64,000 nt of DNA, taken from positions 248,001 through 312,000 of the forward strand of contig NZ_VKKH01000006.1 in the NCBI RefSeq assembly GCF_007197995.1. The letters are read 5' to 3'. This document shows positions 1 to 64,000 of this stretch, in pieces. Every line of letters starts with the position of its first letter. The stretch's first letter is position 1. The stretch is from Aliiglaciecola sp. M165 (GTDB lineage Bacteria; Pseudomonadota; Gammaproteobacteria; Enterobacterales; Alteromonadaceae). The notes under the pieces were generated by a model. The model ran no database searches, was not told the origin of the DNA, and saw nothing but the letters and a program-made list of their open reading frames with translations. The translations under genes were made by a program, and so were the position numbers.

Positions 1-102
1 CAATTCTGGATTGTATTGGTCAGAATATTCAACAGGTTTACCCAGTGACAGGGCGGAAAGCGGATCATTTTTTGAGAAAGTTTTACTCAAATCTTTTGTC
101 AT
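1..102 (-). CDS. queF: NADPH-dependent 7-cyano-7-deazaguanine reductase, 5' end only
   Basis: Only the first 34 codons are in the window; the gene runs off its left edge. The ATG lies at 102-100 on the minus strand. The visible protein has the N-terminal signature of the long (YqcD-type) QueF: a short polar lead, then LSLGKPVEYSDQYNPEL, close to the conserved LTLGKST-Y-D-Y start of the enterobacterial enzyme. QueF reduces preQ0 to preQ1 in queuosine tRNA modification in the cytoplasm. The catalytic Cys and Asp lie outside the window and cannot be checked. It is divergent from syd, an arrangement known in other marine gammaproteobacteria, which supports the call. Confidence 0.82.
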   Translation of the reverse strand, partial: MTKDLSKTFSKNDPLSALSLGKPVEYSDQYNPEL

Positions 103-156
103 TTATGGTTCTCAATCGATAAACTACAGGATATCAATAAATGAAGAGTGTAGCGC

Positions 157-702
157 GTGGAAATAGATTCGGCACTAGAAAGATTTGTATCAGAGTATGT
201 GAAGGTGCACCAAGAGCAGCAGATCCCCTTGGTCAATCAATTCGACAGCGCTTGGGTGTCGCCTTGCAGTGAATACCAGGGCGAGCAGGATGAGTGGGTG
301 CCCTGGTTACCAGTAAAACAAAATAATGAATGTCACTTTGACGATTTTGAAAATGCACTAGATATTAAAATGAATCCTGAATTAGCAAGATTCTTTACCT
401 GTTACTTCAGTGACAACCTCAATGCACACACCAAGCGAGGGGATCTTCAGCTTCTAATGCCTTGGAACAAAGATGATTTTGAACGTTTACAACAAAATCT
501 GATAGCCCATGTGCTGATGAAACGTCGGCTTGGGCAAGACGATACGTTGTTTTTTGCGGTGACAGACGAAGAGGATTTTATTATCAGCGTGCATAATCCC
601 ACGGGCAATGTGGTACTCGAGCAAGTTGGACTGGAGCCCAAAGAAATTTTGGCACAAAGCCTTACTCAATTTGTCTCACAGCTTCGTCCCAAACTGATTT
701 AA
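157..702 (+). CDS. syd: SecY-interacting protein Syd
   Basis: A 181-residue protein of the usual Syd length. It starts at GTG 157, preceded by an AAGAG-like ribosome binding site. Syd is a peripheral cytoplasmic protein that binds SecY at the inner membrane and is thought to act in quality control of the translocon. Family features visible are the N-terminal helix rich in acidic residues, the DSAWVSPC and EWVPW segments near residues 30-50, and the PELARFF-YFSDNL block near residues 75-90. There is no signal peptide or membrane segment. It is divergent from queF and convergent with the next gene, from which it is separated by a short hairpin. Confidence 0.87.
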   Translation: MEIDSALERFVSEYVKVHQEQQIPLVNQFDSAWVSPCSEYQGEQDEWVPWLPVKQNNECHFDDFENALDIKMNPELARFFTCYFSDNLNAHTKRGDLQLLMPWNKDDFERLQQNLIAHVLMKRRLGQDDTLFFAVTDEEDFIISVHNPTGNVVLEQVGLEPKEILAQSLTQFVSQLRPKLI

Positions 703-723
703 CCTCTGTTCTGAATAGAGGTT
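701..723. terminator. hairpin between convergent genes
   Basis: Arms AACCTCT (701-707) and AGAGGTT (717-723) pair perfectly around a 9-base loop. The stop codons of syd and of the facing gene lie in the arms. There is no U-tract on either strand, so it is at best a weak bidirectional terminator or mRNA 3'-end hairpin. Confidence 0.4.
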
Positions 724-1027
724 ACTTAGGCTCCTCCTGAATTTGGCCCAATAGAGACGTTAACTGGGACTCTAGCTGACTGACCCGTGTTTCTAAATCG
801 AGGATGCGTTGATGATCCGTGCGATCAACAGGCTGATTAGCTTCTTGCGTTTCGGATAACTTCGGCAGTTGCTCGGGATCCACTTTCCATTTTTGCAAAA
901 CGCTGACGACCAGCGGCAAAGGTAAGGGTCGATTCGCCAATTTTCTAATTAACGCGACGCTGGGTTGTTTTCCTTGCTGGCTCAATTTATTGCACAAGGA
1001 CGCGATGTACGAAGTTTGCTCAGACAT
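722..1027 (-). CDS. small helix-turn-helix/coiled-coil protein, KfrA-N-like
   Basis: About 101 residues from ATG 1027; a GTG four codons upstream is an alternative start. Residues 1-60 read as short helices with the pattern YIASLCNKLSQQGKQPSVAL-RKLAN, which resembles the N-terminal DNA-binding segment of KfrA-type proteins: a domain in which 'GK-PSVA-IR-KL' is followed by a turn. The last 40 residues (ILDLETRVSQLESQLTSLL) form a heptad-patterned coiled coil, suggesting dimerisation. No membrane segment is present. The role is unknown; a DNA-binding or nucleoid-related function is inference from the fold pattern only. It is convergent with syd. Confidence 0.6.
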   Translation of the reverse strand: MSEQTSYIASLCNKLSQQGKQPSVALIRKLANRPLPLPLVVSVLQKWKVDPEQLPKLSETQEANQPVDRTDHQRILDLETRVSQLESQLTSLLGQIQEEPK

Positions 1028-1197
1028 GACGAAAATCACTAACTTTTAGTTAAAGTCCTCATCATAACTCGATTGAATAACAGCTTCATTAAAAAATAAC
1101 GATATAAAACAGATAGTTAAAATTTGGCCTCATACTTGTATTAATTCACGTACATTTTAGTCTTCAACACATTTTTAAAGAATAAAAAGGAACATTG

Positions 1198-1563
1198 ATG
1201 AAAAAATCACTCATTGCCGCTGCCATTATCCTACCAATGACATTAAGTGGATGCGTTATCTCAGTTGGAGGTGACGATGGCGACTATTCATACTCTTCCA
1301 GTTGGGAGAAAAAAGAACGCAAAAACCGCAAAGCCATCGCCAATCTTTCCCCAGATACGTCAGTCAACGCAATCAAAAGAGATATGGGCACACCAGACTT
1401 TAGTGAGTTGCATCAACGTGGTGACGACGAAATCCAAGTCTTGTTTTATCGCACCCAACGAACGGAAGGAGATGGTGTCACCACTAAAGACGAATGCACA
1501 CCATTAGTCTTCAAAAACGGCCAGTTAGTGGGGTGGGGCGATACGGCTTACCAAAATATCTAA
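1198..1563 (+). CDS. DUF3192 family lipoprotein
   Basis: 121 residues, starting at ATG 1198 after an AAAAGGA ribosome binding site; a TTG just upstream is in frame but worse placed. Residues 1-19 are a lipoprotein signal peptide (MKKSLIAAAIILPMTLSGC) with lipobox LSGC, so the mature protein begins at Cys19. No Asp follows the Cys at +2 (it is Val), so outer-membrane sorting is expected. The body carries the DUF3192 pattern: D-SVNAIKRDMGTPDFSE, then VLFYRTQRTEGDGVTTKDECTP, then a short LVFKNGQLVGWG strand. The fold resembles SmpA/OmlA-like small envelope proteins. Function is not established. It overlaps the facing DUF2789 gene by four bases. Confidence 0.8.
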   Translation: MKKSLIAAAIILPMTLSGCVISVGGDDGDYSYSSSWEKKERKNRKAIANLSPDTSVNAIKRDMGTPDFSELHQRGDDEIQVLFYRTQRTEGDGVTTKDECTPLVFKNGQLVGWGDTAYQNI

Positions 1564-1790
1564 CGCAATTGGTTGCTGAGCTGATCTATCAGCTCAGCCC
1601 ATTCAGCATCTTCCAAAATGGAGGTTTCTATAAAACTGGCTTGTGCCTGATCCCAAAAAGGCGCATCTTCTAGCTTTATCTGCGCAGCCAAGCCTCTGTT
1701 TTTTTCGATGAAGTCATCAATTGACTCATCGTCGTTTGGCAAACCTAGCTGCATAAACAAGTCGTTCATCTTCAAATTATCAGCAATCAT
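1560..1790 (-). CDS. DUF2789 family protein
   Basis: A 76-residue acidic helical protein with the family pattern of an N-terminal MNDLFMQLGLPNDDESIDDF, then LEDAPFWDQAQASFI and a C-terminal amphipathic helix. DUF2789 proteins occur widely in gammaproteobacteria, and no function has been assigned. ATG 1790 is the longest start; the internal ATG 1769 (MNDLF) is also plausible because many relatives begin only a few residues before it. The stop overlaps the preceding lipoprotein gene tail to tail. Confidence 0.75.
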   Translation of the reverse strand: MIADNLKMNDLFMQLGLPNDDESIDDFIEKNRGLAAQIKLEDAPFWDQAQASFIETSILEDAEWAELIDQLSNQLR

Positions 1791-1946
1791 TTCACATACA
1801 CTTTTGACATTAAGGTTGATTAAATTATAGCCATAAATTTGCTTGTCACGGTGCCATATGGTGAAATTTCCGTCATACGTTAATGAGGTGTTAACAAATG
1901 TAGGAAATTTAGATAGAGTGAACGTAAATTCCTTTAGAGAAGAACC

Positions 1947-2597
1947 ATGTCAAGCGCTGCTGAAAGCATTAATCCTTTGGAAAACATTAAGGCGATTTAT
2001 TTAACGGCTGAAGATTTAAAGATCGCCGCCTCTATCCTGTATCAGGCATATCACGACGATCCTTTGTTTTTAGATATTTTTGAGGGGGAGCGCGAGGGCT
2101 ATGAGTCACGCTTGCGCGGTGCAATTCGAGAAGAACTGAACGCATTTTGGACAGCAAAACAACCGATGATTGGCTTGTTTGAAGAAGAGCGTTTACTCGC
2201 GGTGGCTTGCCTGATTAGTCCTAACAGTGCGTTTAGTCCTGGACGTTTTTGGCATTGGCGCCTAAAAATGTTGCTTACTGCAGGGTTTTTAGGTACTAAA
2301 CAGATGGTTGAAAAAGAGCAGCGTGTTCGAGAGCACATCCCTCACGAACAATACCATATGCTGTCATTCATTGGTGTTCACCCCGATCATCAACACCGTG
2401 GCCTGGGTCACATGCTTATGAGTGCTATTGACACTGTCATGCTCGAAGAGCAAAAAAGCGAAGGGGTAGGCGTATATGTTACTCTCCCTAAATGCCTATC
2501 ATTTTTTGCCGACGGTGAGTATCAACATGTCGAGGATTTGGAAGTTGCGCACATTACTGGGCAGATAATGTTCAGACCTCGACCAGAAATCCGATGA
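1947..2597 (+). CDS. GNAT family N-acetyltransferase
   Basis: 216 residues. The acetyl-CoA binding motif A is visible as HMLSFIGVHPDHQHRGLGHM near residues 130-150, matching the Q/RxxGxG/A signature (Q-H-R-G-L-G). The N-terminal half holds the usual substrate-side helices and strands (LKIAASILYQAYHDDPLF). The whole protein resembles the ungrouped GNATs of about 210 residues in Alteromonadales. The substrate is not predictable. It stands alone and is followed by its own intrinsic terminator. Confidence 0.82.
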   Translation: MSSAAESINPLENIKAIYLTAEDLKIAASILYQAYHDDPLFLDIFEGEREGYESRLRGAIREELNAFWTAKQPMIGLFEEERLLAVACLISPNSAFSPGRFWHWRLKMLLTAGFLGTKQMVEKEQRVREHIPHEQYHMLSFIGVHPDHQHRGLGHMLMSAIDTVMLEEQKSEGVGVYVTLPKCLSFFADGEYQHVEDLEVAHITGQIMFRPRPEIR

Positions 2598-2618
2598 GTT
2601 GATGTGAAACCTAAAATC

Positions 2619-2647
2619 AAAGCGTGCGAAAAGCGCGCTTTTTTTTG
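2619..2647 (+). terminator. intrinsic terminator of the GNAT gene
   Basis: AAAGCGTGC (2619-2627) pairs with GCGCGCTTT (2633-2641) around GAAAA with one G-U pair, and continues into an uninterrupted T-run to about 2646. Confidence 0.88.
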
Positions 2648-2750
2648 TGCGATATTTCGTACAAGGTTGTAGGTATTAAGTGGAATAAATACCCGTATCA
2701 AGTCTTACTGAATTTGTATCTAATTGATATGTATAGTTAAAATATCAAAA

Positions 2751-2768
2751 TTTAGACTTTAGTCTAAA
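2751..2768. promoter_or_regulatory. perfect dyad upstream of the CsrB-like RNA
   Basis: TTTAGACTTTAGTCTAAA is a perfect inverted repeat: 8-base arms with a 2-base centre. It sits about 65 bases before the predicted RNA start, too short-looped to be a terminator and well placed for an activator or operator. A half-site CTTACA (2771-2776), as in the TGTAAG-N6-CTTACA site bound by GacA/UvrY, follows directly, but its partner half is not convincing. Apart from this dyad and the terminator before it, nothing was recognised in 2648-2832. Confidence 0.4.
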
Positions 2769-2832
2769 GGCTTACAAAAAAAACACATTTTGCCCCCTAG
2801 CGAGAAACTCATTTTCCTATATCTTTAATCAT

Positions 2833-3197
2833 GTCACAGGGAAACACGACGAGTCAGGAAGACTTAAGGACAGCCCGAGGACACCTTCATTGGATGAAGG
2901 CAATGTTCATGAAGAACATTAGATATGGATGAAATAACTAAGGATAGTGCCACGGACGGAAAAGGATGATTTAGGACAATCTTATGGATGGGAAGTGCTG
3001 CAAGTAGGATGGGCAGTGTAAGAAGGATTAATGGAAAGGAACACACCCAGGATGGGTGGCTCACTTAGGATGAGTGAGAATAGAAGGAAAGGGGTGTATA
3101 CGGACGTTGACCGGGATGGTTTTATGGCGATGGATAGCTGAGAGGGATGCTCAAAATTCGATAAAAGCGCGACAGCTTAGCTGTCGCGCTTTTTTTT
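2833..3197 (+). ncRNA. csrB: CsrB-family CsrA-sequestering small RNA
   Basis: No sense-strand reading frame explains this stretch, yet it holds 24 GGA trinucleotides on the plus strand between 2840 and 3147, nine of them in GGATG. Several are displayed in hairpin loops: CCTTCA-TTGGA-TGAAGG (2884-2900), CACCC-AGGAT-GGGTG (3044-3058) and CTCACT/AGTGAG with a TAGGATG loop (3060-3078). This is the defining design of CsrB/CsrC/RsmB RNAs, whose repeated A/CGGAxG loops bind many CsrA dimers and relieve CsrA repression. The 5' end (GTCACAGGGA) resembles the E. coli CsrB start, the length (about 365 nt) matches, and a strong terminator closes it. A TATATC (2818-2823) may be the -10 element. The 5' end is an estimate. 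Confidence 0.88.
3163..3197 (+). terminator. intrinsic terminator of the CsrB-like RNA
   Basis: GCGCGACAGC (3167-3176) pairs perfectly with GCTGTCGCGC (3180-3189) around TTA. AAAA upstream can pair with the T-run at 3190-3197. It is one of the strongest terminators in the window. Confidence 0.95.
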
Positions 3198-3206
3198 GAT
3201 TTAAAT

Positions 3207-3436
3207 AACCCCAATTCTGGATAAGAAATGTCGGAATAGCTTAGTTTTTAAAGCTTTATCAATGACATAGAAGCTATTGTCATTTTTATATTGGTTTTTA
3301 ATAGGTAAGTGCCGTGATTTATTCCCTTATCGAGGCGAGAATTATGTTGTCTAGTCGCTCTAAACGCATAATGAACAACGAAGATAGGGGGATAAATAGC
3401 GGTGCTTACAGGCGTTGCTTATCCGGGATTGGGGTT
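3207..3436. mobile_element. foldback MITE-like element, copy A
   Basis: Terminal inverted repeats AACCCCAATTCTGGATAAG (3207-3225) and CTTATCCGGGATTGGGGTT (3418-3436) match at 17 of 19 positions. Inside, a second imperfect inverted repeat (about 3303-3331 against 3383-3410, cores TTTATTCCCTTATC and GATAGGGGGATAAA) and a short hairpin (3261-3284, AATGACA/TGTCATT) give a long foldback structure. No transposase or other plausible ORF is present. AAAT lies directly outside both ends and could be a 4-bp target duplication. A second element with the same ends is at 17704-17896. The right end carries the stop codon of the adjacent sensor-kinase gene. It is probably a non-autonomous element; mobility itself is inference. 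Confidence 0.6.
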
Positions 3437-6400
3437 AAATACTTATCCATTTTTGCAACCCTTCCTGCAATTCACTGGCAACAATAGGTTTGGTCAGATA
3501 TCCATCCATACCTGCAGCAAAACACTTTTCTTCATCGCCTTTCATTGCATTTGCCGTTAGCGCAACAATAGGAATGTTTGGATCAAAATTGACATCTTGC
3601 GCAGCCCGTATTTTCCGGCTTGCTTCGTACCCATCCATTACTGGCATTTGGCAATCCATTAAAATCAATTTAAATGGGCTGGCAGCGTTGTCTAAAATAT
3701 CGATAGCTTCTAAACCGTTATTGGCCAATTCGATTTGGTACCCCAGGTTTTTAAGCATTTCATAGGCGACGGCTTGATTTATAGGATTGTCTTCAACCAG
3801 CAGAATTCTTGGCATTTTTTGAGTCAAATGAGGCGCCGTATGTCGGGTGATGAGTTCGTGGGTGTGTTGTTTGTATTCCCCCTGTTTTTCACTCTGCTTG
3901 GATAGCAACCCGATTGTAGAAATAAGATCTACGGGTTTTACCGGTTTACTAAAGTAAGCGTTGAAGCCGAGTTCTTCATATTTTTTTGCGTCGCCTTTTT
4001 TCGCATTAGACGTCATCAATATCATTTTTAATTTAGCAAAGTTGTTATCACATTTGATCGCTTTTGCTAGTTCTTCGCCATTGATGCCGGGCATATTGGC
4101 ATCGATAATGGCAAAATCGAAAAACAGATTGTTTTTTGCCCTCTCTCGCAACGCTTTAAGGGCGACTGGTGAGTTTTCTGCTTGCTGCACATTTATGCCC
4201 GTCGACTGAAGAAACGAGGTAATGACATTTCTGCTTGCCAGGCTGTCGTCAACCACCAACACGTTAATACTCTTAAAATCAAAATGTGAGAAATCAAACG
4301 GCTTTTGCCTTGGAAACGTTTGCGCTTCTTCAAATTCAACACTAAACCAGAATTCTGAGCCCTTGCGCCACTCGCTGTTAACACCAATTTCCCCTCCCAT
4401 TAAAGACACCAATTCTCTGGAAATTGATAAACCCAACCCCGTGCCACCAAATTTACGGGTAGTGGATGCGTCGATTTGATTAAATTTCTCGAATAAATGG
4501 TGTTGTTTGTCTGCTGGGATCCCAATGCCTGTGTCCTGAATGCAGAAATACAGTTTTCCGCGTTCTGGGCAACTAACTTTAACGACAACTTCTCCTTGTT
4601 GAGTGAATTTAATTGCATTACTGGTTAGGTTGGTGAGTATTTGCCTGATCCGTCCAGGATCGGCATTAATCCATTGTGGGACATTTTCATTCATAGCAAA
4701 GATCAATTCTAGATTTTTATCCTCGGCTCTTAGGGAAAAGGTTTCGATAAAGTTTCCGAGCATATCATGCAGGTCAAAATCGATGTGTTCTATCTCGAGT
4801 TTTCCTGCCTCTATCTTAGAAAAATCTAGAATGTCATTAATCAATGTGATTAAAGCCTGGCCACTTGCCTGCGCCAGCTCGGCATACCGCAACTGCTCTT
4901 TGTTAAGGGGCGTGTTGAGCAATAAGTCATTCATGCCAATGATGCCGTTGATTGGTGTTCGTATTTCATGGCTCATGTTGGCTAAAAATTCACTTTTAGC
5001 TTGGCTGGCTTCCTTGGCTTTTTCTTCTGCCTCTTTGAGCTCAGTAATATCCTGAAAGGCGCCACGGAGAATTACATCACCATTTGTTTTGTACTCAACG
5101 TTACCAAGAGAGCGTACCCATCTGTGATTATTCTTTGCTGTAATAATGGATAATTGAAACTCAAATGAACTGCCATTTTCGATGGCATTTGCCAGCCCTT
5201 CTTCCACTATAGGTTTTGCCTCTTCGGTATAAAAATTGGTAGCTTGTTCAACATCAATCTCACTGCCGATTGGTAGCTCATGGATTAGATAAACTTCTTG
5301 AGTCCAATATAAGTTATTTTGTTCTACATCGAATTCCCAGCCGCCTAGTTTGGCCATTTTTCCTGTCGCTTCAAGTAAAGAAGCACTTCGGTCTTTTTCA
5401 GCTTCAATACGCTTCATTTCTGAGATGTCACGCGCGACAAACAAAAAGCCTTCTACACTTTGGTCGGGATTTTGGATAGAACTTACACTCAATTGCACGG
5501 GAAATTGTTGGCCGCTTTTGTGTTCAAAAACACTTTCATATTCTTCGATTATTCCCATTTTCGCCGTGTGGGTAATCGATGCCAATCCAGCGGAAATGTC
5601 TGTGCCAGTCTTTTCTGATAGACGCTTTGCATGCTCTTTAAGTGATTGTTGAGTAAAAAATTGCTCTGGCGTTAATTTATTGGCGACATCCTGCTGGTTG
5701 TATCCAAGCAATTGTTCCGCTACGGTATTAAAGGTGATGATACGTCCGCTTAGATCAGTGGAAAGGATGATCTGGTTGGCACTATTTAGAATCGCCTGTT
5801 GCAGATTACTCGATTGCAACAATTGTAATTCGTACTCTTTTTGTTTGGTGATATCACTTTCAACGGCAACGTAACCCTTCAACTTGCCATTTTCATGGAT
5901 AGGAAGGCTATTCATCCTAATCCAATAGGCGTTACCGTGTTTACCGTAGTTAATAATCTCACAGTTAAAAGACTCTTCTGCCAATGCAGCGTCTTTGATT
6001 GCCTGACTTGTTTCTTTGCTAGTGAGCGGCCCACCCAATAGATCATTAGGGTATCGTCCAATTGCCTCATCAAATGAGTAGCCACTGATATTGGTAAAGG
6101 CCCTGTTAACCCAATTGATTTTGCCGTCGTTGTTGAAAATGATTATTGCGTTGTCAGTTTCTTGAACAATTCGAGCTAAAAAAGCATTTTCTGTTTGAGT
6201 ATCTTGCAGCTTATTTTGCGTGGTGAAATGATCAGTTAAGTCATAATTTATACCCATTAACTTATAAGTGTTCTTTCCCTCTTTAATCACCCGGCCATAA
6301 GACTTAATGTATTTCTCTTTTCCCGTTGGGGTGATAATTCTGAATGCGGCTTCATAGGTATCGCCATATCGAGAAACCTGATTTAACTCATTCACCGCCA

Positions 6401-6956
6401 TTTCTTTATCTTCGGGGTGAAGGCATTCAATCCATGAGTTGGCATTACCGGCAAAATCATCTGGTGAGACTTCGTAGAGCCTGAACATTTGCTCGTCCCA
6501 ACTTAAGCTGTCTGTTTCTTGATGGTAATACCAAATTCCTATGCCAGATTGAATGGCCACTTTATAGCGTTCCATCAGACTATTATTGAGTTGTTCAATT
6601 TCGATGAACTTCTCAGCCTGATTGATCGTCAAAACCCATTGATGATCCGTGTCGTTGGACATGGCGGTCACCATCAGAGTGACCGGCATTTCTGTACCGT
6701 TATGCAAAACTATTTCAAAAGGGTGGCCGTGATTGACCTGCAGTGGGTTGTTTGATGATTCTAGATGTTTTTTAAGTGTTTTTGTGTAGGTTGTCTGGGC
6801 AAATACATCAAACAAGCTAGGCGCTTTTTCAGCCAATTGGTCCAGCGCCAATAATGATTTTGCTGCAACATTGGCATAGCTGATGACCCCTTTTTTATCG
6901 CAGCATAAGGTTGCGACAGGACTGGCATCCAATATGGATGAAAAAGGTTGGGTCAT
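3435..6956 (-). CDS. multi-PAS hybrid sensor histidine kinase with two receiver domains
   Basis: 1173 residues with no clear membrane segment, so probably cytoplasmic. About five PAS/PAC units fill residues 1-640. They are followed by HisKA with the phospho-acceptor His near 663 ([15 protein letters not shown]) and HATPase_c with N box, GIGIP and GTGLGLSIS motifs. Two receiver domains follow, with acidic pocket VDDS near 902 and Asp near 951 (IIDANMPG), then VEDN near 1054 and Asp near 1100 ([11 protein letters not shown]). There is no C-terminal HPt, so a separate phosphotransfer protein is expected. The TAA stop lies in the terminal repeat of the adjacent MITE-like element, but the last residues look like a natural receiver-domain end. 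The gene ends about 240 bases from the CsrB-like RNA. The signal is unknown. Confidence 0.9.
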
Positions 6957-7068
6957 GGACTCTTTTCCTTTTAAATTTCACTTCGATCAAGAACGTTTTA
7001 ATTAAGCAAGTTGGTATAACGTTCATTTGTTATTTACAATACATCAAATTTTTCAACGAGATCAGCAT

Positions 7069-8001
7069 TTGTCAAACGCGCATGTAAAAGCTCCTCCGTT
7101 TAAGCTGTCGTTTTTTCTCCCTAAGTACTGGCTGGTATGGCTAAGTATTCTCATACTCTACGTTATTTCTTGGTTGCCTTACTTTGTTCAAAAATGGATT
7201 GGTAAAGGTCTTGGCAAATTACTTAGCACCTTTGCAAAAAAAAGAGTGCGTGTCGCAAAGCGTAATCTGGAATTGTGTTTTCCGCAAAAAAATGCCGAAC
7301 AAATTCAAACGCTAGTCAATGCAAATGTTGAACATGCCGGTATGGCTATACTCGAGGCTAGCATGGGATGGTGGTGGCCAGATTGGCGAGTTCGCATGAT
7401 AAGCGAAGTAGAGGGTTACGAGCATGTTGAGGCTATACTTAGAAAAGGCAAGGGCGTGCTCGGTCTTGCAATACACAATATGAATTTGGAATTAGGCTGT
7501 CGTATTGCTGGCTTAGGACACCCATCTGTAGCTTTTTATCGCAAGCACAACAATCCTTTGATGGAATACGTGCAGTATCGTGGCAGGGCGCGCTCTAACA
7601 AATACATGATCCACAAAAGAAATGTAAAAGGGCTAATCCATGCGCTAGATGATAAGGAGGTTTGTTTTTATCTCCCTGATCAAGACTATGGTCGCAACCG
7701 TAGTGAATTTGTTCCTTTTTTTGCTGTCGAAGATGTAGCCACTACCAAAGGAACTTTATTGTTTGCCAAACAGGCGAATTGTGAAACAGTTTTTATTGTC
7801 TCTTTGCGAACTGACAAGGGATATAAAGTTAAATTTGTACCAGGACTTAATCATTTTCCCTCTGGTGACGATAAAAATGATATTGCCCGGGTAAATAAAA
7901 TGGTTGAACAATTGGTTGAGATTGCACCTGAGCAGTATTTATGGATGCATAAACGGTTTAAAACAAGACCTTTTGAGGAGGATCCATCACTTTACGATTA
8001 A
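7069..8001 (+). CDS. LpxL/HtrB-type lipid A acyltransferase
   Basis: About 310 residues from TTG 7069; TTG 7027 would add 14 residues not typical of the family. The single N-terminal membrane helix (near residues 20-40, LVWLSILILYVISWL) anchors it to the inner membrane, with the catalytic domain facing the cytoplasm. The acyltransferase HX4(D/E) motif is seen as AIHNMNLELG. The downstream VAFYRKHNNPLME and FYLPDQDYG blocks match the LpxL/LpxM family. These enzymes transfer a secondary acyl chain from acyl-ACP to Kdo2-lipid A. Which position it acylates cannot be decided from this. It is divergent from the sensor kinase. Confidence 0.87.
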   Translation: MSNAHVKAPPFKLSFFLPKYWLVWLSILILYVISWLPYFVQKWIGKGLGKLLSTFAKKRVRVAKRNLELCFPQKNAEQIQTLVNANVEHAGMAILEASMGWWWPDWRVRMISEVEGYEHVEAILRKGKGVLGLAIHNMNLELGCRIAGLGHPSVAFYRKHNNPLMEYVQYRGRARSNKYMIHKRNVKGLIHALDDKEVCFYLPDQDYGRNRSEFVPFFAVEDVATTKGTLLFAKQANCETVFIVSLRTDKGYKVKFVPGLNHFPSGDDKNDIARVNKMVEQLVEIAPEQYLWMHKRFKTRPFEEDPSLYD

Positions 8002-8079
8002 TTGAAAATGATTATTCGTACAGGAAGGACAGAGTATAAACGCAGTGATTAAGATTAAAGAATTTAGGCCAGTGGGTAA

Positions 8080-8688
8080 ATGAGTAAAGGAACGTCCAAC
8101 TTTTTATTTTGGGCCAGGCATATCGGTTTGGCGTTAGCGCTTATTATCATTGCGGCTATCGTACTCAATCTGCAAAGTTACAATGTTTCTAGTCCTAAAC
8201 CTGAGGGGGAAAGCAAACAAAAAAGCGTTTCTAAGGGAATGACGGAATTTTATGCGGCCTATCGAATGTCATCCACCAAACCGTTTGAAGACGATATTGG
8301 TGACTTTGTTATGGAAGTCAATCCACCAAAAGAACCTTTAGACAGTCGTTTAAAGAAAATGGAAAGTATTCAGAGCAATATTTCGCAGCGCTGGGTAGGC
8401 GAGCATAAATATCGTAGCTTCAGGGCCGGCAGCACCCTTAGAGAAGCGATTACCAGCTTCGCACAATTGGAAGGTATGCAAGTAATATGGGAATTGGATA
8501 AAGACTTCATAATCAAAAATCAATTTCAATTGGATAACACTATCACAGGTTCTATGGCGAAAATTGCTAGTGCCATCGATGGGAGCTTTGAAGGCGAAGT
8601 GATGGCCTTTATTTGTCCAAAACAACGCTCGATGGTAATAACTGAAACGTCGTCCGGCTATCTACGAGAAAACTGCACAAGGCTTTAG
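8080..8688 (+). CDS. TcpQ-domain membrane protein
   Basis: 202 residues. An N-terminal membrane anchor lies at about residues 10-30 (HIGLALALIIIAAIVLNL). A linker of some 70 residues is followed by a C-terminal TcpQ-like domain (about 100-200) with the pattern FRAGSTLREAITSFAQLEGMQVIWELDKDFIIK, similar to the secretin-associated N-domain fold. TcpQ domains occur in pilus biogenesis and secretin partner proteins, but no pilus gene is nearby, so the partner is unknown. Two Cys residues near the C-terminus (ICPK and ENCTRL) could form a disulfide if the domain is periplasmic. It ends with a 4-base tail-to-tail overlap with glnE. Confidence 0.7.
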   Translation: MSKGTSNFLFWARHIGLALALIIIAAIVLNLQSYNVSSPKPEGESKQKSVSKGMTEFYAAYRMSSTKPFEDDIGDFVMEVNPPKEPLDSRLKKMESIQSNISQRWVGEHKYRSFRAGSTLREAITSFAQLEGMQVIWELDKDFIIKNQFQLDNTITGSMAKIASAIDGSFEGEVMAFICPKQRSMVITETSSGYLRENCTRL

Positions 8689-11573
8689 TCACTATCGTAC
8701 GTGTCGCCATCAAATGTGTGTTGCCAAATGCTCGTCACATTTTCTTGATGTTCAAGGAACTGACTTTTGGCCATCAAATTGTCTTTATCTAATAAGGTCA
8801 ATCGATGTGAGCTGTTACGATAGTCCAAATAGGCATCGACAAGTTGCTGTTTATATTCAGTACTGATCAAATGTAAGTTTTCCAGGGTTTCCAACAATCT
8901 AACGTTGTCTGACCATTCACAAAGTTCAGGATATGCTGAAGCATTTGCTAGCACCCAAAACTGAACTAAAAACTCGATATCGGCGATAGCGCCAGTATCT
9001 TGTTTTACGTCCAACCAAAACTGATCTCCCTTGTTTAGATGCTCGCGCATTTTCTGACGCATGCTCGACACATCTGTTTTGAGCTTAGATTGATCTCTCG
9101 GCATGCATAATACTTGGCGGCGAACACTTTCTATGGACTCTTGAAGGGAAGTCTCAGCATATACCACTCTTGCTCGGACCAACGCCTGATGTTCCCATGT
9201 CCATGCCTCTTGAAGTTGGTAGTGTTCAAAACCATGCAAATGGCAAACTAATAAACCTGCGTTACCCGATGGACGCAGGCGCATATCGACATCATAGAGT
9301 TGACCCGATGGCGTGACGGTCACAAATAGATGCATGATGCGCTGAGCAAGTCGTGTATAGAATTGCCCCGACTCAAGCGGTTTATCATTCAACGTACGAC
9401 TGCCTTGTTGGACTGCATGGATAAATACCAGGTCCAAATCTGAACCGTATCCTAGTTCAATACCTCCGAGTTTGCCGTAACCCAATACGGCAAACCGCTT
9501 ATTCTGATCATCCGAACCTTCTGGATAGCCATATTTGTTAGTCATTTGCTCCCAAGCCATGTTCACCACTTCAGCAATAATGGCCTCAGCCAAGTAAGTG
9601 AGATGATCACTGACTTTCATCACAGGGAGTACACCGGTGACGTCGGCTGCGGCGATTTTTAACTGCTGTATTTGTTTAAACTGACGAAGAGTTTCCATTT
9701 GCAACTCAAGATCATTGGGTTCCACTCGCAAAAGGATTTGCCGCAACTCGCTTGGGTAATCAGACAGTGGTGTAGGATTATATAGGTGCAGTGGATTAAG
9801 GAGTTCATCTAAAAGAATCGGGTGTTTGGCAAGGTGTGATGCAATCCAGGAACTGGCGTAACATAATTTCACTAACTGCCCTTGAGCACCGGGGTTTTCG
9901 ACCAATAACTGCAAATACGTAGTTCGCTTTAACACGCATAATAAAATATGCGAGATTCGTTCGAAAAGAATATCCGCTTCGCATCCCGCAGTGCTTTCTA
10001 TTTGCTCATTAACAATAGAGTTAAAAAGCCCTGGCATAAGAATATCCAGAGTTTGCAAAGCTTTCGTCGACGGCCGCTTGTGTTGCACGTTTTGCTTGAA
10101 TTCAACGACTAATTTGCTCAGGTTAAGGGCGACTTCATCCTCGACATACTGGCTAAAAAGCTGTCTGATGTCTTGAATTTCAAGTGCTAGCATCCACAGG
10201 TCACTAAACTCGGACTTCCGAGGATCATCAAGATCCGACTCCGTGTCGCTAGTATCACCAATGAGTGATTGAAATTGCAGGTTAATACGCGTCATTGTCT
10301 GCAGAATTTGTCGCTCCACTGCGAGGTAATCTAGACTTCTCAGCACTTTGCACAGACGTTGCTGATCGGCTTCATCTTCGGGTAATAGTTGTGTCTGTTG
10401 GTCAGCAAATTGTTGTAGACAATGTTCGACCTTGCGCAGCGTGAAGTAATCCATTGTTAACTGTTCAACATCAGTGTCAGGCATAAACTCCAGTTCAGAC
10501 AATGCCCGAAGTGTTTCGAGTAGACTGGGTGTCTGTAACGCAGGGATACGTCCCCCTTTGATCAATTGAAAACTCTGGGCGATAAACTCGACTTCACGTA
10601 TGCCCCCTTGTCCTAATTTAATGTTGTTTTTCAGCCCTCTGCGCCTTACTTCCTGAGTGATCAAGGATTTCATGCTGCGCAATGAATCAATAGCGCTGTA
10701 GTCAAGATATCGGCGATATATAAAGGGCTGTAATATCGTTATGAGTTCTTTTGCGTAATGGCAATCGGCATTGATCACTCGCGCTTTTATCATTGCATAA
10801 CGTTCCCATTCGCGACCCTGCTCTTGGTAATAGTCTTCCAACGCGGAAAAGTGCATCACTAAAGGACCGCTTTCACCCAAAGGACGTAATCGCATGTCAA
10901 CCCGGAATACACGCCCATTGCTGTCAGTATGATTGAGTGCATGTATTAATCTTTGTGCGAGGCGGGTAAAAAACTGTTGATGTTCTAAAGGTTTTCTTTG
11001 ACCTGTTATTTCGCCATTAGCGGGATAGCAAAAAATTAAATCAATGTCGGATGAGAAGTTCAGCTCTTTACCCCCCAACTTTCCCATACCTAAAATGAGC
11101 AGAGGTTGGGGGCCGAATGGTCCTTGGGGTTGTCCGTATTTCTGGCAAAAGAAATCATATAACCAATGGTAAGCACCATTGATAAGTGCATCGGCTAATG
11201 CAGAGGTTTGTTGCAATGACTGCTCAATGGTTTGAAAGTTGAGTAAATCCCAGTACGCCAGCAACGCCATGTGCCAGCGTCGAAAACTCCGCAATTTTTT
11301 CAGCAACACGGCTTCATCATTGATGTGTGTCAAATGTTGCGCTAGGAGTCCTTTGTAATCGGTCAATCCTGTCGGGGGCATTGGATGGGTGAGTAAACAT
11401 TCCAGAAGCTCAGGGTCAACCAATACGCTGTCGCCAATAAATTCGCTCAAACCGAATGCCTGAGTAAGGGCGTCATGTTTTTTAATGGCGTTCAAATATT
11501 GTGGATGTTTTTCGACCAACAACTCTTGATATCGTGTTGATTGTGCGCTGATTTGGGCGAATTCTGCTTGCAT
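8685..11573 (-). CDS. glnE: bifunctional glutamine synthetase adenylyltransferase/deadenylase
   Basis: 962 residues, the normal GlnE length. It has two nucleotidyltransferase modules. The N-terminal deadenylase is marked by GMGKLGGKELNFSSDIDLIF (about residues 165-185), and the C-terminal adenylylase by GYGKLGGIELGYGSDLDLVF (about 695-715). Each is followed by an R-VDMRLRP motif and a helical PII-uridylyltransferase-like linker domain. Both GSDxDL metal-binding motifs are intact. GlnE modifies a tyrosine of glutamine synthetase under PII control in nitrogen regulation, in the cytoplasm. It starts at ATG 11573 and is divergent from the DUF350 gene. Confidence 0.96.
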   Translation of the reverse strand: MQAEFAQISAQSTRYQELLVEKHPQYLNAIKKHDALTQAFGLSEFIGDSVLVDPELLECLLTHPMPPTGLTDYKGLLAQHLTHINDEAVLLKKLRSFRRWHMALLAYWDLLNFQTIEQSLQQTSALADALINGAYHWLYDFFCQKYGQPQGPFGPQPLLILGMGKLGGKELNFSSDIDLIFCYPANGEITGQRKPLEHQQFFTRLAQRLIHALNHTDSNGRVFRVDMRLRPLGESGPLVMHFSALEDYYQEQGREWERYAMIKARVINADCHYAKELITILQPFIYRRYLDYSAIDSLRSMKSLITQEVRRRGLKNNIKLGQGGIREVEFIAQSFQLIKGGRIPALQTPSLLETLRALSELEFMPDTDVEQLTMDYFTLRKVEHCLQQFADQQTQLLPEDEADQQRLCKVLRSLDYLAVERQILQTMTRINLQFQSLIGDTSDTESDLDDPRKSEFSDLWMLALEIQDIRQLFSQYVEDEVALNLSKLVVEFKQNVQHKRPSTKALQTLDILMPGLFNSIVNEQIESTAGCEADILFERISHILLCVLKRTTYLQLLVENPGAQGQLVKLCYASSWIASHLAKHPILLDELLNPLHLYNPTPLSDYPSELRQILLRVEPNDLELQMETLRQFKQIQQLKIAAADVTGVLPVMKVSDHLTYLAEAIIAEVVNMAWEQMTNKYGYPEGSDDQNKRFAVLGYGKLGGIELGYGSDLDLVFIHAVQQGSRTLNDKPLESGQFYTRLAQRIMHLFVTVTPSGQLYDVDMRLRPSGNAGLLVCHLHGFEHYQLQEAWTWEHQALVRARVVYAETSLQESIESVRRQVLCMPRDQSKLKTDVSSMRQKMREHLNKGDQFWLDVKQDTGAIADIEFLVQFWVLANASAYPELCEWSDNVRLLETLENLHLISTEYKQQLVDAYLDYRNSSHRLTLLDKDNLMAKSQFLEHQENVTSIWQHTFDGDTYDSD

Positions 11574-11752
11574 GCTGGAAACGTTAAACCTTGCTGAACA
11601 ATTAAACCCAATGCTATATCATATGTTGCTACAATCAATGTGTTTATTTTTGAACTCGTCGATTTTGAATGTGCAGAAAACATTTGCATGAAACAAAAAT
11701 GTACCTAAAAATCAAAAAGTTCTCACGATAACTTTGTGTTTGGAAATCATCT

Positions 11753-12655
11753 ATGCAAGTGCTAGTCAATCTTATTCCGTTGTCATCAGACATTTGGGTT
11801 TATCTTGCCATTGATATACTTATTGCTATTAGCTTGCTGTTCACTCTGCGACTAATGTCAGGAAAAATGGCCTCAGTCAGCACCTCAAACGAATTGTGTG
11901 CACAAGACAATTTCGCTTTTGGGATCAGTGTTGCCGGCCGGATGTTGGCACTTTGTATAGTGCTGTCTGCGGCGGCGGTCAGTTCAGACAAGTCAGACTT
12001 TATGGGCGCAGCGCTTAGCATGCTGTTATTTGGTTTGGTCGGGATCCTGCTCATTAAAGTGGGACGCATCTTACATGACAAAATCATATTGCATCGGCTC
12101 GACAAGGAAGCGATGATCAAAAAGCGTAATACCAGTATTGCCCTGGTCGATTCCGCAAGTGCCGTGTCTACTGCATTGGTCATCAGTAATGTTATGGTCT
12201 GGGTGGAAGGGAGTGATATCAACGCGCTTTTTGCGGTGTTTAGCGGCTTTGTGGTCACCCAAGCCATTTTGTTAACCACCACACGAATATATGAACGTCG
12301 ATATAAAGAGAATAATCAAAGCGGTTCGTTTCAACGTTCCTTGACTAAGGGGCAATTGGCACTGGCGGTGCAACATAGTGGTAATCTGATTGGCACAGCG
12401 ATAGTTGTTTCTGCTGCGGGAAGCATGCTTAATTATAACCCAGTGGGTTATGTCAGCAATTTAACAGGATGGCTAATAGTTGGGATGGCTCTGACCTTGT
12501 TATTGGTTGCTTTGGTCATAATTGCTAAGCGCGTTGTTTTGGCGGGGTTAAATGTGGTGCAGGAAGTTGACCAACAGCACAACATAGGTGTGGCCAGTAT
12601 CGAGATGGTGTTAAGTATCGGCATTGCTTTGATTGTCAGTGGGCTGGTCGCTTAA
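11753..12655 (+). CDS. tandem DUF350 inner-membrane protein
   Basis: 300 residues with about eight membrane segments arranged as two DUF350 repeats, each with four helices. The first covers about residues 10-150 and the second about 155-300. A repeated NTSIALVDSA / NIGVASIEMV element appears in each half. DUF350 (UPF0719, YjfL-like) proteins are small inner-membrane proteins of unknown function, often of about 140 residues. This one is double length, consistent with an internal duplication. It starts with ATG 11753. No operon partner of the type often seen (a DUF1190 or glutathionylspermidine-synthase-like gene) is adjacent. Confidence 0.75.
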   Translation: MQVLVNLIPLSSDIWVYLAIDILIAISLLFTLRLMSGKMASVSTSNELCAQDNFAFGISVAGRMLALCIVLSAAAVSSDKSDFMGAALSMLLFGLVGILLIKVGRILHDKIILHRLDKEAMIKKRNTSIALVDSASAVSTALVISNVMVWVEGSDINALFAVFSGFVVTQAILLTTTRIYERRYKENNQSGSFQRSLTKGQLALAVQHSGNLIGTAIVVSAAGSMLNYNPVGYVSNLTGWLIVGMALTLLLVALVIIAKRVVLAGLNVVQEVDQQHNIGVASIEMVLSIGIALIVSGLVA

Positions 12656-12699
12656 CGTTTTACTCGTCCACATTAATAAGGGGTCAGGCAGCGAAAGTT

Positions 12700-13020
12700 T
12701 TAATGCTCAATCTGGCGGATTTCTTCATCAGAAACAGTTTCATGAGGAAAAGGAAGCTTTTGCTTGCCAGCAATGATCGCATCCTTGTGATGACGGTTTT
12801 GCTTTTTCATCCAATATTCACATTTTAATGCCGACCCATGATCCTCTAAAATTGCAGCATATCTCAAGGTTAATGGGCCTTTCCCTTTTAGGGCTTTGGC
12901 GCATTGTTTACCATTTTTCTGATGTTCACTAAAACGCCGAGCTAGATCAGTGCTGATCCCGCAATAGAGCTGCCCCAACCGATTTTCAATTAGATACATT
13001 ACCCAAGGTTTTGATTTCAA
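12700..13020 (-). CDS. GIY-YIG nuclease family protein
   Basis: 106 residues. The core motif is present as WVMYLIENRLGQLYCGIS, with the two strands and the catalytic-type Tyr residues of the GIY-YIG fold, then the Arg in DLARRFSEHQ. It belongs to the short, stand-alone UPF0213/YhbQ-like branch whose biological role is not settled. The start is taken as TTG 13020 because a strong purine-rich ribosome binding site (AAGGAAAAGG) lies directly before it; ATG 12999 would cut into the first strand. It is convergent with the DUF350 gene. Confidence 0.85.
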   Translation of the reverse strand: MKSKPWVMYLIENRLGQLYCGISTDLARRFSEHQKNGKQCAKALKGKGPLTLRYAAILEDHGSALKCEYWMKKQNRHHKDAIIAGKQKLPFPHETVSDEEIRQIEH

Positions 13021-13089
13021 TTACCTTTTCCTTTTCGAACAATGACAACGTGTAGAGCAAAAGTAGCTTCGTCAATTCAAAATCATTAA

Positions 13090-13113
13090 TTCAGTGTACA
13101 AGTGTACGCTGAA
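13090..13113. promoter_or_regulatory. FabR-like operator in front of yqfA
   Basis: A 24-base near-perfect palindrome: half TTCAGTGTAC, centre AAGT, half GTACGCTGAA. It resembles the AGCGTACA-N2-TGT-CGCT palindrome bound by FabR, the repressor of unsaturated fatty acid synthesis. It lies 45 bases before yqfA, whose E. coli relative I recall as a FabR-linked gene. Assignment to FabR is inference from this similarity and the gene behind it. Confidence 0.55.
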
Positions 13114-13157
13114 AAGATACTATAAACGCAGAAAGTTTATTCAAGAGCAAATAAAAC

Positions 13158-13802
13158 GTGGTTCATACAGACGAACAGCCTATACACTCGTACTCTCTAA
13201 AAGAAGAAGTACTTAACGCAATGAGTCATGGTGTTGGCCTTGTCTTTGCAATTGTTGGTTTGGTTTACCTTCTGCTGCGCAGTGAATCGACCCTAGCGGT
13301 AACTTCTTCAGCAATCTATGGTGCTAGTTTAACCTTAATGTTTCTAGCGTCTACGATTTATCATTCTGTTACGGGAGTCAATGCCAAGCAAGTTTTTAAA
13401 CTACTCGATCACAGTGCGATATACATATTGATTGCTGGCACATACACGCCCTTTTTGGCTGTGAGCATTGGCGGATGGGTTGGTTGGTTGTCAATAGCCG
13501 TGATTTGGTCTATCGCTTTATTTGGTGTGGTGTTTAAGTGTTTTGTTCGACACCGCTTCCCAAAAATGTCGGTGATCACCTATTTGGTTATGGGGTGGCT
13601 CGCGGTTTTGTTAATCTATCCATTATATCAATCGGTACCAGGAGTAGGTTTATTACTGCTGGTGGCAGGTGGATTGTGCTTTAGTATCGGTGTCATTTTC
13701 TATGTTAAAAAGCACATTAAATTTACTCATGCGATATGGCATTTGTTCGTAATTGCCGGGTGTACCTGTCACTATTTCTCCATCTACTATTTCGTTTTAT
13801 AA
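13158..13802 (+). CDS. yqfA: hemolysin III/PAQR-family membrane protein, YqfA-like
   Basis: 214 residues with seven predicted membrane helices. The family metal motifs are visible: NAMSHGVG (near residue 22), STIYHS (near 70), DHSAIYILIAGTYTPF (near 83-98) and a C-terminal HAIWHLFVIAGCTCHY (near 193-208). The Ser, Asp and His residues correspond to the zinc site of PAQR-type hydrolase-like receptors. YqfA has been linked to membrane fatty acid control rather than haemolysis. The start is GTG 13158. A FabR-like palindrome lies just upstream, consistent with a lipid-related role. Confidence 0.85.
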   Translation: MVHTDEQPIHSYSLKEEVLNAMSHGVGLVFAIVGLVYLLLRSESTLAVTSSAIYGASLTLMFLASTIYHSVTGVNAKQVFKLLDHSAIYILIAGTYTPFLAVSIGGWVGWLSIAVIWSIALFGVVFKCFVRHRFPKMSVITYLVMGWLAVLLIYPLYQSVPGVGLLLLVAGGLCFSIGVIFYVKKHIKFTHAIWHLFVIAGCTCHYFSIYYFVL

Positions 13803-13842
13803 CCGCACGATTCTGTACTGCGCATTTTGCTAAAAATATCGG

Positions 13843-13848
13843 TATAAT
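13843..13848 (+). promoter_or_regulatory. candidate -10 element of the hldE promoter
   Basis: TATAAT is 41 bases before the hldE ATG, and the bases before it are AT-rich. The matching -35 is poor (TGCGCA at an 18-base spacing), so only the -10 is supported. Confidence 0.3.
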
Positions 13849-13889
13849 CAGCCCAATTTGCTATTTCCTCGGCCAAACGGAATTAATAT

Positions 13890-15317
13890 ATGGTAATACC
13901 TGATGTGAGTAATGCACGCATCCTTGTCGTGGGTGACGTAATGTTAGATCGATATTGGACAGGACCTACGGGAAGAATATCGCCAGAAGCGCCTGTTCCA
14001 GTTGTTGCGATCAAAGACATTGAGGATAGACCAGGCGGAGCCGCTAATGTGGCTATGAATGTCGCCGCTTTGGGCGCGCAAGCGACTCTGTTGGGGCTTA
14101 CTGGCGATGATGAGTCTGCCCACCTATTAACTCAGTCACTCAGCTCCCTGGGCGTGCAATGTGATTTCTGCCGAGTGCCAGGTTATGACACCATTACAAA
14201 ACTGCGAGTATTGAGCCGAAATCAACAACTTATCCGACTGGACTTTGAGCGTTCTTTTGATGAAGTGGACAAAACAGAATTAGCCCACCGATTTGCGCAA
14301 CATCTTGATTCAAGTGATCTAGTGATAGTGTCTGACTATGCGAAAGGGGCACTAAGCGATGTACAAGCGCTTATTCAAGTTGCTCGGTCTAAGGGGATCC
14401 CTGTCATAGTAGATCCAAAAGGTACCGATTTCAGCAAATATCATGGCGCTACGTTACTCACACCCAACATGAGTGAGTTTGAGGCTATTGTTGGCACTTG
14501 CGACGATGAAGTCACACTAGTCAACAAAGCACAGGATCTGATTCAATCACTCGATCTTCAGGCATTTTTAGTAACGCGATCAGAAAAAGGCATGACGCTG
14601 CTACAAAAATCACAAAACGAATTGCATCTTCCCGCCGAAGCGAAAGAGGTGTATGACGTCACAGGGGCAGGGGACACTGTAATATCCACCTTGTCTGTTG
14701 CGTTGGCCGCCAAGTGTTCGATGGAAGATGCAAGTGTTTTAGCTAATGCAGCAGCAAGTATTGTTGTCGGCAAGCTTGGAACTTCCACTGTTAGTTTTAC
14801 TGAGCTAAGTGACGCAGTTGGGAGTGTCGATGATCTTGGACGTGGGGTCATGACGCAACAACAACTAGCCATCGCGGTCGAACAGGCGAAACGGCGCGGT
14901 GAGAAAATTGTAATGACCAATGGCTGTTTTGATATTTTGCATGCGGGTCATGTTTCTTATCTAGAAAACGCCGGGAAGCTCGGCAATAAGTTGATCGTTG
15001 CAGTGAATTCCGATGCGTCTGTAAAAACACTAAAAGGCCCAGGTAGGCCCGTCAACAATGTTAGCCGTCGCATGTCGGTTTTAGCAGGATTGGCATCGGT
15101 ATATTGGGTTGTGGAGTTTACCGAGCAAACCCCTGAGCGTCTTATCAGTGAATTACTTCCAGATATTTTAGTCAAAGGAGGTGACTATAAAATTGAAGAC
15201 ATTGCTGGCGGTAAACAGGTCATCGCAAATGGCGGCGAGGTCAAAGTGCTCAATTTTGAGCCCGGCGTTTCAACAACTAGTATCATCCAAAATATCGTAG
15301 AGTCAACGGACACTTAG
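13890..15317 (+). CDS. hldE: bifunctional heptose-7-phosphate kinase/heptose-1-phosphate adenylyltransferase
   Basis: 475 residues, the full length of the fused enzyme. The ribokinase-type kinase domain fills about residues 1-315 and carries GGAANVA near 50 and the catalytic DVTGAGDT near 255. The cytidylyltransferase-like domain fills about 340-475 and carries the [16 protein letters not shown] motif with HxGH near 355. HldE makes ADP-heptose for the LPS inner core, so an LPS heptose core is implied. It starts at ATG 13890. A 19-base dyad overlaps its stop codon. Confidence 0.96.
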
Positions 15318-15324
15318 TGTCCGT
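15306..15324. repeat. dyad over the hldE stop codon
   Basis: ACGGACAC and GTGTCCGT are perfect complements around TTA, with the TAG stop inside. The strong GC-rich stem has no following T-run on either strand, so it is more likely an mRNA 3'-end hairpin than a classical terminator. Confidence 0.5.
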
Positions 15325-15346
15325 CAGCTCAAAACGAATTTATAGG

Positions 15347-16201
15347 CTAATTTGCCTGGTGCAAATGCACGTCTCTCTGTGGGAATGGGATGGTGATATC
15401 ATTCTCATCAAACGCAAATTTCACTTTTTCAATTAACCCGAAATGCATAGGCCAATAATCTTCACTTTTCACCCAGCAACGGGTCAGGATATTAATTGAG
15501 CTATCAGCGTGGGCTGAAACGTAAATCTCAAACGCTGGATCTTTGAGAACTCTTTCATCTGATGAAATTAAATCATGCAGCAGCTTCTTAACTTTGGTGA
15601 TATCGTCCTCGTAACTAATTCCAAAAGTCACATCAACACGTCGTGTTTCTTCGCAAAACAGATTAGTCACACAGCCATTTGATAACAACGAGTTTGGAAT
15701 GATCACACGTTGATTGTCTAGAGTTAAAAGAATGGTGTTAAAAATTTGAATTTCTCTAACCCTACCCAAATACCCTTGTGATTCAATAATGTCTCCAGCC
15801 TTAAAAGGTTTGAACAATAGGATCAGCACACCGCCAGCAAAATTCGCTAAGCTACCTTGCAATGCCAGCCCGATTGCTAAACCTGCAGCACCCAGCATTG
15901 CAATAAGCGATGCGGTTTCGACACCTATCATCGACGCGAATACGACGATTAGCAGTAGCTTTAACACCACGCTAATTATGCTATGTAGGAATCGAGTTAG
16001 CGTTGCATCGACTTTCGCTGAGTCTAAAGCGCGGTCAACACCTCTTAATAAAATACCAATGACCCAAAAGCCGATGACCAGCACGAACAGTGCAAGCAAT
16101 AATTTAGGCCCATAAGTCATCCCTAATTCTATTGCGGTCTGTGTTACCAGCTCAACTGTATCGGCACCTTGTTTTAGGGTTTCGTCGATGGATTCGTCCA
16201 T
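15347..16201 (-). CDS. small-conductance mechanosensitive channel, MscS family
   Basis: 284 residues, the size of the core MscS channel. Membrane segments lie at about 30-50, 65-95 and 95-125. The pore helix TM3 is rich in Gly/Ala (IAMLGAAGLAIGLALQGSLANFAGG, read in two parts), followed by the beta domain motif FKPFKAGDIIE. A cytoplasmic alpha/beta vestibule follows up to the C-terminal amphipathic residues. It releases osmolytes from the inner membrane on hypo-osmotic shock. The start is ATG 16201. It is divergent from the exosortase-associated ATPase. Confidence 0.92.
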   Translation of the reverse strand: MDESIDETLKQGADTVELVTQTAIELGMTYGPKLLLALFVLVIGFWVIGILLRGVDRALDSAKVDATLTRFLHSIISVVLKLLLIVVFASMIGVETASLIAMLGAAGLAIGLALQGSLANFAGGVLILLFKPFKAGDIIESQGYLGRVREIQIFNTILLTLDNQRVIIPNSLLSNGCVTNLFCEETRRVDVTFGISYEDDITKVKKLLHDLISSDERVLKDPAFEIYVSAHADSSINILTRCWVKSEDYWPMHFGLIEKVKFAFDENDITIPFPQRDVHLHQAN

Positions 16202-16414
16202 ATCTTTTCCTTTTATTGTTATTAGTAAACGTCAAACAACTAGAAGTGTAGTCAGAAATCTAATTCATTGCAGTGATTCGACACAAACTCATTGCGCCCT
16301 TGGTCACCTGCCGCTAAGCTACGCAGTCGGAGCACATCAGGTTGTGTTAAACTATCAAACTAACTTTTGCAGCAAAAAGCTACACGAACTAGGTATTCAG
16401 GGCATTTTTACACT

Positions 16415-17479
16415 ATGTATGAGAATTATTACGGGCTGAACTCAAAACCCTTTCAACTAACACCTGATCCGAGCTTTTTCTTCGCCAGTAAGTGGCACAA
16501 ACGTGCAATGTCCTATTTGCAATATGGTCTTTCACAAGCTGAGGGCTTTATTGTCATCACCGGTGACATAGGCACGGGCAAAACGACCATCGCCAATAGT
16601 CTGTTAAATGATATTCAAGATGACATCATGGCGGCACAAATCGTCACGCCAAAATTGTCACCGGATGAGTTGGTAAAAATGGTTGCCAGTAAATTCGAAA
16701 TTGATACGTTAAACAAAACCAAAGCCGACATTCTTAAAGACTTAGAGAAATATCTATACCAGCTGCACAATAATGGTAAAAGAGCACTGCTGATCGTTGA
16801 TGAGGCGCAAAATTTACCCCTAGAGACCATAGAAGAATTGCGGATGTTGTCTAATTTCCAGGAAAAAGGTAAACCGCTGTTACAAAGTTTTTTACTGGGA
16901 CAAGAAGAACTACAACCCATTCTGCGCGCTCCAAACATGGAACAGTTTAGACAACGTATTGTTGCATCCTGTCATTTGGCACCGCTGACATTGCAAGAAT
17001 GTAAAGAATACATCGAATATCGATTGCATCACGCTGGGCTAGAAAGAGATGACCTGTTCTCAGAAGGGGCATTTGAAAAAATATTTAAATTTACCAATGG
17101 CGTACCAAGACGCATCAATACTTTGATGGATAGGGTGCTCTTGTATGGGTTTTTAGAAGAAGTTAAAACGCTGGATGACGCAGCCATTGATACCGTCACC
17201 GCCGAAGTGTCCGAAGAGATGTTTAGACCGGAAGAAAACGTTTCTCCTGCTTCCAACGTGCAATCAGAAACGCAAATCAATCAAAGCGAAAACGTGGTGA
17301 TGTCAGATGTGACACCAGATGGGCGTGTTAAAGACGTTCAATATTACAAAACTATGTTGAATGAACTGACGGACGCATTGGACAACGCTATCAGCCACAA
17401 AATCAAATTGACACGTTATATTGATAACCTGCTAAAGAAAAAATATAAAACCTATGTCAGATTGAAATCTGACGACTGA
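16415..17479 (+). CDS. XrtA/PEP-CTERM system-associated ATPase
   Basis: About 354 residues from ATG 16415 (MYENYYGLNSKPFQLTPDP), the standard start of this ExeA-like AAA family; an upstream in-frame ATG adds 16 unrelated residues. Walker A is GDIGTGKTT near residues 50-58 and Walker B is ALLIVDEAQNLP near 125-136. The C-terminal 60 residues form a basic helical tail. The family (TIGR03015) is found with exosortase A loci and is thought to support assembly or export at the inner membrane. It is encoded on the plus strand, apart from the minus-strand export operon, and is followed by its own terminator. Confidence 0.87.
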   Translation: MYENYYGLNSKPFQLTPDPSFFFASKWHKRAMSYLQYGLSQAEGFIVITGDIGTGKTTIANSLLNDIQDDIMAAQIVTPKLSPDELVKMVASKFEIDTLNKTKADILKDLEKYLYQLHNNGKRALLIVDEAQNLPLETIEELRMLSNFQEKGKPLLQSFLLGQEELQPILRAPNMEQFRQRIVASCHLAPLTLQECKEYIEYRLHHAGLERDDLFSEGAFEKIFKFTNGVPRRINTLMDRVLLYGFLEEVKTLDDAAIDTVTAEVSEEMFRPEENVSPASNVQSETQINQSENVVMSDVTPDGRVKDVQYYKTMLNELTDALDNAISHKIKLTRYIDNLLKKKYKTYVRLKSDD

Positions 17480-17501
17480 ATCTCTCAGGTTGTTAGAGTA
17501 G

Positions 17502-17537
17502 GGCAGTTTCCTAATCTCGGGAAATGCCATTATTTTT
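17502..17537 (+). terminator. intrinsic terminator after the ATPase gene
   Basis: GGCAGTTTCC (17502-17511) pairs with GGGAAATGCC (17519-17528) with one mismatch and one G-U pair. ATTATTTTT follows immediately. Confidence 0.75.
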
Positions 17538-17703
17538 GATTTTCGTACCCACATTGCGTTAATCCCTTTGGTTATTTGCCTCAATCATTACAGTGAAACA
17601 CCTACGTTTTAAAAGGCATGCAATGGCGCATCTCGTTCTTCTCATCTCTCAAACCTATATCCTCTCAGTGTATTAAATTATCTATCACTTTGATTTAACC
17701 AAA

Positions 17704-17896
17704 TAACTTCTATTCGGGATAAGCATGGCCATCCAGCAGAGCCCTAAAGCCCAATTTCTACGTTCCTCAAATTCTACAAAACCCGCTATTCCATCACTTG
17801 AGCGCCTAGTTCATAAGCTTTAGGCCACTACTGGATGTCAATAAATATTATGCTTTAAATCAATCGCTTGCAGATATCCTTATCCCGAATTGAGGT
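17704..17896. mobile_element. foldback MITE-like element, copy B
   Basis: Ends AACTTCTATTCGGGATAAG (17704-17722) and CTTATCCCGAATTGAGGTT (17878-17896) are inverted repeats matching at 17 of 19 positions and share the core ATTCGGGATAAG with copy A at 3207. Two nested pairs lie inside: CATCCAG (17730-17736) with CTGGATG (17831-17837), and CCTAAAGC (17743-17750) with GCTTTAGG (17817-17824). AAAT flanks both ends, as in copy A. The interiors of the two copies are not clearly alike, so they may be different subfamilies mobilised by one transposase elsewhere. No ORF is present. The remaining non-coding bases (17538-17703 and 17954-18134) hold nothing else I recognise. Confidence 0.6.
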
Positions 17897-17930
17897 TAAA
17901 TAAAAATCGTTATCTGCCGACAACCTACTT

Positions 17931-17953
17931 AACCCCAACTTTGGATTGAGGTT
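17931..17953. repeat. solo copy of the element end sequence
   Basis: AACCCCAA (17931-17938) faces TTGAGGTT (17946-17953), with CTTTGGA between them. Both halves match the outermost bases of the MITE-like termini, so this may be a remnant made of two ends brought together, or an end hairpin. Confidence 0.4.
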
Positions 17954-18134
17954 ACGTAGTCAGTAATTGAAACTGGATATGCACGCAATTGATCAATTAA
18001 TTCTGCTCTGTATGGAAAAGCAAAATAAAGAGCACCATTAAAATAAAATGATTAAAAAATGAACTATTGGTTGTTGATCTTCTCTATACATAAAGGAGTA
18101 TAAAGTTTACCATCAATAACCGTTTGGGTGGAGT

Positions 18135-18290
18135 ATGAGAACGTTGAAACCTGCAGGGGAAAGTGGCAGTCAAGTAATAGAGCGCCGAAAAAATAGAAGA
18201 AGAGCGTATTTTCCGGGCAAATATACCAAAGAGACAATCATGTTTATTGTATTGTTTTCTGCTTGGTTGTTTTACTTGTTACCGGGTTAA
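18135..18290 (+). CDS. 51-residue basic single-pass membrane protein (new small ORF)
   Basis: An ATG at 18135 is preceded by GGTGGAG and opens 51 codons ending in TAA. Residues 1-34 are polar and very basic (RRKNRRR near 17-23). Residues 35-50 are a hydrophobic helix (IMFIVLFSAWLFYLLP), so the positive-inside rule predicts a cytoplasmic N-terminus. It lies alone between the second MITE-like element and the convergent export operon, just before a terminator hairpin. I do not recognise a family. The ribosome binding site, the basic-then-hydrophobic design and the lack of alternatives support it, but it could be chance. Confidence 0.55.
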   Translation: MRTLKPAGESGSQVIERRKNRRRAYFPGKYTKETIMFIVLFSAWLFYLLPG

Positions 18291-18309
18291 ACAGAAGTCT
18301 TTGTAAGAC

Positions 18310-18335
18310 AAAATAAGCGAAGGAAGCTTCGCTTA
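18310..18335 (-). terminator. intrinsic terminator of the minus-strand export operon
   Basis: TAAGCGAAG (18314-18322) and CTTCGCTTA (18327-18335) form a perfect 9-bp stem with a 4-base loop. Read on the minus strand, TTTTGTCTT follows, so it terminates the operon ending at 18340. Confidence 0.7.
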
Positions 18336-18339
18336 CTGG

Positions 18340-19944
18340 CTATTTTATTCTGTAATTGATTGACAAGGTTAACCTTCGAGAATAAAAGTCTTGGTTTTCA
18401 AACGCGGAATTGTTTTTAGAATACTGCAGCCCAACCCTTGTCGTTAAGTTCCTTCCGATTCGATAAGAGTAGTTTAACGAACTTCTCCACGACAATACTT
18501 TGTCTGAACCACCGTCGAGTAGTCTGCTGTCGAGATTCGAATAAGAGTTTGTCCATGTTACAGTAGATTTTCTTCCTAACTTGGCACTGACAGCCACGTT
18601 TAAATTTAAATTATCTTGTTTTCTAAGGGTGTCTTGAAATTCTGTTTGCGTATTTCTCAAAGTGGTACTGATACGAATTTTTCTAAATTGGTAACCATTG
18701 GTAATCGCTAATGATTTACGCAATATGGCTTCTTCGCTTACTTCGGGCAAGAAAAAACTAAAATCCTCAAATCTTTCACCCGCTTGCAATTGATAGTCTA
18801 TGGTATCAGGAAGAAAACAACCGGTCAGATCTTCGGATTCCAATGGACAAACAAAGGTAGCCTGCGCTTCCTCACCCAACAATAGGGTTGAAAATGTTGT
18901 GAGGTCTTCTTGATAGCTCACACTGGTGCGAAACTTTCTGACCTGATGAGCAAAAGAAAACTGCCCAGTTCGTCCGAAAGAACGTTTTCCATAACTACCG
19001 CTGACCGAGGTTCTAGCCGTAAAGCGCCAAGCAAAGTTTAATCCGACAAAGTTGTCATTACTTCCGTCCGCTTCTTTAGAGGTGTTATAAGTGACATCAA
19101 TAAAGCGACTGGCATTCTTAAACCAGGAAACACCCAAGCCATAGCTTTCGAAATCTATATTTCGAGTCCCAGCAACATCCTCTGAACTTAGCTCGTTGTT
19201 GTCTTGCTGCGCCGTTGCAACCAACCTGATCTCATCAGCAACACCAACATAAAAATTCGCGTTTACACGTTCGGAAGTAATATCATTCCGGCCAGTACCA
19301 TTTGCTTCTCGGTAACTTCCTTGTATGTTCCAACTGACTCTTTTCACCTCGTCACCTTGGGTGATAGAAGCTTGAACCGAATGGTTCTCACTATCGACCG
19401 CCACAGCACCTTCTCGGGCACGATCGGTGGTGACACTCGAAGTATTTCCTGACACGGACAATGCAAACCAATCAGGGTTAGGCAGGGTAAACGATGCGCC
19501 TAAAGTCTCACGCTTTGTTTTGGCGAGTTGCTGGCTACCAAATACTTCATCATTGATAATTGTCGTTGCAATATCAACGTTTTGATAAGACTGGCTCCCT
19601 CTGGCGTTTAATTGCAGCACATTATCAATTACATTGATGTTTGCGGTGGCAGTGTAATTAGTAAAATTACTACTGCTTGAATCCCGCAATTCTTCACTGG
19701 TTGTTGATATATGTCGATCAAGGTAACGGTGGCTGGCAGTGACTGCTGACGTGATCCTCTTACTTTGAAAGTTGAGACCCAAGCTAGGCTGAACGGAAAA
19801 GGTGTCTGATGCATTTTCTTCTGAGGCGCCCGTGTCACTACCTATATTAATATAGGATGCATTCACATCCGCTCGGTAAGTTAACTCTGCCGCAGAAACA
19901 CTAAAACTTGCCAAAATAGAAATGGCCAACACACTCTTTTTCAA
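18340..19944 (-). CDS. XrtA-associated outer-membrane beta-barrel protein
   Basis: About 534 residues from TTG 19944, chosen because AAGGGA lies 8-10 bases upstream and the next residues form a signal peptide (KKSVLAISILASFSVSAAEL). The longer frame would run into the kinase gene. The mature protein is a run of amphipathic beta-strands alternating with polar turns (for example RITSAVTASHRYLDRH and TRVGLQYSKNNS) and ends in a strand finishing LSINYRIK. This fits the TIGR03016 family of exosortase-A-linked outer-membrane proteins. A role as an export pore partner is inferred from the locus. It is the last gene of the minus-strand operon. Confidence 0.83.
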   Translation of the reverse strand: MKKSVLAISILASFSVSAAELTYRADVNASYINIGSDTGASEENASDTFSVQPSLGLNFQSKRITSAVTASHRYLDRHISTTSEELRDSSSSNFTNYTATANINVIDNVLQLNARGSQSYQNVDIATTIINDEVFGSQQLAKTKRETLGASFTLPNPDWFALSVSGNTSSVTTDRAREGAVAVDSENHSVQASITQGDEVKRVSWNIQGSYREANGTGRNDITSERVNANFYVGVADEIRLVATAQQDNNELSSEDVAGTRNIDFESYGLGVSWFKNASRFIDVTYNTSKEADGSNDNFVGLNFAWRFTARTSVSGSYGKRSFGRTGQFSFAHQVRKFRTSVSYQEDLTTFSTLLLGEEAQATFVCPLESEDLTGCFLPDTIDYQLQAGERFEDFSFFLPEVSEEAILRKSLAITNGYQFRKIRISTTLRNTQTEFQDTLRKQDNLNLNVAVSAKLGRKSTVTWTNSYSNLDSRLLDGGSDKVLSWRSSLNYSYRIGRNLTTRVGLQYSKNNSAFENQDFYSRRLTLSINYRIK

Positions 19945-19966
19945 GCCAATATCCCTTTTTATCAGT

Positions 19967-20923
19967 CTATTCTTCACTACCGTAGTAGTATCCGTAGTAA
20001 CCGGCACTGTCACCTGAGCTACCCATAGCTTTATTAATGACAAAGCCTTTTGCCATGTCAGGGTTTAGATGATCAACAGCCTGAGACAAACGTGTTAGTG
20101 TCGTTTTGCCTTCTTGCACAACGATAACTGCCTGACCGGCAAGGTTTGCAAGGATAGCAGTTTCGTTTATACCTAAAAGGGGTGGACTGTCGATGATTAC
20201 AACACGATCAGGATAACGATGAGCAAACTCACTTACCGATTCCAGCATTTTTTCACTGGCCAACAATTCTGTTGATAAATGGTGCGACTTCCCGGCAGGT
20301 ATAATCCGCAGCGTATCCAAGCTTGTGTGGTGAATGACTTCGCCCAAATCATCGATTTCACCTAAAAGATATTCCATCAAACCATTTTCAAAAGGCTGGT
20401 CGATGGTTTTCATAACACTAGGACGTAACACGTCTGCATCAACCAAAAGAACCGTCTTGTCCTGTTCCAAGGCAATGCTCAATGCCAAATTAATGGCAGT
20501 GAATGTTTTACCTTCATTAGGATTGGGACTTGTCACCATGACAATGTTGGCATTGTTAAGTGTTTTTGCTAGAGGCCCAAAAGCATTACTCAACACCTTA
20601 CGTTTGATAGCTCGATATTCCTCATTGATAGTGTTCCGTCCCATATTTGAGACGAAACCATCTTTTTGAATATTGGTCAGTGGAATAAATTTCTCTTTCG
20701 CACTCGTAGGAGCGACACTGGTTTGAGGAGGTTTAACTGATTCTTCATTCACCAATGGTGCGGCAGACTCTGCGATGGGTTCTTGAACTGGTTCAGAAAC
20801 CGTATTGTTTTGTTCCTGCTGAAGCTCTTGCGCCTTTTCTTGCGCTGCTTCAAGGGTGTTTTTTTCCCTAGTTTCGGCTTTCTGTTCTTTATTCTTTTGA
20901 AGCGCTTTTTCTATCGTACTCAT
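19967..20923 (-). CDS. XrtA-associated tyrosine autokinase (BY-kinase)
   Basis: 318 residues. The P-loop is NPNEGKT near residue 135, Walker A' is VLLVDADVLRP near 160, and a Walker B-like VVIIDSPPLLG is near 247. The C-terminal tail GYYGYYYGSEE is the tyrosine cluster that is autophosphorylated. The N-terminal 100 residues are a charged low-complexity region rich in Glu, Gln and Ala. There is no membrane domain, so it must work with the separate Wzz-like protein encoded just upstream, whose stop codon its ATG overlaps (ATGA). The phosphorylation cycle controls polymer length and export in BY-kinase systems. Confidence 0.92.
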   Translation of the reverse strand: MSTIEKALQKNKEQKAETREKNTLEAAQEKAQELQQEQNNTVSEPVQEPIAESAAPLVNEESVKPPQTSVAPTSAKEKFIPLTNIQKDGFVSNMGRNTINEEYRAIKRKVLSNAFGPLAKTLNNANIVMVTSPNPNEGKTFTAINLALSIALEQDKTVLLVDADVLRPSVMKTIDQPFENGLMEYLLGEIDDLGEVIHHTSLDTLRIIPAGKSHHLSTELLASEKMLESVSEFAHRYPDRVVIIDSPPLLGINETAILANLAGQAVIVVQEGKTTLTRLSQAVDHLNPDMAKGFVINKAMGSSGDSAGYYGYYYGSEE

Positions 20924-22524
20924 ATCAAGTTCCCCAAAAGATGAATGGGCAGTCTACCATACGCTATGTCGGCATAGACGAGTCCAATAAAGATAAAGAA
21001 TATGGTCAGGCTAGAAGCTGCGAACACCAGCATCCTGCGCTTATCCACTTTGGCAATAGCCTCGGCATTAATATGAGAAACTTTGCCCAGAACAGGTACG
21101 CCGAAATTATTGACCAACTGGCTGGAGCTCAATACGACAGGATTGATTTGACTCACTACAAAAGCCAGACCTAAACCGGCACCAAATCCAACGAACAGGA
21201 TCGCCGAATAAAACAAAATACGATTTGGACCAGAAGGTTTTGTCGGCAGAGTGGGCGGGTCAATGATTCTAAATTGTACGTCATCAGAGGTTGCTTCTGC
21301 TTTCCGTGAAAGCTCGGCTTGTTCACGACGACTAATCAATTCAAGGTACTTGTTCCGAGTAATTTCATAGTCTCTGTTCAAGCCCTGGGCTTCCGCTTCA
21401 ATTTGAGGAACCAGGTCAACGATTCGCTCCAGCTCAACAATTTTTTCACGTGTCTGATTCGCGCGCACCGTTAGCTGGGCCAATTGGTTTTCATAGTTGG
21501 CGACCGTTAGTTTAAGTTCTTGATAAACCGGGTTTTGGTTAATGTTGCCAAACTGGCTGTAGGACCCAGTTTGCTCGGCAACATCAGCTAATGATTGTAT
21601 GTGTCTTTCACGTTCATCGTACAAATTGTCAAGTAAGCTTTTGGTCTTTACCACATCAGGATGGTTTTCTGTGTACTGAATCAAATATTCGTCAATTTTC
21701 GCTTCCATCGCTGCGATCCGCCCATCAAACTTTGTGGCGATTGATGGTGCAATTCTTGAATCTGGAGACGCTAGGCCAAAAACGGGTGCCTCACCAGCCA
21801 TTTGTGCTCTTGCAGCAGCTAGTTGAGAATTCAGCTCAAGTAAACGCAACTCTGTTGATTGTAATGAGCTGATCTCTCTTTGCAGTTGACTGTAATAATC
21901 ACGTGTTGAGCCAGGTGCTCGGTCTATGCGGCTTACTTTAAATTCAGCAAGCCTCTGTTCTGCCTCTTCCAGGCGCTGTTCGTACTCTTCGATCTGACGA
22001 TTAATAAACTCTTCCGCAGAATCGCTGCTTTGACGGTTATTGCCCAAAGACGATTCAACAAACTCATTAAGCGTGATTTGAACAATTCTTTGTGCAAGCT
22101 CAGGCGAAGGGGATTTGTAGCGGATATTATAAATATTTTGTTCAGCTGTACTGTTTAAGCGGATATCTTTTCTCATATTGTTAATGAGTTCGTCCATTTC
22201 CGCTTGCGTCGTCACTGTAATATCCAAATCCGCTTCGCGGGCGATTTTTTCTAAGTTGGGACGGCTCAACAAGGTGCGAGCAACCAGATTGACCTGTTCA
22301 CTGGGATTGTTATAAACAGCCAACCCTCTGAGAAGTGGCCGCAACAAACTGCTGGTATCTACAAATAGTCTTGCCGACGACGAGTACTCATCAGGTAGAT
22401 TTGCCACATATGCCCAACCTATAGGGCAGATTAACCAGGTCGAAACAATGATGTAGCGCTTTTTGATCCAAACACCTTTGACATAGGTGAGTACCTGATC
22501 AATCGCTTCTTGTATTCCTAACAT
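20920..22524 (-). CDS. XrtA-associated polysaccharide chain-length determinant (Wzz-like)
   Basis: 534 residues. Membrane helices lie near both ends: about 25-42 (YIIVSTWLICPIGWAYVA), about 430-455 and about 500-520. A large periplasmic domain sits between them with a long coiled coil (about 180-400, rich in Glu, Gln and Leu heptads). This is the PCP-2-like architecture of TIGR03007 proteins in exosortase A loci. It sets polysaccharide chain length with the tyrosine autokinase. The C-terminal transmembrane region has a Pro-rich approach (PTLPTKPSGPNR) as in Wzz proteins. It follows the Wza-like gene by 46 bases and overlaps the kinase start. Confidence 0.9.
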   Translation of the reverse strand: MLGIQEAIDQVLTYVKGVWIKKRYIIVSTWLICPIGWAYVANLPDEYSSSARLFVDTSSLLRPLLRGLAVYNNPSEQVNLVARTLLSRPNLEKIAREADLDITVTTQAEMDELINNMRKDIRLNSTAEQNIYNIRYKSPSPELAQRIVQITLNEFVESSLGNNRQSSDSAEEFINRQIEEYEQRLEEAEQRLAEFKVSRIDRAPGSTRDYYSQLQREISSLQSTELRLLELNSQLAAARAQMAGEAPVFGLASPDSRIAPSIATKFDGRIAAMEAKIDEYLIQYTENHPDVVKTKSLLDNLYDERERHIQSLADVAEQTGSYSQFGNINQNPVYQELKLTVANYENQLAQLTVRANQTREKIVELERIVDLVPQIEAEAQGLNRDYEITRNKYLELISRREQAELSRKAEATSDDVQFRIIDPPTLPTKPSGPNRILFYSAILFVGFGAGLGLAFVVSQINPVVLSSSQLVNNFGVPVLGKVSHINAEAIAKVDKRRMLVFAASSLTIFFIFIGLVYADIAYGRLPIHLLGNLI

Positions 22525-22570
22525 AGATACTTCTTTTTAACCTTCAAATCGATAACATTTAAAATAGTGA

Positions 22571-23206
22571 CTAGAACCAAGCTTCAGGAATTATTAAAAT
22601 ATCGCCTGGTAAAATATCGACATTGTCACCAATGTTGCCTTCTTTGATCAAAGATTCAAGCCTTACCGAATATTCTCTTTGCACACCATCAACAACTCGA
22701 ATAAGTTTAGCCCCGTCGCCATTTGCAAACTCAGTAAGACCGCCTACACGAATCATCAAGTCTAAAAGGGTCATGTCTTCAGTATAACTGATTGAGCGTG
22801 GAGAAGAGGCTTCTCCGATCACGCGAACCTGTTCACTAAATGGGCCGTTGAATCCGGTGACGCTGACGGTAACGATAGGATCGCGGATATATTTACCCAG
22901 TTCTTGTTCCAAATCTCTTGCTAATGCGGTGGGAGTTTTGCCTGAGACAGGGATGTCTTCCACCAAAGATGTCGTGATCATTCCGTCTGGACGGACAACA
23001 AACGAACCTGAAACGTCAGGATTACGCCAAACAAAAATTGATAAATTATCACCTGGTCCGATCAGGTAGCTGTAGTCGTCAATATTTGTTGTTAATGAAG
23101 GACGCGTGGTCGCCTGAGGCAAGGTATTACCAGAGGTTGAGCATCCTGCAATGGTCGCTAAAGCGGCAACGCCGATAAGCAACTGCGTTATTCTACTTGC
23201 TTTCAT
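22571..23206 (-). CDS. XrtA-associated polysaccharide export lipoprotein (Wza-like, short)
   Basis: 211 residues. A lipoprotein signal peptide ends in IAGC (residues 18-21). It then carries a Poly_export domain (about 45-130, YLIGPGDNLSIFVWRNPDVSG) and a SLBB-like domain (about 130-200, VRVIGEASSPRSISYTEDMTLLDLMI). It is about half the length of E. coli Wza and lacks the C-terminal barrel helix; the outer-membrane barrel gene at the end of the operon may supply that function. This short form (TIGR03027) is standard for exosortase A loci. It is the first gene of the minus-strand operon, divergent from the sugar transferase gene. Confidence 0.92.
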   Translation of the reverse strand: MKASRITQLLIGVAALATIAGCSTSGNTLPQATTRPSLTTNIDDYSYLIGPGDNLSIFVWRNPDVSGSFVVRPDGMITTSLVEDIPVSGKTPTALARDLEQELGKYIRDPIVTVSVTGFNGPFSEQVRVIGEASSPRSISYTEDMTLLDLMIRVGGLTEFANGDGAKLIRVVDGVQREYSVRLESLIKEGNIGDNVDILPGDILIIPEAWF

Positions 23207-23253
23207 ATTAGGTCTTTCCTATCCAAACAGAAATAAATCTAGCAAATCTGCCA

Positions 23254-23281
23254 TTTACCCGAGCGTTTTAATCTCTATAAT
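23254..23281 (+). promoter_or_regulatory. candidate sigma-70 promoter of the plus-strand EPS operon
   Basis: TTTACC (23254-23259) and TATAAT (23276-23281) are separated by 16 bases, upstream of the sugar-transferase gene. This would give a leader of about 75 bases. The -10 is perfect and the -35 moderate. Confidence 0.45.
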
Positions 23282-23364
23282 GGCACTCCAGAAAAGTTAG
23301 TCTATCTCAAATAATTCGTTTAGCATATGATAAATTTGACAAAATCAATTGTGGAAGTGCGTTA

Positions 23365-24777
23365 ATGGCGGCGACCAATAATAAACAGAACAAACGGTCT
23401 AATGCGCTGGTTTTAGCTGAAGCAGTGATTGTTTCCTATGCCGCTTATTTGGCCAATTTCCTGATCATAAGTGTTCTGGGGGTCGAGTCCCCGAGTTTTT
23501 TAAAGCTGGCCGCTAATATCGGATTATTGACATTCCTCGTACTGGTGTCGTCCTTATCTGTTGGTTTGTATGAAGCAAAACTAAGAGAAACCTTTAGGGG
23601 GATCATAAGGCGTATTTTTGTCAGTCTAGCTTTGACCTATTTCGTGGTTGAGGTTATTACCAGCACCTTTATGGCTGAGCTGAGAGTGAATCAGTACTTT
23701 TTACCTGTTGCCTCGGGTGTCATTATTTTATCTCTGGTCACCTTCAGATATTTTACCAATCGACTCGGTCTACTAGGGCTTGGACGCACGCGAATTGTAG
23801 TGATTGGAGCCGGTGAGCGTGCATCAATTATTGAAAAAAGAATGCGTCGTGACGTAGATCGTCTTGGGTTTGAGTTATTAGGTTTTATCCCAATCCCTGG
23901 TGACAATCGGGAAGAGGGTATTCGAAACGAACGCCTGGTGCATGTGAAAATCGATGAGAACTTTCGAAACTATGTGATTGACAACGAAATAGATGAAATC
24001 ATCATCGCTTGTGACCAAAGACGCGGAACATTGCCTATTGAAGTGCTGTTTGATTGTCGTTTGAGGGGGGTAGAGATCACCGATTTGCTGGATTTCATGG
24101 AAAGAGAAACGGGCCAAATTGTTGTCAATTTGATGTATCCAAGTTGGGTGGTCTACTCCAATGGATTTAATTCTCAAAATTACCTTAGAGATGTGTTGGA
24201 ATATGGGTTAAACGCCTTCGTAGCATTTATAGTGCTGTTTTTTACCTGGCCTTTCATGTTGCTTACTGCAACTATAATTTATCTTGATGATGGCAGGCGC
24301 ACAGGAACATCAGTGTTTTACAAACAAGAACGTGTGGGGCTAAACGGTAAGCTCTTCAAAATCGTTAAATTTAGAAGTATGCGTCCAGATGCTGAAAAGG
24401 ATGGTGCAAAATGGGCCACACAAAATGATAGTCGTGTGACCCGAATAGGGCACTTTATTCGCAAATACCGAATTGACGAATTACCTCAGCTAATTAATAT
24501 CTTCCGCGGTGAAATGGCATTTATTGGGCCACGTCCTGAGCGGCCTCAATTTGTCGAACAGCTAATAAGAGAAATCCCTTACTATAATCAGCGCCACAAT
24601 GTTAAACCAGGCCTGGCGGGTTGGGCACAGCTAAATTACCCTTATGGCGCAAGCGTTGAAGACTCCATGGAGAAGCTTAAGTTTGACCTTTATTATGTTA
24701 AGCATCAAAGTATGTTGCTTGATATGTTGATTTTCATCCGAACTGTTGAAGTAGTTCTGTTTGGTAAAGGGCGCTAG
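23365..24777 (+). CDS. XrtA-associated initiating sugar transferase (EpsB/WcaJ type)
   Basis: 470 residues. It has four N-terminal membrane helices (about residues 15-125) and a CoA-binding/Rossmann-like linker (TRIVVIGAGERASIIEKRM, near 140). A fifth helix (about 280-305) leads into the catalytic bacterial sugar transferase domain: FYKQERVGLNGKLFKIVKFRSM, then IRKYRIDELPQLINIFRGEM and FIGPRPERP. It moves a hexose-1-phosphate to undecaprenyl phosphate, the first step of repeat-unit synthesis, at the inner membrane. TIGR03013 is the matching exosortase A subfamily. A GGAAG element precedes ATG 23365. It starts the long plus-strand operon. Confidence 0.92.
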   Translation: MAATNNKQNKRSNALVLAEAVIVSYAAYLANFLIISVLGVESPSFLKLAANIGLLTFLVLVSSLSVGLYEAKLRETFRGIIRRIFVSLALTYFVVEVITSTFMAELRVNQYFLPVASGVIILSLVTFRYFTNRLGLLGLGRTRIVVIGAGERASIIEKRMRRDVDRLGFELLGFIPIPGDNREEGIRNERLVHVKIDENFRNYVIDNEIDEIIIACDQRRGTLPIEVLFDCRLRGVEITDLLDFMERETGQIVVNLMYPSWVVYSNGFNSQNYLRDVLEYGLNAFVAFIVLFFTWPFMLLTATIIYLDDGRRTGTSVFYKQERVGLNGKLFKIVKFRSMRPDAEKDGAKWATQNDSRVTRIGHFIRKYRIDELPQLINIFRGEMAFIGPRPERPQFVEQLIREIPYYNQRHNVKPGLAGWAQLNYPYGASVEDSMEKLKFDLYYVKHQSMLLDMLIFIRTVEVVLFGKGR

Positions 24778-24778
24778 T

Positions 24779-25618
24779 GTGGTAAAAAATTCTGCGTTAA
24801 ACGCAATGACGGTAGACGTTGAAGATTTCTTCCACGTATCAGCCTTCGATTCAATCATTAAGCCTGAAAATTGGGCGGAGTACCAACCCAGGGTTGATTT
24901 CAACACGCGTCGTTTATTAGATGTTTTTGCTAAGGCCAACGTAAAATCGACTTTTTTTGTTTTAGGCTGGGTAGCTGAATTATACCCGCAACTTATCAAA
25001 GATATTCATGCTCAAGGACATGAAATCGCTAGTCATGGATACGCCCATAAAAGAGCCTATACCCAGACACGTCAAGAGCTGGTGGACGATATAACGCGTT
25101 CCAAAAATCATTTGGAAGATTTGATTGGAGAGCGTCTTGCCGGATACAGAGCACCAAGCTTTTCGATTGGGTACGATAATGAATGGGCGTTTGAAGTATT
25201 AGCCGAACTCGGTTTTAAATACAGCTCCAGCACTTACCCTGTTAAACATGACCTCTACGGAACGCCTGACTGGCCTCGTTTTGCCTATGAGCGTCCTGAA
25301 AAGATCATAGAAATACCGATTCCAACTCTGAAGTTTATGGGCAAACAAATTCCCATCGGGGGCGGTGGCTATTTCCGACTTTATCCCTACAACATGACTA
25401 AAATGCTTGTTAATCGCTACTTAAAACAAGAAAAACAGCCGTATTCCTTTTATTTCCATCCTTGGGAAATTGATGCGGACCAGCCTCGGCTGACCAATGC
25501 ACCATTGAAATCACGTTTTAGGCATTACATCAACCTCGACAAAACGGAAGCCAAATTAGAGCGCCTTCTGACCGACTTTAACTGGTCAACAATGAAAGAC
25601 GTATATGGAGTAGCTTAG
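24779..25618 (+). CDS. DUF3473 polysaccharide deacetylase, XrtA-associated
   Basis: About 279 residues from GTG 24779, just behind the previous stop and preceded by AAAGGG; ATG 24806 is an alternative. The NodB fold shows TVDVEDFFHVSAFD near the start (catalytic Asp pair), SHGYAHKRAY (metal His pair, near residue 90), and YRAPSFSIG near 130. The C-terminal DUF3473 segment has SFYFHPWEID. The likely reaction is removal of N-acetyl groups from a hexosamine of the polymer or its lipid-linked precursor. It is one base from the next gene's start. Confidence 0.9.
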   Translation: MVKNSALNAMTVDVEDFFHVSAFDSIIKPENWAEYQPRVDFNTRRLLDVFAKANVKSTFFVLGWVAELYPQLIKDIHAQGHEIASHGYAHKRAYTQTRQELVDDITRSKNHLEDLIGERLAGYRAPSFSIGYDNEWAFEVLAELGFKYSSSTYPVKHDLYGTPDWPRFAYERPEKIIEIPIPTLKFMGKQIPIGGGGYFRLYPYNMTKMLVNRYLKQEKQPYSFYFHPWEIDADQPRLTNAPLKSRFRHYINLDKTEAKLERLLTDFNWSTMKDVYGVA

Positions 25619-26664
25619 TGACCCAAGCTTTAACACTGCGCCAGCTAGGAAATGAAAATGAAATCTGCCAGCGTTGGGATACATTTGTAGATCAAACAAA
25701 CAATGGTTCATTTTTCCACCTGACAGGGTGGAAACGTATCATAGAAAGTGTCTATAAGCACAAATGTCACTACCTTTACGCGGAGTCAGGAGGGGAAATT
25801 CTCGGTGTTCTGCCTTTGGTGGAACAAAAGAGTCTGCTGTTTGGCCATGCCTTGATCTCAACACCTTTTTGTATGTTTGGTGGCGTTGTTTCCGACTCTC
25901 AAGAAGTCATGTTGTTTCTTGAAGACAATGCCATTGAATTGGCACATCGGTTGGGTGTTGATTATCTAGAAATGCGATATCCATTTGAGCGTAATAATCC
26001 AAAGCTGACTGAAAAGTGTGCACACTCTACTTTTGGTTGGCAGCTTGCAGAAGATGCAGAAAAAATCTTGGCTGGCGTGAAGAAAAAGCAACGAGCGGTG
26101 ATCAGACATTCATTGAAAAATGACCTCCAGTACCGCGTCGACGATGATACGACTACTGCCTATGATGTGTATTCCGAGAGTGTGCGAAATTTAGGAACGC
26201 CAGTATTTCCCAGCCACTATTTTGCAGCGCTGCAAAAAGAGTTTGGTAGTCGATGCAACGTATTAACTGTAGAGCACGACGGTGAAGCCGTGTCTTCGGT
26301 GTTGAGCTTTTATTACAAGAATCAGGTCATGCCTTTTTATGGCGGCGGTTTGTTTCAGGCCAGGGCACTTAAAAGCAATGATTTCATGTATTACAAGCTA
26401 ATGTGTCACGCGTTAGAAGAAAAAGGCTGCAATTATTTTGATTTTGGTCGCAGCAAGGATGACTCTGGCGCGTTCAAATACAAACGAACCTGGGGCATGG
26501 AGCCTGTTCCTTTGCACTACCAATTCCATTTAGTCAAAGCCACAGAGTTACCCAATTTGAGCCCAAACAATCCAAAATATCAGCTGTTTATCAAAATGTG
26601 GCAAAAGTTACCTGTGTGGCTGAGCCGTGCTATTGGTCCATTTTTATCTAAATATTTGGGCTAA
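25618..26664 (+). CDS. FemAB family protein, XrtA/PEP-CTERM-associated
   Basis: 348 residues with a double GNAT (FemAB) fold. The first half has FFHLTGWKRIIESVYKHKCHYLYAES and the second has KKKQRAVIRHSLKNDL, FYYKNQVMPFYGGG and YFDFGRSKDDSGAFKYK. This is the TIGR03019 pattern. FemAB proteins transfer amino acids from aminoacyl-tRNA to a carrier, here probably to the sugar repeat unit; the acceptor is unknown. GTG 25618 overlaps the previous stop by one base (TAGTG). It probably decorates the polymer inside the cell. Confidence 0.88.
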   Translation: MTQALTLRQLGNENEICQRWDTFVDQTNNGSFFHLTGWKRIIESVYKHKCHYLYAESGGEILGVLPLVEQKSLLFGHALISTPFCMFGGVVSDSQEVMLFLEDNAIELAHRLGVDYLEMRYPFERNNPKLTEKCAHSTFGWQLAEDAEKILAGVKKKQRAVIRHSLKNDLQYRVDDDTTTAYDVYSESVRNLGTPVFPSHYFAALQKEFGSRCNVLTVEHDGEAVSSVLSFYYKNQVMPFYGGGLFQARALKSNDFMYYKLMCHALEEKGCNYFDFGRSKDDSGAFKYKRTWGMEPVPLHYQFHLVKATELPNLSPNNPKYQLFIKMWQKLPVWLSRAIGPFLSKYLG

Positions 26665-26669
26665 TATTG

Positions 26670-27866
26670 ATGAAAAAACCGCCGTTGTTGTTCTTATGTC
26701 ATCGCATCCCTTTCCCGCCGAATAAAGGCGATAAAATTCGCTCTTTCAACATGTTAAAAGTTCTAAGTGAACATTTCGAAGTGTATCTCGGCAGTTTTGT
26801 TGATGATCCCTACGATTGGCAATTTACTGCAAAGTTGGATGATTACTGTCAAGAAGTATATTTACTCAATCAAAATAAGCTGTTCAGCAAGCTTAAGGGG
26901 TTGCGAGCATTCATTTCTGGCAGGTCAATTTCAGAAAAATACTATCAGCATCGCAAAATGCAGCGTTGGGTAGATAAAACGCTCGCAGACAAAAATATTG
27001 AAAATGTATTTATTTACTCTTCGGTAATGGCATTGTTCACACAAAAGCACATCGAGAATATTCATCAGGTAGTTGACTTTGTTGACGTTGACTCGGATAA
27101 GTGGCGGCAATACGCGTTAAGCAAAAGTGGCATAAGCAAATGGGTTTATGCCAGGGAGCATATAAAACTCCAGCAATTTGAAAATAAAGTCGCGAATCAA
27201 TCTGTTCATTCTATTTTTGTTTCTGGCCCTGAGGGCGAGCTGTTTAAACAGCAAATCCCTGACCCATTGCATTCCCGGGTGATTGGATTACTTAACGGCG
27301 TCGACGTAGAATATTTTGATCCTGAAGCCAAATTATCTGCGTCTGAGTTGCCTGAAATTGACGTCGTGTTTACTGGGGCTATGGATTATTGGGCAAATGT
27401 TGATGCCGTATTGTGGTTTGCAAAATATGTATGGCCGACAGTACGCGAAAAGCTACCTGAGGCAACGTTTTGCGTTGTCGGTGGTAATCCGACTGCACAA
27501 GTCAACGCACTTCACGGTAAGCATGGTATTACAGTGACTGGCCGGGTGGAAGATGTAAGAACTTACATTAAGCAGGGTAAGGTTTCTGTAGCACCACTAC
27601 AGATCGCAAGGGGTATTCAAAACAAAGTTTTAGAGGCAATGGCCATGGCAAAACCTGTGGTTGCAACATCAATGGCCATTGAAGGCATTGATGCGCGTAC
27701 TGACTCGATTGATATTTGTGATAGCGCCCAAGATTATGCTGATCATGTTTGTAAACGAATAGAAAACGTTGTGCGATCGGCAAACAACAGGGAATGGATT
27801 TTAAATAACGTAAGATGGTCGGAAACCATGGGTAGCCTACCCAGATTATTTAGGATGGATGCATGA
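26670..27866 (+). CDS. glycosyltransferase family 4, XrtA-associated (type 1)
   Basis: 398 residues. The N-terminal Rossmann half starts MKKPPLLFLCHRIPFPPNKG with the GDKIRSFNML segment. The C-terminal GT-B half has FTGAMDYWANVDAVLWFAK, VVGGNPT and the donor-site PLQIARGIQNKVLEAMAMAKPVV (read in two pieces), matching TIGR03087 proteins of exosortase A loci. The sugar donor is not predictable. ATG 26670 is used; the TTG just before it is in frame. Its stop overlaps the exosortase ATG (ATGA), so translational coupling is expected. Confidence 0.9.
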   Translation: MKKPPLLFLCHRIPFPPNKGDKIRSFNMLKVLSEHFEVYLGSFVDDPYDWQFTAKLDDYCQEVYLLNQNKLFSKLKGLRAFISGRSISEKYYQHRKMQRWVDKTLADKNIENVFIYSSVMALFTQKHIENIHQVVDFVDVDSDKWRQYALSKSGISKWVYAREHIKLQQFENKVANQSVHSIFVSGPEGELFKQQIPDPLHSRVIGLLNGVDVEYFDPEAKLSASELPEIDVVFTGAMDYWANVDAVLWFAKYVWPTVREKLPEATFCVVGGNPTAQVNALHGKHGITVTGRVEDVRTYIKQGKVSVAPLQIARGIQNKVLEAMAMAKPVVATSMAIEGIDARTDSIDICDSAQDYADHVCKRIENVVRSANNREWILNNVRWSETMGSLPRLFRMDA

Positions 27867-29305
27867 CATTTTTGAGAAGTAGTATATTTAAATATCTTGT
27901 TGGGCTTTTCGTGGTTTGGGGTGCTGTTTTTTACAACAGTATCGCTTCGGCAGTGGAGATTTGGTATAGGTCCGAAACCTTTGCACATTGTTTTATCATT
28001 CTGCCAATTTGCATCTACCTTATTAAGCTTAAGTGGGCTGCACTTAACAATGCGACGCTAAAGCCATCATACATCGCGCTCGTTTTTGTCGCAGGTACAC
28101 TATTAATCTGGCTGTTTGGCAGCATGGCGCAGGTCAAGGTCATTGAGCAGTACGCCGCCTTTGCCATGTTGCCCATGCTAATTTGGACAGTGATGGGCAA
28201 CCAGGTGGCAAGAATTTTACTTTTCGCTTCGTTTTTCTGGTTGTTTAGCGTCCCTGCAGGTGAGTTTTTAATTCCCCAGTTACAAGAACTTACTGCTGAC
28301 ATTACTGTGTTAGCCATTGAGTTAACTGGCATACCTGTGTATCGCGAAGGGCTTTATATTGCAATCCCCAATGGCTTGTTCGAAGTGGCTGTAGCCTGTT
28401 CAGGTATCCGCTATTTAATTGCATCGTTTACGCTCGGAACCTTGTTTGCTTATTTAAACTACAACAAGTTGAACAAACGCCTGATTTTCATTGCTTTTTC
28501 AATTGTCCTTCCGCTTCTAGCCAACGGTATTAGGGCTTACGGTATTGTAATGATCGCTTATTTGTCAGACATGAAGTATGCCACAGGTGTTGATCATTTG
28601 GTGTATGGATGGCTGTTCTTTGGCGTCGTTATCTTGATCATGTTCACCGTCGGTGGAAAATGGGCAGACCCTTTGCCGGAAAAAGAAATCTCAAGCAATC
28701 CAACTGGACCGAAAACCCCAGTGAATGAAATGCTCAAAGCTTTTTCCTTGATGGCAGCAGTTATTGCTGGTGCGTATATCTACAAAGTCGCTTTCGAAAA
28801 TGTAGTGAGTGACGTTCAACCCAACATTTCATCGATATTCTCCGCGGGTAAACCCATCGAAGACCAAAGCTGGTTGCCTAATTACCGCAATGCGTCAGAT
28901 GAACTTAGCGGTCATGATAGTGGCTTTGACTACTATTACGCTTATTACAATGCAAATCTGGAGGGCCAGGAATTAATTAATGCGGTTAATTCGCTCTACA
29001 ATATTGAGAATTGGTCAATTGTTAAAGATGACCGCAATGAACGTTACAGGGTAATTGAAATAACCGATGTGGTGGGGAACAGGCGATTGCTCGCTTATTC
29101 CTATGTGACCCCTTGGCACATGACCCACAAAGCCCTGGAAATCAAGTTGGTGCAGGCGATACAAGCCATTCTGGGACAGCCACAAAATGGCTTTGTATTA
29201 TTTATTTCCAAGCAACTTGAAAATGAAAAAGTTGATCGACAAGCCCTGGAGCAATCAGCGGATAAGCTATTTTCAGAAAAACTGAAGGCACTCGTGAATG
29301 ACTAA
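27863..29305 (+). CDS. xrtA: exosortase A fused to an EpsI domain
   Basis: 480 residues. Residues 1-270 are a multi-spanning exosortase with about eight membrane helices. The catalytic triad is visible: Cys in VAVACSGIRYL (near 177), Arg in LANGIRAYGIVM (near 216) and His in VDHLVYGWLFFG (near 250). Residues about 290-480 form an EpsI-like periplasmic domain after one further helix (AFSLMAAVIAGAYIYKVAF). Exosortase A is a transpeptidase-like cysteine enzyme that processes PEP-CTERM proteins at the inner membrane and is encoded with EPS genes. No PEP-CTERM substrate is in the window. The 3' end overlaps the next gene by 8 bases. Confidence 0.95.
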   Translation: MTFLRSSIFKYLVGLFVVWGAVFYNSIASAVEIWYRSETFAHCFIILPICIYLIKLKWAALNNATLKPSYIALVFVAGTLLIWLFGSMAQVKVIEQYAAFAMLPMLIWTVMGNQVARILLFASFFWLFSVPAGEFLIPQLQELTADITVLAIELTGIPVYREGLYIAIPNGLFEVAVACSGIRYLIASFTLGTLFAYLNYNKLNKRLIFIAFSIVLPLLANGIRAYGIVMIAYLSDMKYATGVDHLVYGWLFFGVVILIMFTVGGKWADPLPEKEISSNPTGPKTPVNEMLKAFSLMAAVIAGAYIYKVAFENVVSDVQPNISSIFSAGKPIEDQSWLPNYRNASDELSGHDSGFDYYYAYYNANLEGQELINAVNSLYNIENWSIVKDDRNERYRVIEITDVVGNRRLLAYSYVTPWHMTHKALEIKLVQAIQAILGQPQNGFVLFISKQLENEKVDRQALEQSADKLFSEKLKALVND

Positions 29306-30452
29306 GAATGTCAAACACGTTATGCATGTGGTGCATCGTTTTGATACCGGTGGCCTTGAAAATGGTGTGGTTAATTTGATTAATACACTTGATCCAAGTG
29401 AATACCGACATACTATTGTTGCGCTGACGGGTTATTCGGAAGCATTCTGCGCACGGGTGAAAACAAACAACGTTGAATATTTCCATTTAGAGAAAAAAGA
29501 AGGTAACGACGTACGCATATTTTTTCGTTTACGTAAGTTGATTAAACGGTTAAAACCCGACGTATTACATACGCGCAATACTGCAACTATCGAGACCCAA
29601 TTGGTGGGCTGGTGGTGCAGAGTGCCACTGAGGATCCACGGCGAGCATGGCTGGGATATCAATGATATGCACGGTCAAAATAGAAAGTATCAAATGTTGC
29701 GACGCTTTATGAGTCATTATATCCACAAATATGTGGCACTCTCGACCGAAGCATTAGCCTATCTGCAATCGACCATTAATATCGCTTCTCAACGGATCCA
29801 TCATATTTGCAATGGTGTCGACATCGTAAAGTTCGCACCCAGATCTCATGAACCCGAATTATTTCCTAAGGGGTTTCACGCACCTGACACTATCATATTT
29901 GGCACAGTGGGGCGGCTGGCAACAGTAAAGAACCAAGGGTTACTGTTGGATGCGTTTATTTGGCTGTTAGGTGGAGAAAGCGGCATTACGGAATCTGATA
30001 AAGCTCGACTGCGTTTGATCATCGTTGGTGATGGTGAGCTAATGGCCTCTCTAGTTGAACGAGCAGAGCAAGCAGGCGTTAGCGATTATGTTTGGTTTGC
30101 GGGTAATCGATCAGATATTCCAGCTTTGATGAATAGTTTGGATGTATTTGTTCTTCCCTCACTTGCTGAAGGGATCTCAAATACGATTCTCGAAGCTTCC
30201 GCAAGCGGGTTACCAGTCATTGCGACAAATGTTGGCGGTAACCCTGAGTTGCTTGAAGCTTCTTTAAAAGCTACTCACCTTGTAAATGTGAATGACACTA
30301 AAGAGATGGCAAACGCCATGAAACAGTACGTTGTTGAACCACAATTAAAACAAATCAACAGTAATCTTGTTCGCGAGCATTGCGTGAAAAACTTCAGTAT
30401 AGATACAATGGTGGATAAATATCATCAGCTGTATCAAAGTACGAACCACTAA
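29298..30452 (+). CDS. glycosyltransferase family 4, XrtA-associated (type 2)
   Basis: 384 residues in the GT-B fold. The N-terminal half has VMHVVHRFDTGGLENGVVNL and the middle has LHTRNTATIETQLVGWW. The C-terminal half has FGTVGRLATVKNQGLLLDAF, IVGDGEL and the donor-binding LPSLAEGISNTILEASASGLPV (E-x7-E motif). It matches the TIGR03088 subgroup. ATG 29298 overlaps the exosortase gene by 8 bases. It extends the repeat unit on the cytoplasmic face; donor and acceptor are not predictable. Confidence 0.92.
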   Translation: MTKNVKHVMHVVHRFDTGGLENGVVNLINTLDPSEYRHTIVALTGYSEAFCARVKTNNVEYFHLEKKEGNDVRIFFRLRKLIKRLKPDVLHTRNTATIETQLVGWWCRVPLRIHGEHGWDINDMHGQNRKYQMLRRFMSHYIHKYVALSTEALAYLQSTINIASQRIHHICNGVDIVKFAPRSHEPELFPKGFHAPDTIIFGTVGRLATVKNQGLLLDAFIWLLGGESGITESDKARLRLIIVGDGELMASLVERAEQAGVSDYVWFAGNRSDIPALMNSLDVFVLPSLAEGISNTILEASASGLPVIATNVGGNPELLEASLKATHLVNVNDTKEMANAMKQYVVEPQLKQINSNLVREHCVKNFSIDTMVDKYHQLYQSTNH

Positions 30453-30464
30453 GGACCCAAAAAC

Positions 30465-32363
30465 ATGTGTGGCATTGCAGGCATATTTCATTTATCTGAG
30501 CAAAAACAAATTGATGCGGATTTAATCGCACAGATGAATGATCGACAAATACATCGAGGTCCAGACGCTGGCGATTATTTTTTCGACCCGGGTGTAGCGC
30601 TGGCACATAGGCGTCTATCTATCATCGACCTTGAGGGCAGCCCTCAGCCAATGCTTAGCGCCGATAAGCGTGCTTGTGTTGTGTTTAATGGTGAGATATA
30701 CAATTTTAAAGAGTTGCACAAAGAACTTTCTGAAAATGGTTACACATTCAACACTCACGGGGATACCGAAACCATCCTCAATGCTTGGTTAGAATGGGGC
30801 GAAGACTGCGTGCACAAGTTAAGAGGAATGTTTGCCTTTGCTATTTGGGATCGGGAAAAAGAGTGCTTGTTTATGGCTCGCGATCGCATGGGTATCAAAC
30901 CATTTTTCTATACATTGATGGACAATGGAGAGTTTGTTTTTGGCTCCGAACTAAAAGTCATTACTGCACACCCTCAGTTCGATAAACAGCTTCGTGACTC
31001 GACCATAGAAGACTATTTCACCTTTGGCTATGTTCCTGAGCCCTTTACCATTTATCAACATGCGTTCAAATTAGCGCCTGGGCATAAATTGACATTGCAA
31101 AAAGGCATGAAAAGCCTACCTGAGCCTGTTGAATATTGGGATGTGCCTGTCCATTACGAGACAGAAATGGAGCAAAGAGAAATTGATGAGCAGCTTGTTG
31201 AGCGTTTAAAAGAAGCTGTAGATATTCGTATGGTCGCCGACGTACCTCTGGGTGCGTTTTTGTCGGGTGGGGTAGATTCAAGCGCTGTTGTGGCCATGAT
31301 GTCACAGTTGCAAGACGATCCGGTGAATACCTGTGCAATCGGTTTTGATGTTAAAGAATTCAATGAAACTGAATTTGCCCAAATGGTTGCCGATCGTTAC
31401 AAGACTAATCACAGAGTAGAGACTGTCAGCCAAAATGACTTTGATTTGATCGATCATCTTGCGCACTTATACGATGAACCCTACGCTGACAGCTCGGCCA
31501 TTCCGACGTTCCGTGTGTGTGAATTGGCACGAAAACATGTCACCGTGGCACTTTCAGGCGATGGTGGTGATGAGTTGTTCGCCGGATATCGTCGTTACAA
31601 GATGCATCAAGCAGAAGAGCGGGTCAGGCGCACTTTGCCCTTAGGATTGCGTAAACCTTTATTTGGACCACTCGGTCGCATATATCCAAAGATGGACTGG
31701 GCGCCGAAGTTTTTGCGAGCCAAAACCACCTTTCAGTCGATGGCCATGGACACCGTGCAAGGTTATCACAACTCAATGTCTATCTTACGGGCAGACGAGC
31801 GGGCAAAATTGTTTTCCAAAGAATTCCAAACCGGCCTAAACGGCTATTCGTCTTTAGAAGTTTTTCGGAAATACGGAGACAAGGTTCAGCATTTAGACCC
31901 GGTTAAGATTGCCCAGTATATCGATTTAAAAACCTATTTGGTGGGTGACATACTGACTAAAGTCGACCGAGCATCCATGGCACACTCACTTGAAGTGCGT
32001 GTACCATTCATCGATCACAAATATGTCGAGTGGGCATTCAATGTACCTTCTTCACACAATGTCGAAAAAGGCATAGGCAAATATTCGCTTAAAAAAGCGT
32101 TGGAGCCACATTTGCCGGACGATGTGTTGTATCGCAAGAAAATGGGCTTTGCAGTACCCCTGGCTAATTGGTTCCGTGGTCCACTTAAAGACAGGTTGTT
32201 CGATGGGATTCTGTCCAATCAAATGACCTCCAGTGGTTACTTTAGCCAAAAGCAGCTCAAGACGCTGATTGATGATCATTTAAGTGGTAGACGGGATAAC
32301 AGCGCGCCTTTATGGACATTAATGATGTTCGAGTCATTCTTACGTCAACAGAAGGCAGCATAA
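30465..32363 (+). CDS. XrtA-associated glutamine amidotransferase (asparagine synthase type)
   Basis: 632 residues. The N-terminal glutaminase domain starts MCGIAGIFH with the catalytic Cys2, then RGPDAGDY, LAHRRLSIIDL and NGEIYNFKEL. The synthetase domain (about 230-600) has the PP-loop FLSGGVDSS near 267, then GDGGDELFAGYRRYK. The TIGR03108 subgroup is exosortase A-associated. It probably moves glutamine-derived ammonia onto a carboxyl group of a sugar (for example a uronic acid), giving an amide; the substrate is inferred. Both domains are intact, unlike the second homologue at 40661. The 3' end meets the next gene within three bases. Confidence 0.94.
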   Translation: MCGIAGIFHLSEQKQIDADLIAQMNDRQIHRGPDAGDYFFDPGVALAHRRLSIIDLEGSPQPMLSADKRACVVFNGEIYNFKELHKELSENGYTFNTHGDTETILNAWLEWGEDCVHKLRGMFAFAIWDREKECLFMARDRMGIKPFFYTLMDNGEFVFGSELKVITAHPQFDKQLRDSTIEDYFTFGYVPEPFTIYQHAFKLAPGHKLTLQKGMKSLPEPVEYWDVPVHYETEMEQREIDEQLVERLKEAVDIRMVADVPLGAFLSGGVDSSAVVAMMSQLQDDPVNTCAIGFDVKEFNETEFAQMVADRYKTNHRVETVSQNDFDLIDHLAHLYDEPYADSSAIPTFRVCELARKHVTVALSGDGGDELFAGYRRYKMHQAEERVRRTLPLGLRKPLFGPLGRIYPKMDWAPKFLRAKTTFQSMAMDTVQGYHNSMSILRADERAKLFSKEFQTGLNGYSSLEVFRKYGDKVQHLDPVKIAQYIDLKTYLVGDILTKVDRASMAHSLEVRVPFIDHKYVEWAFNVPSSHNVEKGIGKYSLKKALEPHLPDDVLYRKKMGFAVPLANWFRGPLKDRLFDGILSNQMTSSGYFSQKQLKTLIDDHLSGRRDNSAPLWTLMMFESFLRQQKAA

Positions 32364-32365
32364 TT

Positions 32366-33574
32366 GTGAAAATTCTGCATGTCTTAGATCATTCAATACC
32401 GCTGCACAGCGGTTACACATTCAGAACACGCAGTATTCTCAATCAGCAGCGCGCACGTGGGTGGGAAACCTGCCATGTCACCAGCGCCAAACAAGGCCAA
32501 TGTGAGAATGCCGTTGAAGAAGTTGATGGGCTAACTTTTTATCGCACGCCGGTGCCAAAAGGTTTAAGCATGAAAATGCCAGTGTTAAACCAAATGGCAT
32601 TGGTGAATCCGTTAAGAGATCGGATCCTTGAGGCGATAGAGGAGCACAAACCAGATGTTTTGCATGCGCACTCTCCGGCACTAAATGGCTTAGCAGCCCT
32701 CAAAGCGGGTAAAAAAGCAGGTATCCCAGTTGTGTATGAGATCCGCGCTTTTTGGGAAGACGCAGCCGTCGATCATGGCACCTGCAAAGAAGGCGATTTG
32801 CGCTACCGGCTTACCCGCAAACTGGAATCCTTTGTGGTGAATCGGGCAGACGCGGTGACAACGATTTGTGAAGGGTTAAGACAAGATTTATTGGGCCGTA
32901 ATGTCCCGCAAAGCAAAATTACCGTCATTCCAAATGCAGTGAATATCGAGCAGTTCGAAGTCATCACTGAAAAAAACCAAGAGCTTCTGAAGCAATACAA
33001 CTTAGAAGACAAAGTCGTATTGGGTTTCCTGGGCTCTTTTTACGGTTACGAAGGTCTGGATTTGATCATCAAAGCACTGCCAGAAATTATCAAATCCATA
33101 CCCAATGCAATGTTTCTTCTCGTTGGAGGTGGCCCTCAGGAAAGCAACCTGAAAATGCTCATTGCAGAATTGGGTCTTGAACACCATGTCATTATGCCAG
33201 GCCGAGTACCACACGCTGAGGTAGGCAAATATTACAGCTTAGTTGATTTGTTGGTGTACCCACGCAAACCCATGCGTTTAACCGAATTAGTCACGCCACT
33301 TAAGCCATTAGAAGCCATGGCGCAGGGCAAATTAGTTTTAGCCTCGGACGTGGGTGGGCACAAAGAGTTGATAGAACATGGCAAAACGGGTTGGTTGTTT
33401 GAAAGTGGTAATATTGACGCTTTAGCTCGCTCAGCCGTAGATGTCTTGTCACAGCCCGATAGTTGGCCCCAGACCATCATCAATGGACGGGAGTTTGTCA
33501 CCCAAATACGCAATTGGAAAAACTCTGTGGCAAATTATCAATCTATATACGAGTCTTTAACCCATGCAAAATAG
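32366..33574 (+). CDS. glycosyltransferase family 4, XrtA-associated (Daro_2409-like)
   Basis: About 402 residues from GTG 32366, directly after the amidotransferase stop (the first part of the longer frame lies inside the previous gene). The N-terminus VKILHVLDHSIPLHSGYTFR is typical of the TIGR04063 group. The C-terminal half has FLGSFYGYEGLDLIIKALP, LLVGGGPQ and the donor-site YPRKPMRLTELVTPLKPLEAMAQGKLV (split in two). It probably adds one sugar to the lipid-linked unit. The next gene overlaps its end by 11 bases. Confidence 0.88.
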   Translation: MKILHVLDHSIPLHSGYTFRTRSILNQQRARGWETCHVTSAKQGQCENAVEEVDGLTFYRTPVPKGLSMKMPVLNQMALVNPLRDRILEAIEEHKPDVLHAHSPALNGLAALKAGKKAGIPVVYEIRAFWEDAAVDHGTCKEGDLRYRLTRKLESFVVNRADAVTTICEGLRQDLLGRNVPQSKITVIPNAVNIEQFEVITEKNQELLKQYNLEDKVVLGFLGSFYGYEGLDLIIKALPEIIKSIPNAMFLLVGGGPQESNLKMLIAELGLEHHVIMPGRVPHAEVGKYYSLVDLLVYPRKPMRLTELVTPLKPLEAMAQGKLVLASDVGGHKELIEHGKTGWLFESGNIDALARSAVDVLSQPDSWPQTIINGREFVTQIRNWKNSVANYQSIYESLTHAK

Positions 33575-34664
33575 CCTTCGAGGATTAAGCGTTTTATTGG
33601 TGGGGCCTATTCCTCCACCCGCGGGTGGCATGGCAAACCAGACTCGTCAACTGCGTCAACTGCTTCAAAGCTCCGGAGCCTATGTTGAACTGGTAGCCGT
33701 TAACAAACCGTATTCGCCTCAGTTTATTGGTCGTATTCCTTTTCTTCGCGCGTTTTTCCGTCTCGTACCTTACATCTTTAACTTGTTCAAACACACCTCA
33801 AAAGCCGATGTTGTGCACATTATGGCCAATTCGGGGTGGTCGTGGCATCTCTTCGCGACACCTGCGATTTGGGTGGCATTTCTATTGCGAACGCCTGTGG
33901 TGGTAAATTATCGAGGCGGTCACGCAGAGCCGTTCTTTGAGCGTTCGTGGCCAATTGTTAAGCTGTCAATTGACCGAGCATCACACGTTATTGTGCCGTC
34001 CGATTATCTAAAGGAAGTGTTTGGCAAATATGATAAGCGTGCTGATGTAGTGCCGAATATCCTGAATAACGAAGTATTTTTCCCTAAGGAACATCTTGGC
34101 GACGTTGATACTGAATCTGGTCCAGTATTGCTGGTTACACGAAACTTAGAGCCAATTTATGATATTCCCACCGCTCTACGTTGTTTACGCAGAGTCATGG
34201 AAAAATACCCCAACGCCAAGCTTTTAGTGGCTGGCAGCGGGCCCGAATATGAAGCGTTAAACAAATTAGCCCGGCAACTTAGCATTGTAAATAATGTGGA
34301 ATTTCTTGGTCGCCTCGATAGTAATCGCATTGCCGAGTTGTATCGTGAAGCGGATGTACTGCTCAACCCTAGCACGGTCGACAATAGTCCTAATTCAGTC
34401 ATTGAAGCCTTGGCAAGCGGTCTTGCTGTGGTGACTACAAATGTCGGTGGCATCCCTAAACTGGTGGAGAATGACCATGATGCGATGATGATCCCGCCAG
34501 GACAACCCGATTTGATGGCAAAGAAAGTCATCCAGGTTATGGATGATAAAATTAAGCGCATGGCACTAATTGTCAATGGCCTGGAAAAAGTCCAACGATT
34601 CTACTGGTCGAACGTCAGCCAACGTTTAATGGACGCTTATGTTTTTGCCGGAAAAGGCAAATAA
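33564..34664 (+). CDS. glycosyltransferase family 4
   Basis: 366 residues in the GT-B fold. The N-terminal nucleotide-free half carries LLVGPIPPPAGGMANQTRQL. The C-terminal half has LLVTRNLEPIYDIPTALRCL, VAGSGPEYE and the donor-binding NPSTVDNSPNSVIEALASGL (E-x7-E-like, with Asn-Ser-Pro-Asn in place of the usual glycines). It starts at ATG 33564 inside the previous gene's end. Donor and acceptor sugars cannot be predicted. Confidence 0.9.
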   Translation: MQNSLRGLSVLLVGPIPPPAGGMANQTRQLRQLLQSSGAYVELVAVNKPYSPQFIGRIPFLRAFFRLVPYIFNLFKHTSKADVVHIMANSGWSWHLFATPAIWVAFLLRTPVVVNYRGGHAEPFFERSWPIVKLSIDRASHVIVPSDYLKEVFGKYDKRADVVPNILNNEVFFPKEHLGDVDTESGPVLLVTRNLEPIYDIPTALRCLRRVMEKYPNAKLLVAGSGPEYEALNKLARQLSIVNNVEFLGRLDSNRIAELYREADVLLNPSTVDNSPNSVIEALASGLAVVTTNVGGIPKLVENDHDAMMIPPGQPDLMAKKVIQVMDDKIKRMALIVNGLEKVQRFYWSNVSQRLMDAYVFAGKGK

Positions 34665-34676
34665 AAGGGGATTGTG

Positions 34677-36032
34677 GTGTCACTTTATAGCAAAGTTGTT
34701 TCTTCGTTGTTATTCCCACTTCACGAGAAGCTGAAAAAGCACGATACCGTGTCAATCCGCAAAAAGCTGGAAAAAAGCCAGTGGCAATCACCCGAACAGC
34801 TTGTTGAAGCCCAACAACTTAGGTTGCAGACGTTCATCAAAACAATAACAGAGCATGTGCCTTTTTATCGCGACTTGTTTGCGCAAAAACAGCTTGCGCC
34901 GCAAGATGTAAAAACCGTTGCTGATCTCAGCAAGTTGCCTTTCCTTGACAAAGCGACGATTGCGGCCAATTTTGAAGCGTTAAAATCTGATATTGCAGGT
35001 CCATTAAGTCGCTTTAATACCGGCGGTTCTAGCGGACAACCACTGATTTTTTTATTAGGGAACGAACGTGTTTCTTATGATGTAGCAGAAAAATGGCGCG
35101 CGACACGTTGGTGGGACGTCGATATCGGCGACAAAGAAATTGTCGCTTGGGGTTCACCAATTGAGCTAGGTGCTCAAGATAAAGTGCGTTTGATCCGCGA
35201 TAAATTATTCCGTTCAGAATTAATTGCCGCGTTTGATCTCACTCCGGAAAAGATCTTGGCGTTCATTGAACAAATCCGTCAAACCAAACCTGCCATGCTG
35301 TTTGGTTACCCTTCAGTGTTTGATTTGTTAGCGAAAACCGCTGAAAAGCAAGGTATCAAGATGAACGATTTGGGCATCAAAGTCGCTTTTGTTACCTCGG
35401 AACGATTGTATCCGTATCAAAGAGAGAACATTGAACGAATATTTGGCTGTCCAGTTGCTAACGGTTATGGCGGAAGAGATGCCGGTTTTATTGCCCACCA
35501 ATGCCCACAAGGTGGAATGCACTTATCATTTGAAGATATTGTGGTTGAAATCATTGATAGAGAAGGCAACCCTCTACCACCTGGACAATCGGGTGAAATT
35601 GTCGTCACTCATTTAGGTACATCTGAATTTCCTTTTGTTCGCTACCGTACTGGGGATATCGCAGTGATGTCAGACAAACAGTGTGCCTGTGGGCGGGGAC
35701 TGCCTATGTTGGAATCCATTGAAGGGCGCAGCACAGACTTTGTGGTCGCCGCCGACGGCACCATACTTCACGGTTTGTCTTTAATTTATATTTTACGCGA
35801 CATGGAAACCGTCGATGCTTTCAAAATTGTGCAAGAAAGCAAGACATTGACCCGCGTACAGGTGGTTTCTAAAACGGGCAGTGTTGATCAGCAAATGCGT
35901 GATACAATTAGCCAAGGGTTTAAAGCACGATTGGGCAATGACGTGGAAATTGAGATTGAATCTGTGGATGACATTGCCCCTGAGAAGTCGGGTAAATATC
36001 GGTATGTCATTAGCAAGGTCGACATAACATGA
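34677..36032 (+). CDS. CapK/PaaK-type AMP-forming ligase in the EPS operon
   Basis: About 451 residues from GTG 34677; GTG 34674 directly before it is equally possible, both after AAAAGGGG. AMP-binding motifs are visible: FNTGGSSGQPLIF near 118 (the Ser/Gly-rich P-loop), FVTSERLYPYQ near 240, GYGGRDAG near 264, and FVRYRTGDI near 322. Cys residues in QCACGRGLPMLES (near 340) are typical of the phenylacetate-CoA-ligase-like CapK group. CapK-type proteins are linked to capsule biosynthesis, probably activating an acyl or amino acid substituent, but the substrate is unknown. Its TGA overlaps the ATG of the 28-codon ORF. Confidence 0.85.
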   Translation: MSLYSKVVSSLLFPLHEKLKKHDTVSIRKKLEKSQWQSPEQLVEAQQLRLQTFIKTITEHVPFYRDLFAQKQLAPQDVKTVADLSKLPFLDKATIAANFEALKSDIAGPLSRFNTGGSSGQPLIFLLGNERVSYDVAEKWRATRWWDVDIGDKEIVAWGSPIELGAQDKVRLIRDKLFRSELIAAFDLTPEKILAFIEQIRQTKPAMLFGYPSVFDLLAKTAEKQGIKMNDLGIKVAFVTSERLYPYQRENIERIFGCPVANGYGGRDAGFIAHQCPQGGMHLSFEDIVVEIIDREGNPLPPGQSGEIVVTHLGTSEFPFVRYRTGDIAVMSDKQCACGRGLPMLESIEGRSTDFVVAADGTILHGLSLIYILRDMETVDAFKIVQESKTLTRVQVVSKTGSVDQQMRDTISQGFKARLGNDVEIEIESVDDIAPEKSGKYRYVISKVDIT

Positions 36033-36115
36033 TTGACAGTTTATATCTGCTAGCAGACGTCATAGCACTTTATGTTTTGTTTCAGTGGTCTTCGAATCAG
36101 GAGGAAGACGAATGA
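36029..36115 (+). CDS. 28-residue membrane microprotein, translationally coupled at both ends
   Basis: ATG 36029 overlaps the TGA of the ligase gene as ATGA, and its own TGA overlaps the ATG of the next gene as ATGA. This double overlap is the strongest evidence that it is translated. The peptide has a Met-Ile-Asp-Ser lead, a hydrophobic helix at about residues 5-20 (LYLLADVIALYVLFQW), and an acidic tail SSNQEEDE. The end of the frame also carries the AGGAGG ribosome binding site of the next gene. It could be a tiny membrane subunit of the ligase-polymerase or of the AMP ligase. It may instead exist mainly to couple translation. No family is known to me. Confidence 0.7.
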   Translation: MIDSLYLLADVIALYVLFQWSSNQEEDE

Positions 36116-37473
36116 GTCGCGACCTGATCCTTGTCGGATTGCTGTTTATGGCAATCTATTTCAGTATCAAGCGCCCCTATATTGGGGTGGCTGCTTGGGT
36201 GTGGATTGCACTGACCGCACCGGCAAAATGGGCTTTTGGGTTTTCCAATGATTTCCGCCTTAACTTGACAATTGTTGTCGTGGCGGCGCTTTCTTATGTG
36301 TTTGTTCAAAAAAACAAACATTGGCGCATGAATAGCCTGAGCTTTCTGGTGATACTGTTTTGGATCTGGACGCTCATATCAACCGCCACCAACCAAACCT
36401 CATTTTCGTTTTACGTCTGGGATTACTGGAACCAATTTACCAAGGTTCTATTGCTCTACATTTTTGTGACGCTGTGTATTACTAAACGCTTGCATATAGA
36501 TACCTTAATCTGGGCGATTGTGCTGTCTATTTCCTCTTACGCGGCGATGGAAGCGGTGAAATTTATCTTATCCGGTGGTGGACATAGAATTGTTGGTAAA
36601 GCAGGAATTATTCAAGACAGGAATGACTTGGCCGTGGCCATTAATATGTGCATTCCTATGATCCTTTACCTCATCTCAATCACAGAGAACTTCTGGTTGA
36701 AGCGCGGTTTAAAAATTCTGTTTTTGATGAATATCTTAGCGATCATTGGTACCTATTCCCGCGGTGGCTTTATCGGTTTGTGTATTTTGTTTATCGCATT
36801 TTGGTGGACGTCAAAACGCAAAGTTCTCTATGCCGTGTTAGCCGCGATAGTCATTCCGTTATTTTTTGCATTTGCCCCCGGAGAATGGAAAGAAAGGCAA
36901 AACACCGTTTCTACCGCAGCGGCGCAAGATGGTTCCTTTATCGGACGATTGTGGGCGTGGAAAATATCTACTTTGATCGCAATGGACTACCCCTTGACCG
37001 GAGGCGGATTCCACGCTGTTAAAGATGGGCCATTATGGCGATATTACGCGCCGATGACGCCCAATTTTGGGCCAATTCAAACACCGCAGATCCCCAAAGA
37101 GCTTAAACCCAAAGCTGCGCACAATATTTATATGCAAGTGTTGGGTGATCATGGGTTTGGCGGATTATTCATTTTCTTAATGATCCTATTGGGTACGATA
37201 AGGCTGAATTTAAAAAATAAACGATGGGGGCTAGAGAACGATCAGCAGTGGTTGGTTAATTTGAGCCGCGCGCTCAACTTGTCCTTGGTGGGCTATTGTA
37301 TTACTGGTGGTAATGTAAGTTTGGCTTACTTTGATTTGTTCTATACCATAGTGGGCGTGGTATGCAGTATTCAGATACATATAGTCACTAAAAAGTACAA
37401 ACAGAAAGTAAAAAGTCCTCTGGCAGATGCACAAGCCGATGCGAGAAGACAAAAAGAACATTCTTATGGGTAG
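36112..37473 (+). CDS. O-antigen-ligase-like protein, XrtA-associated (O-glycosylation ligase)
   Basis: About 453 residues from ATG 36112, preceded by AGGAGG; this start overlaps the microprotein stop, and an upstream start would lie inside it. About ten to twelve membrane helices are seen. A large periplasmic loop (about 275-350) has the Wzy/WaaL signature GRLWAWKISTLIAMDYPLTG and HNIYMQVLGDHGF. TIGR03097 proteins with this pattern are found only with exosortase A. It may polymerise the repeat unit or transfer glycan to a protein. The C-terminal 30 residues are charged and cytoplasmic. It overlaps the next gene by 8 bases. Confidence 0.88.
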   Translation: MSRDLILVGLLFMAIYFSIKRPYIGVAAWVWIALTAPAKWAFGFSNDFRLNLTIVVVAALSYVFVQKNKHWRMNSLSFLVILFWIWTLISTATNQTSFSFYVWDYWNQFTKVLLLYIFVTLCITKRLHIDTLIWAIVLSISSYAAMEAVKFILSGGGHRIVGKAGIIQDRNDLAVAINMCIPMILYLISITENFWLKRGLKILFLMNILAIIGTYSRGGFIGLCILFIAFWWTSKRKVLYAVLAAIVIPLFFAFAPGEWKERQNTVSTAAAQDGSFIGRLWAWKISTLIAMDYPLTGGGFHAVKDGPLWRYYAPMTPNFGPIQTPQIPKELKPKAAHNIYMQVLGDHGFGGLFIFLMILLGTIRLNLKNKRWGLENDQQWLVNLSRALNLSLVGYCITGGNVSLAYFDLFYTIVGVVCSIQIHIVTKKYKQKVKSPLADAQADARRQKEHSYG

Positions 37474-38164
37474 TAATATGTTGAGTATAAGACAATTCTT
37501 GAAAATCGTTGGCGTATTGTTGCCCGCTTTGCTTTTATCAAGCGAAGCTTTTGCCAACTCCAAGTGTATGGAACTTAAGTGGCGAAGGGGCAAGCCATGG
37601 GACTATTTTTCTGCAGAAACCCGCGCATCGACAGGTACCTATCAAGGTGGTTTGTTATATTTGGTGGAGTCAGCGCATTTCACTAAAAGTGTTCGTCGTC
37701 TAAATGGCGGTAAAACAGGCAAGCAACCCCAAGATTTATTGTTTGTGCTGACTTCTATTCCGAATCATCCTGTTGCGCTGGACGCTTACGCCCGCTACGA
37801 GCATCTTTGGAATACGTCTAGAGCCTTTAAAGAAAATAAAGAGAATATCGAACCTGTTCACTCGGCTGGATGTTTTTTTGAACGGGCAGCACGAGTTTTT
37901 CCCAATCGTCCATATACCTATCTTACCTGGGGGATTTACTTTCATCGTTTAGGCGAATATGAATCAGCTGTGGAGAAGTTTCTGCAAGCCGACAAGCTAA
38001 TGCCAGATTCATCAGAAACCAAATATAATATAGGTTTGGCTTACGTCGAGTTAAAGGATCTAGCCAATGCTAAGTTATACGCAGAGCAGGCCTACAAGCT
38101 AGGTTATCCTCTGCAAGGATTAAAAAACAAAATTGCTGAACTTGAAAAAGCATTAAACAACTAG
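37466..38164 (+). CDS. secreted TPR-like protein of the EPS operon
   Basis: About 232 residues from ATG 37466; ATG 37478 (MLSIRQF) is also possible. A signal peptide (about residues 5-30) is followed by a possible AFA cleavage site (FANSKC). The C-terminal half has TPR-like helix pairs: YLTWGIYFHRLGEYESAVEK, KYNIGLAYVELKDLANAKLY. The N-terminal half is not recognised; it includes paired Cys residues (NSKC and SAGCFF) that may form a disulfide. A periplasmic scaffold for the synthesis or export complex is inferred from the locus. It follows the ligase-like gene with an 8-base overlap. Confidence 0.75.
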   Translation: MGSNMLSIRQFLKIVGVLLPALLLSSEAFANSKCMELKWRRGKPWDYFSAETRASTGTYQGGLLYLVESAHFTKSVRRLNGGKTGKQPQDLLFVLTSIPNHPVALDAYARYEHLWNTSRAFKENKENIEPVHSAGCFFERAARVFPNRPYTYLTWGIYFHRLGEYESAVEKFLQADKLMPDSSETKYNIGLAYVELKDLANAKLYAEQAYKLGYPLQGLKNKIAELEKALNN

Positions 38165-38173
38165 GAGTCATTG

Positions 38174-39166
38174 GTGTCACGTAAACTCTTGTTATCTGGC
38201 GGCTGCCTCAGACCTAACGGTTTTGAACTAGGCGAAGGAAAGTATTACGGTAAAGCCAGTTTGGTGATGCTTGATACACAAACCGGTGAATTTTCTCAGG
38301 CATTGTCAAAAACAGAAGGCGGTGAAAATTATCCCAATGAACACCCTAATCTGCAGTTCACTGCAGGTTGTGTGGATGGCGACGATTTGTGGTTGCCCAC
38401 TGATACCGAAGTGCACAGATATTCTTTACCTGATTTGACGCTTAAGTCAGTTTTTTCTCACCCGTGTTTTCATAATATCCATTCGGTTCACCTGATTGAT
38501 GACAAAGTCGTTGCGACCTCTACAGGGCTCGATAATGTCGTGGTCATGAACAAAGAAACCGGTGATATTGATAAGATCATCAATACCCAAGGTAAAGATC
38601 CCTGGCATCGTTTCGACCAAGAAACCGATTATCGAATGGTGCATTCTACCCGTCCTCATGATAGCCACCCGAACTTCGTATTCAAATTGGACAAGGATCT
38701 TTGGGTTACTAGGTGTACCCAAGAGGATGCGGTTAACCTGAATAATGTCGAACAACGCATCGATATTAGTCAGGGAGGCGAGGTGAGTGTTCATGATGGG
38801 ATTTTGTGGCAAGACAAGCTGGTCTTTACTCGTGTGGACGGCAAATTGGTGTTCTGCGATCCGGTGAGTAAAACCCATATTGAAACATTTGACCCCTTTG
38901 GTAGTGCATTAAGCCGCCCAATTGGTTGGTGTCGTGGGCTTTACGCAGAGGGTGACATTTTTTATGTAGGCTATTCCAAACTTCGAAAAACTAATCTCAA
39001 AGCAAAGATTAAATTTTTGTCCAAAGGTAATTTTAAATATTCATCGGGTAACAACTCCCTGGTTGTGGCGCTAAATATTAAGACCAGAAAGGTGGAAAAC
39101 GTCTTCACCTCGCCAGATGGTTTGATAGACGCAATATATGGAATTATGCCTTTCCACTATGACTGA
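38174..39166 (+). CDS. propeller-like protein with paired His motifs, function unknown
   Basis: 330 residues from GTG 38174, with AGGAG seven bases before it; the TTG at 38171 is spaced worse. No signal peptide or membrane helix is seen. The sequence is a series of beta-strand pairs of the WD/NHL type (DDLWLPTDTEVHRYSLPD, KVVATSTGLDNVVVMNKE). It contains repeated His motifs, HNIHSVH (near 98), RPHDSHPNF (near 160) and SVHDGILW (near 196), suggesting a metal site. I do not recognise a family with confidence. It sits between the TPR gene and the flippase gene and overlaps the latter. Confidence 0.6.
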   Translation: MSRKLLLSGGCLRPNGFELGEGKYYGKASLVMLDTQTGEFSQALSKTEGGENYPNEHPNLQFTAGCVDGDDLWLPTDTEVHRYSLPDLTLKSVFSHPCFHNIHSVHLIDDKVVATSTGLDNVVVMNKETGDIDKIINTQGKDPWHRFDQETDYRMVHSTRPHDSHPNFVFKLDKDLWVTRCTQEDAVNLNNVEQRIDISQGGEVSVHDGILWQDKLVFTRVDGKLVFCDPVSKTHIETFDPFGSALSRPIGWCRGLYAEGDIFYVGYSKLRKTNLKAKIKFLSKGNFKYSSGNNSLVVALNIKTRKVENVFTSPDGLIDAIYGIMPFHYD

Positions 39167-40619
39167 GCCAGTCAAGACCAATACCTTTTTTAGTATATTT
39201 TGGTCCATCTTATCCAAGTGGAGCTCTAAATTAATTGGTATGGTCAGCACTATCGTGCTGGCCAGGCTATTAACGCCAGCCGATTTTGGCATCATCGCCA
39301 TGGCTACGATTGTAGTTGCATTGCTTGAATCCATGACACAAGCGGGATTGAACCTTTATATCCTGCGTTACAAGTCGCATGACGAACGCGTGTTCAACGC
39401 TGCCTGGACGGTTGGCATCATCCAAGCCTTTGTTGTCGCACTTCCGTTAGTGCTCTTGGCGCCCCTTATTGCAGATTTTTATTCGCAACCCGTGCTTATT
39501 GAAGTGATTTACTGTTTGGCTTTGGTGAGAGTGATCCAAGGGCTTAACAACTTTGGCATTTTTATCGCGCAAAAAGAGATGAATTTCAAAGTAGATTTTG
39601 TCTTAACGCTATGGACTCGTCTTAGTTACTTAACCGCTACCATTGGGTTTGCGTGGTATCTCGAATCGTTTTGGGCGTTGGTGTTTGGGCAACTACTTTC
39701 CGCTTTTGTAGGATGCGCATTGAGTTACTATCTACACCCTTATCGTCCAAAGCTGAGCCTTTATAACTGGCGAGACATGCTGAAATACTCAAAAGCAACA
39801 GTGCCATTGAGCATAGGACGATACATCAACAATCAGGCAGATGTTGCCATTGTCGGTCGGGTGGCTTCCGCCCAATTCCTCGGGATTTATCATGTTGCCG
39901 TGAACCTCGCCGGATTGTTCACCAAAGAGCTTCTGATGCCTGTGATTAGAGGATTGATCCCAAATTTATCCGTACTGCGTGATGAAAAGAATTTTAAAGA
40001 CATTCTACTAACCACCTTTGCTGCCGCGGTATATGTGTTTTTTCCTGTGGGTCTTGGCTTGTCACTAGTCGCTCCCGAGTTTATTACCGTGTTGTTAGGG
40101 GAAAAGTGGTTAGAAGCCATTCCACTATTAAAGTGGTTTAGCTTGTACGCCATGCTTGCAGGGATGATGATGTTTTTCAGTGAACAATTCTTGGTCATGA
40201 TGGAGCGAGAGGTTTTGTCTAATCGCCTTATGTGGGCTAGAAACGCGATTTTGGTGACGACCATCTTTTTAACGATTAGCTACTTAGACGTGAACCAACT
40301 GCCTAAGATGCTGTTTTTAAGCAGTCTAGTGTCGCTGCCAATGATTTTGTTCAGTATTAGCCGGTCACTAGAATTGTCACTAATCAAAATCCTCGTAAGC
40401 TGGCTTCCTGCCTTAGCTGGCGGCGCTGCAATGTATGGCGTGCTGCATTGGGTAGCATTTCCAGAAAATTGGCTGACAATTGCCGTGTTAGTGCTTAAAG
40501 TAGCACTAGGTGGAGCAAGTTATGCGAGTGTTGTGCTGCTCTTGTTTGTGTTGAGAGGCAAGCCTCAGGACACATTAGAAAGCGCAATTTTGAACAAAAT
40601 ATTAGCAAAAATAAATTAG
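39159..40619 (+). CDS. polysaccharide flippase (Wzx-like, MOP superfamily)
   Basis: 486 residues from ATG 39159 (MTEPVKTNTFF), inside the end of the previous gene. It has about twelve to fourteen membrane helices, with the N-terminal pair FSIFWSILSKWSSKLIG and IVLARLLTPADFGIIAMA, the typical Wzx/PST opening. It moves the undecaprenyl-linked repeat unit across the inner membrane. A second flippase is encoded at 46121, so the region may serve two polymers, or one flippase may be of narrower substrate range. Confidence 0.9.
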   Translation: MTEPVKTNTFFSIFWSILSKWSSKLIGMVSTIVLARLLTPADFGIIAMATIVVALLESMTQAGLNLYILRYKSHDERVFNAAWTVGIIQAFVVALPLVLLAPLIADFYSQPVLIEVIYCLALVRVIQGLNNFGIFIAQKEMNFKVDFVLTLWTRLSYLTATIGFAWYLESFWALVFGQLLSAFVGCALSYYLHPYRPKLSLYNWRDMLKYSKATVPLSIGRYINNQADVAIVGRVASAQFLGIYHVAVNLAGLFTKELLMPVIRGLIPNLSVLRDEKNFKDILLTTFAAAVYVFFPVGLGLSLVAPEFITVLLGEKWLEAIPLLKWFSLYAMLAGMMMFFSEQFLVMMEREVLSNRLMWARNAILVTTIFLTISYLDVNQLPKMLFLSSLVSLPMILFSISRSLELSLIKILVSWLPALAGGAAMYGVLHWVAFPENWLTIAVLVLKVALGGASYASVVLLLFVLRGKPQDTLESAILNKILAKIN

Positions 40620-40660
40620 ACAACTGAATTGTCCAAAATCAAACAAGAGGAACACTAAGC

Positions 40661-42397
40661 GTGCAAGAAGGTAAGTGGCATAAAATAGTATCGAGCAGTG
40701 ATCTCGAACTCAACGTTCATCTTTCCTCAAGTGCTGTCATGCACAGCGACGATGATAATCATCTTGTTCTTTATGGTTATGCCTTATTGGACGAGAAAAA
40801 CGCTGACGCACAACAGGTGCTTTCTACTTATTTAGAATCATCTTCATTGTCTGATTTTTACTCAAGACTATCAGGTCAATTCACTTTAGTTATCGCCAAG
40901 CCAGATACCACGCCTGTTATCATTACCGACCAGCTGGCAACAAAACCCTGTTACTATTTTGCGCAAAAACAATCCCTGTACGTCAGCGATGAATTGCGTG
41001 CGATAAAAAGTTTACCCGAGGTTGAATTAACGGTTAGTAAACAGGCATTGTACAACTATTTGTATTTTCACTGTATCCCAGCACCGACGACCATTTATCA
41101 GAACGTTTTTAAGGTTGAAGCGGGCGCCATGGTGTCGTTCTCTAAAACGGGAGAGGCACACAAAACGGTGGCCTACAGCCCAGAATTTGCCAACACACTC
41201 TCTGATCACAACAAAGCTTACCAAGACTGTTTGAACACAGTTGAAAAAGCGGTTAAAAAACATGCTCAAGGTGAAGTAGGGGCCTTTTTGAGCGGAGGGT
41301 TGGACAGCTCAACTGTTTCAGGCATGTTGGCAAAAGTAGAGTCAAAGCAAGCAAAAACCTTTTCAATCGGCTTTGAAGTAGCGGGTTATGACGAAACAGA
41401 ATACGCGATGATCACTGCGAAGCATTTTGATACTGATCACAAGGTTTTGTATTTGAAACCTGATGCCGCCGCACAAGAGTTTGTGAAAGTTGCCCAATAT
41501 TTCGAAGAACCCTTTGGAAATTCATCGGCGATGGCGGCCTATTTCTGTGCAAAATTTGCCAAGGAAGATGGCGTCAACGTTTTACTGGCGGGTGATGGCG
41601 GAGATGAACTTTTTGCAGGTAATGAACGCTATGCCAAACAAAAAGTTTTTGAGCTGTATTTTAAGATGCCTAAATTTTTGGGCGAAACCATAAATGTGCT
41701 CTTCAATAATAGTCTGACCAGAAAAATACCTGGACTTAAAAAGGTTGCCAGTTATCTTGCGCAAGCTCGGGTAACATTGCCGGGTCGACTGCAAACCTAT
41801 AATTTTGTCAATCAGCTTGGGGTTGAAGCGATTTATTCGGCAGATTTGCTAAAAGAGGTTGATACGAACCTCCCTTTACAACAACTCCAGCAGCGCTACA
41901 ACGAGTGTAAGAGTGATGATCCCGTTGATGCCATGTTATATCTTGACTGGAAATTCACCCTAGCGGACAACGATTTAGTCAAAGTCAGTAAGATGTGTGA
42001 ATTGGCAGATGTAGAAGTCCGTTATCCACTGCTAGACAAGTCGTTAATTGATTTCAGTTGCACCATTCCTGCTGAGGTTAAATTGCCTGGCTCAGAATTA
42101 CGAGATTTTTATAAAAAAGCCTGTAAAGGCTTCCTCGCCGATGAAACGCTGACCAAAAGTAAACACGGATTTGGCTTACCCTTTGGCGCATGGATGAAAG
42201 AAAACGAAACGCTTAAGACCCTGACATTTGAAACTCTGAATAGCTTTAAGAAACGCAATATCGTCAAAGAAAGTCTTGTTGAGCAAGCTCTTGAAGCCCA
42301 CAACAGCGTGCATACCGGATATTTCGGCGAGCTTATCTGGATCATGGTGGTGCTGGAATTATGGCTGCAAAAAGAGGCCAGTGATTTTGTTGCATAG
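40661..42397 (+). CDS. asparagine-synthase-like protein with a dead glutaminase domain
   Basis: 578 residues from GTG 40661, after AGAGG. The synthetase half is intact: FLSGGLDSSTVSG near 210 and AGDGGDELFAGNERY near 310. The N-terminal domain keeps the fold pattern but has no Cys at position 2 (it is Gln), and no in-frame Cys lies upstream before the stop codon at 40625. Glutamine hydrolysis by this protein is therefore unlikely. It may take free ammonia or another amine, as do beta-lactam-synthetase-like relatives, to acylate or amidate a sugar carboxylate. The normal amidotransferase at 30465 could be a source of ammonia, but they are far apart in the operon. Confidence 0.82.
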   Translation: MQEGKWHKIVSSSDLELNVHLSSSAVMHSDDDNHLVLYGYALLDEKNADAQQVLSTYLESSSLSDFYSRLSGQFTLVIAKPDTTPVIITDQLATKPCYYFAQKQSLYVSDELRAIKSLPEVELTVSKQALYNYLYFHCIPAPTTIYQNVFKVEAGAMVSFSKTGEAHKTVAYSPEFANTLSDHNKAYQDCLNTVEKAVKKHAQGEVGAFLSGGLDSSTVSGMLAKVESKQAKTFSIGFEVAGYDETEYAMITAKHFDTDHKVLYLKPDAAAQEFVKVAQYFEEPFGNSSAMAAYFCAKFAKEDGVNVLLAGDGGDELFAGNERYAKQKVFELYFKMPKFLGETINVLFNNSLTRKIPGLKKVASYLAQARVTLPGRLQTYNFVNQLGVEAIYSADLLKEVDTNLPLQQLQQRYNECKSDDPVDAMLYLDWKFTLADNDLVKVSKMCELADVEVRYPLLDKSLIDFSCTIPAEVKLPGSELRDFYKKACKGFLADETLTKSKHGFGLPFGAWMKENETLKTLTFETLNSFKKRNIVKESLVEQALEAHNSVHTGYFGELIWIMVVLELWLQKEASDFVA

Positions 42398-43319
42398 TAT
42401 TTTAGGTGGTTTGAACCGGCTATTAACCGGCAATAAACTCAGCATTTTGATCTATCATCAAGTGCTGGCCGAGTTTGATCCGTTAAGGCCCTATGAGGTG
42501 ACTGCTGAGCAGTTTGACTGGCAAATGAAGCTGCTAGCCGAGCATTTTACTCCTATTAGCTTGTCAGAGGCCAAACAGGCCTTAGAGACCAACTCAGTGC
42601 CCGAACGTGCCGTTTGTGTGACCTTTGATGATGGTTACTTGAACAACTTAACCGTCGCTCAACCTATTTTAGCTAAGTACAAGGTACCCGCTACGGTTTA
42701 TGTTGCCACTGGGTTTAGCCAGGGGCAAAGCATGTGGAATGACCGAGTTATGCATCTTTTTTCTGACATCACAACACAGACCTTGATGCTTGAGGGAACT
42801 CGCACTGAATTGGGTGATTGGGCGCAGCGCCGTGACCTTGCGCAAAAGCAACTGATGCGACTCAAATATCTGCCAATAGAGGAACGGTTGGTCGCGGTTC
42901 AGGCCTTGTATGATGAAAATGAATTAGCCGCTCCTGAACCTGTCATGATGAATCCAGAACAAATCAAGCAATTGTCGCAGTTAAATATAGAAATCGGTGC
43001 TCATACGGTCAACCATCCGATTCTAAAAGTGCTTAGTGCTGAACAACAACAGCATGAAATCAATGAAAGTAAATCACAACTTGAAGCCTGGACAGATAAA
43101 CCTGTAAAGCATTTTGCTTATCCAAATGGTGCCTATGGCAAAGACTTGACTGATGAAACGGTGAATCTGGTTAAAAAGGCGGGCTATGAAACCGCGGTTG
43201 TAACAGATTGGGGAACTTGTGCCCACGGCGACGACTTATTAAAGTTGAAACGTTTTACTCCTTGGGATCGAACTCCTACGAAGTTTCATGCTAGGTTAGT
43301 AAAATCGCGATTTAGTTGA
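42381..43319 (+). CDS. polysaccharide deacetylase family protein (NodB fold)
   Basis: About 312 residues from GTG 42381, which follows AAGAGG; nearby TTG codons are alternatives. Catalytic features: VTFDDGYLNNL (Asp-Asp, near 80), GAHTVNHP (metal His pair, near 205) and FAYPNGAYG (near 240). This is the CE4 family, with the N-terminal SILIYHQVL segment. Likely N-deacetylation of a hexosamine in the polymer or precursor; no signal peptide is seen, so it probably acts in the cytoplasm. It overlaps the asparagine-synthase-like gene by 17 bases. Confidence 0.87.
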   Translation: MILLHSILGGLNRLLTGNKLSILIYHQVLAEFDPLRPYEVTAEQFDWQMKLLAEHFTPISLSEAKQALETNSVPERAVCVTFDDGYLNNLTVAQPILAKYKVPATVYVATGFSQGQSMWNDRVMHLFSDITTQTLMLEGTRTELGDWAQRRDLAQKQLMRLKYLPIEERLVAVQALYDENELAAPEPVMMNPEQIKQLSQLNIEIGAHTVNHPILKVLSAEQQQHEINESKSQLEAWTDKPVKHFAYPNGAYGKDLTDETVNLVKKAGYETAVVTDWGTCAHGDDLLKLKRFTPWDRTPTKFHARLVKSRFS

Positions 43320-43416
43320 GTTAGGTGAATGCTCGCTTTGTTATTATTTAAAACAGTCTGCGACATAAAACCTCAAGGGGCAGTTGAGCAGCAAAGCAAA
43401 TTAAGGGAAAAGCATC

Positions 43417-44235
43417 ATGTTCATTTCTGATTCAATCGTCTTTGTTGAACTCCATAAAACCGCCTGTACTCATATTGACAAATTGTTGAGTGAAATTGTA
43501 GGTGGGAGGCTTGAAGGTAAACACAACAAAGCTTACAAAGAGTTATTTTCACCCAAACGCCATTTTCTCGGTTCGGTTCGAAATCCTTGGGAATGGTATG
43601 TGTCTTTATGGGCTTTTGGATGTGAAGAAAAGGGCGGACTCTTTATGCACGTCACTAAATCCAATTGGAATCTTGAAGGGGTTTCTCTTAAATACGGATA
43701 TCAATATTTTTTATTGTCGGTGTTTGCCAAGTTCAGTAAAAACCCTGACAAATGGAAAGAAGCCTATCGCGATGTTAATGACCCCAGCTGCTTTAGAATG
43801 TGGTTGAAGTTGTTGCACGACCCTAATCGAAGCTTTGATTTTGGCGAGCACTATGCGTTGGCCCCCATGCACAATTTTGCAGGGCTGCTTACCTATAGAT
43901 ACTTTAATTTGTTTTGCAGCATTAAGTCCGACGACCGACCCTTTGAACAACTTAATGATTACTCACAACTAAAGCAGTTTAATGATGAACATTGTTTTAT
44001 CAGTCATTTTATTCGCAATGAAAACCTAGAAGAAGATTTTATCGCTGCTTTGGAAGCCACCGGGTTTGCCTTAACTCCTGAGCACAAAGATCGAATTTTT
44101 AGCAGCAAAAAAACCAATGCCTCCGAGCACGACCGAAATATTGCACGCTTTTATGACCAGGAAACCGATGAAATCATTCAAGAGCGAGAGCGATTTATCA
44201 TTGAAAAGTTTGCCTACAAATCGGTATTAAGTTAA
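43417..44235 (+). CDS. sulfotransferase-like protein
   Basis: 272 residues. The 5'-phosphosulfate-binding loop is recognisable but degenerate as VELHKTACTHIDKLL (the usual HKTGGTSL). The 3'-phosphate motif is SVRNPWEWYVSLW near 50. The remainder is an alpha-helical lid. It resembles family-2-type sulfotransferases of bacterial polysaccharide loci. The sugar acceptor is unknown. It is the last gene of the plus-strand operon. A second, more canonical PAPS enzyme is encoded at 48747. Confidence 0.72.
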   Translation: MFISDSIVFVELHKTACTHIDKLLSEIVGGRLEGKHNKAYKELFSPKRHFLGSVRNPWEWYVSLWAFGCEEKGGLFMHVTKSNWNLEGVSLKYGYQYFLLSVFAKFSKNPDKWKEAYRDVNDPSCFRMWLKLLHDPNRSFDFGEHYALAPMHNFAGLLTYRYFNLFCSIKSDDRPFEQLNDYSQLKQFNDEHCFISHFIRNENLEEDFIAALEATGFALTPEHKDRIFSSKKTNASEHDRNIARFYDQETDEIIQERERFIIEKFAYKSVLS

Positions 44236-44257
44236 CGGCTACTTAGGAGCAAAGGTG

Positions 44258-45841
44258 TCAGTGAGACGTCAAATAACCTCTCAATACGCCAATATTGACT
44301 TTATATGCTTTTAAGCCAATCTTGGCATTGTCATTCGACCCATCAAACACTTCATCAAACGCCTTTGGATATCGCTTAACCATGGATTCAGCAGGCGTGC
44401 TCATACGGCCAAACTTGTTATAGGTGACCAAATACTCGGTGTGATACTTGAGCATTCTGGCGATACTTTGTTGACTATCTGGGTCATTTAACAAGGGGAT
44501 AGAACGGCGCTGAATGACATGTGGTAGCACGCCCCAATCTACGGTTGCAACAATTGCATCGTCAGGAATGTTTTCTCTCGTAAACTGGGCTAATTTTTCT
44601 ATCGCCAGTTGCTCTTGTTCTAATTTATCATCTTGATAATACATCTTAAGTAGATTCGGAAAAGCAACAATAAGTAATAAACAGGCAAACAGTGTCGCGG
44701 ATATTTGAGCTGGCCGTTTGAGTGGCCCTAAAAAACCGAACGAAGTGACAGTTTTCAGTCCCAGTCCCATCATCACAATGATAAACGGCATCATGGGTAG
44801 CCAATACCGATAAACAATATGCAAATTTTTATTCAGCAAAATGTCTTTGCTAATAAACGCCATGGATAAACCAACGTATAACAGTTCAAGTTTATTGGCA
44901 CGTTTTGCCCAAGGCACCAGACCAAAGCCAATTAAAACCAACATGATTAGCGTAATCCCATGACGATTCAGTGAACTCAAGCCGCCATACCATGATTCAA
45001 ACAATCCGCCTACAAATAGACTTGTGCGTTCCAGGGGGAATTGCCAAGCAGCCTGAATATGCTCTGCAGAGGCGTTACCAGGTAATCCTTTTGCGTATAT
45101 GCTCAGGCCTTTTAAACCAAAAAAATAACCGTTTGCCATATTGAAGGTGTCAGGGGAGTGAGCCAGGTAATTGCGGATTGTCCACAGCAAAAACGGCAAA
45201 CACACTAATCCTCCAAGCATGGCAAGCTTTACAGAAGATTTTAATAAGGTTTCGCGATGATGTTGATAGGCATGTATTAACAAGGTAAGCCCTAATGCTG
45301 CACAAAAAAACAGCCCCTGTAATCTCACTAGTGACGAAAATGACACTAACACGCAGCAAAGTAGTAAAAACTTTAGTTGTGTCGTCTGTTCGTATTTTCG
45401 CCAACATAGCAAAGCCAACATGGTTACGGTTAAGAAAAGTGTATCGGAAATCAACGCATAAAAATGGATCACAAATAAGCTACTGCACAACACGAAGAAT
45501 GGAGCCAATAATCCACTTATACCATAACGCTCAAACGCAAAATAACGGGCAATCACTATTATTCCTATCAGTGATATTGCCCCCATAAACCCTTGCAAAA
45601 TATAGAAGTTTTCTCCGGCAAATAATAGCGGGATAGCGACTACAAGGGATGTTCCGGGATAATACTGAAGGTTAGGTTGGCCGTTGAACCAATATTGCAT
45701 AGAAGAAATGATTTGACTCGCAGTGCCCAAATAGTATCCAGAATCTGGGTATTGGATCCAAAATTGAGGAGTGATCACAATCAACACCAGACTTAACAAA
45801 AGCAGGATGATCCCTTGCATTTTACTTACGCTAACCTTCAT
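44258..45841 (-). CDS. GT39-like membrane glycosyltransferase
   Basis: 527 residues with about eleven membrane helices and the dolichyl-phosphate mannosyltransferase/ArnT-type pattern: an acidic motif PDSGYY in the first periplasmic loop (near 30) and a C-terminal periplasmic domain. Such enzymes use a lipid-linked sugar donor to modify lipid, glycan or protein on the periplasmic side. The donor could be supplied by the DPM-like GT2 at 53016. It is convergent with the plus-strand operon. The start is ATG 45841. Confidence 0.8.
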   Translation of the reverse strand: MKVSVSKMQGIILLLLSLVLIVITPQFWIQYPDSGYYLGTASQIISSMQYWFNGQPNLQYYPGTSLVVAIPLLFAGENFYILQGFMGAISLIGIIVIARYFAFERYGISGLLAPFFVLCSSLFVIHFYALISDTLFLTVTMLALLCWRKYEQTTQLKFLLLCCVLVSFSSLVRLQGLFFCAALGLTLLIHAYQHHRETLLKSSVKLAMLGGLVCLPFLLWTIRNYLAHSPDTFNMANGYFFGLKGLSIYAKGLPGNASAEHIQAAWQFPLERTSLFVGGLFESWYGGLSSLNRHGITLIMLVLIGFGLVPWAKRANKLELLYVGLSMAFISKDILLNKNLHIVYRYWLPMMPFIIVMMGLGLKTVTSFGFLGPLKRPAQISATLFACLLLIVAFPNLLKMYYQDDKLEQEQLAIEKLAQFTRENIPDDAIVATVDWGVLPHVIQRRSIPLLNDPDSQQSIARMLKYHTEYLVTYNKFGRMSTPAESMVKRYPKAFDEVFDGSNDNAKIGLKAYKVNIGVLRGYLTSH

Positions 45842-46120
45842 GACTTAACTTTTTCCTTAAGATTACCCGAGTAATTGTAAGTGAGTGAAAATTGGTACAT
45901 TCTGCATCCGTACATTGGTGAGTTTTCAAAAAACCTCTAACGTGCTGTTTAAGCGTAATTTACACGATATTAAAAGAAATCTCATTGGTTCTTTCGTGCA
46001 CAGTAAATTGCATCATACTAGTGAATTCACTTACACTAAGCTGAATTGACGTTTACCGTCTACATTTTATTAAATTCATTGTTTCTCAAATACCTACAAT
46101 CTGTTGATGGAGCGCTAACG

Positions 46121-47557
46121 TTGAATTCCGCTGGAATACGTCGAATATTAAAGAATTCAGCTTACCTCTATATGACACTGCTAATGTCACAAGGATTGAG
46201 GTTCATTTATATTTTTGTGATAGCTCGTTTGCTTGGTGCAGAGATGTATGGGTTACTGGCATTTGGCAATGCTTGGTATATGATGTTTTTACCCATGACA
46301 GGCCTGGGACTTGGTATTTATTTGTCCCAAAAAGTGGGTAAAAACGCCCAAAAAGCCGAATTTAGAACCGTTCCCTTGGTCGCCAGCATTCGATTTATTG
46401 CTGTTACATTAGTGGCAAGCGTCTGTTTATTCGTAGGTCTTGTAAATGCTGATACTCAAGCCATTAGCATCATTATTGCTATCTACACAGTTGCTCTCAT
46501 AGGTAGAGCAATGTTGTTGTGGTCTACTCAAATGTTTCAAGCCTATGAGCAAACTATATACGTATTTAAGCTCGAGCGAATTTTTAAGCCCGCAGAGGTT
46601 ACCTTGGGGCTGCTAGTTGCATTTGCCACGGAGAACGTACTATTGGTTGCCTCAGTACACGCACTAGGGATGATATGTCAGGGGGGGATTGCTGTTTTCT
46701 GGGTCAATAAGTATTTAGTCAAGGTCAATCTGACGTGGCGTCCGAGGATTATGCTGGCCCTCGTGGTTAAGTTATTACCGTTAGGGATAGCTGTGGCGTT
46801 AGGGCAATTTTTATTTCAAGGCCCCGTGGTCCTGCTCAAGCAGGAAGGGATCACGCTCTCACAAATTGGTAATTTTTCGTTGGCTATTCAACTGTTTGTG
46901 GTACTCCTTTCAATATTTTCATCCATTAGGGCGGCTGCTTTGCCTGCACTAAGCAGAAATGCTAAGAGTTCTTTCTCTAAACTACAGTCTTATTCTCATT
47001 ACTCCATAGTCATTGGCGTAGTGTTTGGCTGTAGCTGTGCGTTGTTGGCCTCGCAGCTCGCGGAGCCAATAATTGTTTGGTTATTTACTGAAAAGTTTAG
47101 GCTAGCTGGAAATGTGATGGCTATTCTAGTCTGGGCATTAATACCGGCTATTATCCACAATATGTTGAATTCATCTCAGGCTGCTTTGGAGCATAACAAA
47201 TCTATTTTACTTATTAATGTTTTAGGCGCCAGTACCCTAATTGTCGGCATGTTTTATTGGCTTGACGCACAATTTGTCGAGGGGGCCGCATATACTGTGA
47301 TTGCTGGATTTGGCACTGCGGCTTTGGCTAGTGCATTATATTTGGTCAAAAAGAAAGTTTTACGCGCTTTGCCAAGTGTCATTTGGCCAGCCTTGATTAC
47401 ACTGTTAACCTTCACCTTGAATGACATTTTAAACGATCACGTCGTAACGTTTGCCGCTCTTTTCATATCCATAAGTGTGATGCTGATATTGTCTTGGTGG
47501 TTACTTGTGGATGCGCAAGTCAGAAAACTGATCTTAGAGAGAGTAGTCAAAAGGTAA
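46121..47557 (+). CDS. second polysaccharide flippase (Wzx-like)
   Basis: About 478 residues from TTG 46121, which has GGAG eight bases upstream; a longer frame opens at 46046 with a weak context. It has about twelve membrane helices and the opening ILKNSAYLYMTLLMSQGLRF then FVIARLLGAEMYGLLAFG, the MOP-type flippase start. It moves a lipid-linked unit across the inner membrane. It stands alone on the plus strand between two minus-strand genes. It differs clearly in sequence from the flippase at 39159, so the two are not recent duplicates. Confidence 0.88.
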   Translation: MNSAGIRRILKNSAYLYMTLLMSQGLRFIYIFVIARLLGAEMYGLLAFGNAWYMMFLPMTGLGLGIYLSQKVGKNAQKAEFRTVPLVASIRFIAVTLVASVCLFVGLVNADTQAISIIIAIYTVALIGRAMLLWSTQMFQAYEQTIYVFKLERIFKPAEVTLGLLVAFATENVLLVASVHALGMICQGGIAVFWVNKYLVKVNLTWRPRIMLALVVKLLPLGIAVALGQFLFQGPVVLLKQEGITLSQIGNFSLAIQLFVVLLSIFSSIRAAALPALSRNAKSSFSKLQSYSHYSIVIGVVFGCSCALLASQLAEPIIVWLFTEKFRLAGNVMAILVWALIPAIIHNMLNSSQAALEHNKSILLINVLGASTLIVGMFYWLDAQFVEGAAYTVIAGFGTAALASALYLVKKKVLRALPSVIWPALITLLTFTLNDILNDHVVTFAALFISISVMLILSWWLLVDAQVRKLILERVVKR

Positions 47558-47562
47558 TTGGC

Positions 47563-48756
47563 TTATTTTTCTTTTGGGTTGATAATTATTGTGCAAAGTT
47601 GGTCTAGCATTTCTGCCTGCTGAAGATCCATATCTTTTACTTTTTGTGCACCTTTTTGAACAAGCAAATTTCGCTTTTTATCGTCGAAGTATATTTCGGC
47701 AATTCTAATTTCAATCTCATTCACATCATAAGGGTTGAAGTATAAAACTGCATCTCCACATACTTCTGGTACTGCCGAAACTGCTGATGCTAGGACAGGA
47801 GTACGCTTTCTCATTGCTTCTAAAGGAGGATACCCGAAGCCTTCATTGAGCGTTGGATAGATAAAGGCAAAGGCATCAACAAATGCAGATTCAAGCTCTT
47901 CTCTGCTGACATAGCCTTTGAATTCAAAAAGCGGGTGATGGCGAAACCTTTTGGGCGGTTTTGCTAGGCCCAAAACCAATGTCTTTATCTCACAGTTTGG
48001 ATTTTTTTTATAAAAAGATTCTAATGCGCACAAAGCGCGATAAGAATTTTTTATCCACCTATTTCCGTTAATGATCAGAAAAAAACTTTCCGAGTCACTT
48101 GAATTTTCGTTAGTTACTACCTTGTCAGTTCTTTCCTGCAGCAAAGGAGAGTATAACACTCTCAAATCACAGTCTTTAATCAAATGTCCGAACTGGTTGA
48201 GAATTGAGTATTTGCTATGCTGTGAAATGGTAATGACTTCACTGTTTTCCTTGCCCAAAAGCGTCTCAAAGCGGTTTTTGGTTGAAGCAAGAAAATGCTC
48301 TGTAAACAAACTGGCCCACAACCACTCGACAATTCTTTTCCAGTGCATGCTGTAGCGCCACTGTTGGCTTGAGTAAGGAATCTCTATCTCTCTAAGTCCG
48401 TGAATTGTATAGATAAATCTGACATTTTTCGTGTCGGTATCTTTGTACAATTCATAAGGCATTGCGGAATAGAGAGAATGGTAAGATTTTGAATCGATTA
48501 GCTCCTGAATATCATTTGCAGTGCCGATTTTATGTTGCGTAATAGCGTGTTTTTGGCACAACTCTAAAATGTTATCTGGAAGCTCTTTATGCGCGTAGTA
48601 GAACACTTCAAGTTTCTCACCTAGTCCTAGCGCCATGAGTCTCTCAAATACCGCTTCAGCATATATGCCTCCCCCGTGCAAAGAACCTAATTTTCCCGGG
48701 TGCGTAGCTGCCAAATCATAGAGCAATTTCTGATGCATTTTATGTTCTATTTCCAT
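47563..48756 (-). CDS. glycosyltransferase family 4
   Basis: 397 residues in the GT-B fold. The N-terminus has LYDLAATHPGKLGSLHGGGIYAE. The C-terminal half has LIINGNRWIKNSYRALCALE and the donor-binding FIYPTLNEGFGYPPLEAMRKRTPV (split in two, E-x7-E). It starts at ATG 48756, overlapping the sulfotransferase stop; MHQK at 48738 is an alternative. It is the last gene of the minus-strand block. Confidence 0.87.
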   Translation of the reverse strand: MEIEHKMHQKLLYDLAATHPGKLGSLHGGGIYAEAVFERLMALGLGEKLEVFYYAHKELPDNILELCQKHAITQHKIGTANDIQELIDSKSYHSLYSAMPYELYKDTDTKNVRFIYTIHGLREIEIPYSSQQWRYSMHWKRIVEWLWASLFTEHFLASTKNRFETLLGKENSEVITISQHSKYSILNQFGHLIKDCDLRVLYSPLLQERTDKVVTNENSSDSESFFLIINGNRWIKNSYRALCALESFYKKNPNCEIKTLVLGLAKPPKRFRHHPLFEFKGYVSREELESAFVDAFAFIYPTLNEGFGYPPLEAMRKRTPVLASAVSAVPEVCGDAVLYFNPYDVNEIEIRIAEIYFDDKKRNLLVQKGAQKVKDMDLQQAEMLDQLCTIIINPKEK

Positions 48757-49649
48757 GAGTCTAAGTTAACGCTTAATAGACTTTCTAAGTTGCAAATGTC
48801 TTCGTCATAGTGGTCTTGGAGCGTTTCGCGCATTTTTGGACTGATCTGCGGTTTTTCGACAACTTTAGTGTTCTTCTGTTTTATAAAATTTCTAATCTTC
48901 CAGCGCATCGATTTAGACAAAAAGAGTCCGCCAACTTTCCCCATCCACTTTGGTGGCGCTGATGCAAAATGAGTGATCATTGGGCTTCGAGCAATCTTAC
49001 TTGGATTATGAATTTTGAAGTCTTCTGGTAGCTTATGCTCAAGCCCTAAAAAATCCAGTAAAGATTTATAACAATCTTGGTTACTTCTCTTGAAATCCTC
49101 AAACAAAATTATGTGCACATTTTCTCTACCAAATTCATTGATATAATGCTCTACATGTTTGCTATACATACCGATACTCTGGTACCTAGTAGTGAATTCC
49201 AACCTGGCATTTTTGGGAATTTTTTCGCCGCTGACTCTGTTTTTCTCCAGTTCCCAAGCTTCTTCAAAGGTATCGACATCTTCTCTTGAGGCATACTTGG
49301 CTTCAAAATACATGGAATAAGCGACATCAACGGGATTTCTTAACATAATTACGATCTTTGCTTTGGGTGACACAGCTTTAAATTCTTCTGCCGCCGAAAA
49401 CGAATACAAATAGAAGGGAGAAGCATCTAATGCATAGGGCTGGTCTTGCCAATCCTCAAACCAGTTTAAATAAGCCGCTTCAGTGATCAATTCAGCATAG
49501 CGAACTAGGTCTTTTCCAAAGTAGGTAAACTCTTTTTGTAACGGTGTATAGATGTCTGGGTGCGCATTGAGATGCCTAGCCATTGCAGTTGTACCAGACT
49601 TTGGTGCGCCGACAATAAATAAATTAGGATAACGCTGCGGTGTGTTCAT
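48747..49649 (-). CDS. PAPS-dependent sulfotransferase
   Basis: 300 residues, a typical family-2-like bacterial sulfotransferase. The 5'-phosphosulfate-binding loop is FIVGAPKSGTTAMARHLNAH (near residues 10-30) and the 3'-phosphate motif is VIMLRNPVDVAYSMYFE (near 105). It transfers sulfate from PAPS to a sugar hydroxyl. This is the clearest sulfation signal in the window. It directly abuts the upstream glycosyltransferase and overlaps the downstream one. Confidence 0.92.
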   Translation of the reverse strand: MNTPQRYPNLFIVGAPKSGTTAMARHLNAHPDIYTPLQKEFTYFGKDLVRYAELITEAAYLNWFEDWQDQPYALDASPFYLYSFSAAEEFKAVSPKAKIVIMLRNPVDVAYSMYFEAKYASREDVDTFEEAWELEKNRVSGEKIPKNARLEFTTRYQSIGMYSKHVEHYINEFGRENVHIILFEDFKRSNQDCYKSLLDFLGLEHKLPEDFKIHNPSKIARSPMITHFASAPPKWMGKVGGLFLSKSMRWKIRNFIKQKNTKVVEKPQISPKMRETLQDHYDEDICNLESLLSVNLDSWK

Positions 49650-50762
49650 TTATCCAAACTCCGAGATAAGTTCGTTGAGTTGTTTTGCTGAATTTTCAAT
49701 TCGGTATTTTGTGCCAACCAAACTAGATGCCGCATTTTTCATATTTTGAAAATCGTCCGCATTTAGGTTTAAGACTTTTTCTATTCCTTCTGCCATCTTA
49801 TTCGGATCTGCCATGTCGACCAAATACCCCGTTACGCCGTTAACCACAATTTCACGATTACCCGTTGGGCAGTCGGTGATCACCGCGGGTACCCCTAAAC
49901 ACTGGGCTTCAATTGCAGCATTGCAAAGACCTTCGTAGTCACTATTCAGCACAAAAATTTTGGCATGCTTTACATAAGGATAGGGGTTGGTAACAAACCC
50001 TTTAAATATAACCCACTCTGTGAGTTGTAATTCATTCGTCTGTTTTTCCAGCGATTGTCTAAGTGGTCCATCGCCTAAGACAACCAAGGGAAGTCTTTTT
50101 TCTGGCGACACCATCGCCATCGCGTTCAACAGAATGTCGTAACGTTTTTGATCCGTAAGGGAACCGACTGAAACCAAATAGTCTTTTTGTTTAATCCATG
50201 TATCTTCGATCGCTTCATCGGCTTTAGTTTCTAACGCCTCTAAATCAAATCCATTTCTAATCATTCTCGTTTTACCTTTAGAGAATGGGTAGTAGGCTAA
50301 AAAGTTTTCTTCGAGGTCGTCACAAAGCACGATGTAACGTTTGGCTCGCTGATACAGATGATAAAAAACCTTTTTGCGCCAATCGTCTTCCTGATCCGCA
50401 GGGTTGTTCGCCACTCTGACAACCCAATTGGTTTTCAATCTCGATAGCTTGAGTGCTATTCCGGTCAATAGACTCGGAAAAGACCATACACTGATTAAAA
50501 TGTCGGGTTTAATGCGCACCAGGTGCTTAATCAGTAACATAAAGCAAAGTGGAAGGTACATGGCCGAACGTTTACGTAGGTCGACAATGGTCACATCTTC
50601 TGGCACCGGATAGGTCACAATTCCATTGAGCAACAGTACCGAAATATCTAGTTGGCTTCTATCCATGTTGCACAGCAGGTTACTTAGTGCACGTTCAGCC
50701 CCACCTTTGGACAAAGTGCTACTGACAAAACATACAGACGTTTTATTATTCATTGCATTCAA
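49650..50762 (-). CDS. glycosyltransferase family 4
   Basis: 370 residues. It begins TSVCFVSSTLSKGGAERALS with the GGAER acceptor-site motif. The C-terminal half has VSVGSLTDQKRYDILLNAM, VLGDGPLRQ and the donor-site LNSDYEGLCNAAIEAQCLGV. This fits WcaL/WbaZ-type enzymes of O-antigen and EPS clusters. Its stop directly abuts the sulfotransferase start. Donor and acceptor are not predictable. Confidence 0.92.
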   Translation of the reverse strand: MNAMNNKTSVCFVSSTLSKGGAERALSNLLCNMDRSQLDISVLLLNGIVTYPVPEDVTIVDLRKRSAMYLPLCFMLLIKHLVRIKPDILISVWSFPSLLTGIALKLSRLKTNWVVRVANNPADQEDDWRKKVFYHLYQRAKRYIVLCDDLEENFLAYYPFSKGKTRMIRNGFDLEALETKADEAIEDTWIKQKDYLVSVGSLTDQKRYDILLNAMAMVSPEKRLPLVVLGDGPLRQSLEKQTNELQLTEWVIFKGFVTNPYPYVKHAKIFVLNSDYEGLCNAAIEAQCLGVPAVITDCPTGNREIVVNGVTGYLVDMADPNKMAEGIEKVLNLNADDFQNMKNAASSLVGTKYRIENSAKQLNELISEFG

Positions 50763-50768
50763 AACTTA

Positions 50769-51731
50769 TCATTTGTCCACAGTTGGGTGACGAGCCATCA
50801 GCCACTTAAGTTGGATATGGTCAATCACACGTTGTCGAACATCGGCAGATAAAACCGTTAACAAACCCATATAAAAAATCTTCAGAGGGCTTTGTTTTTC
50901 TTCAGCTTGTCGTAATTTAGTCAAGAGTTTGCTAATTGTCTTACTTGCTTTTGCTTGGGCCACATAGGACTGTAGAATTTCTTCACTAAATTCATCTTTG
51001 CCATATCGAACTCTATCTTGGTGCATATCATGGATATATCGCCTAATCTTATAACGTTTTAAGCTCATTCCGCTGGTTATGCTGCTGTTATGGATACGAT
51101 ATTTGACTAGCGGTTGTGGAAGATTGGTAATGCGCTTATTAGCGTCTATTAATCGATACAAAAAGTCATAATCTTGCGCAGTGGAGAGATTACGGTACCC
51201 CTGCACATCATCATAATCTTGTCTTCTAAACATCCAGGTCGGATGGCATGCAACTGAGCAAAAAGGGATCATTTTTTTCAACAGTGCAGGCTTGGATTCA
51301 AAGGTCTTGATACCCAAGACGGTTTGGTTTTCATCGATATTTTCTATGGCACTGCCTATCAACGCGTATTCAGGATTAGCGTTTAAGTAATCCAATTGAA
51401 TTTTTAAACGTTCTGGCAAAGAAATATCATCAGCATCCATTCTGGCGATAAAAGGAGAGGAGGATGCCTGGATTGCGCGATTGAGCGAAGCGGCCAATCC
51501 CAAGTTTTGTTCATTGATTATGACTTCAATTCGGTCATCTTGGGCCTGAAAGGAAGATAAGCAGTTTTTAATCTCCAAATTGTCTGGGTCATCTAACACA
51601 ATAACAAATTTAAATCGCGTTTCTGACTGGGTTAGTATTGAATCAATGGCATTGCTCAGCCACGGAATCGGCTCGCGATAACAAGCCATAACAACGTCAA
51701 TTATTGCATCGCAACGCTTCTCATTTGGCAT
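50769..51731 (-). CDS. glycosyltransferase family 2
   Basis: 320 residues in the GT-A fold. The N-terminal nucleotide-binding region reads VVMACYREPIPWLSNAIDSI, followed by the DXD motif in FIARMDADDISLPERL near 100. The C-terminal part lacks membrane helices and probably contacts the acceptor. It is an inverting-type enzyme that adds one sugar; its specificity is unknown. It overlaps the upstream GT4 gene by 11 bases. Confidence 0.92.
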   Translation of the reverse strand: MPNEKRCDAIIDVVMACYREPIPWLSNAIDSILTQSETRFKFVIVLDDPDNLEIKNCLSSFQAQDDRIEVIINEQNLGLAASLNRAIQASSSPFIARMDADDISLPERLKIQLDYLNANPEYALIGSAIENIDENQTVLGIKTFESKPALLKKMIPFCSVACHPTWMFRRQDYDDVQGYRNLSTAQDYDFLYRLIDANKRITNLPQPLVKYRIHNSSITSGMSLKRYKIRRYIHDMHQDRVRYGKDEFSEEILQSYVAQAKASKTISKLLTKLRQAEEKQSPLKIFYMGLLTVLSADVRQRVIDHIQLKWLMARHPTVDK

Positions 51732-52980
51732 GAACTGACTCTGCGATATACGGCAAAATTAAATATTCCGCATGTTGATGGATCATGTTGTCCCACAAAT
51801 AAGCGTCGCCTGCTACTTTTGCCTGGTTGGCAATAGCGCTGCGTTGTTCTGTGGTCATATTTGCTACTTGATTAAATACTGCAGCCAGCGCATCACTGCT
51901 TTTTGCTTTGAACATTATTGCGGTTTTACCGTCTTCAATAATATCTGGTGCGCCGGATTCATCTGAAGCGCAACATAAAGCGCCGGCGGACATGGCTTCC
52001 AGCAAACTAACGGGTAAACCTTCGGCATCCCCGTCAGCAGTAATGATTGATGGTAGTACAAACAAATCGGTATTTTGTATAAATTTAAATTTTTCCTCGC
52101 CGTTCACAAACCCCTGAAAGTTAACCTCTGCACTTAAATTAAGCGCGCTAACTTCTTGACGAATATCGTCAATCAGAGGGCCATCACCCAGCAGGTCTAG
52201 GTGAATCGAGATTCCTTGGGCTTTAATCTTTGCCATTGCGTTGAGTAAGAAGGTGACCCCCTTTTTTTCTGCAAGACGACCGACAAACAACAACTTCAAA
52301 ATGTCTGAAGAAACGCTTTGCTTCGCCTTGTCGGCGTGAGACACAGGTAATTGCAAGTCGACACCCATGGGTAAGACTTTGCACTTACGGACGAGCGTGT
52401 TGCGCATGGGTTCATCAAAAAAGTCCAGTGCCTGTTTCATACCTCTGCTGCCAGCAAAAGAGATGGCCTTAAACGAAGGCAAAATTTTTCGCACTAAATA
52501 ATTTCCTAAAAAGGGTATTTTTTTAAGGATGATAATATCGGCTGCATGAGAGGTAAGCGTATGAGGAATATTAAATTCACGGGCTACGCGGTTACACATC
52601 ATTCCTTGGGGCGTAAACCAGTGAGAATAAATCAGATCAAAGCGGTGCTGTTTAACTAATTTGCGAGTTGCCAAGTAGCAATTGAGTAGCAAAAAAGGAA
52701 CCTGAAAAAGTCTCAATGGCTGTTCTTTGATATTCGGCCAAATTGCAGGGTACACCAAAGATTGCATCTCCGCCGGCGCAAAATATCGATAGCGATGAAT
52801 ATGTACATTTTCCCACTCTTCATAATGCGCTGCGCCAGGATCATGGGGAACTAACACATGCACTTCTAGGTTGGGATAGTGTTTTTGCAAATAGCGGGCT
52901 TGTTGCCACACAAAGTCAACCATTCCGTCCCCTTTAAAACGGGGAAAGGTTGAGGCACAAATTAAAACTTTACGCGTCAT
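51721..52980 (-). CDS. glycosyltransferase family 4
   Basis: 419 residues in the GT-B fold. The N-terminus is KVLICASTFPRFKGDGMVDF. The C-terminal half carries LLFVGRLAEKKGVTFLLNAM, LLGDGPLID and the donor-site LPVSLLEAMSAGALCCASDE. The LPSIITADGDAEGLPVSLLEAM region (split) is the retaining GT4 signature. It belongs to the minus-strand glycosyltransferase series and overlaps the next gene by 11 bases. Confidence 0.93.
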   Translation of the reverse strand: MTRKVLICASTFPRFKGDGMVDFVWQQARYLQKHYPNLEVHVLVPHDPGAAHYEEWENVHIHRYRYFAPAEMQSLVYPAIWPNIKEQPLRLFQVPFLLLNCYLATRKLVKQHRFDLIYSHWFTPQGMMCNRVAREFNIPHTLTSHAADIIILKKIPFLGNYLVRKILPSFKAISFAGSRGMKQALDFFDEPMRNTLVRKCKVLPMGVDLQLPVSHADKAKQSVSSDILKLLFVGRLAEKKGVTFLLNAMAKIKAQGISIHLDLLGDGPLIDDIRQEVSALNLSAEVNFQGFVNGEEKFKFIQNTDLFVLPSIITADGDAEGLPVSLLEAMSAGALCCASDESGAPDIIEDGKTAIMFKAKSSDALAAVFNQVANMTTEQRSAIANQAKVAGDAYLWDNMIHQHAEYLILPYIAESVHAK

Positions 52981-53015
52981 TTAATACGTTTTTCCCTAAG
53001 CGATATGACTTGCTA

Positions 53016-53987
53016 CTAATTGTCGTTATCTTTTTCTTTATGTTCTAACATTTCCAACTCTAAGCGCCTGACTTTTTCCAGAGTTTGTTCAATGAGCAGG
53101 CGGTTAAAGTTTATCAAATCCGCTAAAAAAGCGATGATGAAGGTGACAAAACCAAGAATCGTTAGGGTACCGCCTAAAATTAGCGATTGGATATGGCCAT
53201 CGCCATCACCAGTGATATAAAAATAGATGAATCGCGTGATAGGGATCAGCCCTAACATTGTTAGGAATGCACCCAACAGGAAAAACACTCGCAACGGTTG
53301 ATACATGGTGTACATACGAACAATCGTTGTCAGCTGCCGTTCGATGAATTTCGGAATACTGGTAAACAGGCGTGATTCACGTGTCTTATCATTGGTCTCA
53401 ACAGGGACAGATGTCACAGCCATGTGTTTTTTGCCAGATTGAATCAGCGCCTCGATGGTATAACTAAACGGGGATACGATGTTGAGCTGCAATGCCGCTT
53501 CTCTGCTGTATGCTCGAAAACCGCTAACGGCATCTGGAACACTCACTCCAGAGAGCTGTCTGACCACATAACTACCAACTCGCTGCAACAATTTCTTAAG
53601 CGGTGAAAAATGAGCGATTTCACCGGTTTTCCGATCACCAACTACCACGTCTGCTTTGCCATCAAGGATCGGTTGTATGAGTTTAGGTATATCCCACCCT
53701 GCGTATTGATTGTCGCCATCGGTATTAACAATGATATCAGCACCACGTTTCAGGCATTCATCAACACCTTTACGGAATGTACGAGCCAGTCCACGGTTAT
53801 TTTTATTCACAACAATGTGATGGACCCCCAGCTTTTTTGCAACGTCGATAGTTTTGTCTTTGGAACCATCGTCGATAATCATAATTTCTACTTCATCGAC
53901 ACCCTCTATTTCTTTGGGAATGTCATTAAACGTTGCAGGTAACGTGTGCTCTTCGTTATAGCAGGGGATCTGTACTATTAGCTTCAA
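53016..53987 (-). CDS. polyprenyl-phosphate glycosyltransferase (DPM1/GtrB-like)
   Basis: 323 residues. An N-terminal GT2 domain (about 1-225) has IIDDGSKDKTIDVA and NTDGDNQYAGWDI (the DXD motif). It is followed by two C-terminal membrane helices (about 235-260 and 270-295) and a Glu/Lys-rich coiled tail. Such enzymes make undecaprenyl-phosphate sugars from nucleotide sugars. It may supply the donor to the GT39-like protein at 44258, an inference from family pairing. It starts at ATG 53987. Confidence 0.92.
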   Translation of the reverse strand: MKLIVQIPCYNEEHTLPATFNDIPKEIEGVDEVEIMIIDDGSKDKTIDVAKKLGVHHIVVNKNNRGLARTFRKGVDECLKRGADIIVNTDGDNQYAGWDIPKLIQPILDGKADVVVGDRKTGEIAHFSPLKKLLQRVGSYVVRQLSGVSVPDAVSGFRAYSREAALQLNIVSPFSYTIEALIQSGKKHMAVTSVPVETNDKTRESRLFTSIPKFIERQLTTIVRMYTMYQPLRVFFLLGAFLTMLGLIPITRFIYFYITGDGDGHIQSLILGGTLTILGFVTFIIAFLADLINFNRLLIEQTLEKVRRLELEMLEHKEKDNDN

Positions 53988-54045
53988 AAGTGTCTTCCTA
54001 TTACTTGTTGTGCTGAGTCACAATTTAGAATCTTCGCGTTAATAT

Positions 54046-54999
54046 TTAGGCAACTTTCTTTAAAAGAGTGTCCCGAAAGGGCTTATTACCAAAAAAGTGT
54101 TTAAAAAATAATCCAATAGCCGAGAGTTTAAGTCTTTTTAGCATGGATTGTAAGTTTCCAATATAGGCTGTTCGATTGTCATAAAGCATTTCTTTGACTC
54201 GTTCACGGTTGGCCTTCGTCATCGTGATGTTATTCATCAAATAATAGCGATAATTGATTTCGTCAAAGAGCCGTTTACAAAGATGCTCGGTTCCCCATTG
54301 TGCGCCTGAAAACAAGTTGATCCCTTCGCCGCAGTGAGTAGTAATTTTGCTTGTAAAGCTAATGCCATCACTATTGCTAGTAATATCCAACCACATCAAA
54401 TAATCTTCGCCAGCAAAACGAAAATCGGTTTTGAATCGACTATTTTTGTGTTTCTGAAAATCATAAATTACCGACGAAGCCCCAATGACATTGGCTGTCG
54501 TAATTTGGCGTACAATGTCGCCTTGATACTGATGATTATACTCACCGTCAAGGGCAGGGTGATCAGCGGGGCTAATGTAGCCTGCCCGCTCAAATGCGCC
54601 AACCGTCTGTCCTATGTGAGTGAAGTTGCAAAAATGGAAATCTGTACCAGTAGAGAGTGCTGCAATCGCAAGCTCCAGGTGCTCAGGAAGCCATACATCG
54701 TCAGGATCGAGTAATGCCACATAGGATACAGATGCGCCAACCTTATCAATCCCAGCGTTGCGCGCTGACGCCACCCCGCCATTTTGTTTTTCAATTAACT
54801 GGATTTTTTCTTGCAAATTTGGCTGGTCATCAAGAGCCGCGATCTCTGCTTTAGCTGGCACAGGAGACCCATCATCGACAACAATAATTTTGTCGATCTG
54901 AGAAAAAATTGTTTGCTGCCCCACACTTAACAGTGCGTTTTTCAGTAAGCCTTGGCTTCGCTGAAAAAATGGGATTATCACTGTCACTAAATTTTTCAT
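54046..54999 (-). CDS. glycosyltransferase family 2
   Basis: 317 residues in the GT-A fold. The nucleotide-binding N-terminus is VTVIIPFFQRSQGLLKNALL, then IIVVDDGSPV and GVASARNAGIDK. The DXD-type motif is YVALLDPDDVWLPEHLELA near 95. The C-terminal half has no membrane helices. It probably adds a sugar in the second assembly block. It is separated by 10 bases from the FemAB-like gene upstream. Confidence 0.92.
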   Translation of the reverse strand: MKNLVTVIIPFFQRSQGLLKNALLSVGQQTIFSQIDKIIVVDDGSPVPAKAEIAALDDQPNLQEKIQLIEKQNGGVASARNAGIDKVGASVSYVALLDPDDVWLPEHLELAIAALSTGTDFHFCNFTHIGQTVGAFERAGYISPADHPALDGEYNHQYQGDIVRQITTANVIGASSVIYDFQKHKNSRFKTDFRFAGEDYLMWLDITSNSDGISFTSKITTHCGEGINLFSGAQWGTEHLCKRLFDEINYRYYLMNNITMTKANRERVKEMLYDNRTAYIGNLQSMLKRLKLSAIGLFFKHFFGNKPFRDTLLKKVA

Positions 55000-55009
55000 G
55001 GCAAACTCG

Positions 55010-56029
55010 TTATTTTTTAACTCGCTTTAACAACTTAACTGCACCCTTTATTAATTTACTGGGGAAATAGGTTGCATGTTCAATTTCCCGTAATTCGGAA
55101 TCCAGGCGTTTGTGCCATTCCATTGCCTTCCCATAAAACTCGATATTCCTTATCCCTTCTGTCTCAAGGTTAGCACTATAATATTTCAACATTTCGATCT
55201 TTAGCATTAACGCAGGCGATTGTTTATTAAAGGCCTCGTTGTAAGTGGTTTTTAATATGATCAAGGTATCATCCTGTTGAATACATAGATCGACAGATAC
55301 CACTTCTTCGTTGATAAGATAATACCAACAACACGCTTTGCCTTTTTCAGCTAACCCAATAAGTGCCTGCTGATAGAACTTACCTTGCGTATTGTCAGGA
55401 GAAATGGCGGTGCCTTCCTGCGCTTTCCACCCCATGCTTTCTATTTCGCCATATTTTAGAATGGCCATTCTGACTTCATCTGGAGCGCTGACTTTTTGTG
55501 TTGAAAGCGTATCTTCAGCTCTGGCCGCGCGGTTTATGACTTTGTTATAATTTTGCCGCATGTTTTTTCCGAGGGATTTAAAATAGGCGTCAAAATCTTC
55601 CGGGATAGGGCGGTTGCCTGTGGTGATATAGGCTTGTTTTTCAACCAAGTCTGCTGGTGTGAATGCGCTAAATTTGCTGTCTAGTTGCAATAGGTCAAGC
55701 ATGGCCACTTTGCCAGGTAAGGTTTCACAAATTGCCTTTAACATGTCCTCATCAATAGGTTCTGCATGCAACATTAGGCCTAATGGGCTTTGGGAGGGCA
55801 TGCATGTCATCCATTGACCTTTACCTTTGGGTTTAAAAAAGCCGGCAAATGCCATCTCACTGCCTTTTAACGCGTACACAAAACACTCGTCACCATCAAA
55901 AAAGTAGGCTAACAAGGCGTCAACAAATTCTGCCTCAAAAAATGCCAGATTCATTGTTTTTTGATTGAGCGCTTGCCATTTTGCTTTGTGCTCTGGAAAA
56001 GCGCTGTAGGGAACATGAAACCAATTCAT
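55010..56029 (-). CDS. FemAB/GNAT-fold acyltransferase-like protein
   Basis: 339 residues with the double-GNAT arrangement. The second unit has YFKSLGKNMRQNYNKVINRA near 155, then ACCWYYLINEEVVSVDLCI and TLIILKTTYNEAFNKQSPAL (near 260-280). It resembles BcsL/CelD-like and FemAB-like proteins of EPS clusters, which acylate or aminoacylate precursors. The exact reaction is unknown. AAAAGAAAAGAA precedes ATG 56029. It sits between the DegT-type gene and a GT2 gene. Confidence 0.78.
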   Translation of the reverse strand: MNWFHVPYSAFPEHKAKWQALNQKTMNLAFFEAEFVDALLAYFFDGDECFVYALKGSEMAFAGFFKPKGKGQWMTCMPSQSPLGLMLHAEPIDEDMLKAICETLPGKVAMLDLLQLDSKFSAFTPADLVEKQAYITTGNRPIPEDFDAYFKSLGKNMRQNYNKVINRAARAEDTLSTQKVSAPDEVRMAILKYGEIESMGWKAQEGTAISPDNTQGKFYQQALIGLAEKGKACCWYYLINEEVVSVDLCIQQDDTLIILKTTYNEAFNKQSPALMLKIEMLKYYSANLETEGIRNIEFYGKAMEWHKRLDSELREIEHATYFPSKLIKGAVKLLKRVKK

Positions 56030-56043
56030 TTCTTTTCTTTTCC

Positions 56044-57219
56044 TTAGGACTGAATACTATTAATTGTGTCAATGACAAAATCCATTTGCTCTTTGGTGAG
56101 CTGATGGTGGCAAGGGATTTGAATCAGGTGAGAACGATAGTGCATACTGTTTTTGCACTCGCTTACTGCCGTTTCTTCCCAGCGCAGAATTTGAATTCCG
56201 TTTTTACGCAAAGTAAAAAAGTGTTTGTCATCATTAAGTAGAAAAGGTAACACGTAAGGTACGTCAAATTGGTCCAGGCTAGTATAAAGTGGATGCCCCA
56301 CAACTGGATTATCAATTTTAGAGATCAGGTATTCAAAATTCTTTCTGCGCTTTTCTCTGATCGTTTCAATTTGACTTTTGCCCAAAATGTAATGGGTATG
56401 ACGATAACTGGCCGATTCCACATCCACTGGCTGAAAGTAGCGCAGCGCTTTATCCTCTTGTTCAATCGAGGGCTTTATTGACGGGCTGGCGTCTTTTGTT
56501 GTGCCTATATTTGCTGTTTGGTCGCTGTTTACAGCCTTCGAACGGGAGCGAAATTTGTCCAGAGCTTGAGGAATTCCCAACAGGTAAGCGAAGGCTTTTA
56601 ATTCGTCGGCCCAACTTGTTTGTTGCAAAGTACCTGCTGGTTTGTTTGGAAGGTAAAGCGCGCCACCATCAACGGTGGGTAAAATTTTGTTGATACTACA
56701 AATACTGGCGCTAACTTCAATGTCACTGGCCATTTTCGGATCGAAGTGATGCAAAAATCGGAACAGTGAGTGTGCGCAGTCCTCAATGATTTCGACCGGG
56801 CGGCCGCGCAACATCGCGATCATCTCATCGACATTCTGGTTAAACCCAAAGTAACGCACGACAACTACATGGGTAGGGTTTAACTCATCGAGCATGCTAT
56901 TGAGCATCGCCTTGTCTACCTGCAAATTTTCCATTACTGGATAAAAATGGATTTGGTAGCCGAGCCATATGAAGGGTTCTACCAAGGCAGGGCAATGATA
57001 GGCAGGGATCAATATGATGTTATCTGCGGTCTTTTTAAGAGCTTTGCCCGCGATGCCTATAGCTCCTCGACCATTGCGAGTAAAAACTGCGTTCTCCAGA
57101 TGGTAAGGGGATCGGTTAAATAGCACCACGTCTTTTAAGTGAAAATCTGGTGTTGCAGAAACACTTGGTTGAGGAAATTGGCTTGCGTTAGCAATGGGGG
57201 GTAAAAAATTAACTGCCAT
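56044..57219 (-). CDS. DegT/DnrJ/EryC1-type PLP aminotransferase-like protein
   Basis: About 391 residues from ATG 57219; a TTG seven codons upstream is in frame. The fold type I PLP pattern is visible: GRGAIGIAGKALKK near 50, an ED in VEIIEDCAHSLFRFL near 145, and the Schiff-base Lys in SINKILPTVDGGALYL (near 180). The C-terminal substrate region is intact. Many relatives transaminate keto-sugars to amino sugars, but the sequence is distant from WecE-type enzymes and may be a FemAB-partner type instead. It is the first gene of the minus-strand glycosyltransferase block. Confidence 0.75.
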   Translation of the reverse strand: MAVNFLPPIANASQFPQPSVSATPDFHLKDVVLFNRSPYHLENAVFTRNGRGAIGIAGKALKKTADNIILIPAYHCPALVEPFIWLGYQIHFYPVMENLQVDKAMLNSMLDELNPTHVVVVRYFGFNQNVDEMIAMLRGRPVEIIEDCAHSLFRFLHHFDPKMASDIEVSASICSINKILPTVDGGALYLPNKPAGTLQQTSWADELKAFAYLLGIPQALDKFRSRSKAVNSDQTANIGTTKDASPSIKPSIEQEDKALRYFQPVDVESASYRHTHYILGKSQIETIREKRRKNFEYLISKIDNPVVGHPLYTSLDQFDVPYVLPFLLNDDKHFFTLRKNGIQILRWEETAVSECKNSMHYRSHLIQIPCHHQLTKEQMDFVIDTINSIQS

Positions 57220-57433
57220 GTTACACCGTACTTTTTGCAAGCAACCAAGGTTGCACGAATATTGTTAATAAAATCAAGATGCATATGCTATGTCAAACAG
57301 CATAAAAATGCCATGTATTAACGATTGAAGCGCACAGAATATAATCATTTGGTTTTAGCAAGCGCCAAACGTTGGATGCACTAATTCACTGCAAAAAAGC
57401 CAACAGTTAAGGTATCCTTTGGCCAATTTAACT

Positions 57434-58297
57434 ATGTTGATAGAGAAGTTAATTGTGATCCAAGGACATTTTGTTCCAAGTGATGCGGGAAAACTATTCG
57501 TAACTCAGTATTCCGCCAACGAACAACCTGCCAAGCAAGCGGTGCTGTTTTTGCCTTCAATTTTTGAAGAAATGAATCTCTGCAGAGCGGTAGTGGCTAA
57601 GCAAGCACAATTTCTAAGTGAGCAGGGCTTCAACGTTTATTGTCTGGACTATTTTGGTTGCGGTGATAGCGAAGGTGAAATACTGGAGGCGAACGCTGAC
57701 ATATGGCAGCAAAATATTTTGGATACCGTGCATTGGCTCAAGCAAAAAGGAGAACAACATCTCACTTTATGGGGAATGCGCTTTGGTGCTTTACTCGCAT
57801 GCCAAAAACTGCAGGATATTCATCAAGTGATGCCCGTAAAACAGCTTGTCTGGTGGAAACCTGTGTTAAAAGGCAAACAATTTATGACACAATTTCTGCG
57901 CTTAAAACAAGCCGCGAGTATGATGCAGGGACAACAAAACGTGAAATGGCGAGAGCACATTTTAGCTGGAAATACGACAGAAGTTGCGGGTTACGAAATT
58001 TGTGCTGAGTTATTAGGTTCAATTGATAGTTTACATATCCCCACAGAAAACCCTGAGGGGTTAGCCCCTGATTTTACCGTCGCTTGGCTGGAATTGTCAG
58101 CTAATAAAATTACCCCTGTTATTCAAAAATTGATTGACGGCTGGGGAGGATCGGTTTTGAACGTGAGCTGTTTCGAAGGCAGCGCATTCTGGCAGATCCC
58201 TGAAATCTTTGAACAGCGTTTTTTACATCAGCCTATGCTTGATGCATTGCAACAAAGACCTGTGCTTGAAGAGCAAAAGGGAGAGCTGCAATGTTAG
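57434..58297 (+). CDS. exosortase A-associated alpha/beta hydrolase 2
   Basis: About 287 residues from ATG 57434; GTG 57455 after AGAGAAG is an alternative. The alpha/beta-hydrolase pattern is visible: FLPSIFEEMNLCRAVVAKQA near 45, DYFGCGDSEGE near 80 and LTLWGMRFGALLACQ near 115. The elbow reads GMRFG, with Arg where the nucleophile serine is expected. Relatives in TIGR03101 share this GLRxG form as I recall them. A non-hydrolytic or alternative-nucleophile role is therefore possible. It overlaps the start of its partner by 7 bases, so the two are translated together. Confidence 0.78.
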   Translation: MLIEKLIVIQGHFVPSDAGKLFVTQYSANEQPAKQAVLFLPSIFEEMNLCRAVVAKQAQFLSEQGFNVYCLDYFGCGDSEGEILEANADIWQQNILDTVHWLKQKGEQHLTLWGMRFGALLACQKLQDIHQVMPVKQLVWWKPVLKGKQFMTQFLRLKQAASMMQGQQNVKWREHILAGNTTEVAGYEICAELLGSIDSLHIPTENPEGLAPDFTVAWLELSANKITPVIQKLIDGWGGSVLNVSCFEGSAFWQIPEIFEQRFLHQPMLDALQQRPVLEEQKGELQC

Positions 58298-59124
58298 AGC
58301 AAGCCATCACATTTGACTGCGAAAACGCACAGCTGTTGGGAATTTTGCATGGTGTAGAGGTGCCAAGTAAGGTTGCAGTGCTGTTGGTAGTGGGTGGCCC
58401 ACAATATCGAGTGGGGAGCCATCGACAATTTATTCAGTTGTCTCGTTATTTGGCACAGCAAGGTATTCCTTCGTTGCGCTTTGACTATACAGGGATGGGG
58501 GACAGTAGTGGCGACAAAAAATCTTTTGAAAGTATCGATGAGGACATTTTGGCTGCGACAAACACGCTGATTGAAAAAACCAAAGCCGAAAAAGTTGTGA
58601 TTTGGGGACTGTGCGACGCGGCTTCGGCAGCGATGATGTATGTTCCATCAGATGATCGTGTTGCGGGTTTGGTTTTACTTAATCCATGGTTGCGAAGTGA
58701 TGCAGCTATGGGAAAAACGATGTTGAAATATTATTATTTACAAAGACTTACCTCCGCTGAATTTTGGAAAAAATTATTCAGTGGCAAGGTTAAAGTTGCA
58801 GAATCTGTAGGTGATGCCAAAGGCTTTGTTAAAGACAGCGTTGCGTCAGAACAAACCAGTCAACAAAGTTACCAATCCAGAATGCAAAAAGGTTTGGCAC
58901 AGTTTAGTGGAGAAATTTGCTTGATCCTCAGTGGAGTAGATTTGACCGCCAAAGAATTTGAAGAGCAGACTTTGGGCAAAAAGTCGTGGCGAGTTCTGCA
59001 ATCCAAAAACGCTCAGTTGCACAAAATAGAGCAAGCGGATCACACATTTTCGACAAAAAAATACAAACAAGAAGTGGAGACAATTACTGCTAATTTCGTT
59101 AAGCAGCTTGCTTCTCGTGGTTAA
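58291..59124 (+). CDS. exosortase A-associated alpha/beta hydrolase 1
   Basis: 277 residues. Family-specific blocks: LLVVGGPQYRVGSHRQFIQL near 30, LRFDYTGMGDSSGD near 70 and VVIWGLCDAASAAMMY near 105. The elbow is GLCDA, so the nucleophile, if any, would be Cys. A C-terminal HTFSTKKY supplies a candidate catalytic His. It matches TIGR03100. The usual neighbours of this pair (an acyl carrier protein, an AMP ligase of the TIGR03098 type and a PLP decarboxylase) are not seen in the window. Confidence 0.83.
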   Translation: MLEQAITFDCENAQLLGILHGVEVPSKVAVLLVVGGPQYRVGSHRQFIQLSRYLAQQGIPSLRFDYTGMGDSSGDKKSFESIDEDILAATNTLIEKTKAEKVVIWGLCDAASAAMMYVPSDDRVAGLVLLNPWLRSDAAMGKTMLKYYYLQRLTSAEFWKKLFSGKVKVAESVGDAKGFVKDSVASEQTSQQSYQSRMQKGLAQFSGEICLILSGVDLTAKEFEEQTLGKKSWRVLQSKNAQLHKIEQADHTFSTKKYKQEVETITANFVKQLASRG

Positions 59125-59148
59125 AATCGAAGTCAATTGATTCTCAAT

Positions 59149-60474
59149 TTAAGGCCGGGCTAACAGTTCGGCAGCTTTTAGCATATCGACATCATCTAAA
59201 TCCGAGACAAAGGTGTTATTGGATTCGCTTACAAAAGCGCCGTCTCTGGCTTTGACTCTACCCTGGATTATGTTTCGTTGAATGGACAGCTGTGTGGCCG
59301 GAAATCTTGCGTCGACCCCCAGAGAGTTAAGGATCACATTATGATAAATCTTAGTATTTTCTGCTTTGTTGAGGTATATCGACACGTCATTTTTACAATT
59401 CATTATTAGATTGTTTGAAATGACTCCGCCTGAATGCTCGTACTTACAGTCTTTAACCTGACACCATTTTTTTCCAGTGCCTCCGTCACCCAGGGACAAT
59501 CCCAAACGAATATCTAAGCTAGATTGGTAGGGTAAATTCCATGCGCAATTAATGACGTTGTTTCGAATCGTTCCATTGCTACCACCGCCTTTTAAAAATG
59601 CACCGTAGACAATGCTCATGCGTCCTCTAACCTTGCGCGAGAAATCGGCAATGAAATTCCCTTCTAGCAGCCAATTGTCTCCCCCCACCACATCAATCGG
59701 TGAAGCCGGTGAATTGCTTTTGCGCAACTCGGTGTTATAAACATCGTTATTCGAAAACACCACATTGTCTGGAAATTGCGCTTTACCTTTAGGGTAGCGG
59801 CCATTTGATTTCAGTGCAGCGCTATAGTTAATGAACGCATTATTGTCTATCACTGTATTGTCCGCATTGCCTGTCATATGAATCGCATGTTGGCAACGTT
59901 TATGATCCTCACACGGTCCTTTAAATATCAGGTTTTTAATTACCCAAAAGGGCTTGTCGAGTAAAATCCCCTCCCAGGAATTAAAATGAAGTGTAACCTG
60001 GCCAAATTGACTTGCCGCCAAGACAATAGGACTTTGACGCGTGCCAACCCCTTTCACGTACAAGGTGTCCATGCGAATTTTGTATTCACCAGGCAGTATC
60101 AGAATTACTTGTCCGGCTTTTGCGTTTTGTATCGCCGAAACGATGGATTTGGCATCATCTACTTTTATTATTTTTTTAGCTTGAATCAAATAATCTGATA
60201 AATCACTTTTAGAAGCTTTGGCACCTGCTTCAGCGTTATTTTTGTCAAATTCGAAGTGTTCATCGTTTTGCGTTGTGGAAAGCACAGCGTAGGCAAGATC
60301 CAGAATTGCTTTCCGTATCCCCCAGTTTTGATCTTTATTCAGGGTTACATAAAGTGTTGCTCGGCTTTTCAGCTCTTTGTATGTATTCGTGGTGCTGAAA
60401 ATCGCCAAACCAATGAGCAGAAATAGCATACTTACCGAAATAAATTTTAGTAGAGTCTTAATTTTGTTTTTCAT
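59149..60474 (-). CDS. membrane-anchored parallel beta-helix protein, PL6/chondroitinase-B-like
   Basis: 441 residues. A signal anchor lies at about 8-30 (LLKFISVSMLFLLIGLAIF). From about residue 100 the sequence reads as a right-handed beta-helix: SIVSAIQNAKAGQVILILPG, GVGTRQSPIVLAASQFGQVT, then repeated N-rich turns (NADNTVIDNNAFINYS, VVFSNNDVYNT, GVISNNLIMNCKND). The opening resembles PL6 polysaccharide lyases. If it is a lyase it could trim the exported polymer, but catalytic Lys/Arg residues cannot be assigned securely here. The start is ATG 60474, four bases past the transporter gene. Confidence 0.75.
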   Translation of the reverse strand: MKNKIKTLLKFISVSMLFLLIGLAIFSTTNTYKELKSRATLYVTLNKDQNWGIRKAILDLAYAVLSTTQNDEHFEFDKNNAEAGAKASKSDLSDYLIQAKKIIKVDDAKSIVSAIQNAKAGQVILILPGEYKIRMDTLYVKGVGTRQSPIVLAASQFGQVTLHFNSWEGILLDKPFWVIKNLIFKGPCEDHKRCQHAIHMTGNADNTVIDNNAFINYSAALKSNGRYPKGKAQFPDNVVFSNNDVYNTELRKSNSPASPIDVVGGDNWLLEGNFIADFSRKVRGRMSIVYGAFLKGGGSNGTIRNNVINCAWNLPYQSSLDIRLGLSLGDGGTGKKWCQVKDCKYEHSGGVISNNLIMNCKNDVSIYLNKAENTKIYHNVILNSLGVDARFPATQLSIQRNIIQGRVKARDGAFVSESNNTFVSDLDDVDMLKAAELLARP

Positions 60475-60478
60475 GCCC

Positions 60479-61810
60479 TCACATCACACTCACAAACACA
60501 CACAACATTAAAATAGGGCAAATATATTTTATATGCAGTCTTAACAGGGTTTTGAATATTCCTTCATTGTTTAAATCACTTGGCCATGGGCGGATCCAGC
60601 CAATAACCACAAAATACATCAGCCCCATTAGTGGCAAAGTGTAGTGGGTGAGTAATGCAATAATCGCTCGGAACAAGAGTTCAAAGTTGAAAACGATGAG
60701 CGTGCTTAATGCCAGCACCGTAATGCTCACTAGCAAAACAGCAGCGTTACGGGATTGTTTTTTTGATTCAATGAGGTAGCTGACGGGAACTTCGGTGCTT
60801 GAAATCGTGCTAGTAATCGAAGCAATACTCAATAAGGTAAAGAAGATAAATCCAACAACATTACCGAACCACCCCAAGCTGTCGAAAAGCCTGGGCAACA
60901 CATCAAAAATTAGCTGGCTGCGACCAATTAGCTCGCCATTGCTCATGATGGTTTCGCCGATACTTTGCGCGGCGAATAACGCTGGAATTATGAGTAAACC
61001 GGCCATGAATGCCACTAAGGTATCCAGACCCGCGACAGTCATTGTTAATCGTCCAAGGTTTTCATCACGACGTAAGTAGGAGCCATAAATCATCATTCCT
61101 CCAACGCCTACGGATAACGAGAAAAAGGCCTGTCCCATCGCTGCCAGATATAACTTGGGTTGTAAAAAAGCATCAAAGTCAGGACGTAAAAACAGCGCCA
61201 AACCTTGCTGGGCGCCTGGTAAAAAGAGCACGTAAATTATCAGGCTACCAAGCAGTAATAAAAGTAGCGGCATAAGTCTCTTTGACCAGGCTTCAATACC
61301 CCGTTTAACACCTGCGAAAATAATACCTGCCGTTAAAGAAGTGACAAGCAAACAAAAACTAAGGTTTCGTTGCACTGTGTTTTGGGTGACAAATTCAACG
61401 CCTTTTTCCCAACCTATCGCAGAAAAAACACTGCCTAAACTGTGCGCCAACATCCAACCGGCTAGGATACTGTAAAAACCCAACATAAAGATTGCTGCGG
61501 TGAGGCTAACGAATCCTAAAACGCTGCCAAACAGAGGTTTCTGAGTAGGATGCTTGCGACACGCATCACGCAATGCTTCTACTGGATTAGCTCGGGCAAT
61601 AAAACCAATCGAAAGCTCCGCGTAAAGGGCAGGAACAGCCAGCAATATCATCACTAACAGGTAGATGATGATGAAAGCACCGCCGCCATGATTCGCAACT
61701 TGCGTTGGAAATCCCCATATATTGCCTAAGCCAACAGCAGAACCTGCTGCGGCGAAGATGAAGCCTATTCGACTGGCAAAATGTGGTCGGCCTTTATTGA
61801 CTGCGGACAA
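60479..61810 (-). CDS. sodium-dependent transporter, NSS/SNF family
   Basis: 443 residues with about eleven to twelve membrane helices. The TM1 hallmark is visible in GFIFAAAGSAVGLGNIWGFP (residues 12-31), with the sodium-site Gly and Asn residues, followed by GGGAFIIIYLL. Family members (LeuT-like) carry amino acids or related amines with sodium. The substrate is unknown. It is linked to the beta-helix gene by a 4-base gap; whether they work together is not known. Start at ATG 61810. Confidence 0.93.
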   Translation of the reverse strand: MSAVNKGRPHFASRIGFIFAAAGSAVGLGNIWGFPTQVANHGGGAFIIIYLLVMILLAVPALYAELSIGFIARANPVEALRDACRKHPTQKPLFGSVLGFVSLTAAIFMLGFYSILAGWMLAHSLGSVFSAIGWEKGVEFVTQNTVQRNLSFCLLVTSLTAGIIFAGVKRGIEAWSKRLMPLLLLLLGSLIIYVLFLPGAQQGLALFLRPDFDAFLQPKLYLAAMGQAFFSLSVGVGGMMIYGSYLRRDENLGRLTMTVAGLDTLVAFMAGLLIIPALFAAQSIGETIMSNGELIGRSQLIFDVLPRLFDSLGWFGNVVGFIFFTLLSIASITSTISSTEVPVSYLIESKKQSRNAAVLLVSITVLALSTLIVFNFELLFRAIIALLTHYTLPLMGLMYFVVIGWIRPWPSDLNNEGIFKTLLRLHIKYICPILMLCVFVSVM

Positions 61811-61825
61811 ACTACAATTAACTCA

Positions 61826-62676
61826 TTATTGTTTTGTAAGGTATTGGTGATGAAATCTTAGATGCGCATCGATATAGCTGGCGATGAAAAAATAGCTATG
61901 GTCGTAACCAGGGAAATAACTTATTTGCGCAGGGTAATTGATTTTCTTGGCTTGCTCTTCAAATGGCCGGGTTAACCGCTGATTTTGCAAGAAGTCATCC
62001 TCAAGCCCTTGATCAATTTTAATCGGGATCTGCAAAAAACTGCCTTGTTGTTTTAACATTTTGCATGCATCGTATTGTTCCCAATTGCTTTGATTGTCGC
62101 CTAAATAGGTGTTAAATGCTTTGATTCCCCATGGACAGTTACTTGGGTTAACGATGGGGGCGAACGCAGAAATAGAGGTGAATTGCTGCATATGTGACAG
62201 ACCAATGACCAATGCGCCATGCCCACCCATTGAATGTCCAGCAATGGCTGATTTGGGTTTGACGTGGAAATTGGCTTGAATTAATGCCGGTAACTCTTCA
62301 ACAATGTAGTCATACATTTTGTAGTGTTTATTCCAAGGTGGTTGGGTGGCATTTAGATAAAAGCCAGCACCTTGGCCGAGATCATAATTTTCATCATCGG
62401 CGACATCTTTGCCTCTAGGGCTGGTATCTGGTGCGACAATAATGATACCAAGCTCTGCTGCGGTGCGCTGAGCACCGGCCTTGGTAACAAAATTTTCATC
62501 CGTACAGGTTAATCCGCTCAACCAATAAAGCACCGGAAGCCTCTCCCCTTGCGATACCTGGGGTGGTACAAAAACACTGAAAAACATGTCGCAATTTAGA
62601 ACAGATGATGCGTGTTTAAATCGTTGCTGTTGGCCACCAAAGCAGGTGGTTGAAGAAACTCGTTCAATCCCATTCA

Positions 62677-62677
<1 letters not shown>
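61826..62677 (-). CDS. fghA: S-formylglutathione hydrolase
   Basis: 283 residues, the usual length of the esterase-D family. The catalytic Ser is in IAGHSMGGHGALVIG (near 150), Asp in GLEDDFLQ (near 228) and His in PGYDHSYFFI (near 262). It hydrolyses S-formylglutathione to formate and glutathione, the second step of glutathione-dependent formaldehyde detoxification. It follows adhC directly, sharing the junction bases, so the two form one operon. Confidence 0.95.

Positions 62678-64000
<1,323 letters not shown>

Follow-up and report, generated by a model that had tools for sequence, protein, structure and literature searches.

Background

Several membrane enzymes, among them oxidases, pumps and the eukaryotic oligosaccharyltransferase, have subunits that consist of a single helix. 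DltX (PF12459) is a small membrane protein of a locus for surface-polymer modification. We know of no such micro-subunit for the ligase class with the WaaL fold. The smallest subunit of the oligosaccharyltransferase, Ost4, is reported to bind the catalytic subunit Stt3 tightly and to stabilise it (PMC7226087), and CydX/CydS, FixQ/CcoQ and TorE/NapE are described as small respiratory subunits (PMC4325964, PMC6134056).

Here we analyse a stretch of 64,000 nucleotides from Aliiglaciecola sp. M165 (the window), in which a 28-codon frame, of a size easily missed on account of its shortness, precedes the gene of an exosortase A-associated O-glycosylation ligase (TIGR03097). Neither for TIGR03097 ligases nor for the O-antigen ligase WaaL, whose fold they share, did a literature search conducted at abstract level, mostly in open-access sources, return an accessory microprotein. 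The proposed role resembles that of Ost4, the smallest subunit of a polytopic membrane enzyme of glycan transfer, and those of CydX/CydS, FixQ/CcoQ and TorE/NapE, microproteins of one helix that each assist a larger membrane enzyme; with DltX it shares the nature of a small membrane protein and the setting of a surface-polymer locus. The respiratory subunits have other partner enzymes, and Ost4 is bound to Stt3, whereas the present microprotein would bind a WaaL-fold ligase.

Results and discussion

The frame and its neighbours

The microprotein gene occupies positions 36029-36115 of the window (28 codons and a stop; all features of the window given here lie on the forward strand). The frame is open and translates as MIDSLYLLADVIALYVLFQWSSNQEEDE, with a hydrophobic helix at approximately residues 4-21 followed by an acidic tail. 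Its start shares an ATGA (36029-36032) with the TGA stop of a PaaK-like AMP-binding ligase (hereafter AMP ligase, 34674-36032), and its own TGA stop shares a second ATGA (36112-36115) with the ATG of the TIGR03097 ligase (36112-37473). The Shine-Dalgarno sequence of the latter, AGGAGG (36099-36104), falls within the final codons of the microprotein, 7 nt 5' of the ligase ATG, and a weaker Shine-Dalgarno-like AAGG (36015-36018) is found 10 nt 5' of the microprotein start. The double overlap, the AGGAGG of the next gene within the last codons and the single hydrophobic helix with an acidic tail had all been described in the initial annotation, and they stand as described.

The downstream gene belongs to TIGR03097 (PEP_O_lig_1; 349.2 bits versus a curated cut-off of 188.1) and combines a DUF5935 with a Wzy_C domain (PF04932, 1.4e-21). 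The best PDB match of its predicted structure (mean pLDDT 93.5) in Foldseek was WaaL (7tpg, chain 7tpg_B; E 3.6e-7, probability 1.00, TM 0.59/0.65), followed by chains of the divisome complex FtsWIQLB (E 4.1e-3 and worse). Eight residues, including H337, R217, R262 and R279, are invariant across an alignment of 69 ligases (A2, a random draw from which two rows were then dropped); these His and Arg residues may correspond to the conserved catalytic His/Arg of the WaaL fold. WaaL-type ligases work on the periplasmic side of the membrane. A domain scan of the neighbours identified the whole locus as a polymer/exosortase locus, whose exosortase (EpsH domain and DUF3485) is encoded at 27863-29305.

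A conserved coding sequence

A search for TIGR03097 covered 98 relatives, 395 genomes of the family and 369 genomes of the class (overlapping sets), and 190 loci were gathered, duplicates counted, seven of them without a usable ligase start. These loci contain 26,345 small frames; when an iterated peptide profile, seeded with peptides of the MIDS/MLDS type, was applied to all of them, every match with E < 0.2 ended at a ligase start, and the first match away from any ligase start had E = 0.21; the E-values of the members are partly a matter of construction, because these members trained the profile. In 23 disjoint pairs, pooled pN/pS was 0.20 in the microprotein frame (pS 0.541, pN 0.109) versus 1.03 and 1.54 in the two shifted frames, with 95, 50 and 223 differences at codon positions 1, 2 and 3, respectively. 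Since the calculation left out the start codon and the final two codons, the overlaps do not cause this signal. The sequence is thus not drifting freely, the outcome that the initial annotation had named as fatal to its reading. On sequence evidence, 36029-36115 is a real, conserved gene. That it should be a chance open frame between two genes, an idea to which a length of only 28 codons might lend itself, has a practically negligible probability in view of the conserved sequence, the conserved place and the codon constraint.

In the gammaproteobacterial set the microproteins measure about 26-54 residues (median 28). Among the 92 loci that carry one, a Shine-Dalgarno-like match of at least 4 bases is located 5' of 75 microprotein starts (versus 869 of 5,000 random positions), microprotein stop and ligase start overlap by 1-11 nt in 70, and gaps as large as 72 nt exist. 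The double ATGA had been taken as making translation of the frame almost certain; the overlaps are real and the frame is constrained, but the argument is weaker than was claimed, as the overlap varies in length and the look-alikes described below are spaced or divergent. The same data bear on the proposal that the frame is a translational coupling leader, which would only deliver ribosomes to the ligase start and whose peptide would have no function. The 70 overlapping loci and the position of the ligase Shine-Dalgarno inside the window frame are what such a leader would lead one to expect. Nevertheless, strong codon constraint persists with the start and last two codons left out, acidic and polar residues are conserved, gaps reach 72 nt, and the alphaproteobacterial look-alikes are spaced from the ligase (4 loci) or encoded on the opposite strand (7 loci), so that we consider this explanation very unlikely.

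The microprotein follows the ligase

When 175 distinct ligases were placed on a tree, every member of two clades (79/79 in the main clade and 13/13 in the second) had the microprotein and none of the 83 others did, a distribution requiring 2 changes versus 58 with shuffled labels; the search for an equivalent frame before TIGR03097-type genes, proposed in the initial annotation, thus found it in the orthologous loci. Of the 92 labels of presence, 74 were assigned by a profile match with E < 0.5 located at the ligase start, a further 17 by a small hydrophobic frame in that position and one (L112) by hand, its peptide lying at -72, 72 nt away. In the second clade all 13 labels derive from the hydrophobic-frame criterion or the hand label and none from the profile, and two loci with such a hydrophobic frame (L056, L156) were judged to be due to chance and scored absent among the 83. 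A wider, later profile scan of the gammaproteobacterial loci without microprotein returned nothing below E = 0.4.

A second profile (A1), built from 51 of the 92 peptides with the second clade unrepresented, gave 74 matches below 1e-5 in the 395 family genomes, counted also as 74/395 genomes, and all 74 were located adjoining and upstream of a TIGR03097 match, as judged by eye; one of ten weaker matches (G149) was at a ligase. The genome searches score part of the first-look candidates, for instance 19 of 45 in G002. With about 26-54 residues and one hydrophobic helix, the microprotein could also pass for a small toxic or stress peptide that has nothing to do with the ligase; against this, 74 out of 74 strong matches adjoin a TIGR03097 ligase, and we consider such a function extremely improbable. 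In a phylum-wide search, the gammaproteobacterial profile, which misses most alphaproteobacterial look-alikes, matched 7 of 359 genomes, all of them already in the set. No relative of the ligase was found in the viral contigs searched.

The upstream gene is an AMP ligase in 54 of the 92 microprotein loci, a glycosyltransferase in 16 and another gene in 18, with none found in 4; furthermore, among the 83 ligases that lack the microprotein, 8 are preceded by an AMP ligase, within 14 nt in 7 of these 8. The AMP ligase was consequently rejected as the partner, and so was a TPR gene located downstream, which recurs in only 7/78 main-clade and 0/13 second-clade loci. Because one genome of the genus of the window (G002) has a ligase from the other clade and no profile match, the microprotein label follows the ligase and not the species. 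Within each of five single genera (g1, g14, g17, g30 and g45) TIGR03097 ligases of either kind were observed (loci L008, L013, L046, L053, L056, L042-L044, L047-L049, L051 and L052), and ligases therefore appear to have been exchanged between species, the microprotein being present or absent accordingly. As far as sequences can tell, the ligase is the partner of the microprotein, and the linkage to a subset of ligases is strict.

These data weigh on the explanation that the gene encodes a small membrane protein serving the exosortase, a flippase or the AMP ligase and is merely parked beside the ligase. The locus as a whole is one of polymer and exosortase functions and binding to the ligase is predicted, both of which leave room for it; however, neither the AMP ligase nor the TPR gene is a constant neighbour, and presence tracks the ligase clade even within one genus, which renders it unlikely. 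Replacement by the microprotein of a helix lost from the ligase was also considered and rejected: excluding the far outgroup, median ligase lengths are 439 in the main clade, 430 in the second and 439 without microprotein, and mean numbers of hydrophobic segments, from a crude hydropathy count, are 7.9, 8.5 and 7.8. Given this similarity, the microprotein is no general requirement of the ligase family.

Known families

The window peptide has no match in NCBIfam, Pfam or PHROGs, and for five peptides from other lineages no Pfam or NCBIfam model scored above its cut-off. Profile A1, compared with the PDB up to E = 10, gave no relative, only two unrelated matches (best E 0.26), Ost4 not being among the matches. 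Among the 51 members of A1, Pfam CydS weakly matches nine (best 8.4e-4) and not the window peptide, Pfam FixQ matches one (0.025), and NCBIfam HmcD matches two (best 0.0054), together with a few other entries; the weak CydS and FixQ matches may be due to composition, by which short hydrophobic helices can match. Identity with CydX/CydS was rejected, since the window peptide has no profile match and its neighbours are an AMP ligase and a TIGR03097 ligase, not cytochrome bd oxidase genes. DltX was likewise rejected, with two of the 51 members matching (best 0.023) and the scanned neighbours including no dlt gene.

Anatomy and topology of the peptide

An acidic residue occupies the D3 column in 87 of the 92 peptides. 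Lysine and arginine are absent from the first 8 residues in 86/92 and occur at residues 18-26 in 80/92, a distribution that, under the positive-inside rule for the orientation of membrane proteins, places the N-terminus outside and the C-terminus inside; the most likely topology is thus predicted to be single-pass, N-out/C-in. At position 10 the main clade has D or N in approximately 71% of its peptides (weighted), and 42% of second-clade peptides have His there. When periods of 85-115 degrees were scanned for a helix-like pattern of conservation, 62, 6 and 40 of 3,000 shuffles were as strong in three segments; the best period is 110 degrees, and with the angle fixed at 100 degrees the observed value is reached by 833 of 5,000 shuffles. 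At one locus (L072) microprotein and ligase are in frame, and the read-through product, with the stop read as Gly, was folded with AlphaFold; the microprotein is helical in this model at pLDDT 40-50 (residues 1-30, which 5 of 36 alignment rows cover), a confidence at which the model speaks neither for nor against docking.

Look-alikes in Vibrio, Photobacterium and Alphaproteobacteria

On plasmids of Vibrio alfacsensis, the TIGR03097 ligase is preceded by a 29-residue peptide with an ATGA overlap, which is missing from the gene tables of three plasmid records (these tables are known to be incomplete). Counterparts have 47 residues in Photobacterium, 53 in Sphingomonas, where the peptide is annotated as a hypothetical protein, and 61 in Qipengyuania. 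On a Qipengyuania citrea plasmid (L230), the 61-residue frame lies at 2302-2487 of the forward strand, and the gene table has a hypothetical protein at 2275-2430 of the opposite strand. A tree of 203 ligases contains a branch (SH-aLRT 91) parting 103 microprotein-free ligases from 99 with microprotein plus L261, an alphaproteobacterial ligase without it. The later trees omit eight far outgroup rows as well as L228, L231, L241 and L264 (duplicates, split or weak).

Among Sphingomonadales ligases of group f228 the microprotein was found in 22 of 23, L261 being the exception. The f228 peptides show a pN/pS of 0.38 (10 pairs) versus 1.11 and 1.60 in the shifted frames; His is at position 11 in 17/17 typed, and 22/22 fit an anchor pattern that demands this His. 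Nearly all of them (L229, L230, L258-L260, L296-L312) display a mid-helix His and, beyond the helix, a D/E-L-D-x-E/D motif. In g524, a second group of Alphaproteobacteria, the microprotein is present in 10/10 examined, with a pN/pS of 0.21 (9 sequences, 4 pairs; 9/10 were anchored, and the split ligase of G1180 was left out). Shifted-frame values range from 1.06 to 1.60 across both groups.

An iterated profile further detected look-alikes 49-86 nt upstream of the ligase in four loci (L269, L270, L279, L333) and divergent ones, on the opposite strand, in seven (L267, L271-L275, L277), with E-values from 1e-8 to 0.08 (L272 only 0.08), L269, L277 and L279 being themselves seeds. Alphaproteobacterial look-alikes therefore exhibit three layouts beside the ligase: overlapping, spaced and divergent. 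Under the widest labelling, to which these 11 loci were added, 137 of 273 ligases have a microprotein, with 5 changes on the tree versus 91.5 for shuffled labels. A simple profile-free criterion, applied to the upstream side, is passed by 106/137 loci labelled present and by 4/136 others, and in its control, the 400 nt downstream of the ligase, by 7/136 others. Locus L325 contains what looks like a further divergent copy (beginning MEINMVAALMFGMIALVFYVIYGSV; ligase-oriented position -158, opposite strand) that the profile missed and the simple criterion accepts; it is still scored absent, and other loci so scored may conceal more. The gammaproteobacterial profile does not recover the f228 peptides, and it is from place and anatomy that we infer one family, with a single origin of the gamma- and alphaproteobacterial microproteins.

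A proposed subunit of the ligase

The microprotein is probably a single-pass inner-membrane protein that acts as an accessory subunit of the ligase encoded by the next gene, the exosortase A-associated enzyme with the WaaL fold. The initial annotation had suggested a membrane subunit of the glycan ligase, and the parts of that suggestion concerning coding, conservation and linkage to the ligase are upheld, the gene following the ligase and not the AMP ligase; the microprotein would bind the ligase and may affect its activity. The N-terminus, with the acidic residue 3, would lie on the periplasmic side and the charged tail in the cytoplasm. One face of the helix (acidic 3, polar D/N 10, L17 and W/A 20-21) would pack against the ligase, and this packing would stabilise or tune the enzyme. 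Overlapping genes and an internal Shine-Dalgarno sequence would let subunit and ligase be made together. The ligase L261, which lacks the microprotein within a clade that bears it, counts against the subunit reading.

A broader interpretation, possible but doubtful, would see an ancient micro-subunit of WaaL-fold ligases in Gamma- and Alphaproteobacteria, arranged in three layouts, with an acidic residue positioned at the mouth on the periplasmic side and a polar one inside the membrane (D/N, or His in other lineages) shaping activity or acceptor choice. If true, it would constitute a bacterial counterpart of Ost4 for WaaL-fold ligases. Because the ligases divide cleanly into those that have the microprotein and those that lack it, the role of the extra helix can be tested, and heterologous expression of such loci may omit a needed component.

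Further observations on the loci

The window encodes at 40661-42397 a second asparagine-synthase-like amidotransferase, related to TIGR03108 but below its cut-off, which starts with MQEGKW; as it lacks the MCGIAG N-terminus found in its paralogue at 30465-32363, its glutaminase half may be inactive. The genes at 38171-39166 and 43417-44235 have no Pfam match at 0.001, and the former matches TIGR03032 weakly. Finally, two loci carry an interrupted ligase: in L119 (G202:C3) it is broken by an in-frame stop, and in L231 (Vibrio alfacsensis pVa1) it is annotated as two genes; in both, the upstream microprotein is still open.
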